Below, in pieces: positions 1-40,565 of a DNA stretch of 40,565 nt (the first letter of the stretch is position 1; each line of letters opens with the position of its first letter). The position numbers were made by a program, and so were the translations under genes. Under the pieces are notes generated by a model that saw nothing but the letters and a program-made list of their open reading frames with translations, was not told the DNA's origin and ran no database searches. Source of the DNA: Thermoplasmata archaeon (GTDB taxonomy: Archaea > Thermoplasmatota > Thermoplasmata > Thermoplasmatales > Thermoplasmataceae); NCBI GenBank assembly GCA_021822985.1, contig JAKAPZ010000007.1, positions 1 to 40,565 of the forward strand, written 5' to 3'.

Positions 1-1
1 A

Positions 2-1375
2 AACAGTGTCGTGAAAACCATAACTGTTGGCTCGAAACCAGTTGGTGTATCATTCGACTCATCCAACGGATATGTGTATGTTGTCAATTCAGGTTCCAAT
101 AATGTGTCCGTAATAAACGGTGCAACAAACAGTGTCGCGAATACCATAACTGTTGGCTCGGCACCAGCCGGAGTAGCATTTGATTCATCCAACAGATATG
201 TGTATGTTACAAATTCAGGCTCCAGTGATGTGTCCGTAATAAACGGTACAACAAACAGTGTCGCGAAAACCATAACTGTTGGCTCGAAACCAGTTGGTGT
301 ATCATTCGACTCATCCAACGGATATGTGTATGTTGCCAATGAAGGCTCCAATAATGTGTCCGCAATAAACGGTACAACAAACAGTGTCGCGAAAACCATA
401 ACAGTTGGCTCGTCACCATTTGGAGTGGCATTCGATTCATCCAACGGATATGTGTATGTTACAAATTTGGGTTCCAGTAATGTGTCCGTAATAAACGGTG
501 CAACAAACAGTATCGCGAAAACCATAACTGTTGGCTCATACCCAACCGGAGTGGCATTCGATTCATCCAACGGATATGTGTATGTTACCAATTTTTACTC
601 CAATAATGTGATCGTAATAAACGGTAAGACAAACAGTGTCGTGAAGACCATATCTGTTGGCTCGGGACCATGTGGGGTAGCATTTGACTCATCCAACGGA
701 TATGTGTATGTTGTCAATGAAGGCTCCAATAATGTGTCCGTAATAAACGGTGCAACAAACAGTGTCGTGAAGACCATAGCTGTTGGCTCGGCACCAGTTA
801 GGGTAGTATCCGACCCATACAACGGATATGTGTATGTTACCAATTTTTTCTCCAATAATGTGTTCGTAATAAACGGTACAACAAACAGTGTAGTCAAAAC
901 CATAACTGTTGGCTCGGCACCATGTGGAGTAGCATTCGACCCATCCAACGGATATGTGTATGTTGTCAATTCAGGTTCCAATAATGTGTCCGTAATAAAC
1001 GGTGCAACAAACAGTGTCGTGAAGACCATAGCTGTTGGCTCGGCACCTTATGGAGTAGCATTCGACTCATCCAACGGATATGTGTATGTTACAAATGCAG
1101 GTTCCAATAATGTGTCCGTAATAAACGGTACAACAAACAGTGTAGTCAAAAACATAACAGTTGGCTCGGCACCAGTCAGGGTAGCATTCGACTCATCCAA
1201 CGGATATGTGTATGTTACCAATTTTTACTCCAATAATGTGTCCGTAATAAACGGTGCAACAAACAGTGTAGTCAAAAACATAGCTGTTGGACTGGATCCA
1301 TGTGAAATAGCATTTGACTCATCCAACGGATATGTGTATGTTGCAAATTTGCACTCCGGAACTATAAGTATTATT
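2..1375 (+). repeat. Tandem 126-bp coding repeat (about 11 copies)
   Basis: A 126-base unit recurs in frame about eleven times. Its most constant parts are the stretches encoding SSNGYVYV and VINGxTNSV, with many identical silent positions between copies. Differences cluster at the codons after VGS and after YVYVTN, which should map to blade surface loops. Confidence 0.9.
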
Positions 1376-2017
1376 GACACAATTAATACAGTTACGTTCA
1401 CGGAATCAGGTCTTCCGTCCGGTACGGCATGGTACGTGAATCTCAGCAATGGTATGGATTCAGGTGCAATAACCGGGACATCTTATTCATACTCACTTAC
1501 AGACGGGACTTACTCATACTCCATAGCAACAACTGACAAGACCTATGAACCGTCTCCATCTTCCGGTTCTATTACGGTGAATGGAAGTTCAGTTTCCAAT
1601 CTGGTCTCATTCTCGGAAGTCAAGTACACAGTTACGTTTACGGAATCAGGTCTTCCATCCGGTACGGCATGGTATGTGAATCTCAGCAATGGTATGGATT
1701 CAGGGGCAATAACCGGGGCATCTTATTCATTCGCACTTACAAATGGGACACATTCCTACACTATCAGTAACGTATCAGGATACTCTCCGTCAATATCTTC
1801 GGGTTCAATATCTGTCAATGGGTCAGGTGTATCAAAAATTATCAATTATACGGCCATCAATAAACTATCCACTCCTTCTGGAATCCTCAACCCGGAATTA
1901 TATGCTATAATCGCAGCTGTCATAATTGTTGGGTTGGTGTGTGTTGGATACGTTATAATGAGGAAGAGGGGGAAATCTCTTTTCCAGTTTTTAATATTTA
2001 AGAAAAGACAGGCATAA
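2..2017 (+). CDS. YVTN-repeat beta-propeller surface protein, 5'-truncated by window
   Basis: The reading frame is open from the first bases, and the first residues (NSV) are already the end of a repeat, so the true start lies upstream and the GTG at 11 is internal. Eleven copies of a 42-residue repeat (consensus VGSxPxGVAFDSSNGYVYVTN, then SNNVSVINGxTNSV) are visible, a YVTN-type beta-propeller blade. They are followed by two tandem domains of about 80 residues beginning VTFTESGLPSGTAWYVNL, a C-terminal membrane segment (about residues 630-652 counted from base 11) and a short basic tail. This fits a protein anchored by its C-terminus and facing outward, probably for adhesion or as part of the cell surface. 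No enzymatic residues are recognisable. Eleven blades exceed one seven-bladed propeller, so there are probably at least two. The fold is well supported; the function is inferred. Confidence 0.9.
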   Translation, partial: NSVVKTITVGSKPVGVSFDSSNGYVYVVNSGSNNVSVINGATNSVANTITVGSAPAGVAFDSSNRYVYVTNSGSSDVSVINGTTNSVAKTITVGSKPVGVSFDSSNGYVYVANEGSNNVSAINGTTNSVAKTITVGSSPFGVAFDSSNGYVYVTNLGSSNVSVINGATNSIAKTITVGSYPTGVAFDSSNGYVYVTNFYSNNVIVINGKTNSVVKTISVGSGPCGVAFDSSNGYVYVVNEGSNNVSVINGATNSVVKTIAVGSAPVRVVSDPYNGYVYVTNFFSNNVFVINGTTNSVVKTITVGSAPCGVAFDPSNGYVYVVNSGSNNVSVINGATNSVVKTIAVGSAPYGVAFDSSNGYVYVTNAGSNNVSVINGTTNSVVKNITVGSAPVRVAFDSSNGYVYVTNFYSNNVSVINGATNSVVKNIAVGLDPCEIAFDSSNGYVYVANLHSGTISIIDTINTVTFTESGLPSGTAWYVNLSNGMDSGAITGTSYSYSLTDGTYSYSIATTDKTYEPSPSSGSITVNGSSVSNLVSFSEVKYTVTFTESGLPSGTAWYVNLSNGMDSGAITGASYSFALTNGTHSYTISNVSGYSPSISSGSISVNGSGVSKIINYTAINKLSTPSGILNPELYAIIAAVIIVGLVCVGYVIMRKRGKSLFQFLIFKKRQA

Positions 2018-2035
2018 TTTTTGTAGGATATCCTC

Positions 2036-2052
2036 TCTGCCCACAAGGCAGA
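2036..2052 (+). terminator. Hairpin followed by A/T-rich tract after the surface-protein gene
   Basis: A 6-bp stem (TCTGCC / GGCAGA) with loop CACAA starts 19 bases after the stop codon. It is followed by AATTTTTAAAATTTTTAA, so the RNA would end in U-rich sequence, as archaeal terminators do. Confidence 0.5.
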
Positions 2053-2162
2053 AATTTTTAAAATTTTTAAACACCCGTTTATGCATGTGCAATCAGAGTT
2101 TTGTTTTTTAAATTAGCAAAAAGAGGTCATGACACAACAACATTTAAAACATAACAGAATAT

Positions 2163-2495
2163 ATGCATAGGAAAATGTACAATAACAGAAGGCCGTCCGA
2201 TAGGAAGAATTACAGAAGGCGTTATGATGAAAAGCCACAGCATCAACCAAAAAAAGTGAAAAAACTCGATATGAGGAAAAGTGAAGAATTCAATTACATG
2301 CTTTCAAAAATAATTACAGATTTACCCGACAGTATCAGAGGATCCTTAGCTGGAGGAATATATGCCACAGCTTCAAGACAGGGCATAGTAGAGGCAAAAA
2401 ATTTTGTCTCCAAAAAGCAGGAAGAGGGAATTATAACAGAAAAGGTTCAGAAGCAGATCATTTTTCTCCTGAACGATTATTCGACATACAGATGA
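2163..2495 (+). CDS. Small basic protein of unknown function
   Basis: I do not recognise a family. The 110-residue product has a very basic, Arg/Lys/Asn-rich first 35 residues (for example NNRRPSDRKNYRRR), typical of a flexible nucleic-acid- or ribosome-binding tail, then a helical domain containing LPDSIRGSLAGGIYATASRQG. It lies 3 bases before a DUF357 gene on the same strand, so the two are probably co-transcribed. A TATA-like CATTTAAAAC at 2141-2150 lies about 26 bases before the second Met codon at 2175, so that Met may be the real start of a leaderless message; the first Met is at 2163. That this is a gene is fairly secure; its function is unknown. Confidence 0.7.
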   Translation: MHRKMYNNRRPSDRKNYRRRYDEKPQHQPKKVKKLDMRKSEEFNYMLSKIITDLPDSIRGSLAGGIYATASRQGIVEAKNFVSKKQEEGIITEKVQKQIIFLLNDYSTYR

Positions 2496-2498
2496 ACC

Positions 2499-2789
2499 AT
2501 GGAAAGCGAATTGAGCAAAAGGGTAGAAAAATACGTAGAAATTGAAAAAAGAGCTCTGGATAACATTTCCATATGCGTTCCGGATAATTCTGCTCTCTAT
2601 TCTTTTGCAAAGGATGCACTTGAAATGATAAATGCGTATTATAGCGATGCAATATATTTCAGGGAAAAGGGCGATATGATAAATGCCCTGTCTGCCCTGA
2701 ATTATTCCTACGGATGGATAGACTGCTGCGTGAGGCTTGGTGTATTCAGCACAGATTCCGATTATTCCAAATACACATTCTTCAAATGA
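2499..2789 (+). CDS. DUF357 family protein
   Basis: The 96-residue, mostly helical protein starts with an amphipathic stretch (SELSKRVEKYVEIEKRALDN) and ends with the characteristic ALSALNYSYGWIDCCVRLGVF segment typical of archaeal DUF357 proteins, which have no established biochemical role. It starts 3 bases after the preceding small basic protein gene, suggesting one operon. Its last 8 bases overlap the end of the convergent flavoprotein gene. Family assignment is from the C-terminal pattern; function is unknown. Confidence 0.8.
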   Translation: MESELSKRVEKYVEIEKRALDNISICVPDNSALYSFAKDALEMINAYYSDAIYFREKGDMINALSALNYSYGWIDCCVRLGVFSTDSDYSKYTFFK

Positions 2790-4047
2790 CAAGCTCTTCG
2801 ATTTCGACTTTCCTGTGTTTTATACCGAGATCTTCTACATTTATTTTCCCGCCTGTGTAAGTGGTAGTCGTTTCTTTTCCGTTAAGTAAAGAGGATACTA
2901 TCCTTCCTGCAGAATCTCCCTTCATTATTCCGCTTCCACTTGTTCCAGTTGCGACTATGGTATTGATGGCCCGGAATATGTAATGTGTCTTGTCTATGGT
3001 GTTATAGGCATAATGCCCCGCCCAGCTGGAAGTTACCTTCGAATTTTTCAGTTGAGGAAGATACTCCTGGGCAACTGGAAGCATGCCCATCTCATAGAAT
3101 TCTTTCTCTGGTTGTGGGTCGTTTTCATAGGAATAAGGCCTGCCTAATTCATCTGCAGTGGAAATCCAGAATGATTTTGATTTTGGTTCAGGTCTTAAAT
3201 ATATGCCGTTGGAAGGAAGAATCATAAATGGACATGTTCCCTCAGAACCATCAACCCTCTTTCCTACCATCGAGGATATCTCCTTTCCAGATGCCTGGAA
3301 TATCTGCCTCTTCTTTGGCCTTATGTGGCTGTCTATTCCTATGGGACTCAAGAGGTCTGTCGTCCACACATCGGTGCAAATGACATAGGCATCTGCGCTT
3401 ATTTCTCCAGAATTTGTTTCAAGGTTACCGATGGTTTTTTCCTGCCACAGGAAAGGTTCACCGGGATAGTCAAGTTTTGTTACCGGGGTAAGGTTGATCT
3501 TTTTAACCTCTGTCCCGTATTTCATCTCTACCTCCATTTTTCTCAATTCCGAATCATAGAAGGAGCATATGAGATCCGGTTCTATAATTCCACAGTTTTC
3601 TCCCAAAAAGGCACCCTCAATATCCGGGAGATTCATTATGCTGGCAACATTTCTGTCCGGCTTCAAATTGATCCCTATTTTTTCAATATCATTTTCTGAA
3701 AGCATTCTTCCTTTTGCTCGTTTCATGATTTTCTCTATGGAAGAAGATACTGCATTCTTTCCATCAAGCAAAAACAGATATCCACAGGAATCCATACCCA
3801 GTTCAAAACCGAGTTCATTCTGTACATGTTTGTAAAATTCAATCGAAGAGGAGGATAACATGTGATTTATTTCTGACGTGAATGTATCACGAAATCCGGC
3901 AGCACTTCTTCCGGTGTTCCCCTGCGCATAAGTTTTTTCTTTTTCAACGAGACAGACTGATAAATCTGGATTCTCTCTTTTTATATGATAAGCAGAGGCC
4001 AATCCTGTGATGCCGGCACCAACAATGATCACGTCATACTTGGGCAT
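2782..4047 (-). CDS. FAD-dependent oxidoreductase, DAO / sarcosine-oxidase-like
   Basis: The 421-residue protein has the full plan of a DAO-family flavoprotein. The N-terminal dinucleotide fold is YDVIIVGAGITGLASAYHI (GxGxxG at residues 10-15) with an acidic residue ending the second strand (LVEKE). An RSAAGFRDTF segment follows in the FAD contact region, and the C-terminus has VATGTSGSGIMKGDSAGR, the usual second FAD contact. Members oxidise secondary or primary amines or amino acids (sarcosine, glycine, proline, glycerol-3-phosphate). I cannot choose a substrate from sequence alone. It is transcribed alone, convergent with the DUF357 gene and overlapping it by 8 bases. It is probably cytoplasmic; no signal peptide is seen. 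Confidence 0.85.
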   Translation of the reverse strand: MPKYDVIIVGAGITGLASAYHIKRENPDLSVCLVEKEKTYAQGNTGRSAAGFRDTFTSEINHMLSSSSIEFYKHVQNELGFELGMDSCGYLFLLDGKNAVSSSIEKIMKRAKGRMLSENDIEKIGINLKPDRNVASIMNLPDIEGAFLGENCGIIEPDLICSFYDSELRKMEVEMKYGTEVKKINLTPVTKLDYPGEPFLWQEKTIGNLETNSGEISADAYVICTDVWTTDLLSPIGIDSHIRPKKRQIFQASGKEISSMVGKRVDGSEGTCPFMILPSNGIYLRPEPKSKSFWISTADELGRPYSYENDPQPEKEFYEMGMLPVAQEYLPQLKNSKVTSSWAGHYAYNTIDKTHYIFRAINTIVATGTSGSGIMKGDSAGRIVSSLLNGKETTTTYTGGKINVEDLGIKHRKVEIEELVI

Positions 4048-4375
4048 GTTTTAGGTAATAACATGCATACATTAAATTTATTGTACGAAACAGAAGTTCT
4101 TCAAACTCCAATTTTTTAAAGCCAACACTTCAATTGATGCTACATTGATCCAGTCATGAACGAATACTTTTTGAAAAATTCTTCATGCTGGCTAAACACT
4201 GTGCAGTAGTGAGAGAATATTAGTTTTTCCGACCACCTGCATTATGATCTAATGTGAGGAAAGAAACATTCTTTTTATCAACAAAAAGCCCTTAAACAAA
4301 CAGAATTTATGGCAGAATTGTAAAGGTTATAATATAAAGAATCAATTTCCTCCTAATAATGGGAGATGTATTTGA
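4048..4375. other. Intergenic region, two outward promoters, no gene seen
   Basis: This 328-base A/T-rich gap separates divergent genes. TTATAATATAAA at about 4329-4340 is a probable TATA box for the rightward SQR-like gene. A TTTAAT-type element near 4070-4080, read on the minus strand, fits the leftward flavoprotein gene. The middle (about 4100-4310) has no convincing ORF, tRNA or C/D-box RNA. Confidence 0.5.
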
Positions 4376-5515
4376 TTGAAGGTACCTGACAGAGTTTTGA
4401 TAATTGGGAACAATGAATCTGCCATAATGTCTGCAAATAAATTGTTGCAAAAAGCATCAAAAGGTGATGTTGAAGTTATTGTTCTTGGAAATGACAGAAA
4501 ACTGGAATTCAGGGATTCCAATATATTCCTGTCCACATCCTCGCTCGACCATAACAAAACCTCAAAAAATGCTGATTTTCTGCTGAGGCCTGGCGCAAGA
4601 TTTTACCAGGATGAGCCCCTTATACTGAACATCAATGAGAAATCAGTCTCCACAAGGAAAGGTGCCATAATAAAGTATGATTATCTCATACTTGCGGATC
4701 TGTTCGAATCTGATACATCATCAATCAAGGGATACAACGAGGATGCAAGATCAGTAGAAACTGCGCAGAAAGCACTCTCTTTAAGAGAAGATCTCAAGAA
4801 GATAACCAGTGGAGATGTAGTTGTATATCACTCCGCAAATTCTTCATTTACATCCACATTTGCTGCCAGTCTTGCAGTGAGCATCAAATCATATTTTTCC
4901 AGGAAAGACAGTGCGGACAAATTAAACGTGAAATTTATTTCATCAGAGAATTCAGTGATAACAGACAAGATAACAGAGGACTTCATTGCTTCAACTCTCG
5001 AGAAAAATGGAATTCAATTTGTGAAAGGATTCAAACTCGTATCTATAAATGTAAAGAACAGAGAACTTGAATCTGAAGGGGGAGAATCAATAAAATATGA
5101 TCTTCCGGTAATTTTTGCATCGCATAAATACATGCAGTATGTTGAAAAGTCCAAGATTCCAAGATCAGACAGCGGAAATATAGAAGTGAATACCAAGACT
5201 CTCTCTGTGAAGGGTCATAATGAAATATATGTAGTAGGATTCATCGGCTCCGATTATAAGAATAACTGGAAGACGCTTTATAACCAGGTTGATTTCATAA
5301 CTTCAAGAATAGCAGGCATTTCAAGTGCTTATCCTGAAGTTGAGAACTATACGTATACGTACAATGATATTCTGGTTACAGGTGATGAAAGGGCATCTAC
5401 CATATCGTATGAAGGAGATTCGATCGCGGTTGGAAACGAGAGCAGGACAGACTATCTCATAAAACTTTATGGATACCAGGCATTCTTTGGAATTTATTCT
5501 CAGGGGTTCCTGTGA
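4376..5515 (+). CDS. SQR-like flavoprotein homologue lacking cysteines
   Basis: The 379-residue protein follows the pattern of sulfide:quinone oxidoreductase-like NAD/FAD proteins: an N-terminal Rossmann strand (RVLIIGNNESAIMSANKLL), a second strand near residue 147 (GDVVVYHSANSS) and a late segment (HNEIYVVGFIGSDY) where active enzymes have the FAD-binding VGD. The key features are degraded. GxGxxG reads GNNESA, the VGD aspartate is Phe, and the protein has no cysteine at all, whereas SQR catalysis needs cysteines. It is therefore probably not an active SQR. The start is TTG at 4376; GGGAGATG 7 bases upstream is a good ribosome site, and the nearby ATG at 4366 soon runs into a stop. It is followed by DUF1641 and OsmC genes, apparently as one operon. 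Confidence 0.7.
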   Translation: MKVPDRVLIIGNNESAIMSANKLLQKASKGDVEVIVLGNDRKLEFRDSNIFLSTSSLDHNKTSKNADFLLRPGARFYQDEPLILNINEKSVSTRKGAIIKYDYLILADLFESDTSSIKGYNEDARSVETAQKALSLREDLKKITSGDVVVYHSANSSFTSTFAASLAVSIKSYFSRKDSADKLNVKFISSENSVITDKITEDFIASTLEKNGIQFVKGFKLVSINVKNRELESEGGESIKYDLPVIFASHKYMQYVEKSKIPRSDSGNIEVNTKTLSVKGHNEIYVVGFIGSDYKNNWKTLYNQVDFITSRIAGISSAYPEVENYTYTYNDILVTGDERASTISYEGDSIAVGNESRTDYLIKLYGYQAFFGIYSQGFL

Positions 5516-5525
5516 GGTGAATAAA

Positions 5526-6014
5526 ATGGTTGTTGACAAAAAACAGAAAGATGCAGATCGTGTTGGAGAATTGATCAAAGATATTGAGGGAAATGAAGAA
5601 TCCATTAAATCATTGCTCGGAGTGCTAAAAACAATGAGTGACTCTGGTAACCTGAAGGTTATTCAGGATCTCATGCAGGAACTCATCCCCGGCAATCCTG
5701 AGGGAATAGTTCAGACTTTGGACAAGATGGAGTTCCATGAAGGCGGAATCAACCTTGCTTCCTTTATTGTAGCATTCATGGCTTCCCTATCGGACAATGT
5801 CACAAAGGATAGCATTTCGACCATACTCTACAATAGCAATGAACTCTGGTCAGCTATGGTGGATGGTGCCAAGAAGCCTGAAAATTTCTCCCTATTTGGG
5901 TTGCTGGGGTTACTGAAGGATCCTGAAATTGCAGCCGGGCTCACAGTGGTTCTCAACTCTCTGAAAGTTATAGGAAAACTGCTGAAGAAAGTTGATACTG
6001 GTGAGGGGCAGTGA
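5526..6014 (+). CDS. DUF1641 family protein
   Basis: This 162-residue protein ends in the recognisable DUF1641 segment (FSLFGLLGLLKDPEIAAGLT, then VVLNSLKVIGKLLKK). DUF1641 genes often sit next to SQR-like oxidoreductases or formate dehydrogenase genes; their biochemical role is not established. I chose the ATG at 5526 because GAGGTG lies 7 bases before it, although the frame stays open upstream into the SQR-like gene. Its last bases overlap the GTG start of the OsmC gene (GTGA), indicating translational coupling. The hydrophobic C-terminal part is more like an amphipathic, membrane- or partner-binding surface than a clear membrane span. Confidence 0.8.
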   Translation: MVVDKKQKDADRVGELIKDIEGNEESIKSLLGVLKTMSDSGNLKVIQDLMQELIPGNPEGIVQTLDKMEFHEGGINLASFIVAFMASLSDNVTKDSISTILYNSNELWSAMVDGAKKPENFSLFGLLGLLKDPEIAAGLTVVLNSLKVIGKLLKKVDTGEGQ

Positions 6015-6457
6015 AAATAAAATTCACCTATGATAAGGGCAATGGATTTATTACACAGACTGATGGCAAGGACAGAATAGTCATAAAGGGCCCAGATTCA
6101 TCTGAAAGGACTACTTCTCCAACCGAATTTCTCCTTTATGGAATGGGCGGATGCTCATCTCTAGACATATTCATGATCCTTGGAAAAATGAGGAAAAACA
6201 TCACAGAATTCCATGTGGAGATGGACGCAGAAAGGGAGGACACTGATCCGAAGGTGCTCAGAACTGCAAACATTCATTACTTCATGAGTGGCGATATGTC
6301 AGAGGAACAGGCCATAAGATCCATTAACCTTTCACTTGAAAAATACTGCAGTGTATCAATTCTTGCAAGAAGAGGTGGAGTTGATCTCACATATTCTCTC
6401 ACACTGAATGGCAGGGATGTTGCGAGCAGAATGAAGCCAGATTCATCCAATCTTTAA
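6011..6457 (+). CDS. OsmC family peroxide/thiol protein
   Basis: The 148-residue protein has the OsmC fold signature: TSPTEFLLYGMGGCSSLDIF, with the first conserved Cys at residue 48, and EKYCSVS, with the second at residue 113. Both reactive cysteines are kept, so a thiol-dependent peroxidase or a sulfur-handling role is possible. The GTG start overlaps the DUF1641 stop by four bases. The set SQR-like, DUF1641, OsmC suggests a link to reactive sulfur species, which is an inference from neighbours. Its 3' end overlaps the convergent threonine-synthase-like gene by 4 bases. Confidence 0.88.
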   Translation: MKIKFTYDKGNGFITQTDGKDRIVIKGPDSSERTTSPTEFLLYGMGGCSSLDIFMILGKMRKNITEFHVEMDAEREDTDPKVLRTANIHYFMSGDMSEEQAIRSINLSLEKYCSVSILARRGGVDLTYSLTLNGRDVASRMKPDSSNL

Positions 6458-7476
6458 GCTGTGTTTTTAATACCATGGCCTGTGAGGATAAGGAGGCATC
6501 TTCCCTCATGTATCTTTTTGTATCCTGCATATGAAACTGCTGAACTGTATTCCACATCAAATCCTTTCCCGAGGAGTTCCTTTCTTGCTGAAATTATTTC
6601 CTCTTCAGTGACTGTTAATGTTTCTCCATATTCTATGATTACATTCTTCAAAAACTCAGCCCTTATGGGTACCATCCCTGTGAGGGCATCTGCAATGCTT
6701 TTTTCCGGTCTATTTTCTTTGCCCAGAATAAAATTATGCATTCCTGCAGCACGCTCAGGCAGAACAGCTATGAGTTTGGGTATTTTTTCTATCCTGCCAC
6801 TGGCGAGAAGATGCCTGAAACCCATGTATATTCCGGTGAAAAGGGTTCCAGTGGAAAATGGTATGTATATTGAATCAGGAATACGTTCCATCTGTTCATT
6901 TATTTCGTAAGAAATTGATCTGAACCCGTCACTGAATTCTGGCCAGTACTGATGGCCCAGATACATCATCCCTGAATTGATTGCTGCATTCTCCACATCT
7001 TTCCTGTTTCCAGCAATCTCAGTTATATTTGCGCCATATTTCCTTATCTGTTCCAACTTATTTCTGTTGGCAGTGGAAGAAACGTACACCGTACTTTTTA
7101 TTCCTGCAATATTGGAAAAAAAGGCAAAGGAGGCACCTGCATTGCCTGAGGAATCCTCAGAGACTCTAATGTCGTTTGAAATAACTTCCTTTCCTTTAAG
7201 AAAGGAAAAAAGGACATTCATTCCCCTGTCTTTGTAGGACAGAGTTGGATGCAGGTATTCTTCCTTCACAAGGAGATTTTTGTCCAGTTCCGATATGGGC
7301 GTATATCTAGCAGGCTCGAATATAAACTTTGAAACATATGGAAAATTTCTGCGTATTTTGTCATCGTATGAACCACCAACTTCAATAACAAATGGAGACC
7401 TGCATTTTCTGCAGAGAATTTCCAGATGTTCTCTGACGGAATTGCATTTGGTGCAGACCACTCTTGATTCAACCAT
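6454..7476 (-). CDS. thrC: Threonine synthase-like PLP enzyme
   Basis: The 340-residue protein is a fold-type II PLP enzyme. It has an N-terminal Cys4 ribbon (C8, C11, C22, C25), the PLP lysine in LSYKDRG (K82), the phosphate/substrate loop EDSSGNAGASF and the late glycine-rich STGTLFTG. Threonine synthase turns O-phosphohomoserine into threonine, and many archaeal versions carry such a Cys-rich N-terminus. At 340 residues it is shorter than many family members, and other beta-family enzymes (cysteate synthase, for example) cannot be excluded. It starts 47 bases downstream of the EF-2 stop and is probably transcribed separately. The gene symbol is tentative. Confidence 0.75.
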   Translation of the reverse strand: MVESRVVCTKCNSVREHLEILCRKCRSPFVIEVGGSYDDKIRRNFPYVSKFIFEPARYTPISELDKNLLVKEEYLHPTLSYKDRGMNVLFSFLKGKEVISNDIRVSEDSSGNAGASFAFFSNIAGIKSTVYVSSTANRNKLEQIRKYGANITEIAGNRKDVENAAINSGMMYLGHQYWPEFSDGFRSISYEINEQMERIPDSIYIPFSTGTLFTGIYMGFRHLLASGRIEKIPKLIAVLPERAAGMHNFILGKENRPEKSIADALTGMVPIRAEFLKNVIIEYGETLTVTEEEIISARKELLGKGFDVEYSSAVSYAGYKKIHEGRCLLILTGHGIKNTA

Positions 7477-7523
7477 GTATGTATAATTAAAAGTGGGGTA
7501 AGTAATTTTTCAATAAAAAATGG

Positions 7524-9725
7524 TTAGAGTGAAGCATAATATGCTTCATCATATGGTTCAGGCTTGAGTCCTTTCCTTGTCCTGATCTTGGCTACGACAT
7601 CTTTCTGCAGTTCTGGAGGAACTCTCTGGTATCCTGCATTCTCAGAACTCCAGAGAACCTTTCCTCCGGTAGCTCCCCTGATGGCAGAGGCAAAACCGAA
7701 CATTCCGGATACAGGAACCTTTGCAACAATCACTATGTCGTCTCCTTCCATGTTCATCTCCTCAACCACGCCTCTTCTCTGCTGTATTTCATTCGTGACT
7801 GAACCCATTATGCTCTGGGGCACGTTGATGAACACTTTCTGGACAGGTTCCATAAGGGTTCTCTTCGCCTGGCACATTGCACCGTAGAGTGAGTTTCTGC
7901 CAGCAGGAATTACCTGTGCAGGGCCCCTGTGTATGCTGTCTTCATGGAGCTTTGCATCAACAAGGACTGCCTTAACTCTGGAAACACCCTCGTTTGCAAG
8001 TGGGCCCCTGACGATGACTTCCTTAAAGGCTTCTATGAGAAGTTCCATTGTTTCGTCAAGGTACTGGATTCCTTTTGTGTTGTCGAAGAAGATGTTGTCT
8101 CCTGTCACACTGGTAAGGCCTCTTGCCACATCTCTTTCAATTCCATTTTTCTGCAGAAGTTCAATCACAGTTTTTTTGTCCTTGAATTTTTCACCCTGAA
8201 CTATGTTACCTTCCTTGATAAGTTGGACAACAGCATCCTCAAGAGGTTCAATGACAAAGTAGAATTTGTTGTGCTTGTTCGGGGACTTACCCTCAAAGGG
8301 GCCACCTCTCTTTTCCGCAGTTTCTTTGTAGACAACTATTGGATCAGAAGTTGTCACTTCTACTTTGTAATCGTTCTTAATTCTGTATAATGTGACTTCA
8401 AGGTGAAGTTCTCCCATACCGGAAATAAGATGTTCCCCTGTTTCCTGGTTGATATTAATCTGTATTGACGGATCTGCTTTTGAGACAGTTTTCAGGACAT
8501 CAATAAGCTTTGGAAGATCTGATGTATGTTTTGCCTCAATTGCAAGCGTTACGACCGGATCAGTGTAATGAACCATGGGCTCAAATGGTTCCATGTCAGA
8601 AGAGAAGGAAACAGTTGAACCAGCTATGGCACTCTTAAGACCGATTACTGCAGCGATGTTTCCTGCTGCTATGGAATCAACCTGGATTCTGTCGGGGCCA
8701 ACCATCATTGCAAGAGTCTGAACTTTGAACTTTCCTGATGCGCCATTTATGTAAAGTTCCTGACTTTTGCTAAGTGTACCACTGAAAACTCTACCCACTG
8801 CAATTTCTCCTGCGTGAGGATCAACAATAATCTTGACTATCATCATTGCAACATTTCCGTCGTGGTTGCATTCCTCCATTGATTTTCCTATTGGGGATTC
8901 CAGATCTCCTTTCCATATGTTGGGAATTCTGTATTTCTGTGCTTCTTTTGGATTTGGAAGATGGTGAACCACCATGTTCAGTATGATTTTATGAAGCGGC
9001 GCTTTCTTGGCAAGATCTTTCTGTTTGCCGTCTCTAACCAGATTCACTATGTCGTTGAAATTGATTCCATACGTTTTCATTGCAGGTACAGATATTGCCC
9101 AGTTATTGTATGCAGAACCAAAAGCAACTTTTCCTTCTACCACATTGAGTTGCCAGTCTTTTTTCTTGGATTCAGGAGCATATTTGACGAGGAGTTTGTT
9201 CACATCATTGATGATTTTAATGAACTTTTTCTGCATTTCATCGCCGTTGAGCTTGAGCTCATTTATGAGTCTGTCAACCTTGTTTATGAAGAGAACTGGT
9301 TTGACATATTCTCTCAATGCCTGCCTGATGACAGTTTCTGTCTGGGGCATCACGCCTTCAACTGCATCAACGACTATTATACAGCCATCCACAGCTCTCA
9401 TAGCTCTTGTAACGTCACCGCCAAAGTCAACATGTCCCGGTGTATCAATCAGATTGATCAGGTAATCCCTGTCATCCACTCTGTGCACCATTGAGGCATT
9501 TGCTGCATTTATCGTAATGCCTCTGGCCTGCTCCTGTTCATCAAAGTCAAGCATAAGCTGCTTTCCAGCAAGCTCTTCGCTCATCATTCCGGCTCCGGCA
9601 ATAAGGTTATCACTGAGCGTGGTTTTTCCATGATCAATGTGTGCAGCAATGCCTATGTTTCTTATACTATCGGGTTTGTTAACAAGTTGACTTGCTTTAG
9701 CAATATTATCCTCTTTTCGACCCAT
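7524..9725 (-). CDS. fusA: Translation elongation factor EF-2 (aEF-2)
   Basis: The 733-residue GTPase catalyses ribosomal translocation. The G1 motif is AAHIDHGKTTL (residues 28-37), with DTPGH and NKVD motifs following. Domain IV holds the conserved segment LHEDSIHRGPAQVIPAGR, whose His is the expected diphthamide target in archaea and eukaryotes. Length is normal for the family. It is the last gene of an EF-1alpha, S10, EF-2 series, 29 bases after S10, so the three are probably co-transcribed. A run of T on the coding strand (complement of 7515-7520) directly follows the stop and could help termination. Confidence 0.98.
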   Translation of the reverse strand: MGRKEDNIAKASQLVNKPDSIRNIGIAAHIDHGKTTLSDNLIAGAGMMSEELAGKQLMLDFDEQEQARGITINAANASMVHRVDDRDYLINLIDTPGHVDFGGDVTRAMRAVDGCIIVVDAVEGVMPQTETVIRQALREYVKPVLFINKVDRLINELKLNGDEMQKKFIKIINDVNKLLVKYAPESKKKDWQLNVVEGKVAFGSAYNNWAISVPAMKTYGINFNDIVNLVRDGKQKDLAKKAPLHKIILNMVVHHLPNPKEAQKYRIPNIWKGDLESPIGKSMEECNHDGNVAMMIVKIIVDPHAGEIAVGRVFSGTLSKSQELYINGASGKFKVQTLAMMVGPDRIQVDSIAAGNIAAVIGLKSAIAGSTVSFSSDMEPFEPMVHYTDPVVTLAIEAKHTSDLPKLIDVLKTVSKADPSIQININQETGEHLISGMGELHLEVTLYRIKNDYKVEVTTSDPIVVYKETAEKRGGPFEGKSPNKHNKFYFVIEPLEDAVVQLIKEGNIVQGEKFKDKKTVIELLQKNGIERDVARGLTSVTGDNIFFDNTKGIQYLDETMELLIEAFKEVIVRGPLANEGVSRVKAVLVDAKLHEDSIHRGPAQVIPAGRNSLYGAMCQAKRTLMEPVQKVFINVPQSIMGSVTNEIQQRRGVVEEMNMEGDDIVIVAKVPVSGMFGFASAIRGATGGKVLWSSENAGYQRVPPELQKDVVAKIRTRKGLKPEPYDEAYYASL

Positions 9726-9754
9726 AAAAACACCTTCAATAATAAAATGAAAAA

Positions 9755-10078
9755 TTAGTTTTTCATCTGTATCTCTATTTGTACACCATCAGGTATAGAG
9801 ATTTTCATAACCTGTTTTAAAGTTCTCTCATCCCCATCTATGTCTATAAGCCTCTTATGAACTCTCATTTCCCACCTGTCCCAGGTAGGTGAGCCTTCAC
9901 CATCAGGGCTTTTTCTCACAGGAACAAGTAATTTCTTGGTGGGGAGAGGTACAGGGCCATGTATTTCTACGCCTGTTCTCTCTGCTATCACTTTTATTTC
10001 CTTGCAGACTTCGTCCACAATTTTGTGGTCTGGTCCACTTAAGGAAATTCTAGCCCTGTATGATACCACTTCATCCAC
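9755..10078 (-). CDS. rps10: 30S ribosomal protein S10 (uS10)
   Basis: The 107-residue protein matches archaeal S10: N-terminal [20 protein letters not shown], the loop VPLPTKKL, and [19 protein letters not shown] near the C-terminus. It sits in the small-subunit head. The gene begins one base after the EF-1alpha stop and precedes EF-2, which indicates an operon with probable translational coupling. The N-terminus (MDEVV) is a few residues longer than the most compact archaeal versions; no better downstream start is visible. Confidence 0.96.
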
Positions 10079-10079
10079 C

Positions 10080-11354
10080 TTACTTTGTATCTACTTCCAT
10101 ACAGAGACCTGCAGCCACTGTCTGGCCCATATCTCTAATGGCAAATCTTCCAAGCTGAGGAAACTCTGATACCTTCTCAATTACAAGGGGTTTGTCAGGT
10201 ATGACCTTGACTACTGCTATATCTCCTGTCTTGATGAACTGAGGGTTTGCTTCCTTTGTTGTTCCATCTTTGGGGTTAATTGTCTTGACAATCTCCTCAA
10301 ATCTACAGGCAACCTGTGATGTGTGTATATGGAAAACTGGCTTGTATCCAACAGCTATAACACTGGGGTGATTGAGCACGACGATCTGTGCTGTGAATGA
10401 TTTTGCAACTGTTGGTGGTGCGGTTGCAGGTCCACAAACATCTCCTCTCTTTATGTCATTCTTCGCAATTCCTCTCACGTTAAATCCGACATTGTCTCCG
10501 GGCTCAGCCTGTGTCATCTGTTCATGATGCATTTCAACGCTCTTAATTTCGCCATTCTTGTTTGCAGGCATGAATATGACCTTATCACCAATCTTCATGA
10601 TACCTGTCTCGATTCTTCCTACTGGAACTGTTCCAATACCTGTGATGGAATAGACATCCTGAATTGGAAGCCTGAGTGGTTTGTTTACTGGTTTTTCCGG
10701 AACCTTAAGCGTTTCAAGTGCATCCAGAAGAGTTGGGCCATTGTACCATTTCATGTTTTCGGATTTCTTTATAATATTATCTCCCTTGTAACCGCTTATG
10801 GGCAAAAGTGTGTATGTTTTGTATCCGACTGATGCAAGGAATTTGTCAACTTCTCCTTTAACTTCTGTGAATCTTTTCTCACTGTAAGGTGGCTGTGTTG
10901 CATCCATCTTATTAATGAGAACTATAAGCTGCTGTACTCCAAGAGTTTTTGCAAGAAATGCGTGTTCTCTTGTCTGAGCCATTATTCCGTCTCCATCTCT
11001 TGCTGATATCACAAGCATTGCTGCATCAGCCTGGCTTGTTCCAGTTATCATGTTCTTGACGAAGTCTCTGTGGCCGGGAGCATCAATAATCGTAAAGTAG
11101 TATTTATCTGTCTCAAACTTTCTGTGTGAAAGATCAATAGTAACTCCTCTTTCTCTCTCTTCTTTGTACCTGTCCATAACCCAAGCAAACTCAAAAGTTG
11201 CCTTTCCCTTCTCTTCTGCCTGTTTCCTATAATCATCAATTATATGCTGAGGTATCTCACCATGCTCAAACAGAAGTCTTCCTACGAGTGTTGATTTCCC
11301 ATGGTCAACGTGACCTATCGTAACCAAATTTATGTGTGGTTTTTGTGCTGCCAT
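10080..11354 (-). CDS. tuf: Translation elongation factor EF-1alpha (aEF1A)
   Basis: The 424-residue GTPase delivers aminoacyl-tRNA to the ribosome. It has [10 protein letters not shown] in the P-loop near the N-terminus, [11 protein letters not shown] in switch I, DAPGHRDF, and [12 protein letters not shown]. Domains 2 and 3 end in [13 protein letters not shown] as expected. It is the first gene of the operon. AAAAGGTG (complement of 11360-11367) is a good ribosome site 5 bases before the ATG, so the transcript is leadered. A TATA box lies at 11396-11404 on the minus strand. Confidence 0.98.
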
Positions 11355-11395
11355 TTCTTCACCTTTTAGACTATTTCAAACCGTTAAGGTTTTTC

Positions 11396-11404
11396 TTTAT
11401 TAAA
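11396..11404 (-). promoter_or_regulatory. TATA box of the EF-1alpha / S10 / EF-2 operon
   Basis: Read on the minus strand the element is TTTAATAAA. It predicts transcription starting near 11374, a leader of about 20 bases, and fits the Shine-Dalgarno-like AAAAGGTG before the gene. Confidence 0.55.
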
Positions 11405-11745
11405 GTCTTTGCTTCGTAATCTTTTATCATTATAATACCTTTTCCACGTTTACAAGTTGTATATTCTATATTTCCATAGCGTTTTGATGTGGAAACCGAA
11501 TAAAACTTTAATGTATATTACAAAGGTAAAATCGAACCTCAATAAAATTTGTATTCGTATGTGCTATGGTCAATTTGTTTATTGGTGAGAATATTTTTCA
11601 GTACAATATTCTTAATCGAATCAGAAAAATTCGGGGAGAGAACGAATATGATCATGTTATTCTCTATTCTTCGAAATGTGTGGAAACTGTCAGAATACTA
11701 TATGGCTTTTAGATCATCCGTTCTTAAACTGATATTAAACACAAT
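11405..11745. other. Intergenic region between divergent operons, nothing recognised
   Basis: This 341-base A/T-rich stretch separates the EF-1alpha operon from the thiolase-fold operon. I see no tRNA cloverleaf, C/D-box pair or convincing coding sequence. A 70-codon open frame at 11549-11761 has poor residue composition and no family resemblance. Some of the region may be extra promoter elements for the highly expressed elongation-factor operon. Confidence 0.5.
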
Positions 11746-11757
11746 AAAATTAATATC
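11746..11757 (+). promoter_or_regulatory. TATA-like element before the thiolase-fold operon
   Basis: AAAATTAATATC centres about 26 bases before a start near 11778, a few bases ahead of the ATG at 11785. There is no Shine-Dalgarno sequence, consistent with a nearly leaderless message. Confidence 0.5.
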
Positions 11758-11784
11758 CTAACACATTTTCACCATTTGATCTAA

Positions 11785-13047
11785 ATGGGTAAATTAAGCA
11801 GAAACGTATATATGGTATCAGGAGGCGTAACCAAATTTACAAAAGCGTCCCCAGATATGGATTTCAGGCTTAGAGTGAAAAAGGCCTTTGATTATGCCAT
11901 GAATGATGTGAACATGGAATTGAAGGATATTGATGGTTCAGTCGCATCATATTTCTCAGATCATTTCCAGAGGCAATTGATGTCTGGAGTTATGGTTCAG
12001 GATTATCTCGGATTGACTCCAAAACCAAGCCGAAGAGTTGAGGGCGGAGGAGCAACTGGTGGCCTTTCGTTTCAGGCCGGAGTAGAGGAAATCGCTTCAG
12101 GAAGAATGGATACATGTGCAGTCTACGGTTTTGAATCGATGTCTCATGTTAATACATGGAAGGGAAATGAATTCATTGCACTCGCAAGCGATACAAATTT
12201 CGACTATCCTGTCGGTGGATTTTACACTGGATATTATGCTATGATGGCTGCAAGATATTTGCATGAATTCGGTGCAACGGTAGAACAACTCGCACAGGTT
12301 TCAGTGAAGAACCATAAAAACGCACTTTCGAACCCATATGCCCAGAGCCCGATGAATCTTACAATACAGGATGTCAGAAATTCACCAATGGTTTCTTATC
12401 CTCTAACAAGGCTTGATGTGTGTGCAATGTCAGATGGTGCTGCTGTTGCTATTCTTGCTGACGAGAAGAGAGCATTCGAACTTTCTGACAATCCCGTACT
12501 CGTGAAAGGAATTGGCAGTGGAACAGACACAATGAGACTTGCAGACAGGCCCTTCGGCAAAGTTCCTCTTTTAGCACATGAGAAGGAAAGCGACTATAAG
12601 AATCTCAAGTATCCGGGAGTTCACTCATTCAGGGCAGGCCGAACTGCAGCTGCAGAAGCATATAAAAATGCTGGCATAACCAACCCGATTGAAGAGATAG
12701 ACGTAGTGGAGCTTCATGACGCGTATACCTCCTCAGAGATACAGACATATGAGGATCTTGGGTTGTGCAAATATGGTGAGGGAGCAAACTTCGTATCAGA
12801 AGGCAAAGCTGATCTAAAGGGAAAAGTTCCTGTAAACCCGTCAGGAGGTCTACTTGCCTGTGGCCACCCGGTAGGTGCAACAGGAATTATGCAGGCAGTA
12901 TTCGTGTTCTGGCAGTTGCAGAGAACAATCAAGAAGCACTTCGGAAACGACAAGTTGCAGATATCAAACCCGAAGAGAGGCCTTCTCCACAGCCATGCAG
13001 GCACGGGAACTTATGTAACAGTTTCAATAATGGAGGCGGTAAAATGA
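11785..13047 (+). CDS. Thiolase-fold protein (SCP-x type), nucleophile Cys replaced by Gly
   Basis: The 420-residue protein has the SCP-x-type thiolase plan: RRVEGGGATGGLSFQAG (residues 83-99), VELHDAYTSSE (308-318) and the catalytic-histidine loop ACGHPVGATG (358-367). In true thiolases the first segment reads like VExxCATG, with the acyl-accepting cysteine. Here that residue is Gly89, clear in the DNA (GGC GGA GGA GCA). Classical acetyl-transfer chemistry is therefore doubtful. A thiolase-fold aldolase of the Ltp2 kind, which also works with a DUF35 partner, is a good alternative; a scaffold role is another. Its stop overlaps the ATG of the DUF35 gene, so the two products are probably made together and form a complex. 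I withhold a gene symbol. Confidence 0.85.
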   Translation: MGKLSRNVYMVSGGVTKFTKASPDMDFRLRVKKAFDYAMNDVNMELKDIDGSVASYFSDHFQRQLMSGVMVQDYLGLTPKPSRRVEGGGATGGLSFQAGVEEIASGRMDTCAVYGFESMSHVNTWKGNEFIALASDTNFDYPVGGFYTGYYAMMAARYLHEFGATVEQLAQVSVKNHKNALSNPYAQSPMNLTIQDVRNSPMVSYPLTRLDVCAMSDGAAVAILADEKRAFELSDNPVLVKGIGSGTDTMRLADRPFGKVPLLAHEKESDYKNLKYPGVHSFRAGRTAAAEAYKNAGITNPIEEIDVVELHDAYTSSEIQTYEDLGLCKYGEGANFVSEGKADLKGKVPVNPSGGLLACGHPVGATGIMQAVFVFWQLQRTIKKHFGNDKLQISNPKRGLLHSHAGTGTYVTVSIMEAVK

Positions 13048-13538
13048 CAATAGATTATAATGCAAAGATGCCTGAAAAACAGGACGGAACACAGGTGTAT
13101 AACACTGATCCACTTATAGTGAAATCCCATTATGAGATAGATTATATACACAGTTATGCACAGGACTCAGAGTTTTTCAGGGCAATGGGAAAGAAGAAGC
13201 TCATGGGAAGCAAGTGCAAAAAATGCTCCTATACTTACGCAACACCGAGATCACATTGCATGATGTGCGGAGCTGAGACTGAATGGTATGAACTCCCGAA
13301 GGAAGGCAGAATACACACTTTCACAACCTGCTATTTTGGAAGTGAAGCATTTCTGAAGGAAACACCATTCAACCTAATCATGGTTGAATTCGAAGGTGTC
13401 GACTCACTGTTCATGTCGAGACTCATTGGTGCAGAACTGGAAGACATGAAAGTTGGAATGAAGGTCAGGGCAAGATTCAAGAGGAACCTGGAGTTCAGCC
13501 CAACAGATGTTTACTTTGTGCCTGTTGAGGAAAAATGA
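13044..13538 (+). CDS. DUF35 OB-fold protein with rubredoxin-like zinc ribbon
   Basis: The 164-residue protein has a Cys4 ribbon (C58, C61, C72, C75, in KCKKCSYTYATPRSHCMMCG) followed by an OB-fold (about residues 80-160). DUF35 proteins bind acyl-CoA or bridge thiolase-fold enzymes, as in the archaeal thiolase/HMG-CoA synthase complex and in Ltp2-type aldolases. The start codon overlaps the previous stop (ATGA), and its own stop overlaps the ThyX start in the same way. No HMG-CoA synthase gene is adjacent, so a mevalonate role is not supported by this window. Confidence 0.92.
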   Translation: MTIDYNAKMPEKQDGTQVYNTDPLIVKSHYEIDYIHSYAQDSEFFRAMGKKKLMGSKCKKCSYTYATPRSHCMMCGAETEWYELPKEGRIHTFTTCYFGSEAFLKETPFNLIMVEFEGVDSLFMSRLIGAELEDMKVGMKVRARFKRNLEFSPTDVYFVPVEEK

Positions 13539-15019
13539 GCGAAAACCAAAAAACCAATTTTTTTTCCAACAACGACAGGAATGTTTTTATTTTAAGTTCT
13601 GGCTCCCAACTTGATCGTGGGGCCCTTTTATCCAGATACAGCAGGGCTGCAAATCCTGACATAAGGGATCTTTTTGAAAAGGAGTTTCTTTCCAACCCCG
13701 ACAGAGGAAAGGAATTCTATGAAAAGATATTCCTTGAATACGGTGATGAATCAGTTGCTGAACTTGTAAGCGTCCAGATGGGATTGCAGAACATATCTAA
13801 CGTTGCTGCCAAGATCATAGAAACAGGAAGAATAGGGCTGTCATTCCTTGAAAAATCATCAAGATATGTGAGATATGATAAGAAATATAATGGCAGGTAT
13901 CTGTATCTGGATTTTGAGAAAACAGGTTTAAATGAAAAATTTAAGCAAAGGTATGTAGATCTTATGGATCAAATGTTTGATTTCTATTCTTCTTCACTGC
14001 CTAAAATCAACGATCTCTTAATGGAAAAATATCCTTTTAGTATGTTTGGAAATGAAAATGATGCAAATGCCGAAAAGGCGTACAAATCTGCCATTAGGGC
14101 AAGATCTCTTGATGATATAAGGGCAATTCTTCCCGCATCCACGCTAACAAACATAGGTGTTTCAGGAAATGCACGTTCATACATTTCCCTTATACAGAGG
14201 CTTTCCTCGACAGGAATGAAGGAAGCAAAGGAATTATCTGATTTGATATATGCAGAACTTGATCCGGATTATGGACAGATAATAAGATCTTCCAGAAACA
14301 TTCATGGTAAAAAATATGTGGAATATCTCAGTAACAGAAATTTAGGATTCCAATACACCGAAAGAAACCAGGATTCATACTCTACTATCATGAGCTACAA
14401 TAAATGGAATCTTGATCACATAACGGAACTCATGGGAATGAATGGAGCAAACAGGGATGAATTCATTTATAAGGCTGCAGCCATGAGAACAAACCGTAGA
14501 GATAAACTTCCAAGAATTTTCGAATTTGTGGATATAACTTTTTTACTGAAGATGAATTATGGCATATTCAGGGAGTTCCAGAGGCATAGATTCATGAGCA
14601 TTGTGAGGGGAAATTTAATGGCTGATCTTAGTTATGATATACCTGAATTTGTAAAAATTGATTCAGGAATAAAGGATCAGTTTGTGGGCCTAGTTGAAAG
14701 TGCAATAGCATTAAACAGGGAGATAATCAAGGAAAGTAATGACAGCAGGGCAGCACAGTACGTTCTTCCGATGTGCATCAACCATCAGATGGTTGTACAC
14801 ACAAACCTGAGGGAATTAAGTTATTTCGCGGAACTCAGGACAACACCACATGCCCATGATGATATCAGGAATCTCGCACTGTCCATGGTAAGGGATTTTA
14901 TCTCGCTGGAACCCGAATGTGAACCCCTCTTCAAATTCATGGACACCGGTTCATATCCACTAGGAAGGTTTTACCAGGAATACAGAAAAGAAAAAAAGAT
15001 GGAAAGGCACCGCTCATAA
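13535..15019 (+). CDS. thyX: Double-length ThyX-like flavin-dependent thymidylate synthase
   Basis: The 494-residue protein is about twice normal ThyX length and appears to hold two ThyX-like domains. The C-terminal half has QRHRFMS (RHR at residues 350-352) and NLRELSYFAELRTTPHAHDDIR, close to the standard dUMP/FAD site, but lacks the SxRY end of the motif. The N-terminal half has lost RHR yet keeps a SFLEKSSRYVRYD segment (103-115) and a weak LPASTLTNIGVSGNARSYISL copy (199-219). ThyX methylates dUMP to dTMP using methylene-tetrahydrofolate, FAD and NAD(P)H. The signature seems divided between the halves. It overlaps the DUF35 gene by four bases. Whether it is active, or which half binds FAD, cannot be told here. 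Confidence 0.82.
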   Translation: MSENQKTNFFSNNDRNVFILSSGSQLDRGALLSRYSRAANPDIRDLFEKEFLSNPDRGKEFYEKIFLEYGDESVAELVSVQMGLQNISNVAAKIIETGRIGLSFLEKSSRYVRYDKKYNGRYLYLDFEKTGLNEKFKQRYVDLMDQMFDFYSSSLPKINDLLMEKYPFSMFGNENDANAEKAYKSAIRARSLDDIRAILPASTLTNIGVSGNARSYISLIQRLSSTGMKEAKELSDLIYAELDPDYGQIIRSSRNIHGKKYVEYLSNRNLGFQYTERNQDSYSTIMSYNKWNLDHITELMGMNGANRDEFIYKAAAMRTNRRDKLPRIFEFVDITFLLKMNYGIFREFQRHRFMSIVRGNLMADLSYDIPEFVKIDSGIKDQFVGLVESAIALNREIIKESNDSRAAQYVLPMCINHQMVVHTNLRELSYFAELRTTPHAHDDIRNLALSMVRDFISLEPECEPLFKFMDTGSYPLGRFYQEYRKEKKMERHRS

Positions 15020-15162
15020 TGATTCCGCAACAACCATGAGTATGGAATAATTTACTCTTTATCTTTCCTTTAGTCTAATGGGAATCTTTTATTACTTATC
15101 AAAATTTATTCTTGTTTTTCATAAAAAGTAAAAAATAAATGCATAATGGCATACACATATGA

Positions 15163-15882
15163 ATGGGAACAAAGCATAGTTATCTGGAAGATCATTATAG
15201 AAAAGAGGGAAAAGGCAACGTTACGTTCGTAGAATTCACCGATCTGGTGGTAGACGATTCCATACTGTATCCAACATCTTATGGACAGCCAAACGACAAG
15301 GGTTCTATTTTCATAGATGGAAAGGAGTTCGAGATCGTGGATGTATGGGATGATGGAGAGGGCATTCATCTGATCTCACACGACACTTATCCTCAGGATG
15401 CCAAGGGAAAGGAGGTCACACAGCATCTTGACTGGAACACAAGGTACAATCACATGAAATTCAGGACAGCCATGAGAATAATGGCGGGAATTGCATTTGA
15501 AAAATTTGGGGCCACTCACAGGATAAACCAGACTTATGAGGATTATTCATGGATTGATCTAGAGTTCAACGGAATAACAGAAGAGGCAGTCAGAGAGATC
15601 GAAACAGAAACGAATAAGATTCTAAAATCTGGCGTTGAACCTGTTTACAGGTATCTCAGCAGAACAGATTTCATGAAGGATGAACATCTCATGTCCATAA
15701 CCAAATCCAAGGTTCCGGATATTCCCGAAATAAGGGTTGTGAAAATTGGCAATCTTCCTGAGATGATGGAAATGGGAACTCTCAACGCTAATACGAATGA
15801 AGTGGGCGAGATAGTTTTGAAGACAAACCTCGTAAAAGGAAAAGTTGGAAGCAGGGTGAATGTTTCATTAAAGAAAGCATGA
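15163..15882 (+). CDS. AlaX-like alanyl-tRNA editing domain protein without metal ligands
   Basis: The 239-residue protein matches AlaX (free-standing AlaRS editing domain): an N-terminal DDSILYPTSYGQPNDKGSI (canonical FYPxGGGQPxDxG) and HLDWNTRYNHMKF (canonical LDWxxRxxHM). AlaX hydrolyses Ser- or Gly-tRNA(Ala) using zinc held by HxxxH and CxxxH. Here these read R101-T-A-M-R105 and E203-M-G-T-L207, so all four ligands are replaced. Either the protein works without zinc or it has another role, such as tRNA binding. It lies alone, with a hairpin terminator downstream. The ATG at 15163 gives a normal N-terminus; the two ATG codons just upstream are in other frames. Confidence 0.82.
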   Translation: MGTKHSYLEDHYRKEGKGNVTFVEFTDLVVDDSILYPTSYGQPNDKGSIFIDGKEFEIVDVWDDGEGIHLISHDTYPQDAKGKEVTQHLDWNTRYNHMKFRTAMRIMAGIAFEKFGATHRINQTYEDYSWIDLEFNGITEEAVREIETETNKILKSGVEPVYRYLSRTDFMKDEHLMSITKSKVPDIPEIRVVKIGNLPEMMEMGTLNANTNEVGEIVLKTNLVKGKVGSRVNVSLKKA

Positions 15883-15913
15883 ACTTTTTTGAACAATTCA
15901 TAAAGAAAAAATA

Positions 15914-15936
15914 ATTTTTCCCTCTTAGGGAAAAAT
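15914..15936. terminator. Bidirectional hairpin between convergent genes
   Basis: A perfect 10-bp stem (ATTTTTCCCT / AGGGAAAAAT) with a 3-base CTT loop lies between the AlaX-like stop at 15882 and the end of the leftward gene at 15949. It is symmetric and has T-rich arms, so it could terminate transcription from both sides. Confidence 0.6.
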
Positions 15937-15948
15937 ATTTCTGGCAGT

Positions 15949-16590
15949 TCAATCGTCTAAGAGGTGTTTACCTTCACTTTTTAATTTATTGAGGCGAGTG
16001 ATTTCCTCTATAAGGATCAAAATTCCAATCAGTCCCATGGTAACGCCTACGAAAATAAATTGAGGTTCTGTAAAATGTTTTGAGGGGGATTGAATATAGA
16101 CGTTAATGGTAACATTCTGCGATTTAACCGCTATATTTTTCAAGTTTATGTAATATATGCCATTCCCACGATCTCCTAATTTATCGGTTGGAAAATATTT
16201 GCTGTAAGTTAACGAATTGGTGACATTCGAATATTTTTCAACATGAGTTGTTATGGTACATCCGGTACTATTAGTATATGTGCCAATGCACCAAATACTC
16301 CACGATATATTTCCAAGTTGGGAATTGATCTGGACAAGAGTGGCAGTATTGTACGCTATTCCAATATCGCTACTCAGATTCTGAGATTGGTTCATAGTTC
16401 CATCATAGCTATATGACAGGTAATTAGCAGTATAGGTGCTATTGCTTTTATATCCTAAATTCATAACGAATAAACCTGAAATTATAAGCACTATTGCTAA
16501 CACTGTTATTTTAGTGAACAGTGGTTTCATCCCATTCTTCAATATCGATTTTAAAGGATTTTTCTTTGTTTTAATCTTTAAAGTGCTCAT
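15949..16590 (-). CDS. Two-span membrane protein with extracytoplasmic domain, unknown
   Basis: I do not recognise a family. The 213-residue protein begins with a basic stretch (KIKTKKNPLKSILKNG), then a membrane span (about residues 28-46), an outer domain of about 120 residues rich in Asn/Ser/Thr with several N-glycosylation-type sequons (NST, NQS, NLS, NVT), and a second span (about 176-195). The tail is short and charged. It is divergent from the next membrane-protein gene, with about 55 bases between the starts, so they may share a control region. Its low-GC codon use matches the next gene more than the flanking core genes. Confidence 0.7.
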   Translation of the reverse strand: MSTLKIKTKKNPLKSILKNGMKPLFTKITVLAIVLIISGLFVMNLGYKSNSTYTANYLSYSYDGTMNQSQNLSSDIGIAYNTATLVQINSQLGNISWSIWCIGTYTNSTGCTITTHVEKYSNVTNSLTYSKYFPTDKLGDRGNGIYYINLKNIAVKSQNVTINVYIQSPSKHFTEPQFIFVGVTMGLIGILILIEEITRLNKLKSEGKHLLDD

Positions 16591-16645
16591 ACTGATATAG
16601 TCATCTAATTACGAATATATTTATCTATTTAATGTATGCTCGATT

Positions 16646-17719
16646 ATGAAGTTTAGGAAATTCTTGAACACTGCTGACATTTATCTATTCATGATAATAA
16701 TGTCTACCACCTTTCTAATTTCAATATATTCAATTTCCAATTATCTTTTCAGTAATTCGGGGGGGTTCAAGAAAATAACGATGCTATATCTGTATTTCAC
16801 CGCAGGAACAGCTAAAGAAACTGTTATAATCACGGGAATTTTATTCATCGTAGCTTTGTTCATAATTCTTTATTTCAATATGACCGATTCCGTAAGAAAA
16901 GATACGACTAACGGCAAATCTACCTATTCTGAAATATTCCTTTTGATATTCATTGGGCTTATTTTTTTAACTTATAATGAATCATCAGTGCCAGATCTTG
17001 TTTTACAGTACGGGAATGTTGGTGTAACTGTATATTATGAGCAAACTGCTTTATTTTTGACACTTCTCGTGGCTTTAGTAGGATCAATTTCATTTATTCC
17101 TATTGCACTTTTTAAAGATATTTCAGTGTCAAAATCAATTATTTCTGGGCATCAATATAAGATGCATTACTACCTTTATTCTTTAGTTCCAGCACTAATT
17201 GCGACATTCATTTTTTATCTTGCTGAGACTTTAACAATAAGTCAATTTGAAATAATATTCCTAATTTTTTTCATGCTTTTTGTTTTTATGCAGCGAAATG
17301 GTTTGTTCAGAACCATTTCTTCCGTTTTTCTTATTTTCGGAAGCCAGCTAATATCCTCTTATTTTACATCTGTCACGACCATTTTGTATCTGTTATTTAT
17401 CCTTTTACTACTTGGTTTGGGATTCGCAACTCTTTCCATCCCTGAAATTCGACAAAAGCGTGACAGTTTACATGAAGAAGAATTCAACAAACATCAGGGA
17501 TCAGAAGACACAAACCAACAAAAAGTGCCATTAAATACGAAAGATTCACGAAGCATTTCTGATGCACTCTTTATTAGGGGCTCATGTCTGCACTGTGAAT
17601 CAGTGGAATTCTATATCAAAGCAAATAATCTTGAATGCAAGAAATGTAAATCTGAATTTACCGGAAAGGAAAAAGAATTCAATTCATTCCTCGTTTCTGA
17701 GGATAGGCGGGGAATTTGA
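16646..17719 (+). CDS. Multi-span membrane protein with C-terminal zinc ribbon, unknown
   Basis: I do not recognise a family. The 357-residue protein has about eight to nine hydrophobic segments over residues 10-265, then a charged linker and a Cys4 ribbon near the C-terminus (CLHCES, then ECKKCKS) that should lie in the cytoplasm. A membrane protein ending in a zinc ribbon could bind RNA, DNA or a partner protein; nothing more precise is supported. It starts about 55 bases from the divergent two-span membrane-protein gene, and its end overlaps the convergent MFS gene by 36 bases. Confidence 0.7.
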   Translation: MKFRKFLNTADIYLFMIIMSTTFLISIYSISNYLFSNSGGFKKITMLYLYFTAGTAKETVIITGILFIVALFIILYFNMTDSVRKDTTNGKSTYSEIFLLIFIGLIFLTYNESSVPDLVLQYGNVGVTVYYEQTALFLTLLVALVGSISFIPIALFKDISVSKSIISGHQYKMHYYLYSLVPALIATFIFYLAETLTISQFEIIFLIFFMLFVFMQRNGLFRTISSVFLIFGSQLISSYFTSVTTILYLLFILLLLGLGFATLSIPEIRQKRDSLHEEEFNKHQGSEDTNQQKVPLNTKDSRSISDALFIRGSCLHCESVEFYIKANNLECKKCKSEFTGKEKEFNSFLVSEDRRGI

Positions 17720-18808
17720 TCTTCCTAACTTTTTATAAGTCAGAAGTGCAAAAATTAGGGAAGGGATGAATAGTAAAAGACTGATCTTGTATCCATAAAA
17801 TCCAAGCAAGAAACCTCCTGAGAAGGAGCCTGTGACAAAACCTATGGAAAAAAAGGATTCATAATAGAACACCCCATCCCTCGGACTTTCAGTCTCTCCG
17901 ATATAACTGAGGATTTTTGAGAATCCCATGCTCCCTCCCAGTCCTGCAAGAAACAATGCTAAAGCAATAGATTCAAATGAGAAATTAATAAGAAGTATAA
18001 GGTATGATGCAGCGAATATGGAAGAAATCCATGCAAATTGCCCTGTAGAAATATTCTTCGAATAGGTTGATATGATGGAGCCAATCGAGAAAGAAATTCC
18101 AAATGCACCAAGCAAAAGCCCAATGCTAAAATAGGAATATCCGCTATTCTTCAGGAGTGGGGTTAGGACAAATGAAGTATAACCCATTGCAATGCCCACC
18201 AAAATCATTGGTATGAGTTTCAAATAATCAAGGGTGCCCTCCTTCAATATTTTTCTTTCATTCATTTCTACAGGCGCTATCAGGAATCCCAAAATGGAAC
18301 TGATTGCAACAATCAGGTAGATAAACCTGTATCCTCCGTACTGAATGATTGTGCCTGAGAATATTGGAAAAAGGCCCGATGGAATGGCCCAAGCAGCTGA
18401 GTATTTTTCAGCCCTTCCATCGCCGCTCATGAGTCCTGTCTCTATCTCAGCAGCTATCCACCACATGCTCTGAAATAATCCGGATATGGCAATTAGCAGA
18501 ATATAAACATAAAGATTTAGGTCAAATATCAGGAAAATGGCAGAAATCACTGCAAGAACGGCAAATGGAAACTTAAGTGCAAAATTTATATGGGACTTCC
18601 GCGATTTTCTGAATAGAAAAGAGATCAGGATAAATGGGAGTGATGTCGAAATCCCTATAATTCCAATATCTTCATATGAAACTCCCAGAAATGCCAGTCT
18701 GAGGGAATAAGTAAAACTCAGCCAAAGCCAACTCATGGAGAAGAGAATTGTGCTCACCGTAAAATAATGGTTATTGTCAATATTTCTCCAGAAAAAGCTC
18801 ATGGGCAA
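17684..18808 (-). CDS. MFS-type transporter
   Basis: The 374-residue protein has about eleven to twelve hydrophobic segments, in two similar halves separated by a charged loop (EMNERKILKEGTLDYLK, about residues 182-198). Loop motifs such as FRKSRKSH between early spans fit the major facilitator superfamily. The substrate cannot be inferred. At 374 residues it is at the short end for MFS. The gene overlaps the end of the convergent zinc-ribbon membrane protein. A second start (ATG at M3) is possible. Confidence 0.75.
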   Translation of the reverse strand: MPMSFFWRNIDNNHYFTVSTILFSMSWLWLSFTYSLRLAFLGVSYEDIGIIGISTSLPFILISFLFRKSRKSHINFALKFPFAVLAVISAIFLIFDLNLYVYILLIAISGLFQSMWWIAAEIETGLMSGDGRAEKYSAAWAIPSGLFPIFSGTIIQYGGYRFIYLIVAISSILGFLIAPVEMNERKILKEGTLDYLKLIPMILVGIAMGYTSFVLTPLLKNSGYSYFSIGLLLGAFGISFSIGSIISTYSKNISTGQFAWISSIFAASYLILLINFSFESIALALFLAGLGGSMGFSKILSYIGETESPRDGVFYYESFFSIGFVTGSFSGGFLLGFYGYKISLLLFIPSLIFALLTYKKLGRSNSPPILRNEE

Positions 18809-18950
18809 GCCATATCAAACAATTATTAAATTATTATTGAATTACATTCCAATGAAAAGCCAGATCAGGCAACTTTCATGTTTGTAGAATCAAAGTCATA
18901 TCTTAATTGTGATTTCGCGGTTTATCTCATAAAAGGCAGCGTCAGTTTAG

Positions 18951-18963
18951 TTTTTATACATAT
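18951..18963 (+). promoter_or_regulatory. TATA box of the L10e gene
   Basis: TTTTTATACATAT centres about 26-30 bases before the L10e ATG at 18987. No ribosome site precedes the ATG, so the mRNA is probably leaderless. Confidence 0.6.
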
Positions 18964-18986
18964 AAGATATTCCCCTTAGGATAATC

Positions 18987-19517
18987 ATGGTAACGAAACC
19001 AGCAAGAATGTACTCAAAGATAACTGGCCCTGCATATACAAGAAGGGAATTCATGGGGGGCGTCCCATATCCAAAAATTACAACATTCACACACGGGAAC
19101 CAGAAAAGAGATTTTCCTGTGGAATTCAAGATGATTGCTAAAGAAAGCTGCCAGATCAGGCACTCAGCTCTGGAAGCTGCGAGAATTTCAATAAACAGGA
19201 AACTCAGTGAAAGCCTTGGAATAGAGAACTTCTATTTCCAGATTAGGCCATATCCTCATCATGTCATACGTGAACATAAAATGGCTACTGGCGCTGGTGC
19301 TGATAGAATTTCAAGCGGAATGAGAGGGGCATTCGGAAAACCGGTAGGGACTGCTGCAAGAGTCAGCTCTGGCGACATAGTTATTTTGGCAAGAGTCACA
19401 GCAGAAGGGGCGAAGGCAATGAAGGAAGCTCTCCACAAGGCATCCATTAAACTACCGACACCATGCACCATTGAACTCTCAAAGGGAAAGGATATTGCCG
19501 GTAAAATAGGCATCTGA
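18987..19517 (+). CDS. rpl10e: 50S ribosomal protein L10e (uL16)
   Basis: The 176-residue protein is a typical archaeal L10e: RMYSKITGPAYTRREFMGG at the N-terminus, then ISINRKLSESLG, FYFQIRPYPHHVIREHK and GADRISSGMRGAFGKPVGTA. It binds near the peptidyl-transferase centre and is needed for subunit joining. It is transcribed alone from its own TATA box and followed by a 10-T terminator. Its divergent neighbour is the MFS gene. Confidence 0.97.
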   Translation: MVTKPARMYSKITGPAYTRREFMGGVPYPKITTFTHGNQKRDFPVEFKMIAKESCQIRHSALEAARISINRKLSESLGIENFYFQIRPYPHHVIREHKMATGAGADRISSGMRGAFGKPVGTAARVSSGDIVILARVTAEGAKAMKEALHKASIKLPTPCTIELSKGKDIAGKIGI

Positions 19518-19526
19518 ATCTCTTTA

Positions 19527-19536
19527 TTTTTTTTTT
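19527..19536 (+). terminator. Poly-T terminator after L10e
   Basis: Ten consecutive T on the coding strand lie 10 bases after the L10e stop, and a further T-rich run follows. Archaeal RNA polymerase terminates on such tracts without needing a hairpin. Confidence 0.65.
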
Positions 19537-19648
19537 CAATACGCCTTTTTTCCAATTTTCCGGAAATATGGGTTCTGAACCAATTACCGATTTAAGTTTT
19601 TTAAGTTTCAACAGAAGTGCAATTTGCGTTCAAAATCATAGAGTACGA

Positions 19649-19657
19649 TTAATATAC
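19649..19657 (+). promoter_or_regulatory. TATA box of tRNA-Leu
   Basis: A TTAATATAC element lies about 28-30 bases before the first tRNA base, the usual archaeal spacing. Confidence 0.5.
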
Positions 19658-19681
19658 ATTGGAGTTATAAACCGATGCATT

Positions 19682-19766
19682 GCGAGGGTTACTGAGCATG
19701 GCCAAAGGTGCAGGACTTAAGATTCTGTCTCGAAGGAGTTCGTGGGTTCGAATCCCATCCCTCGCA
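19682..19766 (+). tRNA. tRNA-Leu (UAA)
   Basis: The 85-base type II tRNA has a 7-bp acceptor stem (GCGAGGG / CCCTCGC), discriminator A, anticodon stem CAGGA / TTCTG and loop CTTAAGA with anticodon TAA at 19718-19720. A long variable arm (about CTCGAAGGAG) and a T-arm with TTCGAAT follow. There is no intron and no encoded CCA. The long variable arm and discriminator A fit leucine. Confidence 0.95.
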
Positions 19767-19905
19767 TTTTCACTTTTTCCTTAAAATTGTGGAATATTAT
19801 AGGGAAGTCGTTTCTTCAAATATATTTAACTCAGTTTTCATGTTAATACAATTGTAAAGTAGAAAAAAAATAGACAGGCAAATACTATTAATGATTAACC
19901 GCTAA

Positions 19906-19917
19906 AAATTTTATATA
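19906..19917 (+). promoter_or_regulatory. TATA box upstream of the MarR gene
   Basis: AAATTTTATATA centres about 22-24 bases before the ATG of a six-codon frame at 19934, and about 58 before the marR ATG. The perfect palindrome TACAATTGTA at 19847-19856, further upstream, is a candidate regulator site. Confidence 0.55.
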
Positions 19918-19933
19918 GATTAAGTATACAGTA

Positions 19934-19954
19934 ATGACAACAGGAAATTTGTAA
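19934..19954 (+). other. Possible leaderless minicistron (six codons) before MarR
   Basis: ATG ACA ACA GGA AAT TTG TAA encodes MTTGNL. Its ATG falls close to the transcription start expected from the TATA box, so it could be read as a leaderless ORF. It ends 14 bases before the marR ATG, just ahead of the GGTGAG ribosome site. Whether it is translated is an inference. Confidence 0.35.
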
Positions 19955-19968
19955 CTAACGGTGAGAGA

Positions 19969-20445
19969 ATGCAGGAAAAAAATTTGGAAACTTATGCGCT
20001 TTACACATCTCTGTGGAGAAACACTACTTCAATATACAAAATTCTCCACAAAATGCTTGAACATGAATTAATAATAAGAAATTCAAGCATTCTTGAATAC
20101 AGAATTTTAAAAATCATAGACGAGGTTCAAACGATTACCATGGCGCAGATTGCAGAAAGAAATTACGTTACCCAGGCTTGGATAACCGGTATGATAGATA
20201 AAATGGAAAACAAGAATCTGGTGAAAAGAAACAGGTCAGAGGAAGATAGAAGGGTAATATATATTGAAATTACAGAATCAGGCAAGGCATTGCTTTTAGA
20301 TTTGAAGGCAGTAATCGATAAGACACTTTATGAAAACTTTTCATTCATAGATCTTAAAGAAATGGATCATCTCAATACGCTTCTTGGTTCTATAAATGAC
20401 AACCTGATCAAAAACAATGCGAAAATAGCTAGCGATTTGCAATGA
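19969..20445 (+). CDS. MarR family transcriptional regulator
   Basis: The 158-residue protein has the MarR plan: helices at both ends for dimerisation (starting LETYALYTSLWRNTTSIYKI), a winged helix-turn-helix (MAQIAERNYVTQAWITGMIDKMENKNLV), then the wing KRNRSEEDRRVIYIEITESG (residues about 84-103). The DRR pattern in the wing is characteristic. The ligand is unknown. GGTGAG 4 bases before the ATG marks a leadered start, unlike most genes here. Its 3' end overlaps a small minus-strand gene by 17 bases. Confidence 0.9.
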   Translation: MQEKNLETYALYTSLWRNTTSIYKILHKMLEHELIIRNSSILEYRILKIIDEVQTITMAQIAERNYVTQAWITGMIDKMENKNLVKRNRSEEDRRVIYIEITESGKALLLDLKAVIDKTLYENFSFIDLKEMDHLNTLLGSINDNLIKNNAKIASDLQ

Positions 20446-20557
20446 AATGGTAGAGTCCGAAAGCTATGAGGGCTACAAGCCCAAATACAACTTTCACTTT
20501 TCCTTTGCCTATGGAGCTTATTTTTGAACTTTCCACCCCACATGATATTACGGGCAT
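20429..20557 (-). CDS. Small single-span membrane protein (42 residues)
   Basis: This minus-strand frame starts at an ATG at 20557 and ends with TAG at 20429. The product begins MPVISCGVESSKISSIGKGK and continues with one clear membrane span (VVFGLVALIAFGLYHFIA) and a basic end (NR). A TATA box (AAAAATTTATG on the minus strand, 20579-20590) lies about 26-28 bases before the ATG, right for a leaderless transcript. Basic residues precede the span. Its last 17 bases overlap the end of the MarR gene on the opposite strand. I recognise no family; a role as a small membrane subunit or regulator is possible. Confidence 0.6.
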   Translation of the reverse strand: MPVISCGVESSKISSIGKGKVKVVFGLVALIAFGLYHFIANR

Positions 20558-20578
20558 AGATTCAAAGCGCATACCAAC

Positions 20579-20590
20579 TCATAAATTTTT
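20579..20590 (-). promoter_or_regulatory. TATA box of the small membrane-protein gene
   Basis: Minus-strand AAAAATTTATG sits about 26-28 bases before the ATG at 20557. The palindrome TATCA-ATTG-TGATA at 20606-20619 lies just upstream and is a candidate operator. Confidence 0.5.
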
Positions 20591-20662
20591 GGGAGTCGAT
20601 TGAGTTATCAATTGTGATATCAATCAAAAATAATAAATTCTAAGTAAACATACACTGCCATC

Positions 20663-20737
20663 GCTCCGGTAGTGTAGCCAGGCCAAGCATAAGAGGCTCT
20701 CAATCTCTCGACTCGGGTTCAAATCCCGACCGGAGCA
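20663..20737 (+). tRNA. tRNA-Glu (CUC)
   Basis: The 75-base tRNA has acceptor stem GCTCCGG / CCGGAGC, discriminator A, anticodon stem AGAGG / TCTCT and loop CTCTCAA with anticodon CTC at 20699-20701. The T-arm reads CGGGTTCAAATCCCG. The GCTCCGG start is typical of archaeal tRNA-Glu. There is no intron. A TATA-like AATAATAAATT at about 20628 lies at the usual distance. Confidence 0.93.
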
Positions 20738-20920
20738 TGGTTATAAAAATCAAAGTCCCTGTCTTCTGAACGACCTTTTTTCCATCATCTGCTTAAATAG
20801 TCACAGATCGCTCTATATTTTAACGGCAACATTCCTGCCTGAATAGATCATCTTTTTGAAATCCTTAATTTGAAAGAGTAAAATCAGACATCTTTATATC
20901 CACTGTACAACTTTGATTAA

Positions 20921-21520
20921 GTGGCAAGAAAGATCACAGCTAATCTGTACATGACGCTGGATGGTTATGGAGAATTCCCCAAATATCCCGGCTGGGATTA
21001 TGTTTCGGAAGAGCCGGATGAATTCTGGAATGAGTTGTGGATTAGCCAGTATGATTCTGTTGATACGATAATTTTTGGGCGTGGATCCTTCGAAGGGCAT
21101 GAAGAAGTTCACTCTATTTCAAAAAGAAAACCTACCGATCCATACTATATGTTCGATTATTCACGCTTCCTTGAGAAATGTCAGAAAATAGTCATAAGCC
21201 ACAGCCTCAAGAAGGTGGAGTGGGCAAATTCAAGGATAGTTGAAGGAGATTTAACAGAACTTATCAGGAATATCCGAAATGAACCGGGAAAGGACATAAT
21301 TGTGGAAGGGGGCCCGTCCCTTGTACATGAATTCATTCAACGCGGACTGATAGATGAATACAGGATACTCGTGATGCCAGTAATAATTGGAAAGGGACAC
21401 AACTATTGGGGCACAATGGCTAATCAGCAGACGCTCAAACTCATTTCTGCAAAGACAATGAAATATGGGGAATTATGCCTTCGTTTCGAATGTGTTCATG
21501 ACTTCAATGCTTCGAAATGA
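20921..21520 (+). CDS. RibD C-terminal / dihydrofolate-reductase-like protein
   Basis: The 199-residue protein belongs to the RibD-C/DHFR-like superfamily: KITANLYMTLDGYGEFPKYPGW at the N-terminus, DTIIFGRGSFEG (about 49-60), VISHSLKKVEWAN (about 89-101) and a glycine-rich DIIVEGGPSLVHEFIQRGLIDE that would bind NADPH. Members are reductases (pyrimidine reductase, DHFR-like, formylaminopyrimidine reduction); the substrate here is unknown. The start is GTG at 20921, with no ATG nearby giving the conserved N-terminus. It is a single gene between tRNA-Glu and the convergent ZIP gene. Confidence 0.85.
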   Translation: MARKITANLYMTLDGYGEFPKYPGWDYVSEEPDEFWNELWISQYDSVDTIIFGRGSFEGHEEVHSISKRKPTDPYYMFDYSRFLEKCQKIVISHSLKKVEWANSRIVEGDLTELIRNIRNEPGKDIIVEGGPSLVHEFIQRGLIDEYRILVMPVIIGKGHNYWGTMANQQTLKLISAKTMKYGELCLRFECVHDFNASK

Positions 21521-21574
21521 TTCCTGCAGATAAATATGGTGTCAACATGCATAAATCAGATTGAAGGGGAAATT

Positions 21575-22321
21575 TCAAAAAAGATTGACAATCAGTCCAA
21601 TCAGAAATCCAGAAAAGATACCAATGTAGATGCTGCCCTTCAAACTCTTTTCATAGTCCCTGAAAATTATGGCCCCCATTGCAATGATTATGTACAGAAT
21701 GGAGCCAATGGCAAGGCCATCGAAAATCAGATCAAAATTTACTGAATTGAAATAGTAACCCAAGGAGCCTCCAATAATGGTGGGCAAACCACCAATAAGG
21801 AAGAGTAGAGGCACAAAACTCTTCACATTTGATTTATCACCAAAGAAAGGGACCCCTATGGGGAATCCTTCGGTAATGTTCTGTATGACGAAGCCTGTAA
21901 AAATAACCAGTGCAATTCCGCTGAAACCAATGAGGTTTGCAACTGAACCGAATACGAGGCCCTCAGTGAGGTTCTGAAGGCCAATTCCTATGGAAATCAT
22001 CAGGGAAATGTGTACGGGTTTCAACTCCGCCTTCGATCTGAATTCAAAAGCGTAGAGCATGAAGAATCCTACAAATAGAGACGTAGTAAAAAGAATGTCA
22101 TAAGCTAAATTCGTCCCATATCCGTAAAGCGTTTTGTCATAAAGGATAAGTGTCACATCGGAAAATATGTCACTTATAAGGAAAATGAGTATTCCCATTG
22201 CTATTGCTGTCAGAAACAAAGATGCCTTTCTGTTCAGTTTCTGCATCAGAATGAATGGATAAGACAGAAATATGGATAGGCCAATTATTGCAGACAGCAC
22301 TATCTCCGTTAAAAAGTTCAC
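21575..22321 (-). CDS. ZIP family metal transporter
   Basis: The 248-residue protein has about eight membrane spans and the two ZIP signatures: GLQNLTEGLVFGS in span 4 (Q115-N116, E119) and GFVIQNITEGFPIGVP in span 5 (Q147-N148, E151). Gln-Asn in span 5 is usual in the GufA-like branch. In span 4 the expected His of HNxPEG is Gln115, and both Pro residues are Thr. Metal preference may therefore differ from Zn/Fe transporters, but the direction is likely import into the cytoplasm. It stands alone, convergent with the RibD-like gene. Confidence 0.8.
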   Translation of the reverse strand: MNFLTEIVLSAIIGLSIFLSYPFILMQKLNRKASLFLTAIAMGILIFLISDIFSDVTLILYDKTLYGYGTNLAYDILFTTSLFVGFFMLYAFEFRSKAELKPVHISLMISIGIGLQNLTEGLVFGSVANLIGFSGIALVIFTGFVIQNITEGFPIGVPFFGDKSNVKSFVPLLFLIGGLPTIIGGSLGYYFNSVNFDLIFDGLAIGSILYIIIAMGAIIFRDYEKSLKGSIYIGIFSGFLIGLIVNLF

Positions 22322-22614
22322 AGGGATAATTTACAGAATTGATTAATACGTTTCTGTCTAAATTCATGAACCATCAGCAATTTTGATAAACAAACTACAT
22401 TCTGTGATTGAAATTTATTCGTAAATGCATCATTCTGTAAACAAATTCTGAGACCGAATCATAATTATTTGCATAGAATCTGAAAAATTATCAGTGAGAA
22501 AATATTGGGGACATCTGCCAGATTATGGGAGTATTCCCGGAAAAAATAAAGGTATAAGATCAGCACTCCCGCATCCTTGAAAACTATTTTAACATCGATA
22601 ACATACGGTGAACA

Positions 22615-24519
22615 ATGAAAAATATCGACATCAACATAACAGTTGGTGGCCCCCAGGGTGGAGGTATAGACACATCCTCCAATATGATTAGCAGGGCCTT
22701 TGCAGAGTCGGGATATAACGTTTTTGGAGTGAGGGAGTACCATTCAAATATAAAGGGTAGGCATAGTTATACACACGTAAGGATTAAGAAAGAAAGGCCA
22801 CGATCCCTGAAGTACCCGGTGGATTTTCTTGTTGCTCTGGATCCGGACAGTATCTTCGAGCACCTTGAAGACATTGGAAATGGAACAAAGATCATTTACG
22901 ATTCAAGCATAGAAAAAGCTGAACTTTCCCAGGCAAGGATGATAATGAGAGATACATCCAAAGCCATAAAGAATGTACTTGACGAGGGGAATTTTCCAAA
23001 TAATATCGCCGGTGCAGTTCAGTGGATGAAATCAAAAGGCGCAGTGCCACTCGCAATTCCATTCACAGCCATAGTTCAGGAAGCAATTTCAGAAGGAGTA
23101 CCATCAAGATATTTCAACACTCTCGGAGCAGCACTGACTCTTGCAATGGCCGGAGTGGATCTGCAATACATGGAAAGATCAATCAGGCTTGTATTCGCTG
23201 AAAAAGAAGCAATTGCTGAGGAAAATGTCAGGGTAGTCAAGGCAGCTTATGATTACTGCGTCAAGAATTCACTGATGGGTGAAACACTTCCGTACATTGA
23301 ACATTCAAAGAGATTCCTGCTCACAGGAAATGACGGTGCAGCCATTGGAAAGATGATGGGTGGTCTCAGGATGCAGACATACTATCCCATCACACCTGCA
23401 AGCGATGAGAGCACAATAATGGAATCACACAACTACATAAGATGGGTTGAATCCGAAGCATCCAAGATGAAAGATGCAGGCATAGTGGTTGTGCAGTGCG
23501 AGGATGAACTTTCAGCAGTCACAATGGCAACAGGTGCAGCCATAACAGGAACCAGATCATCCACTGCAACAAGTGGACCCGGGTTTTCACTGATGGCAGA
23601 GGCACTTGGATTTGCAGGCATAAGTGAAATACCCCTTGTGGTTACACTCTATCAGAGAGGGGGCCCGAGCACAGGACTCCCGACAAGAAACGGGCAGTCC
23701 GATCTTGACTTTGCAATGCATGCAGGCCATGGAGAATTTCCAAGGATAGTTATGTCTTCAGGAGATGTTGAGGAATGCATATACGACTCAATGAATGCGC
23801 TCAACTATGCCCAGAGATACCAGTTGCCCGTAATACACCTCATAGACAAGAATCTTGCAAACACCTCAGATTTTATACCATCCATAGATGAGAAAAAGGT
23901 CAGGGTCACAGCACACAAGTTCGAGAAACATGGACTCAACTTCAAGAGATACAATCTCGACACAGACAATGGAATATCAAATCTCGGTGCATTTGGCAAG
24001 GACATATTCTGGATGACAGGGGATGAGCACGATGAGCTCGGACATGTCACCGAAGACGGGCCAGTCAGGGACAGGATGATGGAGAAGAGATTCAGGAAGC
24101 TTGAAACCGCATATGCGGAAATACCTGCAGATGAAATGGCACAGCTTCATGGAGACAGCAAAGCTGACATCACGTTTATTACATGGGGAAGCCAGAAGGG
24201 CCCCATACTTGACGTCATAGACGATCTCAAGAAGGAAGGAATAAGCGCAAATCTACTATATCTCAAGATGTTCACGCCTTTCCCGAAGAAATTCGTGAAG
24301 GAAGTCCTTTCAAAATCAAGAATAATCATAGATGTGGAGAGCAACTTCCTCGGGCAGGCCGGAAAAATAGTGACAGCAAACACAGGCATAGAGATGACAA
24401 ACACCATACTGAAGTATAACGGAAGGCACATGACCGAGGATGAAATACTCAGAGCAGCAAAGGAGATTATAAAAGATAAGAATAAAAATGTACAGAAGGT
24501 GTTATCGCATGGTGCATAA
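22615..24519 (+). CDS. 2-oxoacid:ferredoxin oxidoreductase, fused gamma-alpha subunit
   Basis: The 634-residue protein fuses the gamma domain (about residues 1-195, beginning INITVGGPQGGGIDTSSNMI) with the alpha domain (from about 230). The YPITP motif at residues 257-261 is the hallmark of the two-subunit archaeal enzyme known from Sulfolobus. TSGPGFSLMAEALG and GGPSTGLPTRNGQSDL follow. It decarboxylates pyruvate or 2-oxoglutarate to acyl-CoA and reduces ferredoxin. GGTGAA 3 bases before the ATG is a possible ribosome site. The beta-subunit gene overlaps its end by 11 bases. Confidence 0.95.
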   Translation: MKNIDINITVGGPQGGGIDTSSNMISRAFAESGYNVFGVREYHSNIKGRHSYTHVRIKKERPRSLKYPVDFLVALDPDSIFEHLEDIGNGTKIIYDSSIEKAELSQARMIMRDTSKAIKNVLDEGNFPNNIAGAVQWMKSKGAVPLAIPFTAIVQEAISEGVPSRYFNTLGAALTLAMAGVDLQYMERSIRLVFAEKEAIAEENVRVVKAAYDYCVKNSLMGETLPYIEHSKRFLLTGNDGAAIGKMMGGLRMQTYYPITPASDESTIMESHNYIRWVESEASKMKDAGIVVVQCEDELSAVTMATGAAITGTRSSTATSGPGFSLMAEALGFAGISEIPLVVTLYQRGGPSTGLPTRNGQSDLDFAMHAGHGEFPRIVMSSGDVEECIYDSMNALNYAQRYQLPVIHLIDKNLANTSDFIPSIDEKKVRVTAHKFEKHGLNFKRYNLDTDNGISNLGAFGKDIFWMTGDEHDELGHVTEDGPVRDRMMEKRFRKLETAYAEIPADEMAQLHGDSKADITFITWGSQKGPILDVIDDLKKEGISANLLYLKMFTPFPKKFVKEVLSKSRIIIDVESNFLGQAGKIVTANTGIEMTNTILKYNGRHMTEDEILRAAKEIIKDKNKNVQKVLSHGA

Positions 24520-25435
24520 TTTCAAGACAGATCTCACAATAGACTGGTGCCCCGGATGTGGTGATTTTGGTATAGTTACCGCCATTACGCAGGCACTTAC
24601 AGAGTTGAACATTGAACCGACAGATGCAGTTGCAGTTTCAGGAATAGGATGCTCCGGAAAAACTCCGCATTACCTCAATCTTGCAGGAGTTCACACGCTT
24701 CATGGAAGATCAGTTCCATATGCGACAGGCATCAAGCTTTCGAATCCAAAACTGAAGGTTCTGGTCACAGGCGGAGACGGTGACATGATGGGCATTGGAG
24801 CTGGCCATCTCGTTGCAGAGGGCAGAAGGAACAGCGGAGTTGTCATAATGATGTATGATAACGAAGTTTACGGCCTTACCAAGGGACAGGCTGCACCCAC
24901 AATGCCCTACGGGGAGAAAACAAAGAGCCTTTCAAAACCTAACGTTTTCCACAGGCTGAACCCGATTGCAATTGCCCTTTCAGCAGGTTACAGCATGGTT
25001 GCAAGAGGCTTTTCATTTGACATGAAACAGCTGAAGGAAATAATAAAGACTGCACTCAACCATCCGGGATCAACATTCATTGATATACTCCAGCCATGCC
25101 CCACATACAACAATGTGAACACAATGGAATGGTACAAGGAGAGAGTCTACAAGCTTGACGCCGATTCATCATGGAACCCTGTGATCACAAAGCAGAATTC
25201 AGACAAGGCAGGAACAATATTCGCAAAAGCATTGGAGAAAGCACAGGAATGGGGAGACAAAATACCCACAGGAATATTCTACCAGAATCAGACCATTGAA
25301 CCATTCACGGAGAGAATCGCAAAGAGCGTACCAAACTACCTTGAGACGGGCCCGGCAGATCTGGTCATTTCAACCGCAGACGGATACACAGTGGTAGATC
25401 CAGAGAAAACTTTTGAAGACAAGATTATAGGTTAA
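24509..25435 (+). CDS. 2-oxoacid:ferredoxin oxidoreductase, beta subunit
   Basis: The 308-residue subunit binds thiamine diphosphate and one iron-sulfur cluster. Cluster ligands are C14 and C17 (DWCPGCGDFG), C48 (GIGCSGK) and C197 (LQPCPTYN), matching the pattern known for the two-subunit archaeal type. The ThDP motif is GGDGDMMGIGAGH with NEVYGLT about 20 residues on. I chose the ATG at 24509, with AGGTG 7 bases before it, over an upstream in-frame ATG that adds seven residues with no family match. It overlaps the alpha gene and ends convergent with the UMP kinase gene. Confidence 0.95.
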   Translation: MVHNFKTDLTIDWCPGCGDFGIVTAITQALTELNIEPTDAVAVSGIGCSGKTPHYLNLAGVHTLHGRSVPYATGIKLSNPKLKVLVTGGDGDMMGIGAGHLVAEGRRNSGVVIMMYDNEVYGLTKGQAAPTMPYGEKTKSLSKPNVFHRLNPIAIALSAGYSMVARGFSFDMKQLKEIIKTALNHPGSTFIDILQPCPTYNNVNTMEWYKERVYKLDADSSWNPVITKQNSDKAGTIFAKALEKAQEWGDKIPTGIFYQNQTIEPFTERIAKSVPNYLETGPADLVISTADGYTVVDPEKTFEDKIIG

Positions 25436-26109
25436 TCACCTATAACTGTCCCATTAAACTTTTTATTTTCAAGTGCGGATCTTATATTTTCAATATCGTT
25501 GCCTGACATTATTTTTATTTTCATTCCAGAACGCATTGCTATGAGAAGAGATACTGAATCCATGAACTGGTTGCTTGCCGCTCCTGTATAACTGGCAAGG
25601 GAGAGTTCAAAAGCCTGTTTGTATGAGAGCTTTCCTATCTTTTCTGCATCTTTGTATTTTGCAGGATCCTTTGTGTAGACACCATCCACAGATGTGATAT
25701 TTATCACTGTGTCGATTCCGGAAATTTCCGCAAGAAGCATTGAAACAGTATCAGTGGTATGGCCGGGTACCGTTCCTCCCATCACGACGCTTTTTTGTGT
25801 CCTCAACAGGTGATGGGCCTGTTCTATTGTTTCCGGAATGAGTTTCTGTTCGGATTTCAATGCGGACAGCATGAGCAGGGCATTCATCCTTGTTGCCAGG
25901 ATTCCTGCATTGTCCATGGTGAAGTTCTCAGATCCGAGTTTCCTCATGGCCTCCACATAAATCCTTGCAGGTTTTCCTCCACCAACGACAATTCCATATT
26001 CATCCGGTTTCAGTTCCAGTATCAGTCCTGAGAATGAGTTTAAAAACTGAATGTCTGGGGTGCCCGGGTTAACTATTGATCCGCCTACGGAAATTATGAA
26101 TTTCTTCAT
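25432..26109 (-). CDS. pyrH: Uridylate (UMP) kinase, archaeal type
   Basis: This amino-acid-kinase-fold protein of about 225 residues has [15 protein letters not shown] at the N-terminus, [16 protein letters not shown], and [20 protein letters not shown], with the DGVYTxDP typical of UMP kinase. It phosphorylates UMP to UDP in pyrimidine synthesis. I take the Met at 26109 (MKKFI), which matches the family; another ATG at 26118 adds three residues. It is divergent from aRF1 with fewer than 50 bases between the starts, so their promoters overlap. Its end overlaps the ferredoxin-oxidoreductase beta gene. Confidence 0.9.
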
Positions 26110-26154
26110 ATGGTTCATTCATCAAAGTTAAATAGTATTATAAATTTTCCAGTC

Positions 26155-27399
26155 ATGCCTTCAGATGAGAAGCAACTCAGGAGATATGAATTCAAGAAAG
26201 CTCTGGAGGGACTTTCCAATCTCAAGGGCAGAGGCACCGAACTGATATCACTCTATATACCGCCTGAAAGGCAGATATATGATGTTGTGGCATATCTCAG
26301 GGAGGAATATTCAACTTCTGCCAATATCAAATCAAAATCTACAAGAAAAAATGTTCTTTCAGCCATAGAATCCATAATGTCAAAGCTCAAGTATTATAAG
26401 CAGCCACCGGAAACCGGGCTTGTGTTTTTTGTGGGACATGTTCAGAAACGAGGGGATCAGACAGAAATGTTCAGCCAGATCATAGAACCTCCTGAACCGA
26501 TCCAGACTTTCATATACAAATGCGATTCACAGTTCTTCACGGAACCTCTCATGGCCCAGCTCAAGGCAAAGGATGTCTATGGGCTGATCGTGATTGACAG
26601 GAAGGAGGCAACCATCGGTTTCCTCAACGGCACCAATATATCTGTGGTAACCAATGAGCAGTCACTTGTTCCAAGCAAGCATCATCAGGGAGGACAATCC
26701 TCGCGAAGGTATGAAAGGCTCATTGAGATAGCCGCAAACGATTATTTCAAGAAGATCGGGGAGATAATCAACAACACCTACATGCCCATAATAAGGGATA
26801 TGAAAGGTGTATTCATTGGGGGGCCCGGGGCTACCAAGAACTTCTTTTTCGAGAATGATTACATGTTCAACGATATAAAGAGGAAGGTCGTGGATCTATA
26901 TGATGTGGGTTATACAGATGAATCCGGCTTGAGGGAACTGGTGGAGAAGGCTGCAGAATCCATGAAGGATATGGAGATTGCCAGGGAGAAGGACATCGTG
27001 AACAGGTTCATGAGGGAGGTCAGGAAGGGTGACGAGGGGCTTGCAGTTTACGGGGAAAAGGAAGTCCAGGAATCGCTCGATAGAAAATCAGTGGACATTC
27101 TCATACTTTCTGAAGGAATCAGGAAAACAAAATATTACTATATCTGTCCATCGTGCCAGAACTCTGCAGAATTCGGCGAAAGGCCGGAAGACAACACATG
27201 CCCTAAATGCGGTGCAGGGATGGAACTTGATCATGAGGATGATCTTGTGAGGAAATTATTCACAATGGCAGAGGAAAGTGGTGCAAGGGTTGAAATGATC
27301 GGTGAGGACAGCGACGAGGGAAAACTCCTGAAAAAAGCCTTTGGGGGAATAGCCGGAATACTGAGATATGTACCGCAGAAAGCGGCCAGATCATTTTGA
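26155..27399 (+). CDS. prf1: Peptide chain release factor aRF1
   Basis: The 414-residue protein has the whole eRF1/aRF1 set: NIKS (residues 57-60) for stop-codon reading, GGQ (179-181) for peptidyl-tRNA hydrolysis, and a C-terminal zinc-type region with CPSCQ and CPKCG. It releases the peptide at all three stops. I chose ATG at 26155, which gives the usual start ([18 protein letters not shown]). The in-frame upstream ATG at 26110 adds 15 residues without homology and overlaps the divergent UMP kinase start. TTAAATAGTA about 26 bases upstream suggests a leaderless mRNA. Confidence 0.97.
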
Positions 27400-27645
27400 A
27401 TTCCTTATTCTTGACGTATCCATAACTATGTAATCCTTCCCTGCAGTGAGGTAGCTGAAAGGTATAATGTACCTTCCATTCTGATCCTTTTTAAGGGACT
27501 GGAATTTTGCATCCTTCGGAATGGTCAGAACATCAGTCATCTTGCCTGTTTCACTGTCAAAAGTAATATCGTCTATAAGCCCAATAATCGTACCATCGGA
27601 GGTTCCTATGGTTGTTCCCCTTATCTTGTTGAATCGCAATTTCAT
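27391..27645 (-). CDS. PRC-barrel domain protein
   Basis: The 84-residue protein is a single PRC-barrel: [24 protein letters not shown], then [15 protein letters not shown] and [20 protein letters not shown]. Free-standing PRC-barrels in archaea have been linked to RNA metabolism and, in euryarchaea, to cell division (CdpB-type); which applies here is not known. Its end overlaps the aRF1 gene by 9 bases (convergent). Confidence 0.88.
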
Positions 27646-27700
27646 ATTTATGTAATGTAATTAAGCATAAAAAATTAATCAGTAGCCACTTTTTACGTTC

Positions 27701-27802
27701 ATGGTCAATTCCTGCTTCACAGATTTCCAACATGTTGTGGGAAACCTGCGGGATACTCTCCAGGATACATTCAATGAATATTCAGGTTCCTGGGAGATCT
27801 GA
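27701..27802 (+). CDS. Possible very small protein (33 residues), uncertain
   Basis: A frame from ATG to TGA encodes a product starting MVNSCFTDFQHVVGNLRDTL and ending with a Trp- and Tyr-containing acidic stretch. AAAAAATTAATC at about 27669-27680 lies about 26 bases before the ATG, as a leaderless promoter would. There is no homologue I recognise and the length is within chance, so confidence is low. The rest of the 252-base gap holds only A/T-rich promoter-like sequence. Confidence 0.25.
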   Translation: MVNSCFTDFQHVVGNLRDTLQDTFNEYSGSWEI

Positions 27803-27897
27803 ATGCTTTTGAATGAATATGCCTCACTTTGACTGTTTAATATTTATAAAATATAATAAAATAAATAAGTTTTCTGATATGAAAAAATTGTTGAAGA

Positions 27898-30144
27898 TCA
27901 GTTGTAGAGGCCCATTTCCTCTACCTGTTTCTTCCTCTCCTTAACGCTCTTTCCCATATTCTGGGAGAGGTTCTCATAGAATTTCACCACGTCTGCGTCC
28001 ACTGATGGCTTGATGGATTTCATGGCATCCATGAAGTTTGTCTGCGACACAGTTGTTGCATCAGGATTTGCCCTGTATGCCATCATTCCTGCCTCCCTGC
28101 AGAGGTTCTCGAGATCAGCTCCAACGTATCCGTCAGTCATTTCTGAAATTTTCTCAAGATCTGTGCCTCGTTCAAGTGGCATGCTTCTTGTGTGCACTTC
28201 AAGAATCTTCAGCCTTGTCTCTTTGTCTGGCGGAGGAATGTATATCATCTTGTCAAATCTTCCTGCTCTGATCAGTGCATTGTCCAGTATGTCGGGCCTG
28301 TTCGTTGCTCCTATGACCACAACGCCCTGCAGTACTTCAACACCATCAAGGGATGTCAGAAGCTGGTTCACGATTCTTTCTGTCACGCCAGAGTCCCCAT
28401 ATCCCCCTCTCTTTGGAGCAATTGAGTCAATTTCATCAAGGAACACGATGGTCGGGGCCACCTGTTTTGCCTTTTTGAATATTTCCCTGACTGCTTTTTC
28501 GCTCTCTCCGACCCATTTGCTCAGCACCTCAGGCCCCTTCACAGAAATGAAGTTTGCATTGCTCTCGTTTGCTACAGCCTTTGCAAGGAGCGTCTTTCCT
28601 GAGCCCGGGGGGCCATAGAGCAGGAATCCTTTGGGTGATCTTATTCCAAACCTCTTGAAAACGTCAGGCTTGAGAAGTGGAAGTTCCACGCTCTCCCTGA
28701 GTTCCCTCTTCACATCGTCCATTCCGCCTATATCTGTCCAGTGAATATCAGGAATCTCTGCCATAACCTCTCTCATGGAGCTTGGTTCTATGGCCTTCAG
28801 GGCCTCCCTGAAATCCTCCTCATTCACTGCCATCTTTTCCAGTATTTCGGTAGGTATGGGCTTGTCCAGATCTATCTCCGGCAGGTATCTCCTCAAAGCA
28901 TTCATTGCAGATTCCCTTGCAAGTGCTGCAAGATCGGCACCAACAAATCCATAGGTCAGATCTGCGATTTCTTCTATGAATTTTGCTCTTTTATCCTCAT
29001 CCATGCTGAAAGGCATTGCCCTTGTATGTATGAGAAGTATCTCCCTTCTCCCTTTCTTGTCCGGAACACCTATATTGATTTCCCTGTCAAACCTGCCCGG
29101 TCTTCTAAGGGCAGGATCGACTGCATCAATCCTGTTCGTTGCACCAATGACAATCACATGGCCTCTTTCCTTCAGACCATCCATGAGTGTGAGCAGCTGG
29201 GCCACCACCCTCCTTTCAACCTCTCCCTGCACCTCTTCTCTCTTGGGTGCTATGGAGTCTATCTCATCTATGAATATGATTGAAGGCTCCTTCTCTTCTG
29301 CATTGGTGAATATTTCCCTGAGTTTCTGCTCACTCTGACCGTAATATTTGTTCATTATCTCCGGACCATTGATTGGGAAGAAATTGGCCCCTGATTCATT
29401 AGCAACAGCCCTTGCTATGAGTGTCTTTCCCGTTCCCGGGGGCCCGTAAAGGAGAACTCCCTTTGGGGGCCTGATGCCAAGCCTCTCGAAGAGTTCCGGA
29501 TGTTTCAGCGGAAGTTCTATGATCTCCCTAACCTTGCTCAACTGGTCGGTGAGGCCCCCTATGTCTTCATAACTGATCCTTGAAACATCTTCAAGCATCT
29601 CTGAAGCTGCCTCATCCTTTATCTCTATTTTTGTGATCTCTCCAATTTCAACCGGAACTTTTGGCGGTACAGTCTTTATAACTTTGAAAAGAAGCCCAGA
29701 ATGCCCCACAAGAGTGAGTCCAGGCACGCTGATGTTGTCCTGCTCTATCATGGGCCTCTTCAGGAGTGTTTTCTGCACAAAATCATCAATTCCCTCTCCG
29801 AATTTCAACTTCTGGTCTTTCCTTATGATTGGGGCAAGTATGACTTTGCTTGCAACCTCTATTGCAACCTTCTTTACCTTGACTTTGTCACCGATGGAAC
29901 ATCCGCAGTTGTTTCTCATAACACTATCAATTCTGACAATCTGCTTTCCCTCATCTTCCGGCCTTGCCCGAAACACTCTTCCGACGGTTTTCTTGGAGGA
30001 TTTTTCAATTTCCACCACGTCGCCTATCTCAACGTCAAGTGATATCCTTGATTCTTCGTCGAGCCTGACCCTCGACATACCCGGGTCAGTTGCATTCGCT
30101 TCAGCAACTCTAAGCAATACTCCATCTCCAAACGAATGTGACAT
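27898..30144 (-). CDS. vat: VAT / Cdc48-type AAA+ ATPase
   Basis: The 748-residue protein has an N-terminal double-psi barrel plus clam domain (about residues 1-185) and two AAA modules: Walker A at 234-241 (GPPGTGKT) and 511-518 (GPPGSGKT), Walker [10 protein letters not shown] and IVFLDEIDS, and arginine-finger regions RRPGRFDRE and RAGRFDKM. This hexameric unfoldase feeds proteins to the proteasome. The tail ends GLYN, with an aromatic near the C-terminus as in proteasome-activating ATPases. It is transcribed alone from a leaderless promoter. Length and motifs are complete. Confidence 0.97.
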
Positions 30145-30163
30145 GATCCTTAAAACGCATTGT

Positions 30164-30174
30164 AGTATATAACC
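30164..30174 (-). promoter_or_regulatory. TATA box of the VAT gene
   Basis: Minus-strand GGTTATATACT lies about 25 bases before the ATG at 30144 with no ribosome site between, consistent with a leaderless transcript. Confidence 0.6.
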
Positions 30175-30346
30175 ATAAAGGCAAATTTAAGTCAACTTTT
30201 GTGCTACTTTCAGGGAATTTTTCTATGAAATGACGCTATAAAAAACATACATATTAAAGTTAGAATCAATTTTATTAAATTAATGCCCGTTTCGATATGC
30301 TTGTTCCAATGATTATATTATTATCCATATAGTTAATGTGGTTTTA

Positions 30347-30892
30347 ATGATCATTATAACGGGAATGCCCGGTTCCGGCAAGGATGAATTCATCAGGGTT
30401 GCAAGAGCCATGGGTTGGACAGATTATCATATGGGCGATACTGTAAGAAAATACGCCAATGAGAGCAATGTCGAAAACACGGACAGTGCAATTGGTGCCT
30501 TTGCCAATAAAGAAAGAAAGGAACATGGAATGGGCATATGGGCAAAGAGGATCATACTTGATATTAAGGATCAGAAGAAAATCATAGTTGATGGAATAAG
30601 AAATATAGAAGAATTCAATAGCTTCAAGGAATCATTTCCCGATCTCGTGATGGTAGCGGTACACACTGACAGGGAAGAAAGGCTCAAGAGAATTGTAAAG
30701 AGGCACAGGCCTGATGACATAAAGAACATGGGTGAACTTGTGGGCAGGGATGACAGGGAGCTGTCATGGGGCATAGGAAACGCCATTTCGCTGTCTGACT
30801 ATATGATTGTCAACGATTCAACACTTGAAATCTTCAAGGAAAATGTCAAACAACTTCTGATACGGATTGAGAAAGAACATTCAAGTGTCTGA
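30347..30892 (+). CDS. UPF0200 nucleotide kinase-like protein
   Basis: The protein of about 181 residues starts with a P-loop, MIIITGMPGSGKDEF, and continues with GMGIWAKRI and IIVDGIRNIEEF, the UPF0200 pattern (related to nucleoside-monophosphate and dephospho-CoA kinases; substrate not proven). I prefer ATG at 30347 over an in-frame GTG at 30338 because the P-loop strand begins there and a TATA-like ATTATATTATTA (about 30311-30322) lies at leaderless distance. It meets the convergent purQ gene end to end (30892/30893). Confidence 0.88.
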   Translation: MIIITGMPGSGKDEFIRVARAMGWTDYHMGDTVRKYANESNVENTDSAIGAFANKERKEHGMGIWAKRIILDIKDQKKIIVDGIRNIEEFNSFKESFPDLVMVAVHTDREERLKRIVKRHRPDDIKNMGELVGRDDRELSWGIGNAISLSDYMIVNDSTLEIFKENVKQLLIRIEKEHSSV

Positions 30893-31675
30893 TCAGTGAG
30901 CAGACATGTAATTTCTGACGCTGGTGAAAAAGAGCTTTCCGAATGGAACCATCCCGTTCTTCCTTCCTTCAGGCGATATCTGATAATCGTAAAATATTCT
31001 TTCGGGGTGCGGCATAAGCCCGATGACATTCATGAATTCACCCGTGATTCCCGCTATATCTCCAACGGACCCGTTCGGATTCCATGGGTATGTAACCTTT
31101 CCACCGTTTGGATTCTCATAAGTAAACACAATACGATGATTTTTTTCCAGATCTTTCAGTGATGTCTCATGAAGGAATTTCAATCTTCCTTCCTTGTGCG
31201 CAACCGGCACTTCAAAAAGTGTATTTTCCGGGATTCCTGAAAGCATTTTGTTGCCACCATGGTATCTTAAGTAAATGGTTCTGCATTCAAATCTTCCGCT
31301 TTCATTGACATCGAGAACCATGTCCTTTTTTCCATGGGCACTGCTTATGATGCCTGTTTCAGTAAGAATTTGAAATCCATTGCATGGCCCAATTATTGGA
31401 ACACCATTCTCAGCCAGTTTCTGCAATGTTTTTCCGGCTGCAGCCTTCAACCTCAGAGCGAATATGGCCCCTGCCCTTACATAATCTCCCGCAGAAAATC
31501 CTCCGGGAATAAATATTGCGTTAAAATCCTCAAGTTTTGTCTTTTTATGTTCCAATTCATAAATATGGACATAGACAGGTTCGACGCCAACTTCTTTGAA
31601 GGAACGATATGCCTCAGCCTCGTTATTTGTACCTTCCATCCTGAGTATGGCGGCTCTTAAGGTATCCCTTCCCAA
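30893..31675 (-). CDS. purQ: Phosphoribosylformylglycinamidine synthase, glutaminase subunit
   Basis: The 260-residue class I glutamine amidotransferase has IFIPGGFSAGDYVRAG, the nucleophile in GPCNGFQ (C98), and H223/E225 in MPHPER. It supplies ammonia to PurL in the fourth step of purine synthesis. Start and motifs are complete. It begins 6 bases after the L40e stop on the same strand, so ribosomal protein L40e and PurQ are probably made from one message. The PurL partner is not in this window. Confidence 0.95.
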   Translation of the reverse strand: MGRDTLRAAILRMEGTNNEAEAYRSFKEVGVEPVYVHIYELEHKKTKLEDFNAIFIPGGFSAGDYVRAGAIFALRLKAAAGKTLQKLAENGVPIIGPCNGFQILTETGIISSAHGKKDMVLDVNESGRFECRTIYLRYHGGNKMLSGIPENTLFEVPVAHKEGRLKFLHETSLKDLEKNHRIVFTYENPNGGKVTYPWNPNGSVGDIAGITGEFMNVIGLMPHPERIFYDYQISPEGRKNGMVPFGKLFFTSVRNYMSAH

Positions 31676-31681
31676 TTTGTT

Positions 31682-31831
31682 TCACTGTCCGCCGCGTCTC
31701 TCTTTTGCTTTCATTCTGAGGCCTGTATAGCCGCATTTTCTGCATCTTTCTGCTTTAAGAGAGTTTCTGGCGTCGCATCTCATGCAAATTTTCTTATTGA
31801 GTCTTCTTTCAATGGATTCTGCAAATGGCAT
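31682..31831 (-). CDS. rpl40e: 50S ribosomal protein L40e
   Basis: This 49-residue protein, too short for simple ORF cut-offs, starts [20 protein letters not shown] and ends in the basic ERRGGQ. It has a Cys4 zinc ribbon (C16, C19, C30, C33) with the L40e pattern CMRCDARN and [10 protein letters not shown]. Its length suits archaeal L40e, which lacks the eukaryotic ubiquitin fusion. The gene lies directly upstream of purQ on the minus strand. Confidence 0.95.
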
Positions 31832-31896
31832 AGCTTTAATCGTCCCTTAATATCTTGTGCCTATAAATTCTTTCTTAATGTGTGTTGAAATACCCA

Positions 31897-32403
31897 TTAA
31901 GCGTGATACTGAAATGACTTTTCCTGCAATATGGCATTTACAACCTGTTCAGGTGTCTTGAAGTCGGTATATAACAGATAACCTGTTTCAGGGTTTGAAT
32001 CCATAAATTCTCTGAGCACTACAATGCATCTGTTTCCCATTTTGTTTGATCTGTTCTCATCCCTCAACATCAGGGTTTTTTCATCTGAAAGTAGAATGAC
32101 ATACTTCAGCATGTCACACGCTATAAAGCGGTGAAGTTTTTCTATGTCTTTGGGGAAAGCAACAGCATCTATGACAACATCAAATCCAGAATGAATAAAA
32201 TTGGTTGTAAGCGATGAGACATTATCCCACAACAGGTTTAGTTGAAATTCGCTCTTCCATGGTGGCAAATGCCCTCCAACAGTCATGTGATAAATTTCAT
32301 CAGCATGGATCAGGGCCGATGAGCTTAGGGATTCAGAAAGCAACTGCGATACGGTAGATTTTCCTACTGCAGGTGGCCCTGATATGACATAAACCGTACT
32401 CAT
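31897..32403 (-). CDS. P-loop kinase-like ATP-binding protein
   Basis: The 168-residue protein has a Walker A in VYVISGPPAVGKSTVSQLL (residues 4-22) and IHADEIYHM after it, then a second region GFDVVIDAVAFPKD with the Asp expected in zeta-toxin/AAA_33-type small kinases. The basic lid-like MLRDENRSNK follows. Such proteins phosphorylate small molecules or nucleotides; the substrate is unknown. It is 65 bases upstream of L40e-purQ on the same strand. Confidence 0.75.
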   Translation of the reverse strand: MSTVYVISGPPAVGKSTVSQLLSESLSSSALIHADEIYHMTVGGHLPPWKSEFQLNLLWDNVSSLTTNFIHSGFDVVIDAVAFPKDIEKLHRFIACDMLKYVILLSDEKTLMLRDENRSNKMGNRCIVVLREFMDSNPETGYLLYTDFKTPEQVVNAILQEKSFQYHA

Positions 32404-32481
32404 TTCTGAAGGAGCAGTATAATCTTAATAAAATTTTCCTGAAGTATTCATTCAGGAATATCCTGCCTTATGTAATGAAAA

Positions 32482-34044
32482 TCAGATAATCCTCGGAACG
32501 ATTATCTCTATCATTATCATTGTGAACACGAATGTTGTGGCAAGAGAAAGTATTTTGGCAAGCGTCTTTTCATTCCTGAGGAATTTAAGCGATTCATGCC
32601 TTGAACCGATTATGAGTGTATCCCTGAAAAACTGTGCACCGTCAAATATGGCAAGAGGAAGTGCATTGGTTATGGCAAGCAGTATGTTTACCCAGAAGAA
32701 CCAGTAAAGCATGTTTGCAAGGGGCCAGAAGAAGGAGCCGCCGAAGGGTACTGTGTAAAGGGATGCAAAGCTTGAAGGGACGGGGTTGAGTCCTTCCAGA
32801 GGAAGTGCAATAGATTGCAGAAATCCCGTAAAGCCTGACTGATATGCAAAGTCGCCGAAAATTATTGATTTCATGTAACTCATGGGAATAATTCCAAGTC
32901 CGGAATAGACCACATTCACACCGAGAAAACTTTCATTTTTCTGTGTGTTGTTTGCAGCAGACGGATCATATTTTTCATAATAGCTGTAAACAGAGGCAGT
33001 CTTGAAATGGTACGTATGGTACACGCCATGGTGAATGGAACTGTTGGGACTGAACACTTCAGTGACCATCGTTATATTGGTTCCGGGAGAAATTGAATCG
33101 AGTTCAGAGGAGAGTCCTGCATCATTGAACACAGTCACATTTTGAATGGAGATTATGTAGCTTCCGTTCTGCACATGTGAGATTGCTGCTGGAAAGCCCT
33201 GAAGAGTGGCTTCAACAGTGATGCCCGCAGGAGTCGTGTAATTGCGATATCCATGCCCATCGTATATGGTTACATTGATCGGTGTTCCCGGAACAGCGTT
33301 TATTTCGGAACTGATGTTATTGACGCTGTTTCCATGCAGATTTCCAATGGAAGTCACCTCATATCCCGATATGGATGAGTTATAGAGGGGTGTTCCCGGA
33401 AATACGGTGTCCAAATAGGCTCCCGGTTCTGTTTGAACTGCTGCATGGGATAGTGCAAGGCTGAAAATAAGGAATGCAAATATGGCTATGACAAAATTCA
33501 CCGCTATTCCGGCAGCAACGATTCTTCTTCTGATCACAGGATCAACTTCAGTTATCTGCTTCTCCTCAGGTTCTACAAATGCACCGAGAGGCACAATGAA
33601 GAATATCACTCCGACTGATGTGACATCTATGTCATGTTTCCTTGCAACTATGCCGTGAAACATTTCATGTATGATAACGGAAAGGGAGAATGCAACTATT
33701 CCGTATGTAATGGGTATTTCCGGGTTGATTCCAGGCAATGCGAGATATTCATTGAGTGGCAGGGCCTGTTTTATTGAAAAGGAAAGTATTGCTCCAAGAA
33801 CCAGCAGAAATGTCCCCAAAATAATAAGAACATATACAATTGGTATGGAGAGACGGGAGAATAATTTTGAATCAGAGACTTTTGCAAGTCTGGTCAATAT
33901 ATTCCTGTTCTTCTTGATTTTAACAAGAAGAAGAATACCGTACATAAGTTGAAAATGCTGGCTTTTTTTTATGAATGGGCTGAGTATTGACATTGCAAAT
34001 ACCCATCCAAACAGGAGTATCAGGACCAGTAATATATATGACAT
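32482..34044 (-). CDS. Site-2 protease family (M50) membrane metalloprotease
   Basis: The 520-residue protein has membrane spans near both ends. The zinc motif HEMFH at residues 126-130 lies in a membrane span, and a late NALPLAIFDGAQFF provides the third ligand (Asp) in the usual NxxPxxxxDG context. The long middle (about residues 205-390) is an outward domain with PDZ-like features (PGTPLYNSSISGYEVTSIG). S2P proteases cut membrane-bound regulators; no partner is seen here. It stands alone, divergent from the Hsp20 operon. Confidence 0.9.
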   Translation of the reverse strand: MSYILLVLILLFGWVFAMSILSPFIKKSQHFQLMYGILLLVKIKKNRNILTRLAKVSDSKLFSRLSIPIVYVLIILGTFLLVLGAILSFSIKQALPLNEYLALPGINPEIPITYGIVAFSLSVIIHEMFHGIVARKHDIDVTSVGVIFFIVPLGAFVEPEEKQITEVDPVIRRRIVAAGIAVNFVIAIFAFLIFSLALSHAAVQTEPGAYLDTVFPGTPLYNSSISGYEVTSIGNLHGNSVNNISSEINAVPGTPINVTIYDGHGYRNYTTPAGITVEATLQGFPAAISHVQNGSYIISIQNVTVFNDAGLSSELDSISPGTNITMVTEVFSPNSSIHHGVYHTYHFKTASVYSYYEKYDPSAANNTQKNESFLGVNVVYSGLGIIPMSYMKSIIFGDFAYQSGFTGFLQSIALPLEGLNPVPSSFASLYTVPFGGSFFWPLANMLYWFFWVNILLAITNALPLAIFDGAQFFRDTLIIGSRHESLKFLRNEKTLAKILSLATTFVFTMIMIEIIVPRII

Positions 34045-34126
34045 ATAGCGGCTCTCATATCAATGATTCCTTAAATTACTTTTTGCAAAATCCCTCTTTT
34101 TCATGAAGCATTACAATCGGAAAACA

Positions 34127-34135
34127 TTTTATACT
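34127..34135 (+). promoter_or_regulatory. TATA box of the hsp20 operon
   Basis: TTTTATACT predicts a transcription start near 34157, inside the palindrome at 34152-34172. A bound repressor there would block initiation. Confidence 0.6.
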
Positions 34136-34151
34136 ACTAATTAATTACATG

Positions 34152-34172
34152 TTGTCAACTAATGGTTGACAA
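34152..34172. promoter_or_regulatory. Palindromic operator upstream of hsp20
   Basis: A perfect 8-bp inverted repeat (TTGTCAAC / GTTGACAA) with a 5-base spacer TAATG covers the predicted transcription start. It sits between the TATA box and the ribosome site AGAGGT. The downstream ArsR-type gene is the natural candidate for the protein that binds it. Confidence 0.7.
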
Positions 34173-34184
34173 GAGGTATATAAC

Positions 34185-34733
34185 ATGGTAAAAAGAAAAA
34201 ATGAAAGAGACTGGGACGACGAATTTTTCGATGATATGTTCGGCGACTTTGGATTCGACTTCGACAAGATAAATGAAAGAATCAGGAAAATGATGGAGAG
34301 AATGGTAAAGGATACACCAGAAGGCGGAATGTTCAATCCATTCATGTATGGATTCACCTACAAGGTTGGCCCTGATGGCAAGCCATCATTCCAGGAATTC
34401 GGAAACGTTCCGCAGAAATCATCTATTGGATATAAGCCCCAGGACAAGGACGTCAGGGAGCCTGTTGTCGATGTCAACTATGATGACAACAACGCCTATG
34501 TGACAGTGGAACTTCCCGGGGTGGCAAAGGAAGACATTGAACTTTCCGTGTCAGAGACGGGCATAAGCATAGAAGTCAACACTGAAAAGAGAAAATACTA
34601 CAAGTACATTGATCTTGAGCGGGAAATAAAGGCAGAGACAGCAAAAGCAAAGTTCTCGAACGGAATTCTCGATATGACCATAGAACTTAACAACGGCAGG
34701 AAAGAAAAGGGAAAGAGCGTGAAGATAGAGTAA
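34185..34733 (+). CDS. hsp20: Hsp20 / alpha-crystallin small heat-shock protein
   Basis: The 182-residue chaperone has an acidic, Phe/Asp-rich N-terminal part (DDEFFDDMFGDFGFDFDK), then an alpha-crystallin domain from about residue 88: PVVDVNYDDNNAYVTVELPGV, KEDIELSVSE and KFSNGILDMTIEL. The small heat-shock proteins hold unfolding proteins as large oligomers. The message has an AAGAGGT ribosome site and a palindromic operator over the predicted start. The ArsR-like gene begins 4 bases after its stop, so chaperone and regulator form one operon. Confidence 0.93.
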   Translation: MVKRKNERDWDDEFFDDMFGDFGFDFDKINERIRKMMERMVKDTPEGGMFNPFMYGFTYKVGPDGKPSFQEFGNVPQKSSIGYKPQDKDVREPVVDVNYDDNNAYVTVELPGVAKEDIELSVSETGISIEVNTEKRKYYKYIDLEREIKAETAKAKFSNGILDMTIELNNGRKEKGKSVKIE

Positions 34734-34737
34734 TAAT

Positions 34738-35319
34738 ATGGTCACTATAGATGAAATACTTTCAGTGCTTGAGAATGGGACCAGGAGATCGATCCTCAGG
34801 CAGTTGCTCCTGGATTCCACATATCCCCTTGAAATGAGCAGGGCACTTGGCATTTCCCAGCAGGCAATAAATAAACATCTGGAAGTGCTGGAGAAATCCA
34901 ATATGATTATTTTTTCAGGAAGCACTTCCAACAGTTTTGGCCCGCCAAGGAAGATATACTCACCCACAGGATTCTCGACAATTGTGATCGATTACACTCC
35001 GGGATTTCTCGAGGTTAACCACTATTCCCTCAAGGATCTTGGGAAGGATGATCATGAAATCGATGATATATCCATGGATAAGCTCCATGAAATCAACGGC
35101 AAGCTGGATAGAATCATGGAAGAGAGGAAAAAACTCGTGGAGGAAAAAAATGTCATTCTGAAGGGGATGAGGTCATACATCAACGAAAACATACATGATG
35201 AACTCATCCGGGCCATTCTCATAGAGTATATTGAGACACTCAGCATCAAAAAAGTAGCTGAAAGGTTCAGGATAGATGAAAACACTGTGTCTGTGATCGT
35301 TTCAAGATATATTCTCTAA
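34738..35319 (+). CDS. ArsR-type regulator, probable heat-shock repressor
   Basis: The 193-residue protein starts with an ArsR-like winged helix (ILSVLENGTRRSILRQLLL, LGISQQAINKHLEVLEKSNMI), a middle segment with PRKIYSPTGF and a coiled coil (about 118-148, MDKLHEINGKLDRIMEERKK) ending in a second helix-turn-helix-like segment (KVAERFRIDENTVSVIVSRY). It is 4 bases after hsp20 and is probably its autoregulated repressor, comparable in arrangement to Phr-type heat-shock repressors. The second HTH-like end is less usual. The binding site is inferred from the palindrome at 34152. Confidence 0.88.
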   Translation: MVTIDEILSVLENGTRRSILRQLLLDSTYPLEMSRALGISQQAINKHLEVLEKSNMIIFSGSTSNSFGPPRKIYSPTGFSTIVIDYTPGFLEVNHYSLKDLGKDDHEIDDISMDKLHEINGKLDRIMEERKKLVEEKNVILKGMRSYINENIHDELIRAILIEYIETLSIKKVAERFRIDENTVSVIVSRYIL

Positions 35320-36293
35320 TTTTTTATCAGCCTAACAAAATTTCTTGTCAGAGATGCATGAATTCTCTGTTTCAATATTTTATCCACTGTGAAGTAATTC
35401 TTGAAAAATTCAAGATTTTCAGGATTATCTGTCACTATGCATGCTCTTGATCCGGATTCTAAAACCTCATTCATTGCCTTCGCACACTGCGTATAGAATA
35501 TTTCCTGCGAGGTGCTGATATGGGAATTTCTTCCGTAAGGGAAATCAGTTATTATTCCGTCATATTTTTCATATTTCTCTATTTTCAGGAAATCTGTCTT
35601 TGTGATATTGAAATCCTTAATGCCATAGAATTTCAGGTTCACGGATGCACCCATTGCCATCTGCGGGAGTATGTCTATTCCAGAAACCTGATATCCTTTC
35701 ACGCCAGCTTCAATCAATATCCCGCCACTTCCACAGAAAGGATCCAGAAGCCTTGATCCCTTCCTGAAATACCCCATGTTCACGAGAAATGCAGCAAATT
35801 GCGGATCCATGGATATTGGAGTGAAATATGGTCTCATGGGGGCCCTTCTCTCGTTATTCTTTTTATCTTTCTTTACACGCTCCAGTGTCACATACCATGA
35901 TTCAACATGGAAGATCAGAAGGACAAAATCGTTGTCGCTAAACGACACTCTCCCCTTTGCTTTCACCTGGTCGCCTATAATCCTTTCGTGTTCTGTCCCA
36001 TGGCATCCACCATGGTCAATTACACGAATGTAGAATTTTCCTTCTGGAAGGGAAATGTTCCTTATATCTTCCAGGTTTTCGAAAATGCCGATTATCTTGC
36101 CGTATCTTCGCACGAATGCAAGTTCATTCACTGATTCTTCTGTGCAATCTGATTTAAAGAATCTGTCACTTAATTTTTTAAAGGAAAAATTATATTTTTT
36201 GGTTATGGTTGATTCTATATCTTCACTGGAAAATTCAGGTATGCCGCCATGCTGCTCAATGATGTAGGCATCCTTCTGCCCCAGATCTATCAC
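35316..36293 (-). CDS. tRNA (guanine-N2) methyltransferase, Trm-G10 / Trm11-like
   Basis: The 325-residue protein has an N-terminal THUMP-like region (about 1-140) and a Rossmann methyltransferase domain with LLDPFCGSGGILIEAG (motif at 184-191) and a motif IV TDFPYGR (249-255). The usual motif is TDPPYGR, so the first Pro is Phe here; Tyr and the Asp are kept. The enzyme likely makes N2-methylguanosine at position 10 of tRNA. It starts two bases after the rpoL stop on the same strand and is probably co-transcribed with it. Its end overlaps the ArsR-like gene. Confidence 0.85.
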   Translation of the reverse strand: MIDLGQKDAYIIEQHGGIPEFSSEDIESTITKKYNFSFKKLSDRFFKSDCTEESVNELAFVRRYGKIIGIFENLEDIRNISLPEGKFYIRVIDHGGCHGTEHERIIGDQVKAKGRVSFSDNDFVLLIFHVESWYVTLERVKKDKKNNERRAPMRPYFTPISMDPQFAAFLVNMGYFRKGSRLLDPFCGSGGILIEAGVKGYQVSGIDILPQMAMGASVNLKFYGIKDFNITKTDFLKIEKYEKYDGIITDFPYGRNSHISTSQEIFYTQCAKAMNEVLESGSRACIVTDNPENLEFFKNYFTVDKILKQRIHASLTRNFVRLIKN

Positions 36294-36295
36294 TT

Positions 36296-36616
36296 TCAGT
36301 TTGCCTTCTGGCTGTCGCTCTCTATGTATGTATCCTTCTTCAATTCCCTGTTCAGCTCTGTTGAAAGACCCTCAAAGACCTTGCTCAGCCTTTTGATGGA
36401 TCTTTTAACTGCAGCCTGGGGTTTACCAGATTTTACCTTGACATAAACTCTCGGGTTGTCAATTACCGGATGTTTTATGAAATACCTTGACTCAGTAACC
36501 TGCTCATCTTTGAGTATTTCCTCTACCAGCGGCCTGAGCAAAGTGTTATCATAATTCATAATTTCGAAAGTTATTGAATCTTTTTGTTTATCAACAATAT
36601 TGATCTTGCTTTCCAT
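36296..36616 (-). CDS. rpoL: DNA-directed RNA polymerase subunit L (Rpo11)
   Basis: The 106-residue protein has the RpoL plan: IMNYDNTLLRPLVEEILKDEQV followed by SRYFIKHPVIDNPRVYVKVKSG, then a long C-terminal helix. With subunit D it forms the alpha-like assembly platform of archaeal RNA polymerase. It is slightly longer than common RpoL because of a charged tail. It leads a two-gene operon with the tRNA methyltransferase. The palindrome TATCAATTGAGATA lies about 60 bases upstream of the start. Confidence 0.9.
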   Translation of the reverse strand: MESKINIVDKQKDSITFEIMNYDNTLLRPLVEEILKDEQVTESRYFIKHPVIDNPRVYVKVKSGKPQAAVKRSIKRLSKVFEGLSTELNRELKKDTYIESDSQKAN

Positions 36617-36781
36617 GCATGGGTAATTAAATACGATTTATTAAAAATTAGCTTTTTGAGTTTTCCTGTATCTTATCAATTGAGATATAAACTTGTGAAT
36701 AAACACACCTTTTGATTTAATTTTTCCACTGAACTTTTATCAGATCCTAAATTCAAAGTATCGGAATTCATCCCCGGAATC

Positions 36782-37438
36782 CTACCCTTTCAGCATTTTT
36801 TCCGCTCTTTCAAGAAGCACTATGACCTCTTCAGTTGATGTCTGGGAAAAATCCGTATAGTACTCTCCCACAGTGAAAAGATCAGGAGCACTGTATAAGC
36901 ACACAACTTCGTCTGCAAGTTTTTGTATCTCAGCGAGGGTTGATTCCGGTGCAACGGGAACTGCCACCACTATCTTCTTCTGTGATATTGATCTCAGCCA
37001 TCTGATTGCTATCTTGACTGTGGCCCCGGTAGCAATTCCATCGTCTACGATGATTGCAGTGGCTTCAGGGTCTTTCAGCACCTCTCTTCCTCTCCGTAAT
37101 TTTTGCTGAAGGAGCAGTATTTCTTTTTCTTTTGCTATAATAAGTGGCTGTAAATTCACCATACTGTAGCCCAGTGAACTCATAAGGTTTCTATTGAAGT
37201 GCAGAAGGGGAGGATCATTCTCGCATATTGCACCAAGAGCAAGTTCTTCGTCTTCTGGTGCGCCTATTTTCTTCACTATGATGACATCAAGAGGTTTGTT
37301 TAATGCACGCGCTATCTGGAAAGCGACAGGAACTCCACCTCTTGGGAGTCCATATACAATGCATCTTTCATGTTGGTGCTGAAGCATGAGTTTTACAAGT
37401 TTTTTTCCTGCATCCACTCTATCTCTGAACACATACAC
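36782..37438 (-). CDS. Phosphoribosyltransferase-like protein (COG1926 type)
   Basis: The 218-residue protein has a PRPP-binding loop VDDGIATGAT (131-140), an N-terminal VYGLPRGGVPVAFQIARALNK and VKKIGAPEDEELALGAI, the COG1926 set. Its substrate is not established; some members are predicted to be purine-type phosphoribosyltransferases. It is a single gene. It is neither hypoxanthine- nor orotate-specific by any motif I can see. Confidence 0.87.
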   Translation of the reverse strand: MYVFRDRVDAGKKLVKLMLQHQHERCIVYGLPRGGVPVAFQIARALNKPLDVIIVKKIGAPEDEELALGAICENDPPLLHFNRNLMSSLGYSMVNLQPLIIAKEKEILLLQQKLRRGREVLKDPEATAIIVDDGIATGATVKIAIRWLRSISQKKIVVAVPVAPESTLAEIQKLADEVVCLYSAPDLFTVGEYYTDFSQTSTEEVIVLLERAEKMLKG

Positions 37439-37766
37439 TCATCCCGTGGGCCTATACTTACTTTGCCTGATGTATGATCATTAAACCAGATCAGGAAAGA
37501 AGGCACACTGCTTTGACTTCACCAGAGTCATAGCATTCTTAAATTCGGTATTGTATCATCATAAACTTTAGCAGAGACGTCATGAAAATAATCGAAAACC
37601 CAGTTAAAAAAGGTGTAATGCGTTATAAATTCATGAAAAATAAGGCATAAGAAGGAAATTGCAAAGCTTTCAGGATATTTGTTCAGCAGAGCATTGAAAT
37701 AGAAACATTTAATTTCATACGATTAATGACCGTCAAGTTTACAAGACACACTCATAGAGGGATTAA
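37439..37766. other. Intergenic region before eS1, promoter only
   Basis: The 328-base gap is A/T-rich. CATTTAATTT at about 37708-37717 is the likely TATA box for the eS1 gene, giving a leader with AGAGGG before the ATG at 37767. A 22-codon frame at about 37579 (MKIIENPVKKG...) is too short and featureless to call. Confidence 0.45.
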
Positions 37767-38417
37767 ATGGCTGGAGAAAGAGGACAGAAAAGAACAAGAG
37801 ATAAGTGGAAAGAGAAGAAATGGTACACAATACTTGCACCAAATCAGCTTGGTGGAAAAGAGATAGGAATGACTCCCGGTTCCAGCCCTGAAGAAATAAA
37901 GGGGAGAACAATTGAAATTCCCACATCTGATTTTACAGGCAACTTTAAAAAATCAAATTCAAAGCTTCATTTCAAGATTGCTGAATGCACCGGACTTAAG
38001 TGCAGCACAATATTCATGGGCCATTCTGTCAATGATGATTATATAAGAAGAATGGTAAGAAGAAGAAAGGAAAAGCTTGAACTTGTAATCAAGGTAAAAA
38101 CCGTTGATGAATATACATTCGTTTTGAAGGTCGTTGCAATCACAGATGGAAAGATAACTGCTGCAAAAAGAGTGGAACTCAGAAAGGCCATATGGGATCT
38201 CATAGAAACAAAGACAAAGAACATAGACTACTTTGAGCTTGCAAGGTATATAATGGATGAACAGTCTGTAAACGATATACTTTCCGGTGTGAAGGAGGTT
38301 TACCCCCTTAAGAAATTTGAGTTCAGGAAATCCGAACTCGTAGACATGGGTCAGACATACAACTTTTCCGTGCCTGAGACAATAACTCAGGACGGAAGCG
38401 ACGCTGAACCCAAATAA
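37767..38417 (+). CDS. rps3ae: 30S ribosomal protein eS1 (S3ae)
   Basis: The 216-residue protein matches archaeal S3ae: KRTRDKWKEKKWYTILAPN, IGMTPGSSPEEIKGRTIE, then TGLKCSTIFMGHSVNDDYIRR and the C-terminal YPLKKFEFRKSELVD. It sits on the small-subunit platform near the mRNA exit. A leadered start with AGAGGG is used. The tRNA-Met gene begins 8 bases after the stop, so the two may be co-transcribed and the tRNA released by 5' processing. Confidence 0.96.
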   Translation: MAGERGQKRTRDKWKEKKWYTILAPNQLGGKEIGMTPGSSPEEIKGRTIEIPTSDFTGNFKKSNSKLHFKIAECTGLKCSTIFMGHSVNDDYIRRMVRRRKEKLELVIKVKTVDEYTFVLKVVAITDGKITAAKRVELRKAIWDLIETKTKNIDYFELARYIMDEQSVNDILSGVKEVYPLKKFEFRKSELVDMGQTYNFSVPETITQDGSDAEPK

Positions 38418-38425
38418 ACATTTTT

Positions 38426-38518
38426 GCCGGGGTGGCTTAGCTGGTGGAGCGCCGGACTCATATGTTATTCAATAACTGAGAAATCCGGAGGTCTCGGGTT
38501 CGACCCCCGATCCCGGCA
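38426..38518 (+). tRNA. tRNA-Met (CAU), elongator, with 20-base intron
   Basis: The acceptor stem is GCCGGGG / TCCCGGC with discriminator A. The anticodon stem CCGGA / TCCGG brackets anticodon CAT at 38459-38461. The intron, between positions 37 and 38, is 38463-38482. A perfect bulge-helix-bulge forms: 4-bp helix CTCA / TGAG with 3-base bulges TAT and AAA, cut TA^T and AA^A, and the intron core GTTAT-TCA-ATAAC forms its own hairpin. The mature length is 73 bases. The GCCGGGG start fits elongator Met rather than initiator. Confidence 0.95.
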
Positions 38519-38535
38519 TCCAGAAAAACGTGTTT

Positions 38536-39240
38536 CTACAATCCTTTGAGACTTTCAGGATCATCAAGTTCCATTATGTATCCCTGATCAAATACTGGAT
38601 TCAGGTGGTGTTTCAGGAATTCAGGTATTTCAGAAATATAACCGTATATCAGTGAATATCCGTCACCCTTGAATGAAAAGTCCTTTTTCACATTAGACAT
38701 AATGCAGTGGTTATTCTCCCTGACAAAGGTACCATATTCATTTTCAGTCACAGGAAATTTTATCCGGGGGGCATCATTTGCAACGTAGAAACTCCAGTAA
38801 TCGGCAATAAAGCCTTCAGCTGTTTTTTCTTCAACAGTTCCGGAATCCATTATTTCCGGGTATCCTTCAAAAGTGCATACAGCCTGTGCAATTCCGAATC
38901 CAAGTTTTCTGACAAGATTAAGCGATTTTTCATTTTTATAGTGAATGAGGCACCTCGCCTTTTTTCCTCCACTTTTCTTTATTGTTTCAACGGTCAGTGC
39001 AAGACCCATACCCTTTCTCCTTTCATCGGGATGAATCCTGAGGGCTCCCAGCCAAACTGAATTATCTGGAAGAATGAGCCAGTTCAGGAAACCAAGTATT
39101 CTTTCATTTTCACAATATACATTGACCTTTCCATGATTCAAGAATTCTCTTCCAATTGAATTAATGTAATCGATGTAGCCAGCGATCCTTGATATCTCGC
39201 TTATTTGTTCCCAATCTGAAAGTTTTGCCTCTCTGATCAT
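38536..39240 (-). CDS. GNAT family N-acetyltransferase
   Basis: The 234-residue protein has a GNAT core in its first 120 residues: MIREAKLSDWEQISEISRIAGY, then LGALRIHPDERRKGMGLALT (about 71-90), the acetyl-CoA pyrophosphate loop RRKGMG, and NLVRKLGFG. The C-terminal 110 residues resemble no domain I know and may bind the substrate. The substrate, amino acid or protein, is unknown. It is on the minus strand, convergent with eS1 and tRNA-Met, with 18 bases between tRNA and stop. Confidence 0.87.
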   Translation of the reverse strand: MIREAKLSDWEQISEISRIAGYIDYINSIGREFLNHGKVNVYCENERILGFLNWLILPDNSVWLGALRIHPDERRKGMGLALTVETIKKSGGKKARCLIHYKNEKSLNLVRKLGFGIAQAVCTFEGYPEIMDSGTVEEKTAEGFIADYWSFYVANDAPRIKFPVTENEYGTFVRENNHCIMSNVKKDFSFKGDGYSLIYGYISEIPEFLKHHLNPVFDQGYIMELDDPESLKGL

Positions 39241-39359
39241 ACTATAGTTTAAATTGTTTCACTCTATTTATTGATAACGTTATAATATGTTTCATTTACG
39301 TTCAGAATTTTCGTTTTTCAGGTCAATATTATTATTTTTGAAAAATTATTGTATCGAAC

Positions 39360-39369
39360 TTAATTTTAA
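39360..39369 (+). promoter_or_regulatory. TATA box of a tiny leaderless gene
   Basis: TTAATTTTAA centres 26 bases before the GTG at 39390, the exact spacing expected for a leaderless archaeal transcript. Confidence 0.5.
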
Positions 39370-39389
39370 CATTTGTGGACAGTTTTACC

Positions 39390-39494
39390 GTGACAAGAAA
39401 ACAATTTAAGCAGATATTGGTTGTTATAGCAATTGGATTTATGGGCACATTTTTCGCTGTTGCAGGCACAATCTTTGTTTCCACACTGCAATAG
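39390..39494 (+). CDS. Tiny membrane protein (34 residues), possibly a frameshifted longer gene
   Basis: A GTG start at 39390 encodes MTRKQFKQILVVIAIGFMGT and then FFAVAGTIFVSTLQ, a basic N-terminus followed by one membrane span, ending at TAG (39492-39494). A different frame then continues from 39485 as AIAVAAIGSMIIILRK and stops at 39538, reading like a second span with a basic end. If one base was lost or gained near 39481-39495 by mutation or sequencing, the parent would be a two-span protein of about 50 residues. The TATA box spacing supports transcription. No family is recognised. Confidence 0.45.
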   Translation: MTRKQFKQILVVIAIGFMGTFFAVAGTIFVSTLQ

Positions 39495-39585
39495 CAGTCG
39501 CAGCAATTGGATCGATGATAATTATATTGAGAAAGTGAAACTTTCAGGACTTTTTCTTTATTTATGTTGAATCTTTACAAAATTA

Positions 39586-40017
39586 TTATTTCACCACCGA
39601 AAACACACTTATTGTTTCCGTATTCTGGACGCCATCAATAATTCTGAGTTTGTCAAGGACAAAATTCCCAACATCTTCAGAATTTTTTGCCCTGATTTTC
39701 ACAAGAATATCCCACTGCCCCGCAATAATATAGATCTCATCAACTTCCTGAAATTCGGATATGGTTTTTGCAAGATCCCTCTGGGATAATTTTCCCGTGT
39801 TTCTGAAGGAAACAAATATGAATGCGACTACCGGAAGACCTATTGAATTATAATCCGGGATGACTGTGAATTTCTTTATCACCCCACGTTCTACAAGCCC
39901 TTTTATTCTTTCATATACTGTTATTCTCGGGATTCCAAGCTCTCTTGAAATATCTGCAATCTTTTCCCTGCTGTTTATGGTAAGGCATCTCAAAATTTCC
40001 GCATCTTTTTTATCCAT
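39586..40017 (-). CDS. Lrp/AsnC family transcriptional regulator
   Basis: The 143-residue protein has an N-terminal helix-turn-helix (MDKKDAEILRCLTINSREKI, LGIPRITVYERIKGLVERGVI) and a C-terminal RAM domain with AGQWDILVKIRAKNSEDVGN, the Lrp/AsnC layout that binds amino acids. I use ATG at 40017 (MDKKDAEIL); an in-frame TTG at 40032 adds five residues inside the palindromic region. It is divergent from an asparagine-synthetase-like gene, recalling the asnC-asnA pair of enteric bacteria. Autoregulation is likely: palindromes cover its TATA region. Confidence 0.92.
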   Translation of the reverse strand: MDKKDAEILRCLTINSREKIADISRELGIPRITVYERIKGLVERGVIKKFTVIPDYNSIGLPVVAFIFVSFRNTGKLSQRDLAKTISEFQEVDEIYIIAGQWDILVKIRAKNSEDVGNFVLDKLRIIDGVQNTETISVFSVVK

Positions 40018-40025
40018 GGATACAG

Positions 40026-40054
40026 ATGTCAACTTTAGATAAAAATTTTGACAT
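40026..40054. promoter_or_regulatory. Inverted repeat ATGTCAA...TTGACAT over the lrp promoter
   Basis: Two 7-bp arms are separated by 15 bases. The spacer holds the A/T element that would be the TATA box for the leftward lrp gene (centre near 40043, about 26 bases before 40017), so binding here would autoregulate the gene. Confidence 0.6.
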
Positions 40055-40087
40055 TTAGTTATAATCTAAATAATGAAAGTTACTTTA

Positions 40088-40100
40088 TGACATAATGTCA
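40088..40100. promoter_or_regulatory. 13-bp palindrome TGACATAATGTCA
   Basis: A perfect TGACAT-A-ATGTCA palindrome lies between the lrp and asnA-like starts, and AATGTCAACATT (40094-40105) overlaps it as a second palindrome. Both carry the TGTCA half-site also found in the inverted repeat at 40026-40054, consistent with several Lrp dimers binding. Confidence 0.6.
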
Positions 40101-40140
40101 ACATTTATCAGATAAGAATGATATACACAAATTATATCAT

Positions 40141-40565
40141 ATGGGTATGGAAAGCTATAAGGAAAAAAACATAGTTGAATCCACAATAAAGCATCTCGAA
40201 AGCGAACCTGTAGCAATCGCAATGAGGATCAACACAACTGTGAGGGCTTCAATGTCAAAGAAATTGAGATGGATGGGTTTCATGGAAATACCTCCTGTGA
40301 TATATTCAATGGTAACAGATCCATTGAACCATCCGGTTTATGATCCAAGATTCATGTATGAGGGAACGGAATATGCCCTCACAAAGAGCATGATATTCCA
40401 TAAACAGATTCTTGTCAAAAAGTTTCCAAAAATATACACATTTTCACCAAACGTCAGACTGGAGAAACCCGATAAGAAAAAAACAGGAAGGCATCTTCTG
40501 GAATTCACGCAACTTGACCTTGAGGTCAGGGATGCAAGCAGGGAGGATGTAATGGATATTGCAGA
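40141..40565 (+). CDS. Archaeal asparagine synthetase A-like (class II aaRS fold), 3'-truncated
   Basis: The visible 141 residues begin MGMESYKEKNIVESTIKHLE and include ASMSKKLRWMGFMEIPPVIY and the class II synthetase motif 2 region GRHLLEFTQLDLEVRDAS. This resembles the archaeal asparagine synthetase related to Asp/Asn-tRNA synthetases, which lacks the anticodon-binding domain, since catalytic-core sequence begins almost at once. It would make asparagine from aspartate and ammonia with ATP. A second ATG at 40147 is also possible. The gene runs off the window end, so the motif 3 end and the specificity residues are not seen. Confidence 0.68.
   Translation, partial: MGMESYKEKNIVESTIKHLESEPVAIAMRINTTVRASMSKKLRWMGFMEIPPVIYSMVTDPLNHPVYDPRFMYEGTEYALTKSMIFHKQILVKKFPKIYTFSPNVRLEKPDKKKTGRHLLEFTQLDLEVRDASREDVMDIA

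Follow-up and report, generated by a model that had tools for sequence, protein, structure and literature searches.

Ordinary ThyX, the flavin-dependent thymidylate synthase, carries the signature RHRxxSxxxxSxRY within one domain. In the window analyzed here (positions 1 to 40,565 of contig JAKAPZ010000007.1 in assembly GCA_021822985.1, a metagenome-assembled genome (MAG) of a Thermoplasmata archaeon that is 81% complete in 119 contigs), a single gene encodes two Thy1 domains in one chain, and the signature is whole in neither of them. The locus raises the question of how such a protein could form active sites, and whether the archaeon depends on it for thymidylate.

Two fused Thy1 domains and a divided signature

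The open reading frame (ORF) is intact, running from an ATG at position 13535 to a stop codon that ends at 15019 and encoding 494 amino acids, and its start overlaps the stop of the upstream gene as ATGA (Table 1). Relative to ordinary ThyX (FDTS; PF02511, EC 2.1.1.148), represented by TM0449 and Mtb ThyX, the protein has in common the fold, the FAD- and dUMP-binding residues, the presumed reaction, and active sites to which several subunits contribute. It differs in length (494 versus about 230 amino acids), in the distribution of RHR...SxRY, in an Asp that takes the place of the active-site His, and in its predicted sites, of which two would be composite and two dead, where ordinary ThyX has four equal ones. 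The Pfam Thy1 model (PF02511) matched the protein in two stretches with 135 bits (cut-off 24.8), which places it in the Thy1 superfamily. The NCBIfam thyX equivalog model (TIGR02170) scored 84.2 bits, narrowly below its cut-off of 87.9, and the contiguous RHR...SxRY of canonical single-domain ThyX is absent, with RHR found only in the C-terminal half (C-half) and SxRY only in the N-terminal half (N-half). An AlphaFold2 (AF2) model of the single chain, based on an alignment of 28 diverse relatives, had a pLDDT of 91 and a pTM of 0.86. When this model was compared with the PDB using Foldseek, all 50 of the listed matches were ThyX chains (TMt up to 0.70 over approximately 200 columns, each spanning about one half), which together with the model identifies the ThyX fold. 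In a library of predicted viral structures, one 461-amino acid protein aligned across the full length (TMq 0.74).

The initial annotation had described a C-half that retains RHR and the substrate helix without SxRY, and an N-half that lacks RHR and keeps an S..EKSSRY-like segment. Both descriptions were confirmed: R350-H351-R352 and ELR435TTPHAHDDIR are present in the C-half, from which SxRY is gone, and the N-half has T97-G98-R99 at the place of RHR and keeps S103-F-L-E106-K-S108-S-R110-Y111. The last Arg of RHR persists in the N-half as R99. Within the retained loop, E106, S108, R110, and Y111 are equivalent to Mtb Gln103, Ser105, Arg107, and Tyr108.

The three genes of the apparent operon that includes the double ThyX have overlapping stop and start codons, and the same arrangement is kept in several genera of the archaeon's own family (f1); it was not seen in the order-mate family f4. 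Divergence of the double ThyX has been far more rapid than that of its operon neighbors, with 62% identity to relative L064 versus 93–94% for the thiolase and OB-fold genes, and 83% identity to relative L063 versus 97% for the thiolase and 93% for the OB-fold protein (dN of 0.114 for the double ThyX versus 0.015 for the thiolase).

Table 1. Features of the double ThyX gene and its surroundings (positions in the window; counts from alignments of double ThyX proteins)
Feature	Position	Strand	Basis or remark
Double ThyX gene (two fused Thy1 domains, complementary active-site loss)	13535..15019	+	ORF and translation, Pfam Thy1, AF2, Foldseek
N-half, residues 1-265: keeps subunit-B and subunit-C role residues, lacks RHR	13535..14329	+	Alignments
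D71, at the place of the folate-stacking active-site His (Tm His53)	13745-13747		N-half
S73 = Mtb Ser71 (FAD contact, subunit B), inside GDES	13751..13753	+	Ser/Thr in 108/109 N-halves, 0/109 C-halves
T97-G98-R99, degenerate RHR of the N-half	13823..13831	+	Arg95 equivalent in 5/109 N-halves only
SFLEKSSRY, residues 103-111, retained dUMP/lid loop	13841..13867	+	Ser and Arg in 109/109 N-halves, Tyr in 106/109
R196 = Mtb Arg172 / Tm Arg147	14120..14122	+	109/109 N-halves, 0/109 C-halves
N212-A-R214; R214 = Mtb Arg190 (subunit-B FAD contact)	14168..14176	+	Arg in 99/109 N-halves, 65/109 C-halves
Linker, residues 266-290, fastest-evolving stretch	14330..14404	+	dN/dS about 0.45 vs L063
C-half, residues 291-494: keeps subunit-A role residues, lacks SxRY	14405..15016	+	Alignments
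R350-H351-R352, intact RHR (FAD phosphates, isoalloxazine)	14582..14590	+	109/109 C-halves
Q408, replacing Mtb Arg172 / Tm Arg147	14756..14758	+	Invariant in 57/57 f1/f4 doubles; Arg in 0/109 C-halves
R435 = Mtb Arg199 / Tm Arg174 (uracil contact, subunit A)	14837..14839	+	109/109 C-halves
Apparent operon: thiolase, ChsH2-like OB/zinc-ribbon protein, double ThyX	11785-15019
239-aa protein, possibly an AlaX-type editing protein	15163-15882		Sub-threshold match to class II alanyl-tRNA synthetase family

Sorting of active-site residues by subunit role

Each active site of the ThyX homotetramer is built by three subunits (PMC6514825). A review that covers the Mtb and H. pylori structures assigns the residues of one Mtb site as follows: RHR95-97 and Arg199 to subunit A, Ser71 and Arg190 to subunit B, and Arg87, Ser105, Arg107, and the lid Tyr108 to subunit C (PMC6514825). 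Likewise, Ser88 and Arg182 of one site in PBCV-1 ThyX sit on different monomers (PMC3498832), and His53 of T. maritima ThyX is located on a third monomer (PMC11940539). If labor is divided within a fused dimer, the residues are expected to sort between the halves according to subunit role, irrespective of position. This expectation, a sharper form of the composite-site idea in the initial annotation, was examined in 109 double ThyX proteins from archaea, bacteria, and phages, the pattern having first been seen in 39.

The residues sorted as expected. All four A-role residues (Arg95, His96, Arg97, and Arg199) are present in every C-half, with Arg95 retained in five N-halves. The B-role Ser/Thr71 occurs in all N-halves except one and in no C-half. 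The C-role residues Ser105, Arg107, and Tyr108 were found in 109, 109, and 106 N-halves, versus 5, 6, and 15 C-halves, respectively. Arg172, for which the sources state no role, divides completely in favor of the N-halves. Along the sequence the retained sets interleave (Ser71 in the N-half, RHR in the C-half, SxRY and Arg172 in the N-half, and Arg199 in the C-half), so no simple truncation of one half explains the pattern. In the window protein, one chain holds residues for all three roles: R350, H351, R352, and R435 for A; S73 and R214 for B; and S108, R110, and Y111 for C. The exceptions to the set of site residues are N89, which corresponds to Mtb Arg87, and D71, which corresponds to Tm His53.

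Several residues depart from the partition across the larger set. The C-role Arg87 is mostly lost, being kept in 21 of 109 N-halves, the B-role Arg190 persists in many C-halves (Table 1), and Arg199 aligns with an Arg in 37 of 109 N-halves, in a region where the alignment is ambiguous. The lid Tyr is absent from two viral doubles, and a Phe stands there in a Microcoleus phage. Among archaea of family f42, RHR is still present in four of seven N-halves and SxRY has been lost from the C-halves, indicating that the split is incomplete in some doubles. Shared ancestry contributes to the conservation, so the 109 sequences do not amount to 109 independent tests.

Only 14 columns show no variation when 28 diverse doubles are aligned (R37, S73, E106, S108, R110, R196, L199, P200, E230, R350, H351, Y409, L434, and R435); seven of these correspond to named site residues, with R196 as a candidate for an eighth. 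All 57 full-length doubles of the order's two closest families, f1 and f4, also share the retained catalytic residues without exception, which argues that the split did not arise by chance. Every double from f1 and f4 has Asp at the position of Tm His53, the same change as in the studied H53D mutant (4kar). Asp71 may indicate that another one-carbon carrier is used in these families.

Other thymidylate sources, selection, and spread

Other sources of dTMP were also searched for. Neither a second Thy1/ThyX nor a ThyA (PF00303) was detected in the archaeon's own MAG, and the flavin-contact residues are retained; the initial annotation had named a second complete thyX or thyA, together with loss of flavin contacts, as the findings that would speak against its proposal. 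Among 101 genomes from the order, none had a ThyA above the cut-off; of 31 relatives, one had thymidine kinase and none had DHFR. In a class-wide sample, the genomes from f1 and f4 that gave a match, among them single-contig genomes that are 99% complete, contain only the two Thy1 matches of one double gene, and every readable copy sampled from these families has the complementary split. Genomes from the other families of the order (f2, f3, f32, and f33) each carry one ordinary ThyX. In one family member (G300), contigs C51 and C43 encode two different double ThyX proteins with 51% and approximately 55%/40% identity to the window protein; these are either paralogs or a reflection of 3% contamination.

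Against the 83%-identical relative L063, dN/dS was approximately 0.12 overall, 0.09 for the N-half, and 0.14 for the C-half, indicating purifying selection on both halves. The incomplete and fragmented state of the MAG might suggest that the split reflects a gene in decay, either redundant or dying, or else an assembly artefact, but the invariance of the key residues in 57 of 57 relatives, the low dN/dS, and the recurrence of the architecture across f1 and in the 99%-complete, single-contig genomes exclude both, with a vanishingly small chance left to either. The double ThyX is a conserved design.

Doubles with the same polarity were identified in other Thermoplasmatota (families f15, f24, f42, and f29) and on plasmids of Paenibacillus, Bacillus, Parabacteroides, Euzebya, and Thermomicrobium, bacteria having been sampled through plasmids only. 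A scan of genome contigs yielded only two close relatives. Doubles are also present in many phages and in IMG/VR contigs of up to 529 kb; viral scans with queries P0002 and A4 gave no matches. The thymidylate synthase family phrog_36506 (491 positions) and the double ThyX proteins of large phages (Tunturi_5, BONAISHI, and Vme Yong) have the same architecture and motif split as the window protein; they differ in being viral, in their approximately 20–30% identity to it, and in that the host may supply another enzyme. In two viral loci (L171 and L173), the double-ThyX ORF starts with an apparent C-terminal end of an intein. Three candidates (L128 and L133 from f13, and L141 from f25) were rejected as doubles because their two Thy1 matches belong to a single ThyX with intein-like inserts, located between RHR and SxRY in L128 and L133 and before RHR in L141.

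In a tree of the halves from which the motif columns had been removed, the N-halves grouped as one clade (98/98, recovered in 97% of bootstrap trees), as did the C-halves in the best tree (59/84). One clade for each half makes a single old duplication the likely origin of the doubles. Repeated origin with a convergent division of labor, a rival on origin and not on mode of action, would fit the weak clustering of C-halves from distant groups and some very long branches; we consider it unlikely given the well-supported N-half clade, the single C-half clade, and a PRxFE-type signature common to many C-halves. The f42 sequences suggest that the C-half was the first to lose its motif, SxRY, and that loss of RHR from the N-half followed.

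A proposed pseudo-tetramer and its meaning

From the residue partition we infer an assembly in which two 494-amino acid chains would associate as a pseudo-tetramer whose quaternary arrangement is that of ThyX. In a 222 tetramer, A would be a C-half, B and C the N-halves, and D the second C-half. A working site would take FAD on RHR, together with Arg435, from one C-half, Ser73/Arg214 from one N-half, and the dUMP-binding lid loop (E106-x-S108-x-R110-Y111) from the other N-half. The sites on A and D would be complete, with RHR supplied by the C-half and the equivalents of Ser71 and SxRY by the two N-halves. Those on B and C would be dead, as they would need RHR from an N-half and Ser71 and SxRY from a C-half, all of which are lost; the lost residues would be those used by the dead sites alone. 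Because each site would use both N-halves, two double chains would be needed, and with the A and D sites complete and the B and C sites lost, a pair of chains would hold two composite sites and no more, each chain accounting for a single FAD and a single dUMP. The initial annotation had proposed that a fused dimer with complementary damage rebuilds composite sites between subunits, one per pair. The role-wise partition supports the composite sites, and their number is refined to a predicted two for two double chains. Judged from sequence and predicted structure, the cell's flavin-dependent thymidylate synthase very probably consists of such duplicated, fused, and interdependent halves, acting as a pseudo-tetramer of two chains with two composite and two dead sites.

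Two other readings of its function were weighed. The protein could be a noncatalytic or repurposed relative of ThyX, such as a regulator, an RNA-modifying enzyme, or a methylase of another pyrimidine, with dTMP coming from elsewhere. ThyX paralogs with other substrates exist, for example PolB (PMC5954106), and the score below the NCBIfam cut-off, the Asp at the site His in f1 and f4, and the rapid evolution relative to neighboring genes would all accord with such a change. We nevertheless regard it as improbable, as it is the FAD- and dUMP-binding residues that are invariant, no other thymidylate synthase was detected in the genome itself or, above the cut-off, in the order, and thymidine kinase is almost absent from the relatives.

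Among fused enzymes it is common for one domain to be dead, and here one half might form complete sites with its own copies while the other is a structural passenger; some f42 N-halves do contain both RHR and SxRY. In the window protein, neither half has the full set, however, and in the wider collection Ser71 and Arg172 are missing from all C-halves, SxRY from nearly all C-halves, and Arg95 from 104 of 109 N-halves. Together with the purifying selection on both halves, this makes a passenger half highly improbable, and the composite-site pseudo-tetramer is the reading we prefer.

A domain-duplicated ThyX of Chloroflexi was noted in 2009 and left uncharacterized (Valas and Bourne 2009, PMC3224940). 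The Thermomicrobium double in the present set shows the same motif split; that paper contains no residue analysis or mechanism, and the window double differs in being archaeal and the sole thymidylate synthase found. A full-text literature search for double, fused, tandem, or two-domain ThyX, over a library with few subscription journals, returned PMC3224940 alone; the fusion was already known, and within that search no description turned up of the complementary degeneration sorted by role, or of how far it extends. The monomeric dUTPase of herpesviruses (PMC12524310) likewise arose by duplication and fusion of an oligomeric enzyme followed by motif loss, with one site rebuilt from two domains. 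It is an unrelated protein in which one chain suffices, whereas the double ThyX should need two. With the fusion published and this parallel available, the double ThyX is a known kind of solution in a new form.

The ThyX enzyme is essential and is a target for antibacterial agents. The double ThyX probably represents a distinct, ancient, and widespread branch of thymidylate synthases, found in archaea, several bacterial phyla, plasmids, and large phages, in which a homotetrameric enzyme was duplicated and fused and then, through complementary loss sorted by role, became an obligate pseudo-heterotetramer that has half as many active sites, and which would be the sole thymidylate synthase in at least two families of archaea. 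With role A and roles B/C on separate domains, each residue can be mutated in only one role, which is impossible in the homotetramer. The branch would be a natural case of complementary degeneration making the subunits of an oligomer interdependent, with the RHR-containing N-halves of f42 as apparent intermediates, and it would explain why annotated thymidylate synthases of large phages and plasmids lack the textbook motif in each domain.
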